Assembly: GCA_022616275.1 (NCBI GenBank)
Contig: JAKEFB010000023.1
Coordinates: 1-51,431, forward strand
Reading direction: 5' to 3'
Source of the DNA: Chloroflexota bacterium
Lineage (GTDB): Bacteria; Chloroflexota; Anaerolineae; Promineifilales; Promineifilaceae
DNA length: 51,431 nt
The position numbers and the translations under genes are program-made. Shown here one piece after another: positions 1 to 51,431 of this stretch; the stretch's first letter is position 1, and each line of letters opens with the position of its first letter. The notes under the pieces were generated by a model that had not been told where the DNA came from, did no database searches, and saw only the letters and a list, made by a program, of their open reading frames with translations.

Positions 1-1443
1 AAGGAAGGGGCCTATCACGAAGCGACCGGCTTTTTTAGCCAGGCGCTGGCCCTGGAACCCCGGTTGAGTGAGCGGCCGGACCACTTTCAAAAGGCCCAGT
101 GGACTTATCACCTGGCGGACGCCCTTTACAGCGCAGGGCAAATGGTTGAGTGCCAGGTGTATTTTGGCCAGGCGCTGGCTCTGTTAGAGATGCGACACCC
201 CACCACGAGACGGAGTTTGCTCTTGAAGGCTGGGAGCGAGATGGTCCGCCACTGGGGGTGGCATCGCCTGCTGCCCGGCCGAACGTTAGGTCGAGCGACC
301 GGCCAACAGGCAGCCAACTACCGGCTGGCAGCCCAAATTTATCAGAAGCTGGGCATCATCACTTATCTAAACAATGACTTTCTGAGGGGCTTATACCTAC
401 TATACCGGATTACCAACGTGGCCGAATGGGTCTGGCCGGAGGCCCAGGAGCAGCAGGGGCATGGCTATGCCATGATAGCGGTCGGTTTGGAAACGGCCGG
501 CGCTGATCGGCTCGCGGGCTGGTATCTCCGCCGGGCGGCTCAGATAGATGAACAACTTTATGATCCGAGCGCCAAAGCGCGTATCAAAGCTGCCCTGGGT
601 GTCTGGCATCTGGAACAGGGAGAATTTACGCCGGCCAGGGATATTCTAAAAGCGGCCTGTCACCTGGCGGAGCAGTCGGGGAATATCAATCTCTGGCTGG
701 AGATGGCCCATCTCTTTATTCCCATTCTCAATCTGCAAGGGGAGTTGGCAACGGCACAGACGCTGGCCGCTCAGGCCTGCCAGGTGACGGTGCGGCAGGA
801 TGATAAGTTTAACCAGGCCTGGCAGCTTAAGAACCAGGCAACCAGTCTCTTGCGCCAGGGAGAATGGGAGCAGGCGTGGTCGCTCAATGACCAGGCAGAC
901 CATCTTTTTCAGCAGAACGGCCAGCGGGTTGGCCATCTGGTGGCCCTGTCACTCAGATTGATGATCCAGCTTGAACAAGAGGAGATAACGGCGCAACAGA
1001 CGGCGGAAGAAGCCGCCGGGCTGCTTAAAGAAACGGGCTTTACCTCGTTTTTACTCTACGAGCCGTACCAGGCGCTGGCCGACTATTACCTGAGACGGTG
1101 GGAAAGGGAGCAAACGGCGGAAAACCGGCAGGCGGCCGGCCGCTTCTGTAGCCACTATCGTCGTTTTGCGGCCACCTCTCGGCCGGCCCGGGCGGCAGCC
1201 TGGCTGGCCCAGGGGCGGTATTACTGGCTGGAGGGGCAACAGCGAAAAGGGAGGCGATGGCTGGAGAAAGGAATCGCGGCAGCCGAGCAGATGGGGCTGC
1301 CTTTTGAAGTGGGGCTGGGCCACCTTTATCTGGGGCGGTTTCTAGGAACGGCCGATTCGGATGGTGCGGCCGGGCATTGGCAGGCGGCGCAGGCTGTCTT
1401 TGACAGGATTAGGGCGGTTAAGGCGGCGGAGAAGGTAGAATGA
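1..1443 (+). CDS. TPR-repeat signalling protein, C-terminal part (5' end outside window)
   Basis: The reading frame is open from base 1, and the residues before the first possible start codon (TTG at 64) already look like a TPR helix, so the gene begins upstream of the window. The visible ~480 residues are all-helical, rich in Ala, Leu and Trp, with repeated helix pairs typical of degenerate TPRs. The C-terminus (Trp-Leu-Ala-Gln-Gly-Arg-Tyr-Tyr..., then a helix with Gly-Leu-Pro-Phe-Glu) resembles the tail of large kinase-ATPase-TPR or cyclase-ATPase-TPR proteins common in Chloroflexota. That comparison is from memory of the family, and the catalytic part is not visible. The stop overlaps the next gene's start (ATGA at 1440-1443), so it is probably co-translated with the penicillin-binding protein. 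It could equally be a stand-alone TPR scaffold. Confidence 0.75.
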   Translation, partial: KEGAYHEATGFFSQALALEPRLSERPDHFQKAQWTYHLADALYSAGQMVECQVYFGQALALLEMRHPTTRRSLLLKAGSEMVRHWGWHRLLPGRTLGRATGQQAANYRLAAQIYQKLGIITYLNNDFLRGLYLLYRITNVAEWVWPEAQEQQGHGYAMIAVGLETAGADRLAGWYLRRAAQIDEQLYDPSAKARIKAALGVWHLEQGEFTPARDILKAACHLAEQSGNINLWLEMAHLFIPILNLQGELATAQTLAAQACQVTVRQDDKFNQAWQLKNQATSLLRQGEWEQAWSLNDQADHLFQQNGQRVGHLVALSLRLMIQLEQEEITAQQTAEEAAGLLKETGFTSFLLYEPYQALADYYLRRWEREQTAENRQAAGRFCSHYRRFAATSRPARAAAWLAQGRYYWLEGQQRKGRRWLEKGIAAAEQMGLPFEVGLGHLYLGRFLGTADSDGAAGHWQAAQAVFDRIRAVKAAEKVE

Positions 1444-3047
1444 ACCTGTCCAATCGCATCTGGCACATTGGCACTGTTTTGACCCTGTTGTTGCTGCTGC
1501 TGTCCTTGCGCCTGGTTTACTGGCAGTTGGTACGCGGCGACGAGTTGCAGCCGGTGGTCCTGAACCCGATTATCTCGGCCGGCCAGTCGGAAGAGCGGCT
1601 GATCAAGGAATTGAACGCCGAGACGTTGGCCGAGCTGGAGAACCTGCCCCAGCCGGTGGTCCAGCGGACCAGCCAGTTGCTGGCCGAGATCACCCGGGGC
1701 GTGATTTACGACCGTAACGGCCGGCCGCTGGCCTACGACGTGGAGGGGGCTGACGGCGCGCGCTTTCGCTTTTACACCGAGCCTTCCCTGGCCCCCGTCA
1801 TTGGTTACGTCACCGGGCTGCGCGTCGGCGTGGCCGGCGTGGAGGCCGCTTTTAACGAGGATTTGCTGGGGCTGGGCCGCCTGGACAACCAGTTACGCCA
1901 GATCACCCACCAGCCTATTGTCGGCAACGACGTCCACCTGACCATTGACAGCCGGGTCCAGCGGGCCGCAGCCGAGGCCCTGGGTGGCCGGCCGGGCGCT
2001 ATTGTCGTCATGGACGGCCAGAGCGGAGCCATCCTGGGCATGGTCAGCCAGCCCGGCTTTGACCCCAATCGCATTCTGGACCCGGAATACGTCGGGAGCA
2101 TACTAAACTGCCAGGCGGTGGAGTGCCAGGGGGCGCTCTTGAACCGGGCGACACAGGGTCTCTATACCCCCGGTTCGACCGGGAAGACGCTCACCCTCAT
2201 TACTGCCCTGGATAGCGGCCTGGTGACCCCGCAAACGGTCTTTGACTTCGGCCGGCAGCGCCAGGAAGGCGGCGAGCGCTTCTACGTTTACGAGGTGGAT
2301 GGGGCCGTGTTTCGCGACCCCAATCACCCCGAGTCGCGGCTGGACCTGGTCCGCTCTTACGCCGTCTCGGCCAACGCCGCCTTTGCCCGCATGGGCGACG
2401 AATTGCCGCCGGAGACGTTGATTGATTATGCCATGCGGCTGGGCTTTGGCCGGCAAGATGGCGCCCCGCCGATTGAAATCCCGGCCGCGCCGGCCCAACT
2501 GGCCAACGACCTGGACGAGTTGCGCAACAGCAACGTTCTCCAGGCCTCGACCGGCTTTGGCCAGGGGGAGCTGCTGGCTTCGCCCCTCAATATGGCCTTG
2601 CTGGTGACGGCCGTCATTAACCGGGGGTTCATCCCCGTTCCCCACCTGTTGCAGCAGGTTCAGGGGCCGGACGGTACGCTCTTCCAGGGAGAGCCGGCCG
2701 GGTATTGGATTGAGAACATCATGCGCCCGGAGACAGCCGAGATAGTATCCGGCATGATGATTACCGCGGTCCGTAGTGGCAGCGGTGTGCGCGCCGCCGT
2801 CCAGGGGTTGACCATTGGCGGCAAGACAGGCACGGCCGAGGTGGAAGGCCAGCCGCCCCACGCCTGGTTTATCGGTTTCGCCCACGACGGCACGCGGACC
2901 GTGGTCATTACCGTTATCGTCGAGCATGGCGGTGAAGGGGCCGACGTGGCCGCGCCGATTTTTGCCCAGGTCGCCGACGCCGCCATGCGCCATATGGGCG
3001 AGCCGGTGGAAGAAGTTGTCCCGCCACCGCAGGGCGTTACCCCTTAG
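1440..3047 (+). CDS. Class B penicillin-binding protein (peptidoglycan transpeptidase, PBP2/FtsI family)
   Basis: It cross-links peptidoglycan stem peptides on the outer face of the cytoplasmic membrane. One N-terminal membrane anchor spans about residues 9-30 (Leu-rich). The class B dimerisation-region signature RGVIYDRNGRPLA lies near residues 86-98. The transpeptidase domain has all three catalytic boxes: S246-T-G-K249 (acyl-enzyme serine), S310-A-N312 and K462-T-G464 in the usual order. At 535 residues it is slightly short for the family and has no PASTA domains. It overlaps the upstream TPR gene by 4 bases and is followed by two Ser/Thr kinase genes, an arrangement like the rodA-pbpA-pknA/pknB clusters of actinobacteria. 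This suggests a role in growth or division that is controlled by kinase signalling. Whether it belongs to the elongation or division class cannot be decided here. Confidence 0.93.
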   Translation: MNLSNRIWHIGTVLTLLLLLLSLRLVYWQLVRGDELQPVVLNPIISAGQSEERLIKELNAETLAELENLPQPVVQRTSQLLAEITRGVIYDRNGRPLAYDVEGADGARFRFYTEPSLAPVIGYVTGLRVGVAGVEAAFNEDLLGLGRLDNQLRQITHQPIVGNDVHLTIDSRVQRAAAEALGGRPGAIVVMDGQSGAILGMVSQPGFDPNRILDPEYVGSILNCQAVECQGALLNRATQGLYTPGSTGKTLTLITALDSGLVTPQTVFDFGRQRQEGGERFYVYEVDGAVFRDPNHPESRLDLVRSYAVSANAAFARMGDELPPETLIDYAMRLGFGRQDGAPPIEIPAAPAQLANDLDELRNSNVLQASTGFGQGELLASPLNMALLVTAVINRGFIPVPHLLQQVQGPDGTLFQGEPAGYWIENIMRPETAEIVSGMMITAVRSGSGVRAAVQGLTIGGKTGTAEVEGQPPHAWFIGFAHDGTRTVVITVIVEHGGEGADVAAPIFAQVADAAMRHMGEPVEEVVPPPQGVTP

Positions 3048-3063
3048 GTCTGGTGTTCATTTC

Positions 3064-3118
3064 GGGGGATTGGAGATTAGAGATTGGAGATTGATTAATC
3101 TCTAATCTCCAATCCCCC
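3064..3118. repeat. Perfect 22-bp inverted repeat built from heptamers (GGAGATT-type spacer element)
   Basis: The left arm (3064-3085) and right arm (3097-3118) are exact reverse complements with an 11-base loop. The element reads as successive 7-base units (GGGGATT, GGAGATT, AGAGATT, GGAGATT, GATTAAT, CTCTAAT, CTCCAAT), like the heptanucleotide tandem repeats of cyanobacterial and Chloroflexota spacers. There is no T-run after it, so a simple intrinsic terminator is less likely, although the RNA hairpin would be very stable. It lies just after the penicillin-binding protein stop codon. Confidence 0.8.
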
Positions 3119-3140
3119 CATAGGGGTATACCCCAGTGCA

Positions 3141-3170
3141 TTGAGCCGCATTGTCCTGTATTATTAGAAT
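3141..3170 (+). promoter_or_regulatory. Candidate sigma-70-like promoter for the kinase pair
   Basis: TTGAGC (3141-3146) and TAGAAT (3165-3170) are separated by 18 bases and sit about 115 bases before the first kinase start codon. The hexamers each differ from consensus at one or two positions. This would separate the kinases from the PBP transcript. It is a prediction from sequence only. Confidence 0.4.
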
Positions 3171-3286
3171 AGAGAGTCTCTCTAGCTTCGACCGCTCTCT
3201 GACTATGGTTGGTTTCCAGTAAGGGCTGGTTTCCAGCCCCGGCCACCCAGGGCGCGGTTAGGAGACCGGCCTGAGCTGTTGCTTAC

Positions 3287-4933
3287 ATGATGAATGATTT
3301 GCTGCTAGGGCAGCAGTTAGCCAATTTTCGGGTTGAGAAAGTTATCGGCCGGGGCGGTATGGCCCAGGTCTATTACGGTTGGGACGTGGTCCTGGAGCGG
3401 CCGGTGGCCATCAAGGTCATTGACGCTCGTTACCGGGCAGAGGAGAGCTACGCCGAACGGTTCCTGCGCGAGGCGCGGGCTCTGGCCAGGTGGCGGCACG
3501 AACATATCGTCCAGATTTATTACGCCGGCGAAGAAGACGGCCTCTTCTACCTGGTGATGGAGTACGTGGACGGCACCGATTTGAAAGCCGTCCTGAATGA
3601 GCATAAAGCGGCCGGTGAGTTGCTGCCCCAGGACGAGGTGATCCGCATCGGCCGGATCGTGGCCGGCGCCCTGGATTATGCCCACATCCAGGGCGTCATT
3701 CACCGGGATGTCAAACCAGGCAACGTCCTCATCGCTGGCGACGGCCGGGCCATGCTGACCGACTTTGGCCTGGCGCTGGACTTGCAGGAAGGCTCGTCGG
3801 GCGAGGCCTTTGGCAGCCCGCGCTACATTGCCCCGGAGCAGGCCCGCCGCTCGACCGCGGCCGTGCCCCAGTCTGACCTCTACTCCTTAGGCGTTATCCT
3901 CTACGAAATGCTGGCCGGCCAGACCCCGTTTGACGACCCCTCAGCCACCGCGCTGGCCATCCAGCACATGCTCCACCCCCCGCCGCCGCCCCGCGACTTT
4001 AACCCGGCCCTGAACCTGGAGACGGAAGCCGTCCTTCTCAAGGCGCTCAGCAAGCAGCCGGAAGAACGCTACCAGACCGGCCGGGCCTTAATGGATGCCC
4101 TGGTGGACTCTTTCACCGGCTCGCCGGCGGCGTTGGCGCCGCTGGTCCGGGTGGACGACGAACTTGACATTGACCTGGAGCCACCTACCCGGGTGGTTTC
4201 CTCGACGCCGGTGACAGACAAGGTGGCTGAATACCTGGCGGAATCTCCCCGCCCTCCCACCCCAGTCTGGCAGAGTAGGAGTCCGGCGGCGCCTTCTCAG
4301 GGGCGGCGGGCTATTCCGGCCGCGGCCGCGGCCGGGGGATTGCTGCTGCTTTGCCTGGTGGCCGTGGTCCTGGGCGTGGTGGCCTTCCGGGCGGTCCTGG
4401 CCGATTTCGCCGGTGTGGCGACGACGCCGGGGAGTGCGGCCGGCAGTGGCGCCGGCCAGGAGGCGGCCGGAACCACAAGCGCCCAACCGGCCACGGCCGC
4501 CAGCTCCGGTGGGCCGGCTCCTACGGTGACGTTGCCGGCCGGCAGTAGCCGGGCGTTAAACCTCTTTTACAACGAAGGCAGTTTTTATGTTTACAACCCG
4601 ACCGGCGAGGATATGGATATGCGGGCAGTTGCCTTTGAGGCCGTCAACGATAACGGCGAGCCGGCCGGCTTTGCTTATGACGGGCGGCGCTGGGCCGGGT
4701 TCTATCGCTGGCTGGAACCCGGCAAGTGCGACGCCCTGGAGGTGCTCAAACACGAGCGGCTGCGGCCCGAGCAATGCCGGGGCTTTAACGCCCTCATTAC
4801 CCCCGAACCCGGCGAGCCGAATATTTTCTGGATTGCCCGCGAAGGAGTGAGCCAGTTCCGGGTGCTGTGGCACGAGCAAGAGGTAGGTCGCTGTGAGATC
4901 GGCGCCGGCCAGTGCCAGGTGACTCTGCCGTGA
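3287..4933 (+). CDS. Membrane Ser/Thr protein kinase (PknB type) with 4-Cys extracellular domain
   Basis: Cytoplasmic Hanks-type kinase domain, about residues 13-275: glycine loop GRGGMAQVYYG, ATP-binding Lys43, catalytic HRDVKPGN with Asp141, Mg-binding DFG Asp159, and APE-like PEQA. A proline/serine-rich juxtamembrane region leads to a single membrane helix at about residues 345-372, then an Ala/Gly/Thr linker and an extracellular C-terminal domain of about 130 residues with four cysteines (LEPGKC..., EQC, GRC, GQC). PASTA repeats, usual for PknB, are absent, so the signal sensed is unknown. The last four bases overlap the start of a paralogous kinase. The penicillin-binding protein gene upstream suggests envelope-linked signalling. 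An ATG-ATG double start makes the exact first residue uncertain by one. Confidence 0.93.
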   Translation: MMNDLLLGQQLANFRVEKVIGRGGMAQVYYGWDVVLERPVAIKVIDARYRAEESYAERFLREARALARWRHEHIVQIYYAGEEDGLFYLVMEYVDGTDLKAVLNEHKAAGELLPQDEVIRIGRIVAGALDYAHIQGVIHRDVKPGNVLIAGDGRAMLTDFGLALDLQEGSSGEAFGSPRYIAPEQARRSTAAVPQSDLYSLGVILYEMLAGQTPFDDPSATALAIQHMLHPPPPPRDFNPALNLETEAVLLKALSKQPEERYQTGRALMDALVDSFTGSPAALAPLVRVDDELDIDLEPPTRVVSSTPVTDKVAEYLAESPRPPTPVWQSRSPAAPSQGRRAIPAAAAAGGLLLLCLVAVVLGVVAFRAVLADFAGVATTPGSAAGSGAGQEAAGTTSAQPATAASSGGPAPTVTLPAGSSRALNLFYNEGSFYVYNPTGEDMDMRAVAFEAVNDNGEPAGFAYDGRRWAGFYRWLEPGKCDALEVLKHERLRPEQCRGFNALITPEPGEPNIFWIAREGVSQFRVLWHEQEVGRCEIGAGQCQVTLP

Positions 4934-6549
4934 AGGACGATAGCCTGATCAGCCGCCAACTGGACGAATACCGCTTGCTGTCGCTCCTGGGCCACGGCGG
5001 GATGGCTCGCATTTACCTGGGCCTGGACACGGGCCTGCACCGCTACGTGGCCGTGAAGGTCATTGACCGGCCGTTTCGCTCCGACGAGGAATACCTGCGT
5101 CGCTTTGAGCGTGAGGCCCAGGCCCTGGCCCAGTTGAACCATCCCCATGTGGTCCGCCTGTACCGCTATGGGCAAATGGGCGACCTGCTGTATATGGCCA
5201 TGCAATACATCGAGGGCGCTAACCTGGGGGTAGTGTTAAGCTCCTACCGCCGCGATGGTGAGCTGATTCCCCCGGAAGACGCGGTTCGGATTGCCGGCGA
5301 ACTCTGCCTGGCCTTGGATTACATCCACGGGCAAGGGGTTATTCACCGGGACGTTAAGCCAACCAATATTTTGCTGGATAGCGCCGGCCGGGCCATTCTG
5401 ACCGATTTTGGCCTGGCCTTGCTGGAGGAAGGGAACACCCCAGGAGAGACCTTTGGCACGCCCCAGTACATTGCCCCGGAGCAGGCGGAATCCTCAACCC
5501 TCGTCGTGCCCCAGAGCGACCTGTACGCCGTCGGGGTGATCCTCTACGAAATGTTCACCGGCGAATTGCCCTTCCAGGCCGAAGACCCGCTGGAGCTGGC
5601 CCTGCAGCACATGCACGACCGGCCCCGGCCGCCTCGCGAGCTGCGGCCGGAGATTAGCCCGGCGCTGGAAGCGGTCATTTTGCAGGCCCTGGCCAAGCAA
5701 CCGGCCGGCCGCTACCCCACCGGCGCGGCGCTGGCCGAAGCGCTGGCCGAGGCCGTGCCCCAGGCCGCTCCGCCGCCGCAGCCGGCCCCGGCCGCCGTGC
5801 CGGTCACTATCCCGGAGCGCATCTCGGCCGAGATAACCCGGACAGCCCTGCCGCCGCCAACCAATCTCGACCTGCCGGCTGGCCCAGCGGCCCCGGTCCG
5901 AGTGGTGGGTGATGGCGAGGAAGCGCCTTCTACCGGGCCACTGCCGCCCCTGCCTGTAGCGGCGCCGGCCTCAACCCCTCCCTGGCTGGCCAGGCGTGAG
6001 GAACTCCGGCCGTACCTGACTATTGGCGGCTGCCTGGTCTTGGGGTTAATCCTGTCCTCGCTGCTGGTGGGCGCCTGGTGGCTGGCCGACCGGAACGACG
6101 ACGACGGGAAAACGGCCCTGTTGCCGGTGGTCACCGGCGGCACTGCGGTGACCGGCGATGCACTGACAACGTCCGCGCCGGCCGGCGGTGCGGCGCAGGT
6201 TGCGGAGCCAACGGCGGCCCAGATTTTTGTCAACGGCAACGACAGCCTGTTTCTGACCAATCAAGGGGCCGTGCCCCTGCCCCTGGCCGGGCTGCGCCTG
6301 GGCGATGGCGAGAGCGCCATTGACGGGGCCGAATGGGAGATGGAGACACTGGCCCCCGGGGCCTGCGTCACCGCCTGGAAGGACCGCGGCCGGCCGCGCG
6401 CTCCGGCGGTGAACTGCATCATGGTGGGCCAACAATTGAGCCGCGCCCCCCGCGACATCTTCTGGAACGCCCCCTTTAACGTCTACTACGACGACGCCCT
6501 GCTAGGGGCCTGTGGTCCTGGGGGTTGTGGGCTACCTGGGTGGGAGTGA
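4930..6549 (+). CDS. Second membrane Ser/Thr protein kinase, paralogue of the preceding one
   Basis: I chose the GTG at 4930, which overlaps the previous stop (GTGA), rather than the GTG at 4912. With this start the catalytic residues fall at Lys43, Asp141 (HRDVKPTN) and Asp159 (DFG), the same numbering as in the upstream paralogue. The kinase domain is followed by a Pro/Ala-rich linker, one membrane helix at about residues 362-386 and an extracellular domain with the same C...C...C...C spacing style (LAPGAC, AVNC, GAC, GGC) and a shared Ile-Phe-Trp motif. The pair arose by tandem duplication and may phosphorylate each other or act as a heterodimer (inference). The gene ends 8 bases before the convergent Crp-family gene. 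Confidence 0.93.
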   Translation: MKDDSLISRQLDEYRLLSLLGHGGMARIYLGLDTGLHRYVAVKVIDRPFRSDEEYLRRFEREAQALAQLNHPHVVRLYRYGQMGDLLYMAMQYIEGANLGVVLSSYRRDGELIPPEDAVRIAGELCLALDYIHGQGVIHRDVKPTNILLDSAGRAILTDFGLALLEEGNTPGETFGTPQYIAPEQAESSTLVVPQSDLYAVGVILYEMFTGELPFQAEDPLELALQHMHDRPRPPRELRPEISPALEAVILQALAKQPAGRYPTGAALAEALAEAVPQAAPPPQPAPAAVPVTIPERISAEITRTALPPPTNLDLPAGPAAPVRVVGDGEEAPSTGPLPPLPVAAPASTPPWLARREELRPYLTIGGCLVLGLILSSLLVGAWWLADRNDDDGKTALLPVVTGGTAVTGDALTTSAPAGGAAQVAEPTAAQIFVNGNDSLFLTNQGAVPLPLAGLRLGDGESAIDGAEWEMETLAPGACVTAWKDRGRPRAPAVNCIMVGQQLSRAPRDIFWNAPFNVYYDDALLGACGPGGCGLPGWE

Positions 6550-6557
6550 ACCTCAGG

Positions 6558-7253
6558 TCACGATTCCGCCAATTCCTCCAGCCGCTGGCGGTCCAGGAGG
6601 GTGATGTGCTTACGGCTGATGTCAACCAGGCCGGTGGCCTTAAAATCGTTTAACGTTTGGGTAATGGTCTCCCGGTAAGTGCCCAGCAGATCTCCCAGAT
6701 CCTGGTGAGTGTAGCCGTGGACCTCGCGGTCGCGGCCCTGCTCGTCGGCCAGGCGGAGGAGCAGGCTGGCCAGCCGGGCGGGGATGCTCTTGAAAGCAAT
6801 TTCCTCCAGATGGGCCTCCAGTTGGGTCAGGCGGCTGCCTAGCGCCTCGACAAAGCGAAAAGCCACCTGGGGCTTTTCGCGCATCAGTCGCTCCACGTCG
6901 GCCCGGCTCATGACACATAGCAAGCACTCGTCAACAGATTCGGCGAAGGTGTTGTGCATCCCCTGGCCGACCAGCGACATCTCACCAAACATGGCCCCAG
7001 GGCCAAGCGTGGCCACCACCAACTTCTTACCGCTGGGGGAAATCCGGTACAGTTGCACCCGTCCTTTTTTGAGTAAAAACAAGACTTCGCCGCTGTCTTC
7101 CGGCATGTAGAAGATTTTGCCTGGCCCGCAGGAGGCCATCGTAATCTGCCGGTCCATCTCCGCCAGCTCGCCTGGGCTCAGGTCCCGGAAGATATCAATT
7201 TTGGACAGGTAGCGTAGTTTACTTTCTTGCATTGGCGACCAACCAAATTCCAT
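6558..7253 (-). CDS. Crp/Fnr-family transcription regulator 1
   Basis: It has an N-terminal cyclic-nucleotide-binding-type beta roll (about residues 20-130, with [13 protein letters not shown]), a dimer helix and a C-terminal winged helix with recognition helix [14 protein letters not shown]. It is a close paralogue of the regulator at 12571-13263, and the recognition helix is identical. It lacks the FNR N-terminal cysteine cluster but has a CxxC (ECLLC) in the sensor domain, also present in the paralogue, so thiol or metal sensing is possible but unproven. I kept the start at 7253 because it gives the same N-terminal length as the paralogue; an internal ATG at 7232 is possible, and neither has a clear ribosome site. 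It lies 33 bases downstream of the Tat lipoprotein gene and is probably co-transcribed with it. Confidence 0.93.
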
Positions 7254-7286
7254 TTTACAACAGTTGGCGCCAATAGGCGTAATCTA

Positions 7287-8417
7287 TTAACCGGTGAACG
7301 TGTTCGGAGCCAGGATGGGGACCGGGCAATTGACGACGAAACCGGTGGGATGGCTATCCGGCGTGCCGTTGAACTGCTCGACCTCGCCAGCCTCCAGGGC
7401 TGCCCGCGCCTCGGCCGACGACCGCAGCAGGCGCGCCTGGCTTTCATTGACCCACTGCAAGGTAAAGTGGTCCCAGAAGGGGCTCCAGGCCGGCTGGCCG
7501 GCCTGGTTGTCGAAGATGGCCGGCTGAAAGCCCATCACCCCGCTGCCGGCAAGGCCGTTGGCAAAGACCCAGATTTCGTCCGTGCCGCCCAGTTCGACCA
7601 GTTGTTGGGTGGGCGAGGAGGCGGAAACGCTCATCATGGGGGCCATGGGCGCGGCCGAGGTATCGGTGACGATGTAGCGGCTGCCGGGGAAGCATTGGTG
7701 GAGCTTGAAGGTGACTTTCATCCCTTCTGTATCCACCGGCTCCAGCAGTTGGCCCGTGCCCAGGTAGGTCGTCTTATCCGTATCTACGGGCAATTCGCCG
7801 CCCGGCCACTTGACGACCGGGTAGTTGACGAAGATGGGCTGCTCTTCAATCGTCGCCTGCCCGTCGGCCGCGGCCTGTTCCACCGCTTCGGCCGAGTCTA
7901 GCTCCAGGGCGTTGTCGCTGACTGTCACCCGCTTGATTTGAAATAGGGGCGAGTAGTTTTCGTCGCCAGGGGCGGCGGCCACGACCGGCGGCCGCTCGCC
8001 GTCCAGCAGGTAAAGGGTGTTGGCCATCCCCCGGCCGGCAGCGACGTTGAGCAGCGGCACGTGGACCAGGCCGTTCTCCTGGGAAAAGGCGGCGTCGGAG
8101 CAATCGGTGCGGATGAAGTAGACGGAATCCCCGTTGTACCGTGCCTGGTGCAGCTTGAAAGTGACAAAGCCAAAGGCCCCTTCCCAGTCGCTACTGGTCA
8201 GGGCGTAGTCCAACACGTCGCCGACGAGCACCCGTTCTTCGGTTGTTTCACCTGAAGAAGGGATGGAGGTGGCGGTGGGGGGGATAGGTGTGGCGGTGGC
8301 TGGGGCGGGTGTTGGCGTGGCAGCAGCCCGGCCGCCACAGGCGGTGATAATCAGGGCGCCTCCGGCCAGGCCACCCAAACGCAAGAATTCACGACGGGTC
8401 ATAACTTGTTGGGACAT
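7287..8417 (-). CDS. Tat-exported lipoprotein of unknown function with an internal repeat
   Basis: I do not recognise the family. The start at 8417 is chosen because an AGGAG site lies upstream and the protein then begins with a twin-arginine signal (TRREFLRLGG) followed by a lipobox (Ile-Thr-Ala-Cys). The longer open frame upstream is Arg/Cys-rich noise. After the signal comes an Ala/Thr/Pro linker (ATPTPAPATATPIPPTATS), then about 310 residues in which the motif VTFKLHQ occurs twice (in about the first and third quarters of the mature part), suggesting two related beta domains. Tat export implies a cofactor-bound or prefolded protein at the outer face of the membrane. It is followed by a Crp-family regulator gene, which hints at a regulated periplasmic or surface redox role (inference only). 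Confidence 0.85.
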   Translation of the reverse strand: MSQQVMTRREFLRLGGLAGGALIITACGGRAAATPTPAPATATPIPPTATSIPSSGETTEERVLVGDVLDYALTSSDWEGAFGFVTFKLHQARYNGDSVYFIRTDCSDAAFSQENGLVHVPLLNVAAGRGMANTLYLLDGERPPVVAAAPGDENYSPLFQIKRVTVSDNALELDSAEAVEQAAADGQATIEEQPIFVNYPVVKWPGGELPVDTDKTTYLGTGQLLEPVDTEGMKVTFKLHQCFPGSRYIVTDTSAAPMAPMMSVSASSPTQQLVELGGTDEIWVFANGLAGSGVMGFQPAIFDNQAGQPAWSPFWDHFTLQWVNESQARLLRSSAEARAALEAGEVEQFNGTPDSHPTGFVVNCPVPILAPNTFTG

Positions 8418-8461
8418 TGAATTTTTTCTCCTCTTTTCAGTACAGATGGTGAAAAACAAGG

Positions 8462-8484
8462 GGCAAGGTCGCCTGGCCCTTGCC
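8462..8484 (-). terminator. Probable intrinsic terminator after the NmrA-like gene
   Basis: A GGCAAGG/CCTTGCC stem (8462-8468 with 8478-8484) with a 9-base loop. Read on the minus strand, the stem is followed by a T-rich run (CCTTGTTTTT). It lies between the NmrA-like gene and the Tat lipoprotein gene, so the two are probably separate transcripts. Confidence 0.6.
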
Positions 8485-8538
8485 AGCAACAGTAAACTAG
8501 CGGAGCACGGCCATGCCAGGCGTCGCCGCCAACAGTAT

Positions 8539-9408
8539 TCAACTATCGCCGCCAAATACCTGGGCGAAGTCGTTTGCAAACTGTTCAAATGACCGGGCCG
8601 GCCGGCCGGTGAGGCTCGCTACGTTATCGGTCACGCTGTTGGCAAAATTCTCGCTGAAGCCCTCCGATAGCTCCACATAACCTCTGGCAATCCATTCCGG
8701 AAATCCCATACCCACCATAGATTGTAGCGATGCCTCGCCTGGCACGCTCACGTATCGGACATTCTTGCCCAGCACTTTCGAGAACGTGGCGGCCACATCG
8801 TGAAACGAAATGGCTTCGGGGCCGGTAAGGATGTAGCTCTTACTTTCGTGACCGCTTCCTGTAAGCACCGCCAGGGCAACGTCCACGACATCACGGACGT
8901 CGATCATGGCCAGCTTTCCGTCTTGCATATCCCAGTAGATCATGCCATCGGAAGCAATTGTCGGGGCTGCCATCATGGTGTTCTGCATGAAAAACGTGGG
9001 TTTTAGTAGCGTCCACGGCAAGCCCGACGACTTGACCGCCTCTTCTACCTGGTTACCCTGCTGAACGATCCGGCTCTTCTCCGATCCCCACATCGAATGC
9101 CTGACAAGGTGAGGAGTTCCGGCTTGCTTGGCTGCGTTGATGACGTTTTCCGCCTGCCGGGCCTGGGTTGGCCCGTTCCAGGTCAGGAGGTAGATTTTGT
9201 CTACGCCCTCGACGGCCGGGCCAATCGTTTCGGGCTGGTCGAGATCGCCGACGACTAGCTCTGCGCCAACGTCCCGTAGCGGCTGGGCTTTTGCCTCGTC
9301 CCGCACCAAGGCGCGAACGTCCACGCCCGCCGCCCGCAACGCCGGAACCAGTCCTGAACCGGTGTTTCCGGTTGCTCCAGTAACGAGTACTTTACCTGAG
9401 TTTGCCAT
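8539..9408 (-). CDS. NmrA-like NAD(P)-binding protein (atypical SDR)
   Basis: The start at 9408 has an ideal AGGAGG site 7 bases upstream; the longer upstream frame is not protein-like. The 289-residue product begins with KVLVTGATGNTGSGL, the GxxGxxG dinucleotide-binding motif of NmrA/SDR-a5 proteins, and continues with a Rossmann pattern (VVGDLDQPETI, then the Pro-Thr-Phe-Phe-Met-Gln-Asn region typical of the family). NmrA-like proteins bind NAD(P) and act as redox sensors or as quinone/azo reductases. Catalytic activity cannot be assumed because the Tyr-x-x-x-Lys pair is not evident. It is transcribed away from the small thioredoxin-like gene at 9696. Confidence 0.9.
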   Translation of the reverse strand: MANSGKVLVTGATGNTGSGLVPALRAAGVDVRALVRDEAKAQPLRDVGAELVVGDLDQPETIGPAVEGVDKIYLLTWNGPTQARQAENVINAAKQAGTPHLVRHSMWGSEKSRIVQQGNQVEEAVKSSGLPWTLLKPTFFMQNTMMAAPTIASDGMIYWDMQDGKLAMIDVRDVVDVALAVLTGSGHESKSYILTGPEAISFHDVAATFSKVLGKNVRYVSVPGEASLQSMVGMGFPEWIARGYVELSEGFSENFANSVTDNVASLTGRPARSFEQFANDFAQVFGGDS

Positions 9409-9477
9409 GACCAAACCTCCTTTAAGATTCGACAGTAATTCCCCATCTTGACGATAGCACCAAAGGATCGAATTGTT

Positions 9478-9493
9478 TGTAATCATCGTCACG
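9478..9493 (-). promoter_or_regulatory. Weak CRP-type half-palindrome upstream of the NmrA-like gene
   Basis: On the minus strand the site reads CGTGA-N6-TTACA, and 21 bases further on is TATCGT (9456-9451), a poor -10. The match to TGTGA-N6-TCACA is partial (8 of 10). It is listed because its geometry repeats that of the better sites at 9509 and 10863. Confidence 0.25.
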
Positions 9494-9508
9494 AAACCAC
9501 CCGGCAAA

Positions 9509-9550
9509 TGTAAGCTATGGCACACCGTGAGATACAGATGGGGATATAAT
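9509..9550 (+). promoter_or_regulatory. Candidate activator-dependent promoter for the thioredoxin-like gene
   Basis: TGTAA-N6-GCACA (9509-9524) resembles a CRP-type operator with two mismatches. A perfect TATAAT lies at 9545-9550 with no recognisable -35 box in between, and the operator centre falls near -40.5 of the predicted start. This would be a class II activator arrangement for the gene starting at 9696. The untranslated leader would be about 140 bases. Confidence 0.4.
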
Positions 9551-9695
9551 TGGCCCAATAAGATTGCTATCCGTCTCTACGTTACTCTCAACCCCCTCTA
9601 TGAGGAAGCAACACACAACAGCTAGGTATGGCCTCTTACGTCCTCCTGCCAGAAAAGATGTTATGATGTAAGCACTCAGGGCTTAATTGGCGGCA

Positions 9696-9974
9696 ATGGC
9701 ACAGGCAAGGTTAGAAGTTTACGTTTCTGAAGGGTGTTGGGTATGCCAGGAAAGTTTTCGCCTGGTGGCTGAGATAACCCCCCAATTCCCCGGTATAGAC
9801 ATCGCGCTGATCGATTTGAGCGACCAACGCCTGCCTGACCACGTTTTTGCTGTCCCTACTTACGTCTTAAACGGCCGGACTATCTACCTGGGTAACCCGA
9901 CCCAAGAAGAACTCATTCGCAAGCTGGCCACCATTCAACAGCCATCCCTGGCGGAACTCTCAGCCGAGGAATAG
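9696..9974 (+). CDS. Small thioredoxin/glutaredoxin-fold protein with CxxC
   Basis: A 92-residue cytoplasmic protein, starting at the ATG at 9696; the TTG at 9687 would add only three residues. A beta strand (LEVYVSEG) leads into the active site C14-W-V-C17, and a cis-proline motif (VPTYVLNG) follows at about residues 54-61, both standard for the thioredoxin fold. No signal peptide is seen. A paralogue lies at 12302 beside a Crp-family gene but has lost the second cysteine. It probably reduces or senses disulfides of a partner encoded nearby (inference). Confidence 0.85.
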   Translation: MAQARLEVYVSEGCWVCQESFRLVAEITPQFPGIDIALIDLSDQRLPDHVFAVPTYVLNGRTIYLGNPTQEELIRKLATIQQPSLAELSAEE

Positions 9975-10015
9975 AATAATGTAACGGCCTCTAGACTGCT
10001 GTCCCTCAGAGACCC

Positions 10016-10717
10016 CTACAGCCCGGCTTCGTCGAATTCCCGGACCGCTTTAGGGCCGTTGCGGGCCAGCCCCTTGTAAAAACCTTCCCTGTCACTGGTA
10101 CGAAAATCCAATCGCTCCACCCGGAAAGGGACCAGATGTTCACGTCTCCGCCGCCGCCGGACGACATCCAGGAAGTATTCAATGGCGTTGGCCACGCTGT
10201 GGGCGTCTGTCCAATCGGCCTTGTAGACAGGCGCGCCGGAGCGGGCAAAAATCCAACTCATATTAGGCATGGAGCCATAGGCGCGATGGCAGGCCCCGTC
10301 AAGGGCGTCTAGCAAGATGGGCCGGGTCACTCCCAGCTTGTCCCGCAGTTCGCGGGCGTGGGCCAGCTTCTGCTCAAACGAGGTCAGGTGGGGATAATAT
10401 TCGCCGGGATGGGCCTCGTGGGTGTAGAGGAAAATGGCGCCAACACCCTGGCCGGCGTACTTCTCGGCGATGGCATTCATGGATGGCGCCGCCATCCCAC
10501 AGTATGGTCAGGTGAAGCTGCCAAACTCGACAATGGTATAAACGTGGCGCGACCAGATTTTGCTCAGGCGCGTTTGCCGGCCGTCCAGGCGCCAGAGGGG
10601 AAAGTCGGGAGCCGGCTCGACCAGGGGCGGGCTGGCGTCGAAGTTAAGCCAGGGCGTGACCTTCTCTGGGGTAAACTCATCGTAGTTGTAACGGCTAACC
10701 AGGTCTGACTCACTCAT
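10016..10717 (-). CDS. Deiodinase-like thioredoxin-fold protein, probable selenoprotein (in-frame UGA at 10508-10510)
   Basis: Two open frames, 10717-10508 and 10507-10016, are in the same register and separated only by one TGA. Reading through gives a 233-residue protein with ...EFGSFT-U70-PYC73-GMAAPSMN..., where the TGA falls exactly on the redox position. The flanks match the iodothyronine-deiodinase family (Phe-Gly-Ser-x-Thr-Sec-Pro, then about 25 residues later a Tyr-Thr-His-Glu-Ala-His-Pro motif), a family in which bacterial Sec forms are known. The start ATG has a GGAG site. The Sec is followed at +3 by Cys, giving a UxxC pair. A hairpin of bSECIS type begins 10 bases after the UGA (separate entry). 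The likely role is selenol/thiol peroxidase or reductase chemistry, not hormone metabolism. The alternative is a nonsense mutation, but both halves are well preserved. Confidence 0.8.
10481..10497 (-). promoter_or_regulatory. Candidate bacterial SECIS hairpin for UGA decoding
   Basis: On the coding (minus) strand, 10 bases after the UGA, GGATGGC pairs perfectly with GCCATCC around GGC. If the innermost G-C pair opens, the apical loop is CGGCG, exposing two guanines about 18-19 bases after the UGA. Bacterial SECIS elements lie within the coding region a few bases after the UGA with a G-containing apical loop at roughly 16-37 bases, so position and shape agree. A bulged U like that of E. coli is not evident. 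Confidence 0.6.
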
Positions 10718-10862
10718 CGTTTCACTCCCATTTCGTCCAACATGCTACTGTCCTCCAGGCGGGCAGTCAAGCAATGCTTTTTAACCTGCCGTACGTCCCC
10801 AGTTTACCTGGCCCAGGCGCTACGTCTGTAGCGTAGCCGACAAATGGCGGCCGGCCACGTTT

Positions 10863-10905
10863 TGTGACCGGCCTCACAGTATGGAGTCCAGGTGGCATGT
10901 ATAAT
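10863..10905 (+). promoter_or_regulatory. Perfect CRP-type operator and -10 box upstream of the first DUF3179 gene
   Basis: TGTGACCGGCCTCACA at 10863-10878 matches the E. coli CRP consensus half-sites exactly (TGTGA-N6-TCACA). A perfect TATAAT is at 10900-10905. Taking the usual distance, transcription would start near 10912 and the operator centre would lie at -41.5, the classic class II activation position. The -35 region is non-consensus, as expected for an activator-dependent promoter. Two Crp-family genes flank the region. The downstream gene starts at 10952. Confidence 0.65.
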
Positions 10906-10951
10906 GCCCGGTAGTGATTGGTGTTTGGTTATTGGGATAAGGAGAACACCC

Positions 10952-12226
10952 ATGATAAAAGAAGTAGCCCAACAGCGAACGTGGTGGCTGGCGGCTTGGC
11001 TGCTTTTAGCCCTGGCCGCCTGCGCTCCAACTGGGGGCGAGCCGGCCGCCCAGGCAACAACCACCAGGCCCAGGCCCACTGAAGCCCCGGCGGCCGAAGC
11101 AGTGGAAACGGCCGTCCCAACCGAAGCGGCGGCCGGGGAAGACGTAGAGATGATGACCGAAGATGATCGCTCTGACATGCTGCGGGCACTGACCCGGAGC
11201 TGGAACACCAATTGGAACCGGCACACCATCCGCTATGAAGAAATCCTGTCCGGTGGCCCACCGCGCGACGGCATCCCCTCGATTGACGACCCGCAGTTCA
11301 TCAGTCCGGCCGCGGCCGGGGAGTGGCTGGCCGGCAACGAGCCGGTTGTTGCCCTGGAGATTGACGGAGACGTCCGCGCCTACCCGCTGCAGATTCTCAC
11401 CTGGCACGAGATCGTCAACGACGTGGTCGGCGGCGTGCCGGTGATTGTCACCTTTTGCCCCTTGTGCAACTCGGCCGTCGCCTTTGACCGCCGGCTGGAG
11501 GGCGAAGCCTACGAGTTTGGCACCTCCGGTCTGCTGCGCCACTCTGACCTGATTATGTACGACCGGACGACGGAAAGCCTGTGGCAGCAGTTCACCGGGG
11601 AGGCTATCGCCGGCGACCTGGCTGGCAAACGGTTGACTTTTCTACCGTCGTCACTCGTCAGCTTTGCCGATTTCAAAGCGGCCTACCCGCAGGGCGTGGT
11701 CTTGTCGCGGGAGACGGGCTACGACCGCGACTACGGCCGCAACCCTTACGCCGGCTACGACAACATTGACTCAACGCCATTCCTCTTCCTGGGCGTCCCT
11801 GATGACCGGCTGCCGCCGATGGCCCGGGTGGTGACGGTCTCTTTTGAGGACGTGGACGTGGCCTACCCACTGGACATCCTGGCCGAGGCCGGCGTGATTA
11901 ACGACACGGTGGCCGGGCGCGAGCTGGTGGTTTTCCACACCGCCGGGACGAGCAGCGCCCTGGACGCCTCCGAGATTGCCGCCGGGGCCGACGTGGGCGC
12001 AACCGGCGTCTTTGATCCTAACCTGGATGGACAGACGTTAATATTCAAGAAGGTAGGAGAGGCCATTGTGGACGAGCAGACCAACAGCACCTGGAACATC
12101 CTGGGCCAGGCCATTGACGGTCCTCTGGAGGGCCGGGCGCTCACGCCGATCGTCCACGGCGACCACTTCTGGTTTTCCTGGGCGGCGTTTAAGCCGGAGA
12201 CGATTATTTATCGTAACGAGCACTAG
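10952..12226 (+). CDS. DUF3179 lipoprotein 1
   Basis: The start at 10952 has AAGGAG 7 bases upstream. A lipoprotein signal (LLLALAAC, Cys24) precedes an Ala/Thr/Pro/Glu-rich linker and an acidic stretch, so the protein sits on the outer face of the membrane. The rest is a full DUF3179 domain: AYPLQILTWHEIVND, then TFCPLCNSAVAFDR with a CPLC pair, then GLLRHSDLIMYDR and a C-terminal half with STWNILGQA. The biochemical role of DUF3179 is not established; the conserved CPxC and His residues suggest metal or thiol chemistry (inference). The CRP-type promoter upstream and the thioredoxin-like and Crp genes downstream suggest a regulated extracytoplasmic redox function. A paralogue is at 14800-15918. 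Confidence 0.92.
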   Translation: MIKEVAQQRTWWLAAWLLLALAACAPTGGEPAAQATTTRPRPTEAPAAEAVETAVPTEAAAGEDVEMMTEDDRSDMLRALTRSWNTNWNRHTIRYEEILSGGPPRDGIPSIDDPQFISPAAAGEWLAGNEPVVALEIDGDVRAYPLQILTWHEIVNDVVGGVPVIVTFCPLCNSAVAFDRRLEGEAYEFGTSGLLRHSDLIMYDRTTESLWQQFTGEAIAGDLAGKRLTFLPSSLVSFADFKAAYPQGVVLSRETGYDRDYGRNPYAGYDNIDSTPFLFLGVPDDRLPPMARVVTVSFEDVDVAYPLDILAEAGVINDTVAGRELVVFHTAGTSSALDASEIAAGADVGATGVFDPNLDGQTLIFKKVGEAIVDEQTNSTWNILGQAIDGPLEGRALTPIVHGDHFWFSWAAFKPETIIYRNEH

Positions 12227-12301
12227 AATACGTTGTTTTCTGGCGCAGGGTTAAAGTTGTTAACAAAGCGTGACAACGTAGAGAATCAAGAGGGTACATG
12301 G

Positions 12302-12571
12302 ATGCTTAAGTTAAAGATTTTCGTCAGCGATGATTGTTGGTCGTCTGAAGAGTCGCGCCGGATTGCGGCGGAGACGCAGGCCCGCTTTGCCGATGTCGAG
12401 GTTATGCTGATTGATTTACACAGTGACGAAAGGCCGCCCAACGTTTTCGCAGCGCCGACCTACGTTCTGAACGAACGGGTTATCTCCTTAGGAAATCCGC
12501 GACGAGAAGCGCTGTGGGAGCAACTGAGACAGATGAAAAACGATTACCCTGACGGTGGAGGTGTTGCTTAA
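12302..12571 (+). CDS. Small thioredoxin-fold protein with CxxS active site
   Basis: An 89-residue paralogue of the protein at 9696-9974. It keeps the first cysteine (C12-W-S-S15), the acidic linker and the cis-proline motif APTYVLNE, but the resolving cysteine is replaced by serine. Monothiol CxxS thioredoxin-fold proteins can still form mixed disulfides or bind ligands but cannot complete the usual dithiol reduction. The ATG at 12302 was chosen because the conserved fold begins there; upstream residues are not protein-like. Its stop overlaps the start of the Crp-family gene by one base (TAATG at 12569-12573), so the two are translationally coupled, which suggests this protein works with, or signals to, that regulator (inference). 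Confidence 0.85.
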   Translation: MLKLKIFVSDDCWSSEESRRIAAETQARFADVEVMLIDLHSDERPPNVFAAPTYVLNERVISLGNPRREALWEQLRQMKNDYPDGGGVA

Positions 12572-13263
12572 TGGCATTGGTATCGGACGAACGACTTAGG
12601 GAAAAGGTAAATTATCTCTCTATGATCGAAATCTTCCGCGATTTGAGCCGGAGAGAACTGAAGGCCATGGATCACCAGTTCACCATGACGGCCTGTAAGG
12701 CGGGAAAGATTTTTTACATGCCTGAAGACAGTGGCGAAGTGCTCTTCTTGCTGAAGAAGGGACGCGTTCAGCTCTACCGGCTTTCCCTCGAGGGCAAGAA
12801 GATTGTGGTCGCATTCCTGGGTCCCGGCGCTATTTTCGGCGAGATGTCCCTGGTCGGTCAGGGAATGTACTCTACCTACGCCGAGGCCGTGGAGGAATGC
12901 ATCCTGTGTGTGATGAGCCGTCCCGACGTCGAACGGCTGATGCGGGAGAAGCCCGAGGTGGCGCTCCGCATTGTCGAGACGCTGGCCAAGCGCCTGGTTT
13001 ACATGGAGCGCCAGTTGGAAGAGGTTGCTTTTAAGTCTATCCCTGCCCGGCTGGCCAGCGTGCTTCTCCGCCTGGCGGGCGAGGCCGGCAGCAGCGAGGT
13101 CATCGGCTTTACCCACCAGGATTTGGCCGAGTTGCTGGGTACTTATCGCGAGACGATCACGCAAACGTTGAACGATTTCAGGGCCATTGGGCTGGTGCAG
13201 CTCGAGCGCAAAAAGGTGATTCTTACCGACCTGGCCGGCCTTGAGAACGTGGCTGAGAACTAA
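12571..13263 (+). CDS. Crp/Fnr-family transcription regulator 2
   Basis: 230 residues: cNMP-binding-type beta roll ([13 protein letters not shown] around residues 86-98), dimerisation helix, and winged helix with recognition helix G190[13 protein letters not shown]. Arg193 and Glu194 match the E. coli CRP residues that read GTGA; the third contact (Arg185 in CRP) is Gln198. A CxxC (Cys110, Cys113) lies in the sensor domain. It has the same recognition helix as the regulator at 6558-7253, so both should bind the same sites. It is coupled to the CxxS thioredoxin-fold gene upstream, and GGAGG precedes the start. The ligand is unknown: the beta roll keeps a GE near the phosphate-binding position, but the full cAMP-binding set cannot be confirmed by eye. 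Confidence 0.93.
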   Translation: MALVSDERLREKVNYLSMIEIFRDLSRRELKAMDHQFTMTACKAGKIFYMPEDSGEVLFLLKKGRVQLYRLSLEGKKIVVAFLGPGAIFGEMSLVGQGMYSTYAEAVEECILCVMSRPDVERLMREKPEVALRIVETLAKRLVYMERQLEEVAFKSIPARLASVLLRLAGEAGSSEVIGFTHQDLAELLGTYRETITQTLNDFRAIGLVQLERKKVILTDLAGLENVAEN

Positions 13264-13336
13264 TGGCCAGATCGGCTGCCAGTTCGTAGACCTGGTATGG
13301 GGCGTGATTTGTCAATAAGTAGGAGATGCTAATAGG

Positions 13337-14020
13337 ATGGCCCACACAATCGTATTCGATGTCAATGAAACCCTGCTGGATTTGAAGGCCTTGCAGCCAC
13401 GATTTGAACAGGTCTTTGGCGATACGGTCGTTCTGTCGCAATGGTTCGCCCAACTACTGCAAACATCCCTGGTATTGACCATTACCAATCGCTACCATGA
13501 TTTTGCTGCGGTTGGTGCAGCCGCTTTAGTGATGGTAGCAGCGCGGCGTGGCGTCACTCTGGCGCCAGAAGCAAAACAACACATACTTCAAGGAATGCGC
13601 ACGTTGCCTCCGCACGATGATGTTGTGCCGGCCCTCAAGCGGTTGCGCGAGGCCGGGTTTCGCCTGGCGACGTTAACCAACTCGCCTCCCCAGGTGGTCG
13701 AAGCACAGTTAAATCACGCCGGATTGACGGATTTCTTTGAACAACGGCTCTCTATGGATGCGGTGCGGCGTTTTAAGCCAGCCCCGGAAGCATACAGCGC
13801 GGCCGCGGCCGCGCTGGGGATTCACGTGGAAGCTATGCGCCTGGTGGCGGCCCACAATTGGGACGTCACCGGCGCGCTGCACGCCGGCTGTAAGGCGGCC
13901 TTTGTCGCCCGGCCGGGCATGGTGTTGGGCGAGTTGGATTTACAGCCCGATATTGTGGGTGACGATATGCAGGCCGTTGTCGAGCAAATTCTATTGTTGG
14001 ACCGGCCTGGCGCTCATTAA
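13337..14020 (+). CDS. HAD-superfamily hydrolase, haloacid dehalogenase type II-like
   Basis: 227-residue cytoplasmic protein. Motif I is FDVNETLLD with nucleophile Asp8; motif II is LTNS; motif III is the lysine in RRFKPAPEAY; motif IV is VAAHNWDVTGA, matching the S/H-N-x-W-D pattern of L-2-haloacid dehalogenases rather than the DD of phosphatases. The family hydrolyses 2-halo acids through an aspartyl ester, but many members with this motif set have unknown substrates. An AGGAG site lies 12 bases before the ATG. It stands between the Crp-family gene and the NAD(P)HX epimerase gene on the same strand, but the 73-base gap leaves room for its own promoter. Confidence 0.88.
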   Translation: MAHTIVFDVNETLLDLKALQPRFEQVFGDTVVLSQWFAQLLQTSLVLTITNRYHDFAAVGAAALVMVAARRGVTLAPEAKQHILQGMRTLPPHDDVVPALKRLREAGFRLATLTNSPPQVVEAQLNHAGLTDFFEQRLSMDAVRRFKPAPEAYSAAAAALGIHVEAMRLVAAHNWDVTGALHAGCKAAFVARPGMVLGELDLQPDIVGDDMQAVVEQILLLDRPGAH

Positions 14021-14059
14021 GTCGTTGATAGCGTGCCCTGTACGGATGGTGAGGTCAAG

Positions 14060-14803
14060 ATGAATATCCCAACGTATACAGGCGATATCCCCTACCTGAC
14101 CACCGAGCAAATGGTCGAAGTGGATCGGGCGATGATAGAAGCGTTCAAAATAGAACTGATTCAGATGATGGAAAGCGCCGGCCGTAACCTGGCCCATCTG
14201 GCGCGGGAGCGCTTTTTTAACGGCAATCCACGTGGTAAGCGTGTGGTTGTGTTAGCCGGCACAGGTGGCAATGGCGGTGGCGCTCTCGTCTGTGCCCGCC
14301 GGTTGCACAATTATGGGGCCACCGTTAGCGTTTACGTAACCAAACCGGATGCTGAATTCACGCCGGTTCCAGGCCATCAAATGGACATCCTGCGGCGTAT
14401 GAGAATACCTATAGCCCTGGCTGGCACCATTCAGCAGGCAACGACACCTGATTTAATCATAGATGGTGTGATTGGTTACAGCCTGAAAGGTGCGCCACGC
14501 GGCGCCGCCGGTGAGCTGATTCGCTGGGCCAACGCGCAGGTTGCGCCCACACTCTCTCTGGATACACCCTCTGGTATTGACGCCACCACGGGCGCTGTGT
14601 TTGATCCGGTGATAACGGCCGTGGCGACCATGACCCTTGCTCTACCCAAAGAAGGATTACGTGCCCCCGGTGTAGCAGCCAAAGTCGGCGAACTCTACTT
14701 AGCAGATATTAGTGTACCGCCAGAACTGTACGCCGAACCGGCATTGGGACTGGCGGTGGGCCATATCTTTGCCGAGAGTGATATTGTCCGATTGTCCAAT
14801 TAA
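14060..14803 (+). CDS. nnrE: NAD(P)H-hydrate epimerase (YjeF N-terminal domain only)
   Basis: Interconverts R- and S-NAD(P)HX, the damaged hydrated forms of NAD(P)H, so that the S-specific dehydratase can repair them. The 247-residue product has the YjeF_N pattern: an N-terminal dimerisation helix (TEQMVEVDRAMIE), VVVLAGTGGNGGGALVCARRL, an Asp in LIIDGVIGYSL and LSLDTPSGIDATTG. The C-terminal kinase-fold dehydratase domain found in fused bacterial Nnr proteins is missing, so the partner must be elsewhere. The ATG at 14060, preceded by GAGGT, is preferred over the earlier GTG. The stop overlaps the convergent DUF3179 stop in a shared TTAA. Confidence 0.88.
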   Translation: MNIPTYTGDIPYLTTEQMVEVDRAMIEAFKIELIQMMESAGRNLAHLARERFFNGNPRGKRVVVLAGTGGNGGGALVCARRLHNYGATVSVYVTKPDAEFTPVPGHQMDILRRMRIPIALAGTIQQATTPDLIIDGVIGYSLKGAPRGAAGELIRWANAQVAPTLSLDTPSGIDATTGAVFDPVITAVATMTLALPKEGLRAPGVAAKVGELYLADISVPPELYAEPALGLAVGHIFAESDIVRLSN

Positions 14804-15918
14804 GGGGTATAGACCTGCGTCTCCGGGAAAATGCCTGCCCAGGCAAACCAGAAGGCCAGTGTCGCCGGATAAGGCGTGAGCCTGGTTCCAGCTAACTCCC
14901 CACTGGTCGCTTGCCCGGTACGCCAGTCCCAGGTAGAGCCTGTTTGTTGATCTCGCAAGGTGTGGTGTTGTTCCGGGGCCGCGAACGATAACCCCATTTC
15001 ACCCACCTCCCGCCGGTACACGTACACCACCTGCAACGCGGCATCATACACCAGCAAAAGCGGTACACCCCCCAGTTCATCCTCAACCAGCCCTGCCTCA
15101 CGCAGCACCGGCAACGGGTAGGCCCGTAGGTGGGCGCCCACCTGCACCCCGACCACCAGGGCCTTGGCGGGCACGTCGGCCGGATGCGCCACGTCTCCGG
15201 CTAATCCGGCCGCCCCACTTGTATAGTACCCGGCGTAGGGATCAGTCAATTCCCCTTCATACTGGCCTAAACGTTCGGCCGAGAGCACCAACGTCTCCGG
15301 GTAAAGCTGTTTCCATTCCCCCCAGGTCGTCAGGATCGAGGGAACGACAGTGAGCCGTTGCTGGCGCAAGGCCCCGCGCAGGCTCTGGCCCAGCAACTGG
15401 CTCCACAGGGTGTTCGTTTGGTGATCAACCATCACTAGGTTATCGTGGTACAACATACCGGATACACCAAAGGTTAGTTCGCGCCCGGCTACGGTGCGCT
15501 CAAAAACGATGGCCGAGAAACACAAAGGGCACCAGGAGATGAGCACCGCTTCACCACCGACGGTATCATTCACCAGTTCATGGGAGCTTAAGAGACGGAT
15601 AGGGTAAGCGCGGGCCTCGCCATTGAGGGCCAGACCAATGACGTATTCGCCATCCAGCCATTCCGTAGAGGTTGCGGCCGCGAAAAAACGCTCTTGAGCC
15701 ATGATGGCCGGAATGGCATCCCTGTCGGCGGCAATAACCAGCTCGCCGGGCTGCAAACGCCGTATGGGTGGCGCAGGCAAGGGCGTTGTCATTACTGCTT
15801 CAGGTTGGATGGTTGATTCGGCCGTGCGAGAGGGTACAGGCGTCAGGTCACGCTGCGCCGTACGACAAGCCGCCAACATCCCCAGCAACAGTAATAACCA
15901 AGGCCACTTCCTTTGCAT
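14800..15918 (-). CDS. DUF3179 lipoprotein 2
   Basis: 372 residues with a lipoprotein signal (LLLLLGMLAAC, Cys18) and a full DUF3179 domain: AYPIRLLSSHELVNDTVGG, SWCPLCFSAIVFER with the CPLC pair, GMLYHDNLVMVDHQT, and STWDWRTGQA near the C-terminus. The ATG at 15918 is chosen over an upstream TTG because the signal peptide begins there. It diverges considerably from the DUF3179 protein at 10952-12226, so this is an old duplication. It lies 54 bases downstream of a DsbA-like gene on the same strand, so the pair is probably an operon, which puts an extracytoplasmic thiol oxidoreductase beside a CPLC-containing partner. Confidence 0.9.
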   Translation of the reverse strand: MQRKWPWLLLLLGMLAACRTAQRDLTPVPSRTAESTIQPEAVMTTPLPAPPIRRLQPGELVIAADRDAIPAIMAQERFFAAATSTEWLDGEYVIGLALNGEARAYPIRLLSSHELVNDTVGGEAVLISWCPLCFSAIVFERTVAGRELTFGVSGMLYHDNLVMVDHQTNTLWSQLLGQSLRGALRQQRLTVVPSILTTWGEWKQLYPETLVLSAERLGQYEGELTDPYAGYYTSGAAGLAGDVAHPADVPAKALVVGVQVGAHLRAYPLPVLREAGLVEDELGGVPLLLVYDAALQVVYVYRREVGEMGLSFAAPEQHHTLRDQQTGSTWDWRTGQATSGELAGTRLTPYPATLAFWFAWAGIFPETQVYTP

Positions 15919-15972
15919 ACACACGCGTCCGAAATGCTGGAACAACGACTAACCTTCTAACCAGCAGGCGAT

Positions 15973-16662
15973 TCAGCTTCCTATGTCCAGAATTTGCCGA
16001 ATCGTACCAGCCATGGCTTCATAGCTGAAAAAGTCAACCCGGCGGTCGTTGATGAAAAAAGTTGGCGTACCGGCGGCTCCAGCACCCCAGGCAGCCTGCA
16101 GGTCGCGGGCTACGTAATCCTGGTAGTTGTCTGAATCCAGACAGCTATCAAAGACGGCCGTATCCAGGCCGATGGCCGCCGCGTAGCTTTTCAGCTCCGA
16201 TATACCCAGGGCGCCCGGGGGCGCCTGCTCGTACAGGTAATCGTGGTAAAGCCAGAAGGCGTTCTGTTCGGCCGCGCACTGGGCTGCCTCGGCCGCTTTG
16301 GGCGACTGGGCGGTAATAACCGGGAAATGGCGGAAGGTAAAGCTGATCTGGTCGCCAAATTCTGCCTTGAGTTGCTCTTTTATGCCTGAGTTATGCCAGG
16401 CGCGGCAGGATGGGCAGCCAAAATCGCCATATTCGACGATACGGATGGGCGCATCCGGTGGGCCGTCCACATTGGCGTTGGCCGCTTCGATGAAATTATC
16501 ACTCTGGGAACTGGTGCCACTCCGGTAAATAGTGGATGCGCCCAGCAAAACCAATACCAGGATTGCCACGCCAGCTACCCCTATCCGGCGCAAACGGGTT
16601 GCTCGTCGTTGCGCTTCTCTTTGTTGTTGTCGCTGCCGTTTAGAACTTGCGTGTTTCTCCAT
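15973..16662 (-). CDS. Membrane-anchored DsbA-family thiol-disulfide oxidoreductase
   Basis: 229 residues. The start at 16662 has GGAGG 5 bases upstream. A basic cytoplasmic N-terminus is followed by a membrane helix (about residues 27-46) and an extracytoplasmic thioredoxin/DsbA-type domain with active site C83-P-S-C86 (GDFGCPSCRAW), the helical insert of DsbA (AEAAQCAAEQNAFWLYHDYLY) and the cis-proline motif GTPTFFINDRRV. The extra cysteines in the helical insert are common in the DsbA_4/DsbG-like Chloroflexota and actinobacterial relatives. It probably makes or reshuffles disulfides in surface proteins; the downstream DUF3179 lipoprotein is a plausible client. Confidence 0.92.
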   Translation of the reverse strand: MEKHASSKRQRQQQREAQRRATRLRRIGVAGVAILVLVLLGASTIYRSGTSSQSDNFIEAANANVDGPPDAPIRIVEYGDFGCPSCRAWHNSGIKEQLKAEFGDQISFTFRHFPVITAQSPKAAEAAQCAAEQNAFWLYHDYLYEQAPPGALGISELKSYAAAIGLDTAVFDSCLDSDNYQDYVARDLQAAWGAGAAGTPTFFINDRRVDFFSYEAMAGTIRQILDIGS

Positions 16663-16680
16663 GTAGCCTCCGTTAAACAT

Positions 16681-16722
16681 AGTCTAAACGGCCGGTGGGT
16701 GGTGTCTGTAGAATGGCCTACA
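16681..16722 (-). promoter_or_regulatory. Candidate CRP-type operator/promoter for the dsbA-DUF3179 operon
   Basis: A symmetric TGTAG-N6-CTACA lies at 16707-16722. On the minus strand, 20 bases beyond it is TAGACT (16686-16681), a 4-of-6 match to the -10 box, so the operator centre would sit near -40.5. The half-sites differ from TGTGA at the last two positions, but the 5-6-5 architecture and distance match the sites at 9509 and 10863. Confidence 0.35.
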
Positions 16723-16850
16723 CTTTCCGCCATTGGCAAAAGCCCTTGGGCAATCAGGGACGCAATGTTGGCCGCCTTACAGAATTAAAGTTTATGAATT
16801 GATAAAGTTACAGGGAAAGAAAGCAGTATGTTCACGTCCGAAGGCGTCTT

Positions 16851-17216
16851 ATGAGCAAGCAAGTGGTTACAATTCGGGATGTTGTCTCAGGTGAGTCGCT
16901 CGCCTCGGCCGAGAAACAGGTGGGTGTCCGGCTATTTGAAGGGGCCTGGTATTTCGACCCGGCGGCGGTCAATCTGGAACACCTCGTGGTGACGGACCGC
17001 ACTTATATTTGCCCTTACAAGGGTACCTGCTACTGGATTGACCTGGAAGCTCCCGGCCACCAGGCGCAAAACGTGGCCTTTACTTATTTCCAAGTCCACG
17101 AAGGCTATGAATTTATCAAGGATAAAATAGCCTTTTACGCCGGCCAGCACGAGGCAACGGTCGAAGAACAGGGGAGCAACTTTGATCGGGTCATCACCCG
17201 TTCCTGGCAAGAGTAA
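16851..17216 (+). CDS. DUF427 protein 1
   Basis: 121 residues, no signal peptide. It has the DUF427 pattern: VRLFEGAWYFDPAAVN, a TYICPYKGTCYWID strand pair in place of the usual T-x-C-P-x-K-G-x-A-x-Y, and a C-terminal FYAGQHEATVEE region where other members have W-x-Y-P. DUF427 proteins are small beta-rich proteins of unknown role. It is 20 bases upstream of a second DUF427 gene, so the pair forms a short operon. The intergenic region before it has TTACAG-N17-TGATAA at 16777-16805, a weak candidate promoter. Confidence 0.82.
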   Translation: MSKQVVTIRDVVSGESLASAEKQVGVRLFEGAWYFDPAAVNLEHLVVTDRTYICPYKGTCYWIDLEAPGHQAQNVAFTYFQVHEGYEFIKDKIAFYAGQHEATVEEQGSNFDRVITRSWQE

Positions 17217-17236
17217 AAGAGGAGAAGATTGGCCCA

Positions 17237-17527
17237 ATGTGGAAAGCAATTTGGAACGGAGCCGTTCTGGCCGAGAGTGACGATACCAAGCTGGTCGAAG
17301 GCAACCACTATTTCCCGGCTGAAACCATTCACCGCGAATATTTTCAGCATAGCGACACCCATACCACCTGTTTTTGGAAGGGGGTTGCCAGTTACTACGA
17401 CGTAGTTGTGGACGACCAGGTGAACCGGGATGCTGCCTGGTATTATCCAGAAACAAAGCGCGCCGCCCAGGCCATCGAAGGGTACGTTGCTTTCTGGCGG
17501 GGAGTTAAAGTTGTTAAGGAAGAGTGA
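17237..17527 (+). CDS. DUF427 protein 2
   Basis: 96 residues with the typical DUF427 core: MWKAIWNGAVLAESDDTKLVEGNHYFP, TTCFWKGVASYYDVVVD and AAWYYPETKRAAQAIEGYVAFWRGVKV. It is closer to the family consensus than its upstream neighbour. The tandem of a divergent and a canonical copy suggests a heteromeric pair (inference). Biochemical role unknown. A strong hairpin follows the stop codon. Confidence 0.88.
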   Translation: MWKAIWNGAVLAESDDTKLVEGNHYFPAETIHREYFQHSDTHTTCFWKGVASYYDVVVDDQVNRDAAWYYPETKRAAQAIEGYVAFWRGVKVVKEE

Positions 17528-17541
17528 CCCACGCTTGCTGC

Positions 17542-17586
17542 CGGCGATGAGCAGAGGGCCTGGCCAACGGCCTCTGCTCATCGCCG
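17542..17586. terminator. Bidirectional hairpin between convergent DUF427 and protease genes
   Basis: A perfect 16-bp stem (17542-17557 with 17571-17586) with a 13-base loop lies in the 75-base gap between convergent genes. No T-run follows on either side, but the position and stability suggest transcript-end formation for both genes. Confidence 0.65.
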
Positions 17587-17602
17587 CACACATCTGACAG
17601 GG

Positions 17603-20600
17603 CTATTGGGTAATGCTGAAGACACTGTCGCTGGTATCCTGCACGGTAGGTTGGTCTATGCTGATCACCCGGATCAGAGCCTGGGTCGTGGCCGGCCTGG
17701 TAACTGTCCATTGGAACGCGCCGGTGTTGGGCACATTGTTGGCGATCTGCTTGTAGCTGGCGCCGCCGTTGCGGGAGAGGAGAAGGCGCACATTGCCGGT
17801 GACGCCCTGGGAGGTCCATTGGATGGTCTGGGTGCTGCCGACCGGCCACACCTCGCCGCCGTTGGGGGCGATGACCGTGATGGACCCGGCCGGCGGTGGC
17901 GACGGGGTAGGTGTTGGCGTGGCCGTCGGCGCCGGGGTCGAAGTGGGCGTTGGCGTGGCTGTTGGGGTGGGGGTCGGGGTGGGCGGAGGTGGCGGGCCAC
18001 CGCCAGCCTGGAAGAGGATGGCGGTGGCGTCGGAGAGCAGGGCCTCATTGAAGGAATACTGGAAGGCCACCGTCCCATCCTGGTTCTCGATGCCGACCGT
18101 GGCCTGGCTGCCTTGCTGGACAGGAACCGTCGGGTCTATGTGGCTGTATTGGAACAGGATCTGCCCATTCTCGAAGAGCACCACCTCCACGTTTATCCAA
18201 GTAGTAAGGCCGTTCCCCGGGAAGCGCACAGTGCGCACATTGCGCCACTCGATCACAAAGCGGCGATCGGGCGCGGTGCCCAACAACTCGGTGCGGAGGC
18301 TGGGCTGTGGCTCTAAGCAACTACAGCCCCAGAACATGTTGTCCCAGAACGGGTAGATCGCGTCATTGGGCGCAGTCGCGCTGGGGACCGCGCTGTTGTC
18401 GAGGGTGGAACCCGACCCGCTGAAAAAGAGGTAGCCATCCTGCGAGACGAAGGCCAACGTGTGGGTCTCGCCGTAGAAGGGGAAGGGGAAGGGCAGTGCG
18501 CGTGGTCCCTGTTGGATGACGTTCGTCGCCTCGATGTAGGCGGGCGCCACGAGCCGGCAGGTGTAGCCGAAGCTGTCCGACCGTTGCTCCAGGGTAAAGT
18601 CGAGGGTGGCCGGGCCGCCGGCCACGGTCAGCGTCTGCTCTTGCGGCGCAAAGCACCGCACGGGGCCTGGCGCCTGTGCCGCGTACGTGCCTTCGGGGAC
18701 GCTGGCAAAGCTATAGAAGCCATTGGCATCGGTCGTGGCCGGTGGGAGTGGGGTGTCGAGGATGGTCACGGTGGCATTGGCGATGGGCGCGCCGCTGGTG
18801 TCAAGGACATGGCCGGAGACCGGATGCGCCGGCACCGTCGCCAGGGCAAAGTCCTGGACGGTGGTCTGGTCCTGATTGATGACCACCCCATTGGCGGTTT
18901 GCTCGGCATACCCGAAGGCGCGGGCGGCCACATCAAAGGTCCCGGCCCGGAGCAAAAAGCTGTAGAAGCCGTCAGCGCCGGTCAGACCCGTGACGTCAAA
19001 CGGGCCGGTCACCTCAATGGTCGCATCCGGAATGGGGGCGCCAGTGTTGGCATCGGTCACGGTACCTTCCAGGATGTCTGGTCGAAGGTCGAACAGCTCA
19101 GCGCTGCTGAGGCTGGCGCCGGAGATCCCCCCAGCGACCAGGACCTGGCCATCGGCGAGCAGCGTCGCCGCGTGGTCGCGACGTCCGACGGACATGTCGC
19201 GAGTAGGTGTCCACCTGCCCGTGGCGAGGTCGAAGAGTTCGGCGCTCCTGAGGCTGGTGGGGTTACCGAAGGGATCAAAGCCACCGAAGCCCCCGGCAAC
19301 CAATACCAGGCCGTTATCGAGCATCGCCGCCGACCAGCCGCTGGTCGGCGGCGTCGGGGACGGATCGCCGGTGGCTGTCCAGGCGCCGGTGGCGGGGTCG
19401 TAGAGTTCCGCCCTGCCAGCATTAATGACCAGCACCCGGCCGTCATTCAGCAGCCACGCGTGGCCGCCCCCGGTTAAGGTCCTGCTGCCGGTGGGTGCCC
19501 AGGTGCCGGTGGCCGGGTCGAACAGCTCGGCGCTGCTGAGTGTGCTGGTGCCGACGACGCCGCCGGCGACCAATACGCGGCCGTCACCGAGCAGGATCGC
19601 AATGTGATCTCTGCGAACATCTGTCATGCTGCCGGTGGGTGCCCAGGTGCCGGTGGCGGGGTCAAAGATTTCGGCGCTGCTGAGTTCGCTGCCGTCGCTG
19701 GGGGTGCAGCAGAACCCCCCCGCGACCAACACCCGGCCGTCATTGAGCCGCGTCGCCGTGTGATTGCTGCGAGCGCCGGTCAGGCTGCCGGTGGCTGCCC
19801 AGGTGCCAGTGGCGGGATCGAAGATTTCGGCGCTGCTGAGCCGGAGGAAAGGGTCCGGGTCGAGGCCGCTCACGTGGCCGCCGGCGACCAACACGCGGCC
19901 GTCGCCGAGTAGGGTCGCCGTGTGACTGTTACGAGCGTCGGTCAGGCTGCCGGTGGCTGCCCAGGCGCGGGTAGCAGGGTCATAGACCTCAGGGGGGCTG
20001 TTGAAGTTCCCCCCGGTGACCAACACGCGGCCGTCATTGAGCCGCGTCGCCGTGTGATTGCTGCGAGCGCCGGTCATGCTGCCCGTTGTCGTCCATAGCC
20101 CCGTTGTCGCCAGAGCAAAGTCCTGCACGGTGGTTTGATTCTCATTGATAACCACCCCGCTGGCGGTCTGCTCGAAATACCCGGAGGCCCGTGCTGTTGC
20201 ATCATAAGACCCAACGGGCAGGTCGGGAAAGCTGTACTGGCCGCTGCCGTCCGTCAGGACGGTGAGCATGCCCGTTGAGCCAACGGCCTCGACCGTTGCC
20301 CCGGGGATCGGCCCGCCGTCGCTGGCATCGGTCACGGTGCCTTGCAGGATGCCCCGGGGCATTGGCGTCAAGGCAAAGTCCTGGATGGTGGTTTGATTCT
20401 CATTGATGACCACGCCGCTGGCGGTCTGCTCGAAGTATCCGAAGGCGCGGGCGGTGACGGCATAGCTGCCGACCGGGAGCCGGATGCTATACTGGCCGGC
20501 CGGGTCAGTCGTAACCGTCCGGTTGACGGGACCGGCTAAGGTAACCGTCGCACCGTTGATGGCCGCGCCGGTGGTCGCATCGGTGACGGCGCCGGCCAGG

Positions 20601-22069
20601 GTGCCCGTCGGTCCGTGCGGTGACTGGTCAACCGCCTCAAAGGCATCCAGCCGGCCCTCGCCCCACACGTTATTGTCGGCGGCCGTGCCACCGCAGCTTA
20701 AGTCGCTGGTGTCAACGGCCGTCTGGTCCAGCAAGGCCCGCGTCTGGCTTACATCCCCAACCAGGGCCGGGGCGACCGACCACATCAACACCACGGTCCC
20801 GGCTACGTGCGGCGAGGCCATGGACGTGCCGCTTAAGACACCATAGGCGTTGTTCAGCACGCTGGAACGCACGTTCACGCCGGGCGCGGCGATGTTTGGC
20901 TTGAGCTCACCACCGCCGAAGGCCGACGGACCGCGGCTGGAGAAGCCGGCGATGGTGTTGTTGATGTCGAACGCTCCTGCGCTGTAGGTATCTACGTAAT
21001 CTCCAGGTGAGCCGGAAGTATCACAGTTGGGTCCTGAGTTACCGTTAGAGAAGGCGGGGAAGATGCCGGCAGCGACCCAGGCGTCCACGGTCGCCTGGTA
21101 GAACGTGTCGCCGCCTGGGCCGCCCCAGGAGTTGTTGACCACGTGCGGGCGCAGGTCCGGCCGCGGGTTCTGGCCGCTGAGGTCGGTTGGCGCCAGCACC
21201 CATTGCCCCGAAGCCAGCAGCGCCGACAGCGAGCAGGTGTTGGACTCGCAGCCCTTGGCGGCGATCCAGCGGGCGCCGGGGGCCACGCCGATCTGATTGG
21301 TCCCATCCTCATCCTCGCCCACCATGGTGCCCATCGTATGCGTGCCGTGTTGGTTATTGTCGCAGGGGGCCAGGGAAGGGCTACCGCAGATGTTGGAGGG
21401 GTCGAACCAGTTGTAGTTATGGTCGAAGGTACCTCCCAGGTTGCCGCGGTACTGCCCCACCAGCGCCGGGTGGTTGAACTGCACGCCGGTGTCAATGTTG
21501 GCAACCACAATGCCCTCGCCGCGCACGCCAAACGTTGACCAGACCTGGGGCGCGTTGATACGGTCAATGTTCCATTCGACCGCATTCACTCCGAATTCAC
21601 CTGTCCCAGGCAGCGGTTCCGGAATGTGATAGGTCTGGTCGGGCAGGATCTTGTCCACCTCAGGCTGCCGGGCCAGCTCCTCCAGCAAGGCCTGGTCCCC
21701 GGTGACGCGGATGGCGTTGAGGATCCAGAAGGGCTTGAAATCGGCGTTGCGCTGCTGGAGCAAGGCCCGCAACCCGGGTTGGGTGCTGTTGGCCACCGCC
21801 ACCAGCCGGTCAAACACAAAGCGCCCGCGCGCTTCCCAATCGGGGATCCGGAAGGCCGGGCTCAGGTCTGCCTGCTCTTTGAGAACTACCCAAAAGGTCG
21901 TTTCCCCCTGCTGGACGAGCTGTTCAGCCAGGCCCGGTGCAACCCTGGCTGGCGGCGCCTCAACTACGGTGGCGGCTGCGTTAGAGGCCAGGAGCAGCAG
22001 GAGCAGGATTGCCAGCAGTGCGAGCCCACGGGTAAACACTGATTCGAATCTGAGTGTAAGCTGAGTCAT
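17603..22069 (-). CDS. Giant secreted S8 (subtilisin-like) peptidase with kelch propeller and adhesion-type domains
   Basis: 1488 residues; AAGGAG precedes the ATG. Signal peptide (about 1-33), an inhibitor-type propeptide (about 40-150), then the S8 domain with Asp193 (NIDTGVQ), His241 (HGTHTMG), oxyanion Asn344 (SNGNSGP) and Ser416 ([12 protein letters not shown]), closest in style to bacillopeptidase F. Downstream are carboxypeptidase-regulatory-like beta domains (GTVTDA...GAxI..ATVE), seven kelch repeats (each [20 protein letters not shown]), two more such domains, a beta domain with [10 protein letters not shown], a Thr/Pro linker and a C-terminal domain beginning [12 protein letters not shown] that resembles the Ser-Thr-rich/KRE9-KNH family. 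The catalytic triad is complete. It is probably a surface or extracellular protease with binding modules. It is transcribed away from the STAND gene. Confidence 0.93.
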
Positions 22070-22326
22070 GATTAACTCCTTTTCTGGCCGCCCTGTTCAA
22101 AGAAGCGTCGGAGCGGCTTCCTCTGTTTAAAAACCTCCTGCAGTATGAACGGCTCCCTCTAGATTCGGTATTCCAGGTGTGAGGATCGGTGTCAATGTAA
22201 GCTTGAACACTTACGAGCGCCAAGCCAGGGACGACAATAGTTAATGGATGTGAGTGTACGGATCACGGGGCAAAAAAAAGTAGCACGTTTTTGTAGCTGA
22301 TCTGTATTACTTGTGGAGCAGTTACC

Positions 22327-25044
22327 ATGAAAGCCGAATACGACCTGGCTGATGTCCTGGATGAATACATGCGATCTGCCGGTTATGGCACGTTGCGGTT
22401 AGCCAATCACGTCAACCAATTAGTTGACCGCCCGCACTTCCTGCACCGGGGTACGATTACCAATTGGTTAACGGGCCGGGCGTGTAAAGTGCGCGATTGG
22501 CGGCAGTTGACGGCCGTGGCCGCTGTCCTGGGCTTAAACGAGGCGCAGGCAAACAAACTACTGCAGGCTGCCGGCCTACCGACGGTACGGGCCTTATGGG
22601 AAACAGTAGATGAAAGCGATCAGATCTTTCTCGGACGTATTCCCCTTAGCCCCACTGCTGGTTGGTTGGATTGGAATCAGAACTCACTCCCACCGCCACA
22701 GCCGTTACCGCCAGGCTCGCGGTTGCCGCTGCGCGCGAATCCTCTATTCGTCGGCCGGGAGGAAAAACTGCGCCGGCTGGCCTGGGAACTTCAAGAGCGG
22801 GTGTCGGCGGTGGGTCCCACGATTGTCCTTAGCGGGCTGGGGGGCATTGGGAAAACTCAACTGGCAGTAGAATTTGCTTATCGTTACGGCCGTTTCTTCT
22901 CTGGCGGCGTTTTTTGGTTCAACTTTGGCCGGCCGGAAACAGTACCGGCGCAGGTGGCAGCGACGGGCAGCGACGACGCTTTAAACCTGCGGCCTGACTT
23001 TGACGAATTGCCGGTGGAGAAACAGGTCGGGTTGGTACAACGAGCCTGGCAAGAGGAGGCGCCCCGGCTGCTCATCTTTGATGGTTGTGAAGAAGAACCT
23101 TTACTGACCCAATGGCAACCAACCAGCGGTGGTTGCCGTGTCCTTGTTACCAGCCGGCGGGGTTGTTGGGATCCGACGTTGGGCGTGACTGCCCTGGCAG
23201 TAGATGTCCTGGCGCGAACTGAGAGTATCGCTTTGTTGCAAAGGTTCCGGTCCGATTTAACCCACGATGAGGCGGACAGAATTGCGGTTGAATTAGGCGA
23301 CTTACCCCTGGCGCTTCATTTGGCCGGGAGTTTCCTGGCTTATTACCGCTATGAGGTTTGTCCCGCTGCTTATCTGGCCCAATTGCAGGCCTTGCGGGGG
23401 CCGGCCTTGCTGGACCATCCTTCCTTGCAAGGGCAAGGAACGGCCGTCAAGCCGACAGGCCATGAATTGCACGTCGCCCGTACCTTTGTTTTGAGTTATG
23501 AACGGTTGCAGCCAGACAGAAACGAGAGCGACGCCCTGGCCCAGGTTCTCCTATCGCGAGCTGCGTGTTTTGCCCCTGGCGAACCTATTCCCAGGCAGTT
23601 GCTATTGGCGACACTTGTCTCCAACACAAAATCAGCTTTTATGGGAGATAACTTGCAGGTAAGCGAGGCCTTGACCCGATTGGTGGCCTTAGGGTTAGTG
23701 ATAGAGGGAGCGGCAGGAGCTATTCGATTGCACCAGTTACTGGCTCATTTTGTCTCAGGCGCGGCCGGTGAGCCAGACGCCCAGGCAGACGTAGAGCAAA
23801 CAGTGATAGCAGAAGCGCAACGGTTAAATAAGATGGGCAATTCGGCCGGGTTACGCGGCTGGCAGGTCCATTTGCAGTACCTGACGGCCGTCGCCCAAAG
23901 CCGAAATGATCAGCGAGCCGCCCAATTGGCGAATGAGTTAGGCACTCACCTGAGCCAGGAAGCAGATTTCGTGGCGGCGCGTCGTTACTTAGAGCAAGCG
24001 TTAGCGATACAGGAAAAGATATTCGGCCCCCAACATCCTCAGACTGCCCAAAGCTTGAATAACCTGGGAGTATTATTGCAATTAATGGGAGCGTATGAAG
24101 CAGCCCGGCCGTGTTTTGAGCGGGCCTTAACCATTCGGGAAAAGACGCTAGGCGCAAAACATCCGGAAACGGCCGAGAGCCTCAACGATCTTGGGTGGTT
24201 GTTGAGCACGACAGGCGATTATGAAGCGGCGCGGTGCTATTATGAACGCGCCCTGGCCATACGAGAGGAAGTAATAGGGGCGGCCCATCCAGAGACGGCC
24301 CACAGCCTGAATGACCTGGGGGTGTTATCGTCCAAGACAGGAAGGTACGAACTGGCGCGGCGATACCATGAGCGCGCCCAGGCTATTCGAGAGGAAATGC
24401 TGGGGGAAGTTCATCTCGATACGGCTGAAAGTTTGAACAATCTCGGCGCAACCCTGGTGTTGATGGGGGCGTATCAAACGGCCCGGCCGTACTACGAACG
24501 GGCGCTGGCTATCCGGCGCAAATTACTGGGGGAGAACCATCCCCAGATTGCTCATAGCCTGGGTGGGCTGGGAGTCTTGTTGTACAGGATGGGGGCGTAT
24601 GAGGCGGCCCGGCCGTATTATGAGCAAGCCTTGACGATATTTGAAAGAACCGTGGGAATGGCCCATTTCGATACAGGACGGAGCCTGAATAACCTGGGCC
24701 ATCTGTTTCAAACCATGGGGGATTATGAGGAGGCGCAACGGTATTACGAGCGCGCCCTGGCCTCCTTTGAAATGGCATTAGGTCACCAACACCCTTTGGT
24801 GGCTGGTCCCTGTAACAACCTGGGGCTGTTATTCACAGACATGAGGCGCTGCGATGAGGCCTATGCTTATTTGGAGCGAGCGTTTGTTATTCGCCTGCAG
24901 GCGCTTGGACCTGAGCACCCTGACACGGCCCAAAGCCTGAAGGATCTGGACCACCTATTGGAGATGATGGGGAAGCCGCTCGAAGAGGGCATTTATCTGG
25001 AGCAGGCCTGTGTTATTCAAGAAGAGAAAGCAGGGGCGAGTTAA
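22327..25044 (+). CDS. STAND NTPase: HTH-like N-terminus, NB-ARC ATPase, TPR sensor
   Basis: 905 residues, cytoplasmic. The first ~90 residues look like an HTH-type domain (THxITNWLTGRACKVRDW-like segment, then LTAVAAVLGLNEAQANKLL). A linker and FVGREEKL (141-148) lead to the NB-ARC P-loop GLGGIGKT (170-177, Lys176), Walker B LLIFDGCEE, the sensor VLVTSRR and a GLPL-like GDLPLALHLAG. After a helical region come eight 42-residue TPR units of kinesin-light-chain type, each with H-P-x-T-A-x-SLNxLG, up to the C-terminus. This is the layout of NLR-like signal ATPases, where TPRs sense a ligand. The output could be DNA binding through the HTH. A defence role is possible but nothing nearby supports it. 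The stop shares TTAA with the convergent redoxin gene. Confidence 0.9.
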   Translation: MKAEYDLADVLDEYMRSAGYGTLRLANHVNQLVDRPHFLHRGTITNWLTGRACKVRDWRQLTAVAAVLGLNEAQANKLLQAAGLPTVRALWETVDESDQIFLGRIPLSPTAGWLDWNQNSLPPPQPLPPGSRLPLRANPLFVGREEKLRRLAWELQERVSAVGPTIVLSGLGGIGKTQLAVEFAYRYGRFFSGGVFWFNFGRPETVPAQVAATGSDDALNLRPDFDELPVEKQVGLVQRAWQEEAPRLLIFDGCEEEPLLTQWQPTSGGCRVLVTSRRGCWDPTLGVTALAVDVLARTESIALLQRFRSDLTHDEADRIAVELGDLPLALHLAGSFLAYYRYEVCPAAYLAQLQALRGPALLDHPSLQGQGTAVKPTGHELHVARTFVLSYERLQPDRNESDALAQVLLSRAACFAPGEPIPRQLLLATLVSNTKSAFMGDNLQVSEALTRLVALGLVIEGAAGAIRLHQLLAHFVSGAAGEPDAQADVEQTVIAEAQRLNKMGNSAGLRGWQVHLQYLTAVAQSRNDQRAAQLANELGTHLSQEADFVAARRYLEQALAIQEKIFGPQHPQTAQSLNNLGVLLQLMGAYEAARPCFERALTIREKTLGAKHPETAESLNDLGWLLSTTGDYEAARCYYERALAIREEVIGAAHPETAHSLNDLGVLSSKTGRYELARRYHERAQAIREEMLGEVHLDTAESLNNLGATLVLMGAYQTARPYYERALAIRRKLLGENHPQIAHSLGGLGVLLYRMGAYEAARPYYEQALTIFERTVGMAHFDTGRSLNNLGHLFQTMGDYEEAQRYYERALASFEMALGHQHPLVAGPCNNLGLLFTDMRRCDEAYAYLERAFVIRLQALGPEHPDTAQSLKDLDHLLEMMGKPLEEGIYLEQACVIQEEKAGAS

Positions 25045-25508
25045 AGACCATCCTCGATAAACGCCAGCAGCCTGTCCAGGTTCAGGGCGTGGTAGGGGTC
25101 GGCCGACACGTCGGCAAAGCGGATTTTGTTATCCGGGCCGGCGTAGAAAAGCGCCGGCCGGGGCACCTCATATTCGGGATCGAAGACGCCAAATTGAAGG
25201 GCCAGGGACGGCTGGCTGTCGGCCAGGAGTGGGTACGACAAGGGGGGAGCGGCTGAGCGCTGGTAAGCGCTGACCGCAGCCACCGAATCGTGCGACACGC
25301 AGGCCAGCCCGACGCCATAGGTGCTCAACTGCGCCGCCACCCGGTTCAGCCGCCGGAGCTGGTGCAGGCAATTCGGACACCAGGTTCCGTGAACGAAAGC
25401 CAGAACGATGCCATTGGGGCCGCGAATATCGGCCGGGGTGAACGGCCGCTCGTCAACCCCTAACAGCTTAAACTCCGGAAAGTCAGACCCTTTATTCAAT
25501 AGTTCCAC
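25041..25508 (-). CDS. Redoxin (peroxiredoxin/TlpA-like thioredoxin-fold protein)
   Basis: 155 residues if started at the GTG at 25508, which follows the upstream gene by 14 bases and gives a normal N-terminus (ELLNKGSDFPEFKLLGVD); the longer open frame upstream overlaps the DsrE-like gene and is unlikely. The protein has an AhpC/TSA-like start, then VHGTWCPNCLHQL with Cys44 and Cys47, and later LLADSQPSLALQFGVFDPEYEVPRPALFYAG, typical of redoxins. No signal peptide, so cytoplasmic. It is the last gene of a probable three-gene operon with the DsrE-like and glycogen-binding-domain genes. Confidence 0.88.
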   Translation of the reverse strand: MELLNKGSDFPEFKLLGVDERPFTPADIRGPNGIVLAFVHGTWCPNCLHQLRRLNRVAAQLSTYGVGLACVSHDSVAAVSAYQRSAAPPLSYPLLADSQPSLALQFGVFDPEYEVPRPALFYAGPDNKIRFADVSADPYHALNLDRLLAFIEDGL

Positions 25509-25522
25509 GGTCGCTCTATCCC

Positions 25523-25879
25523 TTAGAAGGTGATGATCTGGTAGCCTTCCGCTACACGTGATCGAATACTGGGATGTTGGTGATATTCCAAGAGAAACGG
25601 CAGACCGAGTTCTTCTGCTTTCTCGTAAACATGAAAGGCCCTGGCGCAGTAGCGGCAAATACCGGCCACTTTGTCTTCTACCTGGGCATATAGTTGGTGA
25701 CGCCTATCCTCGGGGTTGGCTAGCGTAACGGCCGCAACCGTGCCACCGCCATCAAAGATAATTTGTACCTCATCACCCGCTTCCTTGAATTCCCGAGCTG
25801 TCTGCAGAGCATTGACTACACGGCCTAAATCCTGGTGTTCTTCCATTTCTGAGAGAACGATAATGGCAACCTTGATCAT
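25523..25879 (-). CDS. DsrE/DsrF-like sulfur-relay family protein
   Basis: 118 residues, beginning MIKVAIIVLSEMEEHQDLGRVVNALQTAREF, a Rossmann-like DsrE start, followed by VQIIFDGGGT and a cysteine pair in AGICRYCARAF where DsrE-like proteins carry their active cysteine. Members of this family carry persulfide sulfur or act as small thiol proteins. The direct link to the redoxin gene (14 bases) fits a thiol/persulfide role. Substrate unknown. Confidence 0.82.
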   Translation of the reverse strand: MIKVAIIVLSEMEEHQDLGRVVNALQTAREFKEAGDEVQIIFDGGGTVAAVTLANPEDRRHQLYAQVEDKVAGICRYCARAFHVYEKAEELGLPFLLEYHQHPSIRSRVAEGYQIITF

Positions 25880-25892
25880 TAAAAACCTTCTC

Positions 25893-26228
25893 CTATGAAG
25901 CGTCGCTGGCTTCTGGCGTGGTCACGACGCAGTTATCCTGGCCCAAACCATTGGCAACGTAACGATCTGCGGCCCAATCGTTGCACCAATGCTGGCCGTT
26001 GACCAGGTAACGAAACTGGTAATCCTGCCCCGGCTCCAATGCCAACGTGGCCCGAAAAGCTTTGTTTTTGGGGCTGTACTTCATGGGTGTGGCCGTTGGA
26101 TTCCAGCCGTTAAATTCGCCGACGAGATAGACATTTTCCACTTCCAGGGTTTCCGGCAATTCGCCTTGCGCTATTTCGAATGTCACTTTACACGTATTGC
26201 CTGACTTCGCTTGCTGCTTCTTAAGCAT
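25893..26228 (-). CDS. Stand-alone glycogen-binding/isoamylase early-set domain (CBM48-like) protein
   Basis: 111 residues; the ATG at 26228 has AAGGAG 7 bases upstream. The protein consists almost only of an Ig-like early-set domain: VYLVGEFNGWNP, MKYSPKNKAFRATLALEPGQDYQFRYLVNGQHW, then a short Asn/Asp-rich tail. This is the pattern of the AMPK-beta/isoamylase N-terminal carbohydrate-binding domain, with the Trp in FNGWNP as a likely sugar-stacking residue. No catalytic domain is attached. In bacteria such small proteins are found next to redox or stress genes, as here. A TATAAT on the minus strand at 26272-26267 with TTATAA 16 bases upstream may be its promoter. Confidence 0.85.
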   Translation of the reverse strand: MLKKQQAKSGNTCKVTFEIAQGELPETLEVENVYLVGEFNGWNPTATPMKYSPKNKAFRATLALEPGQDYQFRYLVNGQHWCNDWAADRYVANGLGQDNCVVTTPEASDAS

Positions 26229-26274
26229 GTCCGACTCCTTTTCTAATTGATGGGCCAACAGAGCCAATTATAAT

Positions 26275-26313
26275 GCACCAGGCCAGGTTTATAAGTTGCT
26301 CCCGGCCTGGTGC
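26275..26313 (-). terminator. Hairpin between the membrane-protein and glycogen-binding-domain genes
   Basis: A perfect 10-bp stem (GCACCAGGCC at 26275-26284 with GGCCTGGTGC at 26304-26313) and a 19-base AT-rich loop. On the minus strand it is followed by ATTATAATTGG, not a clean T-run. It probably ends the upstream membrane-protein transcript. Confidence 0.5.
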
Positions 26314-26334
26314 GGGAAGGAAGGAACGGCCGTC

Positions 26335-26787
26335 TTACACAAAGAGTCCATAGACCAGGGCAACGACGAGGCCGAAGACCAGGTGTCCAATTAAGCCACC
26401 CATGAAGGCCATCAGGCCGCCATTGTTCATCATGTAAACGCCGGGGGCCGCTACAGCGCCGGCTTTGACGCCGGCGTGCATCATGGGCATACCGCCCATC
26501 ATGATCCCAACAATAAGCCAGTGGACGACGCCGAAAATAATGCCCCACAGGGCGTTCACGGCGCCGATACCGGCGTTCCATAGAAGGGCGTAGATGAGGG
26601 CAAAAATCACCCCCATCATGAGATGCAGGGCCAGGCCCACCAGGCGGTTGCTTTCCCGGCTAAACATCGAACCGAGCATGCCCACCATATCCATTTGGGG
26701 CAGGCCCATTTTGGGCGCTATGGCCATAACCATGGTTATGACGATAGTCCCGACAAGACCGGCTACAACAGCACCAAGAATATTCAT
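26335..26787 (-). CDS. Small Met-rich four-helix membrane protein, function unknown
   Basis: 150 residues; the ATG at 26787 has GGAGG 5 bases upstream. Four hydrophobic segments with many Gly and Met, and conserved-looking polar intramembrane residues (HLMMG, VVHWLIVG, MMGGMPMMHAG). The Met and His content could suit metal binding, but this is speculation; the pattern also fits generic small inner-membrane proteins. It follows another membrane-protein gene by 36 bases, so both are probably in the flavoprotein operon. Confidence 0.75.
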   Translation of the reverse strand: MNILGAVVAGLVGTIVITMVMAIAPKMGLPQMDMVGMLGSMFSRESNRLVGLALHLMMGVIFALIYALLWNAGIGAVNALWGIIFGVVHWLIVGIMMGGMPMMHAGVKAGAVAAPGVYMMNNGGLMAFMGGLIGHLVFGLVVALVYGLFV

Positions 26788-26823
26788 TATTACCTCCATA
26801 TCTAACATTGAGAATTACTAAAG

Positions 26824-27531
26824 CTATCTTGTCCCTCGCATATTGTTCCACCAGGGCCGGCGCCTTCCGGCCGGGCGCTCGACAACGACCGGGGACACAG
26901 CCATCCGTTGCTGGCCAAGCAGGAAGAGGATGGCGTGCAGGCCGCTGGCCAGCGCCAGGAACAGGAAGACCAGGCCGGCCAGGCGGATTCCTTCTAACCA
27001 TGACCCGGCCGCCTGAATTCGAGCTGCTTCGTCGAACATGACGGCGACGGCCGTGGTTGACCGGCCGGCAAACACGGGCTGGCTGAACACGTGCGAGGCT
27101 GCGCCGGCGAGGCGGAGGGAGGCGATGAAGCCGGCGATGGCGGCCACCAAGCCGGCGGCCATACAGGGGAGCACCAGGCAGGCGGTCACCGGCCGGCGTT
27201 GCCAGCCCTTGTCCCCGGGATTGAGTGCCGCCGGCGGGTCCCAGGCTTGCAGTCGCCGGCCGACCTTGTCCAGGGCCAGGGCGACGCCGCTCTGGGCCAG
27301 GGCGATTCCCAGGAGTCTGAAAGATGGCAGCCAGATCGCCGCACTCTCGACGCCGGCTCGCAGTTGGGCCAGTTGGGTCGTGTCGCCCTGGGTGGTCCCG
27401 GCCATGGTATAGTAGGTGGCAGCCTGCCTGGCGTTGAGGATAGCGACGACGGAGGCAATCAGAACGATGATACTGCCCAGGACGAGGAAGAGGGGGATTT
27501 GTTTATTCAGGGAACGAATCATCTGTCCCAT
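26824..27531 (-). CDS. Integral membrane protein of unknown function
   Basis: About 235 residues. The ATG at 27531 was chosen over the TTG at 27552 because AGGTGG lies before it. It has four or five hydrophobic helices (a first at about residues 13-33, then others near the middle and C-terminus), a 45-residue extracytoplasmic loop after helix 1 and a basic C-terminal tail (RPAGRRRPWWNN). No family recognised. It lies 29 bases downstream of the flavoprotein gene on the same strand. Confidence 0.7.
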   Translation of the reverse strand: MGQMIRSLNKQIPLFLVLGSIIVLIASVVAILNARQAATYYTMAGTTQGDTTQLAQLRAGVESAAIWLPSFRLLGIALAQSGVALALDKVGRRLQAWDPPAALNPGDKGWQRRPVTACLVLPCMAAGLVAAIAGFIASLRLAGAASHVFSQPVFAGRSTTAVAVMFDEAARIQAAGSWLEGIRLAGLVFLFLALASGLHAILFLLGQQRMAVSPVVVERPAGRRRPWWNNMRGTR

Positions 27532-27560
27532 AGCCGCCACCTGCCTTAACAAAGTCCGGC

Positions 27561-28997
27561 TTAAGCCGCATCTGCCTCTTGCTGTACGCTGAAGAATTCG
27601 TCGGCCAGCAATGGGGGCGCAGGTCGAACGTTATCCATGAGGGTGAAGAACCCTTCAGCCAACGTCGGGTGGATGTACATCGCTTTCTCGAACAACGTCC
27701 AGGGGGCGCCGGCCATCATCAGGGCCATCAGAACCTGGACCAGTTCGCCGCCTTCACTGCCGAGAATGGCGGCGCCCAGGATACGGTTGTCGTCGGCGTT
27801 GATGACGACCTTCATCAAGCCGGCCGTTTCGTCCCGTTCGATAGCCCGGGCGACCCAGGCCATCGGGATTTTGCCAATCTTCAGGTTGTAGCCGGCCCGA
27901 CGGGCCTCTTTTTCGGTCATACCCACGCGCCCCAGTTCGGGGTCGGTGAAGAGGGCGTAGGGGATAATCCGGCCGCGTGTGCTGCGCTCTTGGCCGTGGA
28001 CCAGGTTATCGTAGAGGATCAGGTGGTCGTCGTAGGCCACGTGGGTAAAGGCCGGGCCGCCCTTAACGTCGCCGATAGCCCAGATACCGGGGATATTGGT
28101 CTCCAGGCGGTCGTTGACCTGAAGGTATCCCTGGCTATCGGTCTCGACGCCGGCCGCGGCCAGGTTCAAGGCGCTGGTGTTGGGTGTCGTGCCCACGGCC
28201 AGTAACAGGTGCGAGCCGGCCAGGGTCTGGGAATGGCCGTCCCCGCTTTCAATGGTCAACCGAAGACCGTCAGGAACTTTCGTTATCCTCTTGACCAATG
28301 ATCCCAGGTGGAAGCGTACCCCCTCGGCCTCCAGGGCTTCCTGCAAGGCCAGGGCGATGTCCTCGTCTTCGCGGGGCACAAGCTGGTCATTGTATTCGAC
28401 GACCGTCACCTGGCTGCCGAAGCGGCGGAACATCTGGCCAAACTCCAGGCCGATGTAGCTGCCGCCCAGCACCAGCAAGTGGTCGGGCGCCTCCGTCAGG
28501 TCCAACACGGTGCGATAGGTCAGGTAGTCAACTTCTTCCAGGCCGGGGATGTTGGGGAGGCGCGGCCGGGCGCCGGTGTTGATGATAATGTGGTCGCTGG
28601 CCAGCTCCTGGCCGCCGACGGCCACGGTGTGCGGGCCGGTGAAACGACCGCTGCCCCGGTAGAGGTCCAGCGTCGGCCGGCTGGCCGCGTGAGATTCCTG
28701 GCCGCCGCGCCAGGTTTCGACAAGCTGGTTCTTGCGCGCCACCACTTGGGCCAGGTTGACGGACACCGGCCCGGTGTGAACGCCAAAATCGGCCGCCCGC
28801 CGGGCGTAGTGGGCAATGCGGGCGCTGGCCAGCATCGTTTTGGTTGGCGTGCAGCCATAGTTAATACACGTTCCACCCAGGTGCTCTTTCTCGATCAGGG
28901 CCACCTTCCAGCCCAGGTCGGCCAGTTTGTGGGCCAGTGGCCCACCACCCTGGCCGGAACCGACGATAATGGCGTCGTACTGTTTGGTAAGTTTCAT
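27561..28997 (-). CDS. Class I pyridine nucleotide-disulfide oxidoreductase (mercuric-reductase/lipoamide-dehydrogenase-like)
   Basis: 478 residues. FAD-binding GSGQGGGPLA near residues 13-22, redox-active disulfide C44-INYG-C49 in LGGTCINYGCTPTKT, NAD(P)-binding VLGGSYIGLEFG, second FAD motif GIWAIGDV, and C-terminal YIHPTLAEGFF with the His-Glu pair that acts as proton relay. It lacks the mercuric-reductase C-terminal Cys-Cys and N-terminal HMA domain. It does not sit with acyltransferase genes, so lipoamide is not a clear substrate. It probably reduces a small disulfide or other electron acceptor using NAD(P)H. The start has GAGAGG upstream. Confidence 0.92.
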   Translation of the reverse strand: MKLTKQYDAIIVGSGQGGGPLAHKLADLGWKVALIEKEHLGGTCINYGCTPTKTMLASARIAHYARRAADFGVHTGPVSVNLAQVVARKNQLVETWRGGQESHAASRPTLDLYRGSGRFTGPHTVAVGGQELASDHIIINTGARPRLPNIPGLEEVDYLTYRTVLDLTEAPDHLLVLGGSYIGLEFGQMFRRFGSQVTVVEYNDQLVPREDEDIALALQEALEAEGVRFHLGSLVKRITKVPDGLRLTIESGDGHSQTLAGSHLLLAVGTTPNTSALNLAAAGVETDSQGYLQVNDRLETNIPGIWAIGDVKGGPAFTHVAYDDHLILYDNLVHGQERSTRGRIIPYALFTDPELGRVGMTEKEARRAGYNLKIGKIPMAWVARAIERDETAGLMKVVINADDNRILGAAILGSEGGELVQVLMALMMAGAPWTLFEKAMYIHPTLAEGFFTLMDNVRPAPPLLADEFFSVQQEADAA

Positions 28998-29090
28998 AAA
29001 AAGTCCTCTCTTTCGGATCGGTAAGGTAAATACGCCTGTACTATGAACCGAAAACGGTCGGCTTGTGGAAACGGTTTAGTGACGAAATGG

Positions 29091-29558
29091 TTACGGCCTG
29101 GCCGCCTCCTTATTCTCCAGCACCGGCGACGGGCAATCGCCATCCAGGTGGCGCTGGGCCAGGACCGGCAGATGGTGCAGCAGGAGCAACAGCAAGCTCG
29201 TCCCGGCCGCGACGGCTCCGAGCAGATACATCCCGTAAGCGACGGCCAGTCCCACCGCGGCCGAGACCCACAACGTGGCGGCCGTCGTCAATCCGTGAAC
29301 GTGGTTCTGGCCACGCAAAATGACGCCGCCCCCCAAAAAGCCGATGCCCGTCACTACCTGGGCAGCAATACGGGTTGTGTCCGTTACGCCGGCAGCGTTG
29401 GCCGAAATCAGGCCGAAGGCACAGGCCCCCAGAGAGACGGCTGCATAGGTGCGCAGGCCGGCGTCCCGGCCGTGCATCTCTCGTTCCAGGCCCACCAACG
29501 CTCCCAACAAGGCAGCAACGACGATACGTACAGCAAACAAAAACTCTAATTCGTTCAT
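29091..29558 (-). CDS. MgtC/SapB-family membrane protein
   Basis: 155 residues with four hydrophobic segments and the MgtC signature: ALLGALVGLEREMHGRDAGLRTYAAVSLGACAF, then QVVTGIGFLGGGVILR and GLTTAATLWVSAAVGLA. The family covers Mg2+-limitation virulence factors such as MgtC and many uncharacterised membrane proteins. It lacks the cytoplasmic ACT-like C-terminal domain of MgtC itself, as in SapB/YhiD forms. The start overlaps the protease stop (ATGA at 29558-29555), so it is co-translated with the Lon-like protease, an unusual partnership. Confidence 0.9.
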   Translation of the reverse strand: MNELEFLFAVRIVVAALLGALVGLEREMHGRDAGLRTYAAVSLGACAFGLISANAAGVTDTTRIAAQVVTGIGFLGGGVILRGQNHVHGLTTAATLWVSAAVGLAVAYGMYLLGAVAAGTSLLLLLLHHLPVLAQRHLDGDCPSPVLENKEAARP

Positions 29559-31918
29559 AGCTCCTTACCAAACCGGGCCATCGTTTCGCCCAGTTCTCGC
29601 AGCCGTTTCTTAACGGCGGTATGGATCTCACTTGCGGGCCGGCCGGTCAGCAGCTCAATGCCCTCCTCAACGCTCGTCACCGCCCATAGATGGAATGTAC
29701 CCTCGGCTACCGCCTGAATGACGGTCTCGGCCAGCATCAGGTCAGACACGTTGGACTGCGGGATAATGACCCCTTGCTCGCCGGTCAGGCCCCGGGCCTG
29801 GCAGACGGCAAACCAGCCTTCTACCTTTTCCGTGACCCCACCAATGGCCTGGATCTCGCCCCGCTGGTTCACGGAGCCAGTCACCGCAATTCCCTGTCGA
29901 ATGGGAATCTCCGACAGGCTGGAAAGCAGGGCGTACAACTCGGTAGAGGAGGCGCTGTCGCCGTCAACGCCGCCATAGCTTTGCTCAAAGGTAATCTGGG
30001 CCGAGAGGGAAAGGGGTTGGTCGCCGGCGTACTGGCCGCCAAGATAGCCCACAAGAGTCAGCAATCCTTTGTTATGGATCGGGCCGGCCAGCTCTACCTC
30101 GCGGTCTATTTGCACCACCTCCTGCTTGCCCACGTAGGCGCGGGCCGTTACGCGCGTGGGGTGGCCGAAGGCGTGCTCGCCGACTCGGCTTACCGACAGA
30201 CCATTGACCTGACCCACGACCTCTCCTTCGGTCGCGACGAGCTGTTTGCCTTCTAGTAGATGGTCTCGCAGGCGGGTCTCAACGCGATTCTGCCGGTACT
30301 GGCGGCTGGCAACAGCCCTGTCCACGTCCCCGGCCGTTACCACTTCCCGGCCGGCGGCTGTGGCCCAGTAATTGGCTTCACGGATGAGGTCGGCCATGTC
30401 GCCAAAGCGAGCGCTCAGCTTGTTCTGGGCGCCTGCCAGCCGGGAGCTGTATTCGACAATCCGGCCGACCGCCTGGCGTTCCAGGTATCGCAGCTCCTCT
30501 TCGTGGACCAAGCTGGTGATGAAGGTCGCATAAGCCATCTCATTTTCCGGGGTGCGCTCTACGACCTCGTCGAAATCGGCCACGACCTTGAAGAGGGTTC
30601 GGAAATCCTCGTCCACGTTGTGGAGGTGGTAATAGAGGCCGGGCGGCCCGATCAGGACCACTTTGACGTTGAGAGGGATGGGTTCAGGGTCGAGCGTACG
30701 GGTGGCGCAGCCACCCCGGGTGGCTGGATCGTCAGGACGAATCGCCTGCCCGACCAGGCTTCTCTTGAGGGCTTCCCAGCAGCCGGCGGCTTGCGAGCAA
30801 GCTTGGGCAAACAGGTCGCGGGCGCGCATAACGAGGTATCCCCCGTTGGCGGCATGCAGGGCCCCAGCCCGCAAGAGGGTAAAGTCCGTGACGACAGCTC
30901 CGCCCCGACGCACTTCGTGTTCCACCCGGCCGAGCAGGCGAGGAACGCTGGGGTTGTATTCGATGACAACCGGCGCGTGCTGGCTCTCTTTGTGGTCAAC
31001 CAGGACGTTGACCTGATAATGGCGAAACCATTCGGCCGGCAAAGACGCCGGGTCCTCTGCGCCGTCCTCATTGTCTGACCGGAAGAGGTCAACGTTGTCC
31101 AGCACGTCTTGATGAACCTCGTCGAGATAGGCCTCAACCTTATCGAGTCCGGCAAACTCCTGCTTCAACTTGGCTATCCGCCCGTCAACGACGGAACTGG
31201 CCACCCGTTGCTTGAGCGTGGCCAGACCGTTTTGAGCGTCACTTTCCAGCTTGTGAGCCTGGTGTAACACTTCGTTGAGTTCGTGTTGCAGGCTGTGGTC
31301 GATCGCTTTCCAGGCTGCCTGCTCGGCCGCCGGCAGATCGGCGAACTGTTCTGGCCGAACAGGCCGACCGTCCCGAAATGGCGCAATTCGCAAGCCTTCC
31401 GGCGTCTGTAATACGGCCGCGCCCATCTCGTTGGCTCTGGCCTGCAGCCCGGCCAGCAACTTTTCCCGCTGCGCATCCAGGTCATGTTCCACTTCGAGAG
31501 CAGCGTCGCGAAAGGCCTGGTTGTCGAAGGCGCGGGAAATCTCCTGCCGTAACTGGTTGACCAGATTGTGCAGGGATTCGCGAAACTGGCAGCCTGTTCC
31601 AGAGGGCAGGCGAATGACCAGTGGCTTGTGCGGTTCGCGGAAATTGTGGACGTATACCCAATCAGGCGGAGCGGGTTCATCGGCCGCCCGGCGCTCGACA
31701 AACCGTTGAATGGCGGTTGTTCGGCCGGTCCCCGATTCTCCCAGGACGTAGATGTTATAGCCGGGGCTTTTGATACCGGTTCCAAACTCAATGGCTTGAA
31801 CCCCACGGGGCTGGCCGATGATGCCGGTAACCGGCTCCAGGGTGGCCGTAGTTTCGAAGGTCACCCACGAAGCGTCAAACTGGCGACGTAACTGTTCAGG
31901 CAACAGGGCGTTAATCAT
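29555..31918 (-). CDS. Lon-family ATP-dependent protease (LonB/YcbZ-like)
   Basis: 787 residues, cytoplasmic. N-terminal AAA part with a degenerate Walker A (YVLGESGTGRTTAI), a long helical insert, VLIGPPGLYYHL and sensor/lid helices, then a C-terminal Lon protease domain with the Ser-Lys dyad Ser655 (DGDSASS) and Lys698 (GGVTEKVEG). The 43-residue Ser-Lys distance equals that of E. coli Lon (S679-K722). It lacks the LAN substrate domain of LonA and the membrane segment of archaeal LonB; E. coli YcbZ has the same domain plan. The MgtC/SapB gene downstream overlaps it by 4 bases. A 21-base palindrome lies about 100 bases upstream. Confidence 0.92.
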   Translation of the reverse strand: MINALLPEQLRRQFDASWVTFETTATLEPVTGIIGQPRGVQAIEFGTGIKSPGYNIYVLGESGTGRTTAIQRFVERRAADEPAPPDWVYVHNFREPHKPLVIRLPSGTGCQFRESLHNLVNQLRQEISRAFDNQAFRDAALEVEHDLDAQREKLLAGLQARANEMGAAVLQTPEGLRIAPFRDGRPVRPEQFADLPAAEQAAWKAIDHSLQHELNEVLHQAHKLESDAQNGLATLKQRVASSVVDGRIAKLKQEFAGLDKVEAYLDEVHQDVLDNVDLFRSDNEDGAEDPASLPAEWFRHYQVNVLVDHKESQHAPVVIEYNPSVPRLLGRVEHEVRRGGAVVTDFTLLRAGALHAANGGYLVMRARDLFAQACSQAAGCWEALKRSLVGQAIRPDDPATRGGCATRTLDPEPIPLNVKVVLIGPPGLYYHLHNVDEDFRTLFKVVADFDEVVERTPENEMAYATFITSLVHEEELRYLERQAVGRIVEYSSRLAGAQNKLSARFGDMADLIREANYWATAAGREVVTAGDVDRAVASRQYRQNRVETRLRDHLLEGKQLVATEGEVVGQVNGLSVSRVGEHAFGHPTRVTARAYVGKQEVVQIDREVELAGPIHNKGLLTLVGYLGGQYAGDQPLSLSAQITFEQSYGGVDGDSASSTELYALLSSLSEIPIRQGIAVTGSVNQRGEIQAIGGVTEKVEGWFAVCQARGLTGEQGVIIPQSNVSDLMLAETVIQAVAEGTFHLWAVTSVEEGIELLTGRPASEIHTAVKKRLRELGETMARFGKEL

Positions 31919-32016
31919 GAGCCTATCCTCTGGCGGCCGAAGGACCGAAGAAGCTATTACGCGTGATGACTACGACTATAAGGAAAAAAGTGGGAGAAGG
32001 CGGAAACGGGTTCGTT

Positions 32017-32037
32017 ACCAAATCGTGACGATTTGGT
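32017..32037. repeat. Perfect 10-1-10 palindrome upstream of the Lon-like gene
   Basis: ACCAAATCGT and ACGATTTGGT flank a single central base. The tiny centre suits a protein-binding operator better than a hairpin. It sits between the response-regulator stop (32049) and the protease start (31918), where it could also serve as an end-of-transcript hairpin with the inner bases unpaired. Confidence 0.55.
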
Positions 32038-32048
32038 CAGGAAGCGTT

Positions 32049-32873
32049 TTAGCGGCCTGCCTCAGGCATTGCCAGCCGGTAGCCAATGCCCCGCACGTTG
32101 AGGATGTAACGAGGAGAAGCAGGATCTGCCTCGATCTTCTGCCGCAAGGCAAAAATGTGACGCTTGATCAACTCTTTCGCTTCCCAGGGCTCAGCCTCGT
32201 ATGCCAGGACCAGCCGCACCAGGGTCATGTAGTCAACCACCCGGCCGGCCCGCTCGGCCAGCGCGACCAGGAGATTGAATTCGGAGGGGCTAAGCGACAC
32301 GGGTTCGCCGCCCCGGCGAACCTCGTGGGCCTGGCGGTCTACCTGTATCTCGCCGACTACAAGCAGGCGCTCGCCGGATAGGTCCTGAGTCCTCGAAGGA
32401 CTGCCGGCCGGCGGTGGCGTGGCCGGTAGTTCCTCCAGCCGCTGCAGGCCGGTTCGCAGCGAATCCAGCAGGTGGGCCTGTTCCTGGTGGCGCCGGGCAG
32501 CGGCCAGAGCTGTGGCGACCGCCTGGCGGATCGCCTCGGGTTGGGCCGGCTTCAGCAGGTAATCGGCTGCCCCCGCTTTGACAGCCGTCATGGCCGTCTC
32601 CAAAGTGCCGTGGCCGGTCAGAAGGATAACCGCGGTGTACGGCCAGCGGTCGCGAATGGCCGCCAGGAGTTCCACCCCGGACATCCCCGGCATGCGGATG
32701 TCCACGATGGCCACCTCGCAGGGAAAGGTGGCCAGCAGGGCCAGCGCCTCTTTGGCCGTGCCTGTGTCCCGGACCTCGTGCCCGTCTTTAGCCAGCACGA
32801 CGCGCAGGCCATTGCGAATGTTGGCCTCGTCGTCAACGACGAGGATGCGTCCGGGCGATGGCTGCGTGGTCAT
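32049..32873 (-). CDS. Response regulator, OmpR-type output with long linker
   Basis: 274 residues: receiver domain with acidic pair D14-D15, phospho-acceptor Asp58 (VAIVDIRMPGMSG), Thr in LLTGHG and Lys108 (YLLKPA); then a 60-residue helical and Pro-rich linker; then an OmpR/PhoB-type winged helix (VDRQAHEVRRGGEPVSLSPSEFNLLVALAE ... HIFALRQKIEADPASPRYILNVRGIGYRL). The receiver with GTLETAMTAVKAGAADYLLKP resembles NtrC-type receivers, while the output is OmpR-like, a mixed form frequent in Chloroflexota. Its start overlaps the histidine kinase stop (ATGA), so it is the cognate partner. Confidence 0.95.
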   Translation of the reverse strand: MTTQPSPGRILVVDDEANIRNGLRVVLAKDGHEVRDTGTAKEALALLATFPCEVAIVDIRMPGMSGVELLAAIRDRWPYTAVILLTGHGTLETAMTAVKAGAADYLLKPAQPEAIRQAVATALAAARRHQEQAHLLDSLRTGLQRLEELPATPPPAGSPSRTQDLSGERLLVVGEIQVDRQAHEVRRGGEPVSLSPSEFNLLVALAERAGRVVDYMTLVRLVLAYEAEPWEAKELIKRHIFALRQKIEADPASPRYILNVRGIGYRLAMPEAGR

Positions 32874-34456
32874 GGGCTTTCCTGATGGGCCGGTAATTTT
32901 ACCGTAAACGTCGCCCCCCGGCCGGACTGGCTGGCTGCCTCCAGGGTTCCGCCGTGGGCCACGACGATCTCCTGGCTCACGGCCAGACCCAGGCCGGTGC
33001 CCTCGTGCTTGGTGGAAAAAAAAGGCTCAAAGAGGTTGGCGATGGCCTCAGGGACCAGGCCGCCGCCGGTATCGCTGAAGCTCAGGGCGACCGTTCCGTT
33101 TACCTGCTCGGCGGCAATGTGCAGTTGGCCGCCGCCGGGCATCGCCTCCATTGCGTTGAGCACCAGGTTCAGAAAAACCTGTTTCAACTGGCCGCCATCG
33201 GCCAGCACGGGGCTGAGGTGGTCCAATCCCTGGCAGAACACGGCGACGTTCGCCTGTTGGAGTTGCTTACCGGCCAGGGTCAGGACCTCTTCCAGGAGCC
33301 CGACCACGTTCTGCGGCGTCCGGTAGCCTTCTTTCGGCCGTTGGAAATCCAGCAACCGGTTGGCAATGGCGGCGATACGGTCCAATTCCTGCCGGACGAT
33401 AGCCATCTGCTCTCTAGCGGCTTCGTTCAACCCTTCCTCAGCCATCAGTTGCAGGTGCAGGGCAACGGCCTGCAGGGGGTTGTTCACTTCGTGAGCCACT
33501 GAGGCGGCCAGCCGGCCGACCACGGCCAGCTTCTCGGCCCGGACCACCCGGGCCTGCGTCTCTCGTAACTCCCGGGTGCGCTGCTCCACCCGGGTTTCCA
33601 GCTCGGTCGCGGCCCGGCGCAGCTCGCCGACCAACCGGGCATTCTCAATAAAGACGGCAGCCTGATCGGCGTAGACCTGGGCCAGGCGCAGCGTTTCGTC
33701 GTCAAAGCTGCTCACTTTTGTCCGGTAGAAGAGGTTGAGCACGCCGACTATTTTCTCGCGGGCGATCAGGGGAATGGCCATCACCGCCTGCACGCCGCCT
33801 TCTACCACGTAAGGGTGAACCCGGGGGTCGGCCGTGGCATCCGGCACCAGCAGTGGCTGACGATGTTTCACCACCCAGCCGGGCACGCCCTCGTGAAAAG
33901 CGAAGGTAATGCGGTCTTCGTCCCCGGGGGCCAGGTTGTAGCTGGCGGCGACCCGGTGCATGGGCTGCCCGGCCGCCTTGGACTCTTCGTCAAACAGGAA
34001 CAGGGCCCCGGCGTCCATGGGCAGCGTTTCGGCCGCTTTGGTGATCACCAACTGCAACGTCCGGTCCAGGTCCAACGAAGCGGCGATTTCCCGGCCGGCG
34101 TCGCTGATGGCGGCCAGCGCTTTGGCCCGCGCCCGTTCTCGCGCCGCCAGCCAGCCCACCAGGGGGCCGGCGGCCAGGTAGACGACTAGAATGGGCCAGA
34201 TATCCTGGAGCATGGTTGCCCGGCGCGATGCCACAGGGTCCAGGGCAATGAGCAGCGCAACCCCTACCATCGCCACCAGGGCGACCAGCGTGCCGCCAGC
34301 GAACTCATACAGCACGGCCGCCAGGGCAATGGGAGCCAGGAGCAGGGCGTAAAAGGAAACCGCCGGCCGGACCAGGGCCAGGAAGAGGAAAATGAAGGGC
34401 AGGCTGACGTAGAGGATGGCTTCGGCCAGGCTGGGCCGGTGGTTTCTGGCGCTCAC
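32870..34456 (-). CDS. Membrane sensor histidine kinase with GAF domain
   Basis: 528 residues with the GTG start at 34456, which overlaps the stop of a tiny upstream ORF (GTGA) and is followed by a sensible N-terminus; the longer frame to 34651 is Arg-rich and not protein-like. Four membrane helices (about residues 12-115) with almost no external loops, a GAF domain (about 130-275, DAGALFLFDEE ... AVMAIPLIAREKIVGVLNLFY), coiled coil, HisKA with His322 (ASVAHEVNNPLQ) and a HATPase domain (NLVLNAMEAMPGGG, DTGGGL, GTGLGLAVSQEIV). The compact membrane part suggests sensing of the membrane or a small hydrophobic ligand, with GAF binding a cytoplasmic signal. Partner: the response regulator directly downstream. 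Confidence 0.93.
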   Translation of the reverse strand: MSARNHRPSLAEAILYVSLPFIFLFLALVRPAVSFYALLLAPIALAAVLYEFAGGTLVALVAMVGVALLIALDPVASRRATMLQDIWPILVVYLAAGPLVGWLAARERARAKALAAISDAGREIAASLDLDRTLQLVITKAAETLPMDAGALFLFDEESKAAGQPMHRVAASYNLAPGDEDRITFAFHEGVPGWVVKHRQPLLVPDATADPRVHPYVVEGGVQAVMAIPLIAREKIVGVLNLFYRTKVSSFDDETLRLAQVYADQAAVFIENARLVGELRRAATELETRVEQRTRELRETQARVVRAEKLAVVGRLAASVAHEVNNPLQAVALHLQLMAEEGLNEAAREQMAIVRQELDRIAAIANRLLDFQRPKEGYRTPQNVVGLLEEVLTLAGKQLQQANVAVFCQGLDHLSPVLADGGQLKQVFLNLVLNAMEAMPGGGQLHIAAEQVNGTVALSFSDTGGGLVPEAIANLFEPFFSTKHEGTGLGLAVSQEIVVAHGGTLEAASQSGRGATFTVKLPAHQESP

Positions 34457-34515
34457 GCTTCCTGGTTTCCTTCTTTTTCTTCGGCCATTAGCCGGGCCAT
34501 GACCTGGATAGTCAT
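34453..34515 (-). CDS. Possible 20-residue leader peptide coupled to the histidine kinase
   Basis: An ATG at 34515 preceded by GAGGAAG opens a 20-codon frame (Met-Thr-Ile-Gln-Val-Met-Ala-Arg-Leu-Met-Ala-Glu-Glu..., ending Asn-Gln-Glu-Ala) whose TGA overlaps the kinase GTG as GTGA. The same frame stays open upstream to 34611 and would encode a Cys-Ala-Cys motif, but no start codon is present there. It may be a translational leader that couples ribosomes into the kinase gene, or a remnant of a longer gene. Confidence 0.35.
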   Translation of the reverse strand: MTIQVMARLMAEEKEGNQEA

Positions 34516-34644
34516 TTGTTCTTCCTCGCCGATCTCGCCCAGGGATTGCCCGGCCGATAGGCAGGCGCAACCTGGAGATAACTGCTTTACGGCGTATTGT
34601 ACTCCTGTTGGTCATCCAAAACGGTAAGATACGGCACAAGGTGC

Positions 34645-34703
34645 TTGACAAACGTCAGATTATCTGCTAATCTACTAATACGATTTACTAAATCGTATTA
34701 GTA
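34645..34703 (+). promoter_or_regulatory. Promoter with perfect 15-1-15 operator in front of the LacI-family gene
   Basis: TTGACA at 34645-34650 and TAATCT at 34668-34673 are 17 bases apart. A perfect palindrome (TACTAATACGATTTA at 34673-34687, centre C, reverse complement at 34689-34703) starts at the end of the -10 box and covers the expected transcription start near 34680. Binding there would block transcription, so autorepression by the LacI-type protein encoded just downstream (34727) is the simplest reading. Confidence 0.7.
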
Positions 34704-34726
34704 AACAGTAGACACCTGCTTTCTTA

Positions 34727-35779
34727 ATGTCTTACAATTGGGACATGGCTAAACGAACGAATAAAGCAACAAGACCTTCGATGAGAGATGTGGCCCAATT
34801 GGCCGGTGTTTCCCAAACAACGGTCTCCTTCGTTATCAACAATGTGCCCGATGCCAACATTCCCGAGGAAACGCAAGAGCGGGTTTGGGAAGCGGTCAAA
34901 GAATTAGGTTACAGACCAAATGCCCTGGCCCGTGGGCTGCGTGCCCGGCGCACCCATACCATCGGCTTTATTTCTGACGAAATCGCCACTACTCCATATG
35001 CGGTACGTATGATACAAGGGGCCCAAGATTTCGCCTGGGGTTTTGAGAAACTGCTGCTTTTGGTGAACACCGGCCGTAACCAGGAGATGAAAGAGGTGGC
35101 CGTAGACGTACTGCTGGAACGACAGGTAGATGGCATCATTTATGCCGCCATGTATCACCGCCAGGTTTTTCCCCCTGATCCTATTCGGGAGGTGCCTGCG
35201 GTGCTGCTGGACTGCTACTGTGGAGACCGCTCATTGCCTTCCGTTGTTCCCGATGAGGTCGCCGGCGGGTACACAGCAACCAAAGTCTTATTGGCCAAAG
35301 GGCACCGGCGTATTGGTTACCTGAACAATGAAGACCCGATTCCAGCAACCAGCGGCCGTTGGCAAGGCTACCAGAAGGCCCTTGGAGAATGGGCCATCCC
35401 CTACGAGGAGAATCTCATCGTGGCGGCCAGGAGCGATCAGGCCGGTGGCTATGATGCCACGATGGCCCTCATGCAACAGCCCAATCCGCCAACCGCTCTA
35501 TTTTGTTTCAATGACCGCATGGCCATGGGCGCCTATGACGCCTTGCGCAAACTCAATTTGTCCATCCCCAACGACGTGGCCGTAATTGGCTTTGACAACC
35601 AGGAAATCATTGCCGCTCACTTGTACCCACCCTTAACCACGATGGAACTACCCCATTACCAGATGGGCCAATGGGCGGTCGAGCATTTGCTGCACCTGAT
35701 TGACAATCCCCAGGCCAGCCAGGAGCCGGCCGTGCAGCACAAGATGGCGTGTCCATTGATAGAACGTTCGTCAGTCTAA
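34727..35779 (+). CDS. LacI/GalR-family repressor of the fructan locus
   Basis: 350 residues from the first ATG; the second ATG (residue 7, 34745) gives a more typical N-terminus, and neither has a clear ribosome site. HTH at about residues 19-40 (SMRDVAQLAGVSQTTVSFVINN), hinge helix with ALARGLRARRT, then a periplasmic-binding-protein-like sugar domain (TIGFISDEIATTPYAVRMIQGAQ ... VVPDEVAGGYTATKVLLAKGHRRIGYLN ... FNDRMAMGAYDAL ... PNDVAVIGFDNQE ... PPLTTMELPHYQMG). The gene lies at the head of a GH32/ABC sugar cluster and follows a strong operator, so it probably represses the locus until a fructose-containing sugar binds (inference). Confidence 0.93.
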   Translation: MSYNWDMAKRTNKATRPSMRDVAQLAGVSQTTVSFVINNVPDANIPEETQERVWEAVKELGYRPNALARGLRARRTHTIGFISDEIATTPYAVRMIQGAQDFAWGFEKLLLLVNTGRNQEMKEVAVDVLLERQVDGIIYAAMYHRQVFPPDPIREVPAVLLDCYCGDRSLPSVVPDEVAGGYTATKVLLAKGHRRIGYLNNEDPIPATSGRWQGYQKALGEWAIPYEENLIVAARSDQAGGYDATMALMQQPNPPTALFCFNDRMAMGAYDALRKLNLSIPNDVAVIGFDNQEIIAAHLYPPLTTMELPHYQMGQWAVEHLLHLIDNPQASQEPAVQHKMACPLIERSSV

Positions 35780-35790
35780 GCATATAGGCA

Positions 35791-35823
35791 AGACCTACGG
35801 GGTTTCCGAAACCCCGTAGGTCT
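35791..35823. terminator. Perfect 15-bp hairpin after the LacI-family gene
   Basis: AGACCTACGGGGTTT at 35791-35805 pairs with 35809-35823 around a CCG loop. No T-run follows. Palindromes with this ACCTACGGGGTTT-like core are scattered in Chloroflexota genomes as I remember them, so it may be a dispersed repeat that also acts as a terminator. Confidence 0.6.
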
Positions 35824-35966
35824 GACAAGTAGAGGAGGAGGTGATTCTTATTCGCTTTAACACGAGGAAGGTCTGATCGTTCCCTACCCCGTATCTTTAG
35901 TCGTTATAGCCCTACCATTTCAGCCTACGAAACAAAATCCGGTAATTAAATAAGGAGAGAGAAACC

Positions 35967-37331
35967 ATGAAAAACCAGCATAGATGGTGGTTCGCTTCAG
36001 CTTGCCTGTCAGCAGCCCTGTTGTTAGTCGCCTGTGGCGGCGGTGGAGCGGAACCGACTCAAGAAACAACTGAACCGGCTGAGACGGCCGTTCAAGAAGG
36101 AGAGGCGGAAGAACCAACCACGGCCAGCGGAAAGACCACGCTTGGTTTGTGGACGCATTCGGCCGGCAACCCTGATGAACTGGCCGTGATTGAACAGTGG
36201 GTTGCCGATTACAATGCCCAGAGCGACAAGTATGAGGTCGTGATTGAGTCATTCCCCCAGGCCTCCTATAACGACTCTGTCGCCGCCGCTTCAGTCGCCG
36301 GCAGTTTGCCCTGTATCATAGACCTGGATGCGCCCACCGTGCCCAACTTTGCCTGGTCGGGCTACATTCAGCCCCTGCCCATCACCGAAGCCGAGATTGA
36401 CGAAATGGGTGTCCTGGACAACGATGTCGGCCGTTACAACGGCCAGATTTATTCGCTGGGCCAGTTTGACGTTGCCCTACTCGTCTATGCCCGCCAATCC
36501 ATCCTGGATGAATACGGTATCCGCGCCCCCACCATCGAAGAACCGTGGACGCTGGACGAATTCATGGCTGCGCTGGATACCCTGAAAGAATCCGGTGAAT
36601 TTGAATACCCCTTTGACGTCAACGCCGGTTACACCGGTGAATGGTGGCCCTATGCTTACTCGCCGATGTTGCAGAGCTTTGGCGGTGATCTGATCAACCG
36701 CGACAACTATCTGGAAGCAGAAAGCGTCCTCAACGGCCCCGAAGCAGTGGCCTGGGCCGAGTGGTTCCAAAGCCTGTTCACTGAGGGGTATGCCCCGGCA
36801 ACCCCGGCCGACGACCAGGGCTTCCTGCAAGGCCGCATTCCGCTGTGGTATACCGGCAGTTGGGCGGCCCGCTCCGTCCTTGACCAATACGGGGATGACG
36901 CCCTCTTCCTGCCTCCGCCCGATTTTGGCAATGGCCCGGTGATTGGCGCCGGCTCCTGGCAAATGGGCGTTAGCACGAATTGCTCCGAAGAGGCCAGCGA
37001 AGGAGCTTTTGAATTTGTCTTCTTCACCATGACCCCGGAAAACATCGCCCTCATGTCGGAAACGTCAAGCCTGATCCCAACCACGGAAGTGGCGGCCAAC
37101 ATGACTGAACTTTACGGCGAGGGTGGCTCATTCCGCATCTTCTTTGATATGGCCGAAGCCTTTGCTTTAGTACGCCCAGAAACACCTGGCTACCTGACCA
37201 TCTCCAGCCAGTTTGAGCAGGCGGGGCTGTCTATTCGCGACGGCGGCAACGTGCAGGATGCCCTGGATGATGCCGTAGATGCCGTCGAGCGGGATATCGA
37301 GGATAACGGCGGCTACGGTTTCCAAGAGTAG
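35967..37331 (+). CDS. ABC transporter sugar-binding lipoprotein (family 1)
   Basis: 454 residues; AAGGAG lies before the ATG. Lipoprotein signal (LLLVAC, Cys23) and a Thr/Glu-rich spacer, then the family 1 solute-binding fold: TLGLWTHSAGNPDELAVIEQWVADYNAQ, KYEVVIESFPQASY, GSLPCIIDLDAPTVPNFAW, PLWYTGSWAARSVLDQYG and PVIGAGSWQMGVS. It captures an oligosaccharide outside the membrane and passes it to the two permeases encoded at 39080-41121. The neighbouring GH32 genes make fructo-oligosaccharides the probable ligand. Confidence 0.92.
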   Translation: MKNQHRWWFASACLSAALLLVACGGGGAEPTQETTEPAETAVQEGEAEEPTTASGKTTLGLWTHSAGNPDELAVIEQWVADYNAQSDKYEVVIESFPQASYNDSVAAASVAGSLPCIIDLDAPTVPNFAWSGYIQPLPITEAEIDEMGVLDNDVGRYNGQIYSLGQFDVALLVYARQSILDEYGIRAPTIEEPWTLDEFMAALDTLKESGEFEYPFDVNAGYTGEWWPYAYSPMLQSFGGDLINRDNYLEAESVLNGPEAVAWAEWFQSLFTEGYAPATPADDQGFLQGRIPLWYTGSWAARSVLDQYGDDALFLPPPDFGNGPVIGAGSWQMGVSTNCSEEASEGAFEFVFFTMTPENIALMSETSSLIPTTEVAANMTELYGEGGSFRIFFDMAEAFALVRPETPGYLTISSQFEQAGLSIRDGGNVQDALDDAVDAVERDIEDNGGYGFQE

Positions 37332-37347
37332 GAGTCAGTTAATTCCT

Positions 37348-37371
37348 GGGGCAGGAGGTACCTCCTGCCCC
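37348..37371. repeat. Perfect 24-bp palindrome between binding-protein and GH32 genes
   Basis: GGGGCAGGAGGT followed directly by its reverse complement. As RNA it would fold into a GC-rich hairpin shortly after the binding-protein stop. Such hairpins after a solute-binding gene often protect the upstream mRNA and lower downstream expression. Confidence 0.6.
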
Positions 37372-37440
37372 TTCAGGCCATCATTTTGCCTACCAGACTC
37401 AGGTTACGTTGATCGTCCACTCAGGTAGAAGAGGGCCATC

Positions 37441-39066
37441 ATGTTCGGGAAGAGAAACTGGCAGAAGTTTGTAACCTTGATGGGGATCGCGGCGGCGTTG
37501 ATCATTCTGCCTGGGTGTGCTACAGCAACAAACCAGGCAGAGACGAATACCCCAATGCCACTGAACCAACCTTATCGGCCTCAATACCACGTAACCCCCC
37601 CAGGAAAATGGGTAAATGACCCGAACGGCCTGGTATTTTATGACGGCGAGTACCACCTTTTTTTTCAACACAACCCGCAAGCTACGGTTTGGGGACCCAT
37701 GCACTGGGGCCATGCCGTCAGCACCGACCTGGTGAATTGGACCCATCTGCCCATTGCCCTCTATCCGGACGAGATTGGCACGATATTCTCTGGCAGCGCG
37801 GTGATTGATTGGCAGAACACGGCCGGGTTCGGCGAAGAAGCGATGGTGGCTATCTTTACCCACGATACCCGCGGCCGGCAGATGCAAAGCATTGCCTTCA
37901 GCACAGACAAAGGCCGGACGTGGATGAAGTATGAAGGCAACCCGGTCCTGGAACCGCCAAATAACATCAGAAACTTCCGCGACCCAAAGGTTTTCTGGTA
38001 TGAAACGGGTGAGGGAAACGGGCACTGGGTGATGGCCGTCAGCGCCGGAAACATCGTCCTCTTTTTCACCTCCCCTGACCTGAAAAATTGGGAGTCGAGC
38101 GGCGGCTTTGGGCTGACGTATGGGGCTACTTGCGGGGTGTGGGAAACCCCAGACCTTTTTGAACTGCCGGTGGATGGCGGACCGGAGACGCGCTGGGTGC
38201 TGGCCGTCGCTATTGGCGACTGCGCTCCGGCCGGCGGCAGCGGCGTTCAATACTTCATTGGCAGTTTTGATGGCCAGGCATTCACCAGTGAAAATGATAA
38301 AGAGACGATTCTCTGGGCCGATTTTGGCGCGGATTTTTATGCGCCGCAGTCGTGGAGTGATGTACCGGCCGGCCGGCGCCTGTGGCTGGCCTGGATGAAT
38401 AACTGGAGCTATGCCCAGGATATTCCGACATCAACCTGGCGTGGCGCGTTCACCATCCCCCGTGAACTGGCCTTGACGATGACGCCAGAGGGTATCCGGT
38501 TGGCCCAACGGCCAATCGCCGAGTTGGAACAACTGCGTGATGAGCATGATGAGTGGCGCAATGAGGTGGTTACGGCCGGTTCCACTTTGCTAGACGAGGT
38601 AACCGGGGAGACGCTCGAAATCATCGCTGAATTCCAGATTGAGAGCCTTGAAGATGCCGACCGCTTTGGTTTGCGTGTGCGTGTCGGGGAAGACGAATAC
38701 ACCACCATTGGTTATGCCTTGAAAGATCGAACCTTATTCGTGGATCGGATGCGCTCTGGGCGGGTAGATTTCAACTCGAATTTTCCTGGCATTCACACGG
38801 CCGTGATGCCAGCCATTGAGGGCATCATCCGGCTGCACATCTTTGTGGATCGCTCGTCGGTCGAAGTTTTTGGCAACGATGGCCAGGTTGTTTTTACCGA
38901 GCAGATTTTCCCGGCCGATGACAGTTTGGGTCTGGAATTATTTGTGGATGGCGGCCAGGTACAGTTAAACGCCCTGGACATCTACCAACTTGATCCGGCC
39001 GCCTTTTTCATCAGTGGGGAAAGTCAGAGCCAGGTGACCGAACCGGTAGCTACATCCGAATCTTGA
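37441..39066 (+). CDS. Extracellular GH32 fructan hydrolase lipoprotein (levanase/inulinase-like)
   Basis: 541 residues. A lipoprotein signal (LIILPGC, Cys26) anchors the enzyme outside. GH32 five-bladed propeller motifs: W-V-N-D60-PNG (nucleophile), FSGSAV, F-R-D181-P (transition-state stabiliser) and W-E235-TPDLFEL (acid/base Glu; the usual EC motif has Cys where this has Thr). A C-terminal beta-sandwich follows (LHIFVDRSSVEVFGNDGQVVFTEQIFP). It releases fructose or fructo-oligosaccharides from levan, inulin or sucrose outside the cell; specificity cannot be set by eye. It sits between the binding-protein and permease genes and is probably co-transcribed with them. Confidence 0.92.
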   Translation: MFGKRNWQKFVTLMGIAAALIILPGCATATNQAETNTPMPLNQPYRPQYHVTPPGKWVNDPNGLVFYDGEYHLFFQHNPQATVWGPMHWGHAVSTDLVNWTHLPIALYPDEIGTIFSGSAVIDWQNTAGFGEEAMVAIFTHDTRGRQMQSIAFSTDKGRTWMKYEGNPVLEPPNNIRNFRDPKVFWYETGEGNGHWVMAVSAGNIVLFFTSPDLKNWESSGGFGLTYGATCGVWETPDLFELPVDGGPETRWVLAVAIGDCAPAGGSGVQYFIGSFDGQAFTSENDKETILWADFGADFYAPQSWSDVPAGRRLWLAWMNNWSYAQDIPTSTWRGAFTIPRELALTMTPEGIRLAQRPIAELEQLRDEHDEWRNEVVTAGSTLLDEVTGETLEIIAEFQIESLEDADRFGLRVRVGEDEYTTIGYALKDRTLFVDRMRSGRVDFNSNFPGIHTAVMPAIEGIIRLHIFVDRSSVEVFGNDGQVVFTEQIFPADDSLGLELFVDGGQVQLNALDIYQLDPAAFFISGESQSQVTEPVATSES

Positions 39067-39079
39067 AGGAGCAAAAGAG

Positions 39080-40195
39080 ATGACAATATCAACTGTTACC
39101 ATGCGAAAAGAGCGGCAGAAAACCGAAACTGAGCCCCAAATCATCCCTGGCCTGCTCATGGGAGGCGCCGCGTTCGTGCTGCTGCTTGTCTTTCTCATTG
39201 GCCCCTTTTTCGGGGGCATCTACTACAGTTTCACCAACCAGCGCCTGATCTCCGCCAACCCGACTGAATTCGTCGGGCTACGCAATTACGGAAGGCTATT
39301 GAAGCTGGCCATACTACCCCTGGAGCCGCTGGTAGACGAAGCGACGGGCGAGTTCCTGCTGGATGAGGCGGGGAACTTAACCTACCCGCGCTCGCGCGAG
39401 TTTACCCGTGACGAGGAGAATTATCCGCAGTATGCCGACCTGACGGAATGGTTTTCGGTTGACATCAGAGAGACGCGCTACTTCATTCTGGCTGGCGACC
39501 CCACCTTCATGCGCTCGCTGGTCAACAATTTCTTCTTCGCTCTGGTCGTCATCCCTTTGCAGACCGGCCTGGGATTACTTTTGGCGCTGCTCGTCAACCA
39601 GGGATTGCGCGGTGAAACCTTCTTCCGTTCCATGTACTTTGCCCCGGTTGTCACCTCCATGGTCGTCGTCTCCATCGTCTGGCGGTTCCTCTATGACTTT
39701 AATAACGGCCTGGTCAACGAGATGCTGGGGGCGCTCACGTTTGGCGCTATCAGGCCCATCAACTGGCTGGGCGAACCGGGCATTGCCATGTGGGCCATCA
39801 TCATTATGTCTATCTGGCAAGGTGCGGGTTTCCAGATGATGTTGTTCGTGGCCGGCTTGCAGCAAATACCAGAGCACCTCTACGAGGCGGCCAGCATTGA
39901 CGGGGCTAATACCTGGCAAAGGTTTCGCTACGTGACCCTGCCGGGACTGCGTAACGTAATGGTCTTTATCTTTCTGACCATTACCATCGCCGCCTTCCAA
40001 TTGTTTGACCAGGTGTTCGTCATGACCAACGGCGGCCCCGACGATGCCACGACGACGACCGTTTTTCACATGGTGCGCACCGGGTTCCGCGAACAAAATA
40101 TTGCTTATGCCTCAGCCATTGCGGTGATATTTTTCCTGATTATTGTTGGCGTAAACCTGGTGCAACGCCAGGCTGTAAGAGAAAGGAGTGCCTGA
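39080..40195 (+). CDS. ABC sugar transporter permease 1 (MalF-like)
   Basis: 371 residues with six hydrophobic helices. The EAA loop (HLYEAASIDGANTWQRFRYVTLPGL), which contacts the ATPase, lies at about residues 272-296. A long extracytoplasmic loop of about 80 residues between helices 1 and 2 (PLEPLVDEATGEFLLDEAG...) is unusual for its size and acidity and may contact the binding protein. The stop overlaps the start of the second permease by one base (TGATG), and AAGGAG precedes the overlap. Confidence 0.92.
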   Translation: MTISTVTMRKERQKTETEPQIIPGLLMGGAAFVLLLVFLIGPFFGGIYYSFTNQRLISANPTEFVGLRNYGRLLKLAILPLEPLVDEATGEFLLDEAGNLTYPRSREFTRDEENYPQYADLTEWFSVDIRETRYFILAGDPTFMRSLVNNFFFALVVIPLQTGLGLLLALLVNQGLRGETFFRSMYFAPVVTSMVVVSIVWRFLYDFNNGLVNEMLGALTFGAIRPINWLGEPGIAMWAIIIMSIWQGAGFQMMLFVAGLQQIPEHLYEAASIDGANTWQRFRYVTLPGLRNVMVFIFLTITIAAFQLFDQVFVMTNGGPDDATTTTVFHMVRTGFREQNIAYASAIAVIFFLIIVGVNLVQRQAVRERSA

Positions 40196-41121
40196 TGATG
40201 ACCACCATACCAGCCAGTCCAACCATTATCCAGACCAGGCGGCGGCCGCTACGGCCGGCAGTCACGATGGCGCTGCGCTACGTGCCGCTGCTTATCCTGG
40301 TTTTCTTCTTCACCTTTCCGCTGGTGTTCATGATAGTCTCCTCGTTCAAGACGAGCAACGTGCAGATCTTTAGCGATCTGCGCTCGGTGCGGGCCTTCTT
40401 GCCGGCTGGCGAGCTGACTCTGGATAATTTCCAGAGGGTCTTTACCGACAGCAACTTCCCGCGTTACATTATCAATTCTCTGGCTATATCAGCGGTAACG
40501 ATTGTACTGGCGCTGGCAGTGAACAGCATGGCCGCCTACGCGCTGTCGCGACTGAAGTGGCGGGGTCAACAGCTCATTCTGTCCCTCATTATCGCCACAC
40601 TCATCATCCCCGGCCAGGCGGCCGTTATGCCCTTGCTGTTGCTGGTCAGCCGGCTGCCAACCCTTTCCTTTGAAGAGGGGATCAGCCTGGCCCAGGGCTG
40701 GCTGGACACCTATCATGTCCAGATCATTCCCTTTATCGCCAGCGCTTTCTCCATCTTTCTTTTCTACCAATTCTTCCAGGAAATTCCCAAGGAACTGGAC
40801 GAGGCAGCACTGGTGGATGGGGCCAGCCGTTTCCAGATTTTTTATCGCATCATTGTGCCCATCTCTGGTCCAGTGTTTGCGTCCGTGGCGATCCTGACCT
40901 TTATTGGCAGTTGGAACGCGTTCCTGTGGCCAATCATGACCATTCAAAGCGACGAACTGCGGCCGGTGATGGTTGGGCTACAGTTCTTCTTCCAGCGTGA
41001 TGTGCAATGGGGCGAAGTGATGGCTTACACGACGATGATTACGCTCCCGGTGTTGGCCTTCTTTTTTGCCTTCCAGAGCGCCTTTGTCAAGAGCATCGCC
41101 ACGTCAGGCATCAAAGGGTAG
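40195..41121 (+). CDS. ABC sugar transporter permease 2 (MalG-like)
   Basis: 308 residues, six helices, with the EAA motif ELDEAALVDGASRFQIFYRIIVPIS at about residues 200-224 and the usual WNAFLWPI motif in the following helix. Pairs with permease 1. No ABC ATPase gene is found in the cluster, so the transporter probably uses a shared MsmK/UgpC-type ATPase encoded elsewhere. Two ATGs overlap at the start; the first is used. Confidence 0.93.
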   Translation: MMTTIPASPTIIQTRRRPLRPAVTMALRYVPLLILVFFFTFPLVFMIVSSFKTSNVQIFSDLRSVRAFLPAGELTLDNFQRVFTDSNFPRYIINSLAISAVTIVLALAVNSMAAYALSRLKWRGQQLILSLIIATLIIPGQAAVMPLLLLVSRLPTLSFEEGISLAQGWLDTYHVQIIPFIASAFSIFLFYQFFQEIPKELDEAALVDGASRFQIFYRIIVPISGPVFASVAILTFIGSWNAFLWPIMTIQSDELRPVMVGLQFFFQRDVQWGEVMAYTTMITLPVLAFFFAFQSAFVKSIATSGIKG

Positions 41122-41137
41122 TTAAAGGAGGTCTCTC

Positions 41138-41389
41138 ATGGGTGTGCTTAGTTGGATTGTCCTTGGGGTTGTCGCCGGCTGGGTGGCCAGCCAGATCACC
41201 CGCCGCACGGCGCTGAAGAATTACCTGGCGAATAGTGTGGCCGGCGTCATTGGTGCGTTCGCTGGTGGCTTTACGGCTAACCTGGTCGGCCGGGACCCGG
41301 TTCTCGGATTTACCCTGATAAGTTTTTTCGTGGCGGTGCTGGGTACTGTGGTCTTCCTGTCCATATTTAGCGCCTTGCAACCGCGTTGA
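41138..41389 (+). CDS. GlsB/YeaQ/YmgE-family small membrane protein
   Basis: 83 residues, AAAGGAGG before the ATG. Three hydrophobic helices with the Gly-rich family pattern: WIVLGVVAGWVASQI, LANSVAGVIGAFAGGFTANLVG and a C-terminal helix. The family (formerly 'transglycosylase-associated') is linked to envelope stress in other bacteria; its molecular role is unknown. It is embedded, in frame with tight spacing, between transporter and GH32 genes, so it is co-expressed with sugar use, which is unexpected. Confidence 0.88.
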   Translation: MGVLSWIVLGVVAGWVASQITRRTALKNYLANSVAGVIGAFAGGFTANLVGRDPVLGFTLISFFVAVLGTVVFLSIFSALQPR

Positions 41390-41399
41390 TCGGAGCAAA

Positions 41400-42869
41400 A
41401 TGATGCCGGCAACGTTGCCCAAAACAGCTTCCTTTCAAGAAAAACGAAGAGCGCTGGCCCACGATCCGCACCGGCCGGCCTATCATTTTTTACCGCCAGC
41501 GAATTGGATGAATGATCCCAATGGGCTGATTCAATGGCAGGGCCAATTCCATCTATTTTACCAGTACAATCCCAATGGCCCGTTTCATGGCACCATTCAT
41601 TGGGGCCACGCCGCCAGCGAGGACCTGGTTCACTGGCGGGATTTGCCCATCGCTCTCGCGCCGACGCCGGGCGGCCCAGACGAGGAAGGTTGCTGGTCTG
41701 GCTGCGCTGTGAATGACGACGGCGTACCCACGCTGGTTTATACCGGCGTTTCTCCCCAGGTGGTGTGCCTGGCAACCGGTTCGGATGAACTGTTGGCCTG
41801 GACGAAACCGGCCCATAATCCGGTCATTGCCGGGCCGCCGCCGGAGTTGGAACATCGCAGCGGCGGCCATTTTCGCGATCCTTACGTGTGGCGGGCTGAC
41901 GGCCGTTATTACATGGTCATCGGCAGTAAAGAGGAAGGCGTTGGCGGTTTAATACTCCTTTACCGCTCTGATGATCTGGTCAACTGGGAGTATTTGCATC
42001 CGTTGCTGAGGGGTGACGTGAACGACTCTGGACCCTTCTGGACAGGAACGATGTGGGAATGCCCGAATCTGCTTGACTTTGGCGACAGGCAGGCGCTCAT
42101 CTTTTCAGTCCAGGCCACACATACCGATTTGCTGTACCCGGTTTATTACACCGGCCGCCTGCAAGACCACCGGTTCACACCGGAGACAGGGAACATTTTG
42201 GTGCATGGGCACTGTTTTTATGCGCCACAGGTGATGCGAGCGGATGACGGCCGTCACCTGATGTGGGGCTGGCTCAAAGAGGGGCGCAGCCCGCAGCGTT
42301 ATCATGAAGCCGGTTGGGCCGGCGTCATGTCCGCCCCCATTGAACTGTCGCTGCGGCCAGACAACACGTTGGGCCTGGCGCCTGTGCCGGAGCTGAAAGC
42401 CTTACGCGGCCGGGGCTGGCATTATGAAGGGGTTGGGCTTAATCTTGGTTCATTTGAACTGTTGGCGGACGTTCAGGGCGATTGTCTGGAACTGGCTGCC
42501 GTATTTGAAGCCGATGAGGTGGCCGGAGGTGGCTTGCTGCTACGCCGTTCACCGGACGGCGAGGAGCAAACACGCATCGTGTACCAGCCGGCGCAAAAAC
42601 GCCTGGTCATTGAGCGAGAGCAATCCAGTTTAGACGATGAGGTAGACAGGCAACCTTGCTCATTACCAATTGATCTGGCGCCTGGTGAGCATTTATCGCT
42701 ACACATTCTGCTCGATCGGTCGGTCATTGAGGTCTTTGCCAACGGCCGTGCCTGTCTGGCTACCCGCGTTTACCCTTCCCGATCCGATAGCGTGGGTGTC
42801 GGCTTGCTGGCCCGTGACGGCCGTATCCGGCTCAAATCGCTCGACGTTTGGGAAATGAAATCCATTTAG
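41400..42869 (+). CDS. Cytoplasmic GH32 beta-fructofuranosidase
   Basis: 489 residues with no signal peptide. Motifs: W-M-N-D39-PNG (nucleophile), CWSGCAVN, F-R-D160-P, W-E220-CPNLLDF (acid/base within a canonical EC motif), then the C-terminal sandwich with LHILLDRSVIEVFANG. The cytoplasmic location and the transporter genes upstream indicate hydrolysis of imported sucrose or fructo-oligosaccharides; a sucrose-6-phosphate substrate is unlikely because import is by an ABC system, not a PTS. GGAG precedes the ATG by 6 bases. The stop overlaps the convergent cyclase gene's stop at TTAG. Confidence 0.92.
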   Translation: MMPATLPKTASFQEKRRALAHDPHRPAYHFLPPANWMNDPNGLIQWQGQFHLFYQYNPNGPFHGTIHWGHAASEDLVHWRDLPIALAPTPGGPDEEGCWSGCAVNDDGVPTLVYTGVSPQVVCLATGSDELLAWTKPAHNPVIAGPPPELEHRSGGHFRDPYVWRADGRYYMVIGSKEEGVGGLILLYRSDDLVNWEYLHPLLRGDVNDSGPFWTGTMWECPNLLDFGDRQALIFSVQATHTDLLYPVYYTGRLQDHRFTPETGNILVHGHCFYAPQVMRADDGRHLMWGWLKEGRSPQRYHEAGWAGVMSAPIELSLRPDNTLGLAPVPELKALRGRGWHYEGVGLNLGSFELLADVQGDCLELAAVFEADEVAGGGLLLRRSPDGEEQTRIVYQPAQKRLVIEREQSSLDDEVDRQPCSLPIDLAPGEHLSLHILLDRSVIEVFANGRACLATRVYPSRSDSVGVGLLARDGRIRLKSLDVWEMKSI

Positions 42870-45800
42870 GCTGCGGCCGCAATCTCCCTATTGACCTTCA
42901 CTTTCTCCAGGAACGTCTGCCGTTTCTCCGGGTCGGCGATGGCTTCGGCCTGCTGCTGCATGGCCTGGCGGGCCTGGGCCAGCGCGCCGGCCGCCGCCGG
43001 GTCGCCCAGGGCTTGCAGCACCCGGTAGTGGTTAAAGTAAATCTGCTGCACTTCTTCGACGTTCTGCTGGCCGGCCAGCAGGTCAATCGCCTGTTGCGAG
43101 AAGCGGCAGCCCTCGTCTGGCTGGCCCTGGGCCAGGTAGACCTGCCCCAGGAAGGAGAGCGCGGTGACCAGCTCGCCCCGCAGGCCGAGCCGCTCGAAGG
43201 TCTCGGCCGCCCGCCGGAAGTGGCCCTCCGCTTCTGCTAACTGGCCCCGGCCGGTGGCCACCAGCCCCAGGCCATAAGTGCAGTAGCCGGCGCCGCGCTC
43301 GTCGTTAATCGCCTGCCGGATTTCCAGCGACTTTTGTAGGGCTGCTTCTGCCTCGTCCAGTTGGCCCAGGCAGAAGCGCACCAACCCAACCCCGTAGAGG
43401 GTGAAGCCCTGCCCGGTGCGGTCGCCCACCCGGCGGCGATATTCCAGCGCCTGCTCAAAGTGAGCCAGCGCCTGTTCGTATTCGCCCAGCCGGTGGGCAA
43501 TCCGGGCGCCGTTGTTGAGGTGGATGCCCATTTGCAGCCAGTCCTGGCGAGACTCGGCCGCCTGCAAGGCCAGGTCGTTGTGGTGCTGGGCCGTGCCGTA
43601 GTTGCCGGCGACGAAATTGATCATGCACAGGTACAGCTCGCTCCAGGACTCGCCGGCCGGGTCTTCCACCTCGCGCCGCAGCGCCGCCGCCTGGGAGAGG
43701 GCCGGCTGGGCCTGGGGATAGTTACCCCGGTAGTAATGGACCACGCCAATCTGGTGCAGGGCGGCCGCCTGGCCGGCCTTGTCCGCCTGGGCCTCTTTCA
43801 GCGCCAGCGCTTCCTGGGCCGTCTGGACGGCGTCGTCGTAGCGGCCGGTCCACTGGTAAAAGTCGGCCAGGCCGTTGAGGGCGTCGGCCCGGCGGGCCTC
43901 GTCCTGGTGAGCTTCGGCCAGTTGCAACATCGTCTGCAGGTCGGCTTCCCGCTCCAGTTGGCGGCCGAGCAGGCCGTAGACCTGCTGCCGCCGCTTGAGG
44001 ACGTCAAAGCGCCGCTGCCAGTGGCCGTCGTCGTCGCCCAGCCGTTCCAGCAACTCGCTGCTGTGCTGGACGGCTGTTTCGTTGGCAAACTCCGCCTGGG
44101 CCACCTGGCTGGCCTTTTCCAGGTAGTGCATTGCTTTGGCTTGGTCGTCGCTGCGGCCGAAGTGGTAGGCCAGCATCTCGCACTCTTCGTCCAGCCGGCC
44201 GGCAAATAACTGTTCCAGGGCCTCGCCGACCTGGCGGTGGAACTGCTGGCGGCGCTGGGCCAGTAGACTCTCGTAAGCCACCTCCTGCACCAGGGCGTCG
44301 GGGAAAGTGTAGACCTGTTCTTGTTCTTCCGCCTTTTTCGGCGCGTTGTCGCCAATCAGCACGTTGAGCAGGTCGGCAATCTTGGCCCCTCTGCGACTGG
44401 TCGCCCGGTCCACTTCCGACAGGCGAATCAGGCCCACCCGTTCCAGCTCAGCCAGCCAGCGCTCCAGCTCTGACTCGGTCGCCAGCCCCCTGAGCAGCCG
44501 GGCCTGGAAGCGCCGGCCGATGACCGCCGCCATCTGCAGCCCCTGGCGCACGTCTTCCGGCAGGCGGTCCAGCCGGGCGACGATGGCTCCCTGGAGGCTA
44601 TCGGGTACGGCAATCTCGTCAATTCTGTGAGTGACCTGCCACTGGCCGGGGTTGTCGGGATCGGGGACGACGGCGCTGCTTTCCATCAGCGAGCGGACGA
44701 CTTCTTCCAGGTAAAACGGGTTGCCGGCGACCTTATTCAAGATTTCCTCGACCGTTTCGTCGCTGAATTTCGCTCCCGGCAACAGCCGGCCCAGTAGCCG
44801 GCGGCTGTTGGCCTTGCTGAGCGGGGCCAGGCCGATTTCCGTGTAACGATGGGGAAAAGCGCTTTCGGCTTTATCCCGCAGCCGCCAGCTCCCCTTGTCC
44901 CGTTGCCGGCGCAAAATCAGGTAAAACATCAACGGGGCATGGTCGGTGACGGTGAACAGGTCCTCGATGAGCGCCAGCGACGCTTCGTCGGCCCAATGCA
45001 GGTCTTCCAGGGCAATGATCGTCGGCTTTTGCTCGGCCACGGCCGTAAAGAACTGCCGCATGGCCCAGAAGGTCTGTTTCTGGCGGACGTTCGGTTCCAG
45101 CTCGGCCACCCACTTGGCCCACACCCCTTCCAGCGGTAATTTGAGCAAATGGGCCAGGAAGGGAATGGCCTCGCGGGCCGTTTCTTTGCCCAGCAACGAC
45201 TCGCCCCGCTTCCAGAGGGTGAAGAGCATGTCGTCTTTGTTGGCGTCGGCCTTAAGACCCAGGGCGCTGTAAAGGATCTGGTTAATGAGCCAGTGGCTGA
45301 CCTGCTCGCTAAAGGACAGGGATTGCCCCTCAAACCAGTTGACCTCGCCGGCCGGCCTGGCGTTAAAGATCCAGTTGTTCAATTCCCGTTTCAGGCGTGA
45401 CTTGCCCAGGCCACTGTCCCCAATGACGGCCACGATTTGCCCCCGGCCGGCCAGCAGGGCCTGGCCGTGGCTTTGCAGCGCCTGCAGTTCCCTGTCCCGG
45501 CCCGTCAGGGGCGATTCGCCGCTGTCCAGGCCGCGCGTCCGGCCGGCCGCCTCGCGCCGGCCCAGCACTTTGAAAGTCGGAATCGGAACTTCCTTGCCCT
45601 TGACCTTGAGTTCCCCTTTACTTTCCAGCTCAACTAACGGAGCGACCCGTTCCTGCGTCTTCTTGCTGACAAAAATGTCACCCCATTCGGCCTTAGACAT
45701 CAGCCGGGCGGCCATGTTGATGTCGTCGCCCATCAGCGTGTATTCCTGGCGCAAATTGGCTGCACCGACGTTGCCGGCAAAGAGGTGGCCGGTGTTGATG

Positions 45801-46153
45801 CCGATGCGCTGGTCAAAGCGATAGATGCCGGCTTCCGTTTGCAAGGCGGCAAAATGTTTCCGGGTGTCGGCCTGCATCTCCAGGGCCGTGTACACGGCCC
45901 GGACCGGGTCGTCTTCGTGGGCGCGCGGCGCGCCGAAGAAGATCACCAGCCGGTCGCCGACGGCGTACTGGTCCATCCGGGCCAGCGTCCCCTCGTACTT
46001 TTCGACGATGTCGGCCATGTGGCAAAAGTAACGGTGCAACTGGTTGGTAATGATTTCCGGCTGGCTCTCGCCCAGCTCCTGGATCAGGTCGCTAATGCCC
46101 CGGTAGTTGACAAACATAACCGTTACCGGCCGGTGGTCGGGAGCCATCTGCAC
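42866..46153 (-). CDS. Cyclase-AAA-TPR signalling ATPase; probably the 3' part of a frameshifted larger gene
   Basis: 1095 residues from the GTG at 46153. Order: class III nucleotide-cyclase-like domain (about 8-200; MGDDINMAARLMS is clear, but the first metal-binding Asp is Asn16, while Asp67 of VGDRLVIFFG is kept), a linker with PLTGRDRELQAL, a STAND/AAA ATPase with Walker A GDSGLGKS (Lys251) and Walker B IIALEDLHWADEA, winged-helix-like region (PDALVQEVAYESLL), then TPR repeats to the C-terminus. The natural N-terminus is unconvincing: in the frame before the GTG the protein reads on sensibly, and one missing base at about 46161 would fuse it to the upstream cyclase ORF. Cytoplasmic signalling protein; ligand unknown. 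Confidence 0.9.
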   Translation of the reverse strand: MQMAPDHRPVTVMFVNYRGISDLIQELGESQPEIITNQLHRYFCHMADIVEKYEGTLARMDQYAVGDRLVIFFGAPRAHEDDPVRAVYTALEMQADTRKHFAALQTEAGIYRFDQRIGINTGHLFAGNVGAANLRQEYTLMGDDINMAARLMSKAEWGDIFVSKKTQERVAPLVELESKGELKVKGKEVPIPTFKVLGRREAAGRTRGLDSGESPLTGRDRELQALQSHGQALLAGRGQIVAVIGDSGLGKSRLKRELNNWIFNARPAGEVNWFEGQSLSFSEQVSHWLINQILYSALGLKADANKDDMLFTLWKRGESLLGKETAREAIPFLAHLLKLPLEGVWAKWVAELEPNVRQKQTFWAMRQFFTAVAEQKPTIIALEDLHWADEASLALIEDLFTVTDHAPLMFYLILRRQRDKGSWRLRDKAESAFPHRYTEIGLAPLSKANSRRLLGRLLPGAKFSDETVEEILNKVAGNPFYLEEVVRSLMESSAVVPDPDNPGQWQVTHRIDEIAVPDSLQGAIVARLDRLPEDVRQGLQMAAVIGRRFQARLLRGLATESELERWLAELERVGLIRLSEVDRATSRRGAKIADLLNVLIGDNAPKKAEEQEQVYTFPDALVQEVAYESLLAQRRQQFHRQVGEALEQLFAGRLDEECEMLAYHFGRSDDQAKAMHYLEKASQVAQAEFANETAVQHSSELLERLGDDDGHWQRRFDVLKRRQQVYGLLGRQLEREADLQTMLQLAEAHQDEARRADALNGLADFYQWTGRYDDAVQTAQEALALKEAQADKAGQAAALHQIGVVHYYRGNYPQAQPALSQAAALRREVEDPAGESWSELYLCMINFVAGNYGTAQHHNDLALQAAESRQDWLQMGIHLNNGARIAHRLGEYEQALAHFEQALEYRRRVGDRTGQGFTLYGVGLVRFCLGQLDEAEAALQKSLEIRQAINDERGAGYCTYGLGLVATGRGQLAEAEGHFRRAAETFERLGLRGELVTALSFLGQVYLAQGQPDEGCRFSQQAIDLLAGQQNVEEVQQIYFNHYRVLQALGDPAAAGALAQARQAMQQQAEAIADPEKRQTFLEKVKVNREIAAAA

Positions 46154-47475
46154 ATTGTCCGGTTGGTCACCATCCGCGGTAGCAGGTCGGCCGCCAGGTA
46201 AGGGGTCAGCCGGTCGAGCCGGTCTACCAGGTAGGTGAGTTGTTCGGGACCGTCGCCGGGGGGATCGTCGTCCAGGGGGACCACTTTGCCTTTACGGGCG
46301 GCCGGGTCCATTTCGCCGGCGGCCGATAGCAGGCGATAAAAGTCTTCGGCCCGCTGCTCGACCTCGACCTGGTCCTTGATCAGATCGTACGTGGACCGGG
46401 TAATGGCCACCTCGCCCGGTTCGGCCTGGCCTTCAGCCCGCTCGGCCTGGTTGACGGTGAAGCCGGTGGTCACGTAAGCCATATCCTGAGGCGTGCCAAT
46501 GTGAGCGGCGAAGAAGGGGCCGGAAGAAATGCCACACTTAATTCGCAGCGCCATCGTCTGGCCGGCCGCTTCGATGGCCGAAAATTTGGGCATGATGCCC
46601 TGCATGGCCAGCGCCGCCTGGGCCGCCTGCAGCGCGCCGCCGCTCATGTCGCCGCTGGCGTCGGCCTCAAACACCCCCAGCAAGGCGTCGCCGCCAAACT
46701 TGAGCAGCGAGCCGCCGTGGTTGAGGAGAATGCTGACCAGGTCGAAGAAGAGGCTGTTGATGATGCTGGTCACCCGCTCGGCCCCGTCCTGGCCGAAGCG
46801 GCTCAGCCGCTCCGAGAGGGGAGTGAAGCCAGACACGTCTACGAAGAGGAAGCTGCCCTGGACCATGCCCCCGGCCGGCTGGCTACCTGGCTGTGGGTTA
46901 AGAACGACTGGCCGGGGCAGGTAGGTTTTGGCCGTCCGCAGCAGGACCACCAGGTGCCTGCCCACCTCAGTCAGTTGGCGCTCCGTCGGCCGGCGCTCCA
47001 GCGGCTCAAAAAGATGTTCCGGCAGGTATTTCTTCAGCGAGGGCAGCATCTCGGATAGTGGCCGGGAGGGGGTGAGGGGGTGAGGGGGTGATGAGTTGGC
47101 CCGGCCAACTCCGGTGACAAGGTGATCGGACGAAGGGGGCGACGGGGTTGGTGGGGGCGTGGGTTGTGGAGCAGGAGAGATAGAAGGGGCGGGCTGGGGC
47201 TGCGCCGGGGCGATGCTGACCTGGATGAGCATGATCCCGCAATGGTGGCACTGGACCTGGCCGGGAGCGACCACCACGCCGCAGGCCGGGCAGTGGCGTT
47301 CGGCCGGGGCGGCCGCGCCGACGACCATGTGGCCGCAGTGGAAACAGAAGCGGGCCTGGACCGGCAGCAGCGTGTGGCACAGCGAGCAGACAAGGCCGGC
47401 CGTCAGCGACTGGCCACAATTCAGGCAAAAACGCGCCTGGGCCGGATTCGGCGTTGCGCACTCAGAACAGAGCAT
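46123..47475 (-). CDS. Zinc-ribbon/adenylate-guanylate-cyclase protein; probably the 5' part of the same gene
   Basis: 450 residues. Three zinc-ribbon units with CxxC pairs (CSECATPNPAQARFCLNCG, CSLCHTLLPVQARFCFHCG, CPACGVVVAPGQVQCHHCG), a Pro-rich linker, then a class III cyclase domain with both metal Asp residues (Asp213 in FLFVDVSGFT and Asp263 in FGGDALLG). The last ~12 codons (after LLPRMVTN) leave the family pattern and overlap the next ORF by 31 bases in another frame. Restoring one C in the coding strand near 46161 would give ...VTNPDNVQMAPDH and continue into the downstream cyclase-ATPase. Part of the linker comes from three GGGGGTGA repeats (47067-47092). The first cyclase could be active; the second may be regulatory. 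Confidence 0.88.
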   Translation of the reverse strand: MLCSECATPNPAQARFCLNCGQSLTAGLVCSLCHTLLPVQARFCFHCGHMVVGAAAPAERHCPACGVVVAPGQVQCHHCGIMLIQVSIAPAQPQPAPSISPAPQPTPPPTPSPPSSDHLVTGVGRANSSPPHPLTPSRPLSEMLPSLKKYLPEHLFEPLERRPTERQLTEVGRHLVVLLRTAKTYLPRPVVLNPQPGSQPAGGMVQGSFLFVDVSGFTPLSERLSRFGQDGAERVTSIINSLFFDLVSILLNHGGSLLKFGGDALLGVFEADASGDMSGGALQAAQAALAMQGIMPKFSAIEAAGQTMALRIKCGISSGPFFAAHIGTPQDMAYVTTGFTVNQAERAEGQAEPGEVAITRSTYDLIKDQVEVEQRAEDFYRLLSAAGEMDPAARKGKVVPLDDDPPGDGPEQLTYLVDRLDRLTPYLAADLLPRMVTNRTMCRWLPTTGR

Positions 47476-47576
47476 GATTCAACCTCTCAAAAGCCAATTG
47501 TACCGGAATAAAAGCCAGGCCAAAACAGGACTTTCGTGCGGTTTCAATGGGCGGAGCGTGCTACAATCGAAATCAC

Positions 47577-47604
47577 ATTGTTGGCTGTAGATTGTTGGCT
47601 GTGG
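47577..47604. repeat. 14-bp tandem repeat (two copies) upstream of the S10 peptidase gene
   Basis: ATTGTTGGCTGTAG is followed directly by ATTGTTGGCTGTGG, differing at one base. The 14-base unit (2 x 7) matches the heptamer style of the element at 3064-3118. No function seen. Confidence 0.7.
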
Positions 47605-47677
47605 CCGGTCTCCGACAAGGCCAGATCCTGGACCAGCCACCACAGGCCACACTATCTTCAAGAAGGACGAGAGCATC

Positions 47678-49192
47678 ATGCCGGCAAAGGAAAATGAAAC
47701 TACCAATAACGAGACCAGGCGGCCGGAGCCGCAGGAGCAACTGGTTGAGACCCAGCACACCGTCACAATCCGGGGACAGGAGATCAGCTATACGGCCACG
47801 GCCGGCACGATTATCCTCAAGGAAGAGGAAGAAAAAGACGACAAGGCCGAAGGGGAAAAAGCCAAGGCGGCCGTCTTCTTCGTCGCCTATACCCGCGACG
47901 GCCACTACCAGCCCCACGACCGGCCGGTCACCTTCTCCTTCAACGGTGGGCCGGGTTCTTCTTCCGTCTGGCTGCACCTGGGGCTGCTCGGCCCGCGCCG
48001 GGTGCTGCTGGACGAGATCGGCCGGCCCCTGCCGCCCCCTTACCAATTGGTGGACAACGACTACTCTCTACTGGACGTGACCGACCTGGTCTTTATTGAC
48101 CCGGTCAGCACCGGTTTTAGCCGGGTCGTACCCGGCGAGAAGTCAAAACAGTTCCACGACTTCAACAAGGACATTGAGTCGGTGGGCGAGTTTATCCGCC
48201 TCTACACCTCGCGCGCCCGGCGCTGGACGTCGCCTAAGTTTCTGATCGGCGAAAGTTACGGCACGACCCGCGCCGCCGGGCTGGCCGGCTACCTCCAGGA
48301 CCGGCACGGTCTGTATCTAAACGGTATCATGCTCGTTTCGGCCATTCTCAACTTCCAAACGGCCCGTTTCACCGTCGGCAACGACCTGCCCTACATCCTC
48401 TTTCTGCCGACCTATACGGCCACGGCCTGGTACCATCGCCGGCTACCGGCCGGCTTACAACACGACCTGCGCCAGACGCTGGCCGAGGTGGAAGCCTTCG
48501 CCCTGGGCGAATACACCCTGGCCTTGATGAAAGGGGCGGCGCTGCCGGCCGGCGAACGGGAAACAATAGCCGGCAAGCTGGCCCGCTACACCGGCCTGTC
48601 GCCCGAATACGTCGAACGCAGCAACTTGCGGATTGAGATTTTCCGCTTCGTCAAAGAGCTGCTGCGCGACCAACGCCGGACCACCGGCCGGCTGGACAGC
48701 CGCTTCACCGGCGTGGACCGGGACGCGGCCGGCGAAAATTTTGAGTATGACCCCAGCTACGCGGCCATCCAGGGGGCATACACAGCCACGCTCAATGATT
48801 ACCTGCGCCGGGAACTGCAATTTGCCAGCGACCTGCCCTACGAAATCTTGACCGACCGGGTCCACCCCTGGAAATTCGACAAACACCAGAACGAGTACGT
48901 CAACGTAGCCGAGACACTGCGCCGGGCCATGTCTATGAACCCGTTCTTAAAACTCTTCGTCGCCAACGGCTACTATGACCTGGCTACCCCCTACCTGGCC
49001 ACGGAGTACACTTTCAATCACCTGGAGCTGGATCCCGCCTTGCAGCAAAATATCTCCATGGGCTACTACGAAGCCGGCCACATGATGTACATCCACCGGC
49101 CGTCCCTGGCCCAACTGCGCCAGGACCTGGTGGGGTTCATCGGGTCGGCCGTGCCTGAATCAAGCGGGAGCAGCGCTAAAAGCCCTGCCTGA
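47678..49192 (+). CDS. S10 serine carboxypeptidase family protein, apparently cytoplasmic
   Basis: 504 residues. alpha/beta-hydrolase with oxyanion motif FNGGPGSSS, catalytic Ser193 (IGESYGTTRAAG), Asp434 (NGYYDLATPY) and His468 (YEAGHMMYIH), and the conserved FIDPVSTGFSR. These proteins remove C-terminal amino acids at acidic pH in eukaryotes; bacterial members are poorly studied. The N-terminus is charged (Asn/Glu/Thr-rich) with no signal peptide, so it looks cytoplasmic. The start is the ATG after AAGGACGAGAG. Single gene between divergent cyclase and downstream transporter units. Confidence 0.92.
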   Translation: MPAKENETTNNETRRPEPQEQLVETQHTVTIRGQEISYTATAGTIILKEEEEKDDKAEGEKAKAAVFFVAYTRDGHYQPHDRPVTFSFNGGPGSSSVWLHLGLLGPRRVLLDEIGRPLPPPYQLVDNDYSLLDVTDLVFIDPVSTGFSRVVPGEKSKQFHDFNKDIESVGEFIRLYTSRARRWTSPKFLIGESYGTTRAAGLAGYLQDRHGLYLNGIMLVSAILNFQTARFTVGNDLPYILFLPTYTATAWYHRRLPAGLQHDLRQTLAEVEAFALGEYTLALMKGAALPAGERETIAGKLARYTGLSPEYVERSNLRIEIFRFVKELLRDQRRTTGRLDSRFTGVDRDAAGENFEYDPSYAAIQGAYTATLNDYLRRELQFASDLPYEILTDRVHPWKFDKHQNEYVNVAETLRRAMSMNPFLKLFVANGYYDLATPYLATEYTFNHLELDPALQQNISMGYYEAGHMMYIHRPSLAQLRQDLVGFIGSAVPESSGSSAKSPA

Positions 49193-49246
49193 GCCTGGGA
49201 TAGTCACCGGGCAGCGGCCCTAATTTGTCACTGGCATGTCACTCTG

Positions 49247-49275
49247 TTGACGTTCTCTGCTCTTTGCCATAGAAT
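49247..49275 (+). promoter_or_regulatory. Strong candidate promoter for the peptide-type ABC operon
   Basis: TTGACG (49247-49252), a 17-base spacer and TAGAAT (49270-49275), each one base from consensus. It lies about 175 bases before the solute-binding gene, leaving a long 5' leader. Confidence 0.6.
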
Positions 49276-49452
49276 TAACGATTAAGGCTTCTTGTCAATA
49301 AAGCTGTCTTCCCGCCATCGTCAGGAGCTGTCGTCTGTCATGTCGGCCTTAACGCCGGTAAGGAGGTTGCCCATATAAGGAAATTGGATACCGGTTCCCC
49401 ACACAAAAGGTTATGGAAATGCAAATTTAGTTTTAGGGAGAAGGAGAATATC

Positions 49453-51282
49453 ATGTTTCGGACGAGATTTTTGATCCCTCTACTTTTCGCGGTTTCCATC
49501 CTCGTGCTGGTGGCCTGCCAGGCCGGGGCTGTCGAAGTAACCCGCGTTGTCGAGAACACGGTTGTCGAAACCCGGGTGGTCGAGGTGGAAGGCGAAGAGG
49601 TAATCGTCGAGGTAACCCGGGTTGTGACTGAAGAAGTGGTCGTCGAACCCACGGCCGCGCCCATCCCCCAGGGCGGCGACGTCGTCGAGTCCTCTTTCGC
49701 CGACGGCAGCACCTTGAATCCCGTCGTCATCTCCGATCAGGCTTCTAATGACATTGCCAATAAGTTGTTCCTTTCGTTGGTCACGCTTGAGGCGTTCACC
49801 GGCAACGTCATCGGCCAGATTGCCGAGAGTTGGGACGTTTCTGACGACGGCCTGGTTTGGACGTTCCATCTGCGCGACGACATTACCTGGTCGGATGGGA
49901 CGCCGGTGACCTCGGCCGACGTCGTCTTTAGCTGGGACGCCATCCACACCGACTCGGTCGCCTCGCCTCGCCGGTCTAATTTCCAGACCGTGGATAGCTG
50001 GCAGGCGATTGACGATTACACCGTGGAGCTAACCCTTAATACCGTGGACTGCACCCTGCTCACCAACCTGGGCACGGGTATTCTCCCGGCCCACGCCTAC
50101 GACAACGACCCGGAGAACATCGTTGACAGCCCCGAAAACAACGCCCCGTCCATCACCAACGGGCCGTTCACCTTCGGCGAATGGGTGCCGGATGACCACG
50201 CCACCCTGAACGCCAACCCCGATTACTATCTGGGCGCGCCCAACGTGGACACCTGGACGCGGCGTGTTTTCGCCGACCAATCGGCCGAGCTGGCCGGCTT
50301 CCTGGCCGGCGAAACCGATACCATGGGCAGAGGCGTTGGGCCGCAGTTTGTCTCCGTCATCGAGGGCGAGATCGCCTCTGGGCAGCCGATACAAATCCGC
50401 AAATGGTTCACCAACGGCAACACCTTCGTCGGCTTTAACCTGGCCAACCCGGCCAATCCCCAGAATGGTTGGGATGACGTGGTGGAAGCCGATGGCAAGT
50501 GGACCGAGGGCGAGCCGCCGTTGCCACAAGATCCGCATCCGGTTCTGGGTGACAGAGCGGTACGCCTGGCCATCGCCAACGCCATAGACTACAGTGGGAT
50601 CATCAATAAGGTCGTCTTCGGCCAGGGCGGTCTCACCCTGGCCAACGTCTGGCCTTCCATCGAGTGGGCTTACAACAACGACGTCGAGCCTTATACGCAA
50701 GATCTCGAGCTGGCCCAATCCATCCTCGACGACGCCGGTTGGGTAGACGGCGACGGTGATGGCGTGCGCGAGAAGGACGGGCAGCGTCTGGCCTTTACCT
50801 TGATGACCAACGCCGGCAACGAAACCCGCGAGAACATCGGCGTCTTGATGAAGGACACGCTCGACAGCATTGGTTTTGAGATTACGTTGAATTACATCGA
50901 ATTCGGCACAGTGGTCCAGAATCTGCTGGGGCAAACTTACGACGCCGTGATCATTGGCTTTGGCGGCGGCGCCCCCGAGCCCGACGATCGTAGCCAGTTC
51001 TCCTACAAGAACGACGAGGTCGGCGCCGGCTTTAACTTCGTCTCCTACTACAACGAACAGGTCGAAGCCAACCTGGCCGACGGCCTGGCAGTACCGGGCT
51101 GCGCCCAAGAGGACCGGGCCCCATTCTACAAGGAGAATCAGGCGCTCATGCACGAGGACGTGCCCTACGCCTGGTTGTATGTTGGTCTGGCCAATGGCGT
51201 CTGGTGGGATCGGCTGCAGAACTATGATCCCAACACCTGGAGCCTCTGGTACAATGTTCACGAGTGGTACCTCACGCAGTAA
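49453..51282 (+). CDS. ABC transporter solute-binding lipoprotein, family 5 (peptide/oligopeptide type)
   Basis: 609 residues from the ATG at 49453 with AAGGAG upstream. Lipoprotein signal (SILVLVAC, Cys22), then a repetitive Val/Glu/Thr/Arg spacer (VEVTRVVE-like units repeated) typical of Chloroflexota lipoproteins, then the family 5 fold: LNPVVISDQASNDIANKLF, GQIAESWDVSDDGLVWTFHLRDDITWSDGTPVTSADVVFSWD, GPFTFGEWVPDDH, NPDYYLGAPNVDTW, and AIANAIDYSGIINKVVFGQG. Substrate could be peptides, nickel or oligosaccharides. It is followed by the start of a DppB-like permease gene, so a full importer operon continues past the window. Confidence 0.93.
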   Translation: MFRTRFLIPLLFAVSILVLVACQAGAVEVTRVVENTVVETRVVEVEGEEVIVEVTRVVTEEVVVEPTAAPIPQGGDVVESSFADGSTLNPVVISDQASNDIANKLFLSLVTLEAFTGNVIGQIAESWDVSDDGLVWTFHLRDDITWSDGTPVTSADVVFSWDAIHTDSVASPRRSNFQTVDSWQAIDDYTVELTLNTVDCTLLTNLGTGILPAHAYDNDPENIVDSPENNAPSITNGPFTFGEWVPDDHATLNANPDYYLGAPNVDTWTRRVFADQSAELAGFLAGETDTMGRGVGPQFVSVIEGEIASGQPIQIRKWFTNGNTFVGFNLANPANPQNGWDDVVEADGKWTEGEPPLPQDPHPVLGDRAVRLAIANAIDYSGIINKVVFGQGGLTLANVWPSIEWAYNNDVEPYTQDLELAQSILDDAGWVDGDGDGVREKDGQRLAFTLMTNAGNETRENIGVLMKDTLDSIGFEITLNYIEFGTVVQNLLGQTYDAVIIGFGGGAPEPDDRSQFSYKNDEVGAGFNFVSYYNEQVEANLADGLAVPGCAQEDRAPFYKENQALMHEDVPYAWLYVGLANGVWWDRLQNYDPNTWSLWYNVHEWYLTQ

Positions 51283-51312
51283 GCGGCTTGAAGCAGCTAT
51301 ATTAGCTTAGCC

Positions 51313-51352
51313 AGAAGGGGGCCGGCCGTTCAAACCGGCCGGCCCTCCTTCT
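51313..51352. terminator. Large hairpin between binding-protein and permease genes
   Basis: AGAAGG plus GGGCCGGCCG (51313-51328) pairs with CGGCCGGCCC plus CCTTCT (51336-51352) with one bulged T and a 7-base loop. A hairpin at this place commonly stabilises the binding-protein message and reduces permease expression. Confidence 0.6.
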
Positions 51353-51368
51353 CCCCCGGGAAAAAGTC

Positions 51369-51431
51369 ATGATTGCCTATCTTGTACGCCGCCTCATTCA
51401 ATCAATTCCCACCATCTTTGGCATCACGCTA
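51369..51431 (+). CDS. ABC transporter permease, N-terminal 21 residues (DppB-like; cut by window end)
   Basis: The frame opens with MIAYLVRRLIQSIPTIFGIT, the standard N-terminus of the DppB/OppB permease family (Tyr-x-x-Arg-Arg-Leu, then Ile-Pro-x-x-x-Gly). It follows the family 5 binding-protein gene on the same strand. The rest lies outside the window. Confidence 0.85.
   Translation, partial: MIAYLVRRLIQSIPTIFGITL

Follow-up and report, generated by a model that had tools for sequence, protein, structure and literature searches.

Comparative support for a predicted deiodinase-like UxxC selenoprotein in a Chloroflexota genome

Deiodinase-like selenoproteins of bacteria have been on record since 2005, when four sequences were described from the Sargasso Sea (PMC1088965); the GOS data contain 22 (PMC2398784), and an inventory of 2026 lists a deiodinase-like selenoprotein, PF00837, with a UxxC motif (PMC13188914, Table 1). 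DUF3179 is likewise already listed as a selenoprotein family (Table 1 of PMC13188914; PMC9312934). For the deiodinases themselves, the enzymes that act on thyroid hormone, we rely on the sections of PMC7506546 and PMC11592359 that give the active-site residues, and on the statement in the former that the substrate loop starts with AHxxDGW. Since proteins of this kind have been reported from the Sargasso Sea, in the GOS data and in the 2026 list, the kind is already known, and the original prediction that a Sec-x-x-Cys arrangement in a stand-alone bacterial deiodinase-like protein beside DUF3179 and Crp genes would be a new context was overstated in view of the 2005 report and of the UxxC and DUF3179 entries of the 2026 inventory. 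Among the papers listed by our literature searches, none dealt with a deiodinase-like selenoprotein of Chloroflexota and none with its pairing with DUF3179, which is also not mentioned in the sections of PMC13188914 and PMC9312934 considered here. The interest of the locus described in the following thus lies mainly in a deiodinase-type centre placed within a UxxC protein and in the tandem which some of its relatives form with a selenocysteine-containing DUF3179 gene.

The locus is located in a stretch of 51,431 nucleotides, which was analysed as a whole and is referred to here as the window. Its relevant features are:

10016..10717, minus strand: predicted gene of a deiodinase-like selenoprotein; 233 codons, of which one is an in-frame UGA (Sec70); stop codon 10018-10016
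10508..10510, minus strand: in-frame TGA, predicted to be read as selenocysteine (FGSFT-U-PYC); TGA in 57/60 homologous loci
10481..10497, minus strand: bacterial SECIS-like stem-loop, GGAUGGC-GGC-GCCAUCC, 7 pairs, loop GGC
10725..10729, minus strand: Shine-Dalgarno-like GGGAG, 7 nt 5' of the ATG, seen directly
10952..12226, plus strand: divergent neighbour, DUF3179, with a lipoprotein-like start, Cys form (VTFCPLC), Pfam PF11376 363 bits

An open reading frame on the minus strand runs from the ATG at 10717 to the TGA at 10510-10508 (69 residues, ...VEFGSFT), and beyond this TGA the frame continues unchanged to the stop at 10018-10016, which confirms that two in-register reading frames are split by a single TGA. 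Translated with the TGA as U, the product is 233 residues long and contains a single U, residue 70 (VEFGSFT-U-PYCGM), that is, in the Phe-Gly-Ser-Phe-Thr-(UGA)-Pro-Tyr-Cys context that had been named as the redox position. We consider it very probable that the gene encodes a soluble, deiodinase-type thioredoxin-fold protein in which UGA70 is read as selenocysteine by means of the hairpin and SelB, and which most likely carries out a reduction of the peroxide or disulfide type. A promoter scan gave a single 9-of-12 match upstream of the gene (10770-10742), which we do not regard as evidence, and a terminator-like match lies inside the gene (10457-10438; one found versus 0.8 expected from shuffles).

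A homologue scan with one genome per species yielded 60 loci; one of the peptide patterns used had Cys at the UGA position, so that Cys forms were not disfavoured. The label of most loci is Chloroflexota or one of its subgroups; one record each is labelled Planctomycetota, Latescibacterota and Acidobacteria, and two are labelled Neomarinimicrobiota. The codon is an in-frame TGA in 57 of the 60 (56 by motif, plus L072), while the remaining three are unreadable in frame at this codon: the frame of L076 breaks just 5' of it, L074 is devoid of the N-terminal half, and L078 reads N at the site. The frame of L072 breaks only past the TGA, as does that of L073, one of the 56. No sense codon was seen in frame at this position across the 60 loci. 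Conservation at the protein level is evident on both flanks of the UGA (60 loci; alignment A2, comprising 23 loci and the window, 24 rows), and U70 and C73 are present in 56 of 56 rows when 55 loci are aligned with the window (leaving out L072, L073, L076, L074 and L078). Two family copies, L025 and the frame-broken L073, reside on the single contig JACRBQ010000036.1. In L085/L102 (G130), L072 and L076, the frame is broken or a stretch is missing close to the UGA or beyond it, which may reflect sequencing errors or decay.

In a profile search of 400 Chloroflexota genomes, 19 contained a relative at E 1e-10, 14 of these with TGA. More distant relatives with Sec carry UPPF (L088, L089, L101) or UPIT or UPLA (L095-L097), and others have Ser (L090, L092), Gly (L091), Cys (L093, L099), Asp (L094) or Ala (L098) at the position. 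Since Ser, Gly, Ala and Asp occur there besides Cys, the wider group does not retain a redox residue throughout, and the five relatives without one (L090, L091, L092, L094, L098) are possibly non-redox or differently acting proteins. In a tree of 44 rows (24 from the 56-row alignment and 20 loci from the profile search, with L079, L085, L100 and L102 left out), the 31 UPYC rows are separated from all others by a branch with support 100/99; several terminal branches are long, and the placement of the distant rows is unsure.

The 7-bp hairpin that had been predicted from 10 bases after the UGA was found at 10497-10481, with its stem starting exactly 10 bases 3' of the UGA and a spacing of 17 nt from the UGA to the loop. 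The usual spacing of bacterial SECIS elements is 16-37 nt. The hairpin is situated just past the UGA and has a small apical loop containing G, in agreement with the bacterial SECIS as described in the relevant section of PMC1088965. When folded alone, the 63 nt after the UGA show no unusual stability (z 0.40; 129 of 200 shuffles fold as well), and it is the comparative evidence, not the single-sequence fold, that marks the hairpin as more than chance: (i) fourfold-degenerate third positions within it are nearly fixed, with a mean entropy of 0.26 (4 columns) versus 1.67 (51 columns) elsewhere in the gene, where the lowest value is 0.73 (counted over 44 representatives under 90% identity); (ii) every one of the 56 aligned rows has G as the first loop base; (iii) 97.0% of 364 cells are paired, versus 29-59% for slid versions; (iv) at pair 16-28, A-U is replaced by C-G in three distinct rows and by U-G in one, and pair 15-29 changes to U-A in one row; and (v) over a 27-nt segment, no more than 5% of 200 synonymous shuffles reach an equally good fold for 54 of the 56 genes (the exceptions being L028 and L069), the hairpin ranking among the best 5% of windows within its own gene in 36 of 56. 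At 14 more distant UGA sites, the minimum-energy folds inspected by eye show a stem of other sequence at the same place in nine and another fold in five (L081-L084, L095). These stems are weak evidence, since one is likewise seen by eye at this place in two of the seven relatives without Sec (L093, L094).

All four of the genes proposed as a check, selA, selB, selC and selD, are present in the organism's own genome, which encodes tRNA-Sec (70.2 bits; ARAGORN anticodon UCA), SelA (469 bits), SelB (334 bits) and SelD (366 bits, with one TGA inside). The search for SelA covered the genomes of 50 of the 60 homologous loci and gave a match in 42, a weak one in G032; among the eight genomes without SelA and G032, SelB is over the cut-off in seven, the exceptions being G026 and G003. 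For G003, a single contig of 4.3 Mb, neither a SelA match nor SelB or SelD over the cut-off was obtained, and the top-scoring candidate for tRNA-Sec proved to be a tRNA-Ser; none of the four genes is over the cut-off in G026 (1.2 Mb), which gave no SelD match. Unless these records are incomplete or mixed, the missing genes count against the Sec reading in those two genomes. The G003 record (CP070790.1, labelled Planctomycetota) contains L021, a UGA gene with an intact hairpin despite the missing machinery. Two UGA-bearing genomes of the profile search are without SelA: in G267 (86% complete), which carries a more distant UGA relative, no SelD reached the cut-off, whereas SelD of G320 exceeds it and contains a TGA. 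Co-occurrence with SelA cannot discriminate, since SelA is found in 322 of the 400 Chloroflexota genomes; it is present in 16 of the 19 genomes with a family member and in 12 of the 14 with a UGA.

It is against this background that other readings of the TGA have to be judged. A sequencing error is rejected, since the codon recurs in many separate assemblies. If the TGA were a real stop, the locus would be a decayed gene or consist of two genes of 69 and 159 residues, the latter starting at the in-frame ATG at 10495 in the downstream part; this is compatible with the standard code, with the frame breaks in a few loci (L072, L073, L076) and with the lack of Sec machinery in G003. Decay would, however, hold neither an in-frame TGA in 57 of 60 loci under several phylum labels, nor the conservation of both protein flanks, nor the extreme synonymous constraint just past the TGA, so that we regard a genuine stop as very improbable and reject the pseudogene reading. 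Insertion of an ordinary amino acid such as Trp, Arg or Cys, by suppression or a changed code, would result in the same full-length protein. Yet TGA is also the final stop of the same gene in many loci, the genome has a full Sec system, a conserved hairpin follows the UGA, and the position is that of the redox residue of the thioredoxin fold; we thus reject such recoding too, considering it the least probable of the readings. Taken together, the genomic Sec machinery, the UGA at this position in the homologues and the hairpin provide strong comparative support for the original prediction of a selenoprotein gene, as far as can be judged from sequence, and settle, with unusually strong comparative RNA evidence, a gene that standard gene callers would split.

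Sequence, active-site residues and predicted fold all support the assignment to the deiodinase-like family. The earlier statement that both sides of the TGA match this family holds for the joined protein, which matches NCBIfam NF038285 (deiodinase_rel) with E 1.3e-13 over residues 29-167 (51.2 bits, below the cut-off of 250), Pfam T4_deiodinase (PF00837) with 25.2 bits over 31-156 (below the cut-off of 27), and mouse DIO3 with E 8.8e-5. Redoxin (33.3 bits) and AhpC-TSA (31.6 bits) are both over their Pfam cut-offs and both above T4_deiodinase. Lying below the PF00837 and NF038285 cut-offs, the protein may be missed in annotation, or be named only a redoxin. Its predicted fold is a thioredoxin fold of the deiodinase type, with DIO2 and DIO3 as closest solved folds, and the active-site set of Ser-x-Thr-Sec and Tyr-x-x-Glu-x-His is kept, as judged from motif and spacing. 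The substrate-loop sequence AHxxDGW is absent in A2, where AHPGExYPH is found instead. Hence, a deiodinase-type active site including the proton-relay residues occurs with Sec in bacterial proteins, mostly of Chloroflexota, that are devoid of the animal substrate-loop motif.

These observations suggest how the protein might be made and act. The hairpin 10 nt 3' of the UGA would recruit SelB with Sec-tRNA(UCA), resulting in selenocysteine at residue 70. Sec70 would then be the attacking residue, with Ser67, Thr69, Tyr98, Glu101 and His103 serving as proton relay or loop anchor as known from deiodinases, and Cys73 of the UxxC motif would be the likely resolving thiol. The substrate is most likely a peroxide, a disulfide or a similar electrophile that would be reduced by selenolate attack, after which a Sec70-Cys73 bond would form and a thioredoxin-type reductant would regenerate the enzyme. 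A selenoprotein catalyzing reductive dehalogenation, as do the animal deiodinases, would be in line with DIO2 and DIO3 being the closest solved folds and with the retained Ser-Thr-Sec-Tyr-Glu-His set. However, the AHxxDGW motif is replaced, UxxC with the invariant Cys73 represents the layout of a thiol oxidoreductase, and Redoxin and AhpC-TSA outscore T4_deiodinase; we therefore consider dehalogenation unlikely and favor thiol/peroxide chemistry.

DUF3179 was correctly predicted to be nearby, as Pfam shows; the Crp genes predicted alongside it were recognized by eye only, as two mutually similar Crp/FNR-type regulator look-alikes at 6558-7253 (minus strand) and 12571-13263 (plus strand) which flank the selenoprotein and DUF3179 genes. 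What links the DUF3179 gene of the window to the family is solely that, in some other genomes, a Sec-containing DUF3179 gene is located directly upstream of the family gene: of the 47 loci whose upstream sequence extends for at least 1 kb, seven (L019, L025, L028, L034, L046, L052, L059) have there, on the same strand, a DUF3179 gene whose frame includes a UGA (VTWUP[ILV]CYTG), at distances from an 8 nt overlap to a 62 nt gap (the start codon of L028 being unsure). L019 has a second such copy about 1 kb further upstream, seven of the eight DUF3179 UGA sites share a 6-bp hairpin (L059 folds differently), and the L034 protein read through the UGA scores 197 bits against PF11376. None of the three DUF3179 copies in the window's own genome, the third of which is on another contig, has a stop inside, so that no Sec form was found there. 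A second Cys-form copy (ISWCPLC; PF11376 273 bits) is located at 14803-15945 (minus strand). It is tempting to speculate, albeit only tentatively, that the deiodinase-like selenoprotein and DUF3179 constitute a selenium-dependent two-part redox module, in which two selenoproteins from one transcript, one soluble and one lipoprotein-like, would serve one redox route. The tandem seen in some relatives offers a clue to the function of two selenoprotein families that have yet to be characterised. Further genes recur as neighbours across the 60 loci and the window: a pyridine nucleotide-disulphide oxidoreductase in 11 loci, YjeF_N in 9 loci as well as in the window, and a VTT-domain protein in 9 loci. 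Two small thioredoxin-like reading frames, alike by eye, lie at 9687-9974 (plus strand; CWVCQES; just under the Pfam Thioredoxin_3 cut-off, 24.3 versus 24.8) and 12302-12571 (plus strand; CWSSEES; no Pfam match).

Compared by description with the relevant parts of PMC1088965 and PMC13188914, the window protein is like the published kind, whose representatives include MFL2763324.1 and MBO99264.1, in being bacterial and deiodinase-like, with Sec in UxxC and a bacterial SECIS; it differs in falling just below the PF00837 cut-off (25.2 versus 27), and whereas Cys forms were described in 2005, Sec is found at every readable position in the clade of the window. NF038285, a deiodinase family profile of 347 positions, is matched significantly, but at profile positions 175-324 only. 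Iodothyronine deiodinases carry UPPF. With DIO1-3, which include its top structural match, the protein shares Sec after Ser-x-Thr and the Tyr-x-x-Glu-x-His set; unlike them, it has UPYC, is without the AHxxDGW loop start and without a hydrophobic N-terminal segment visible in the sequence, and its gene contains the bacterial hairpin. Finally, it resembles the peroxiredoxin-like UxxC selenoproteins of the Redoxin / AhpC-TSA type in its UxxC motif and its Pfam matches over the cut-off, but in predicted structure and active-site set it is closer to the deiodinases.
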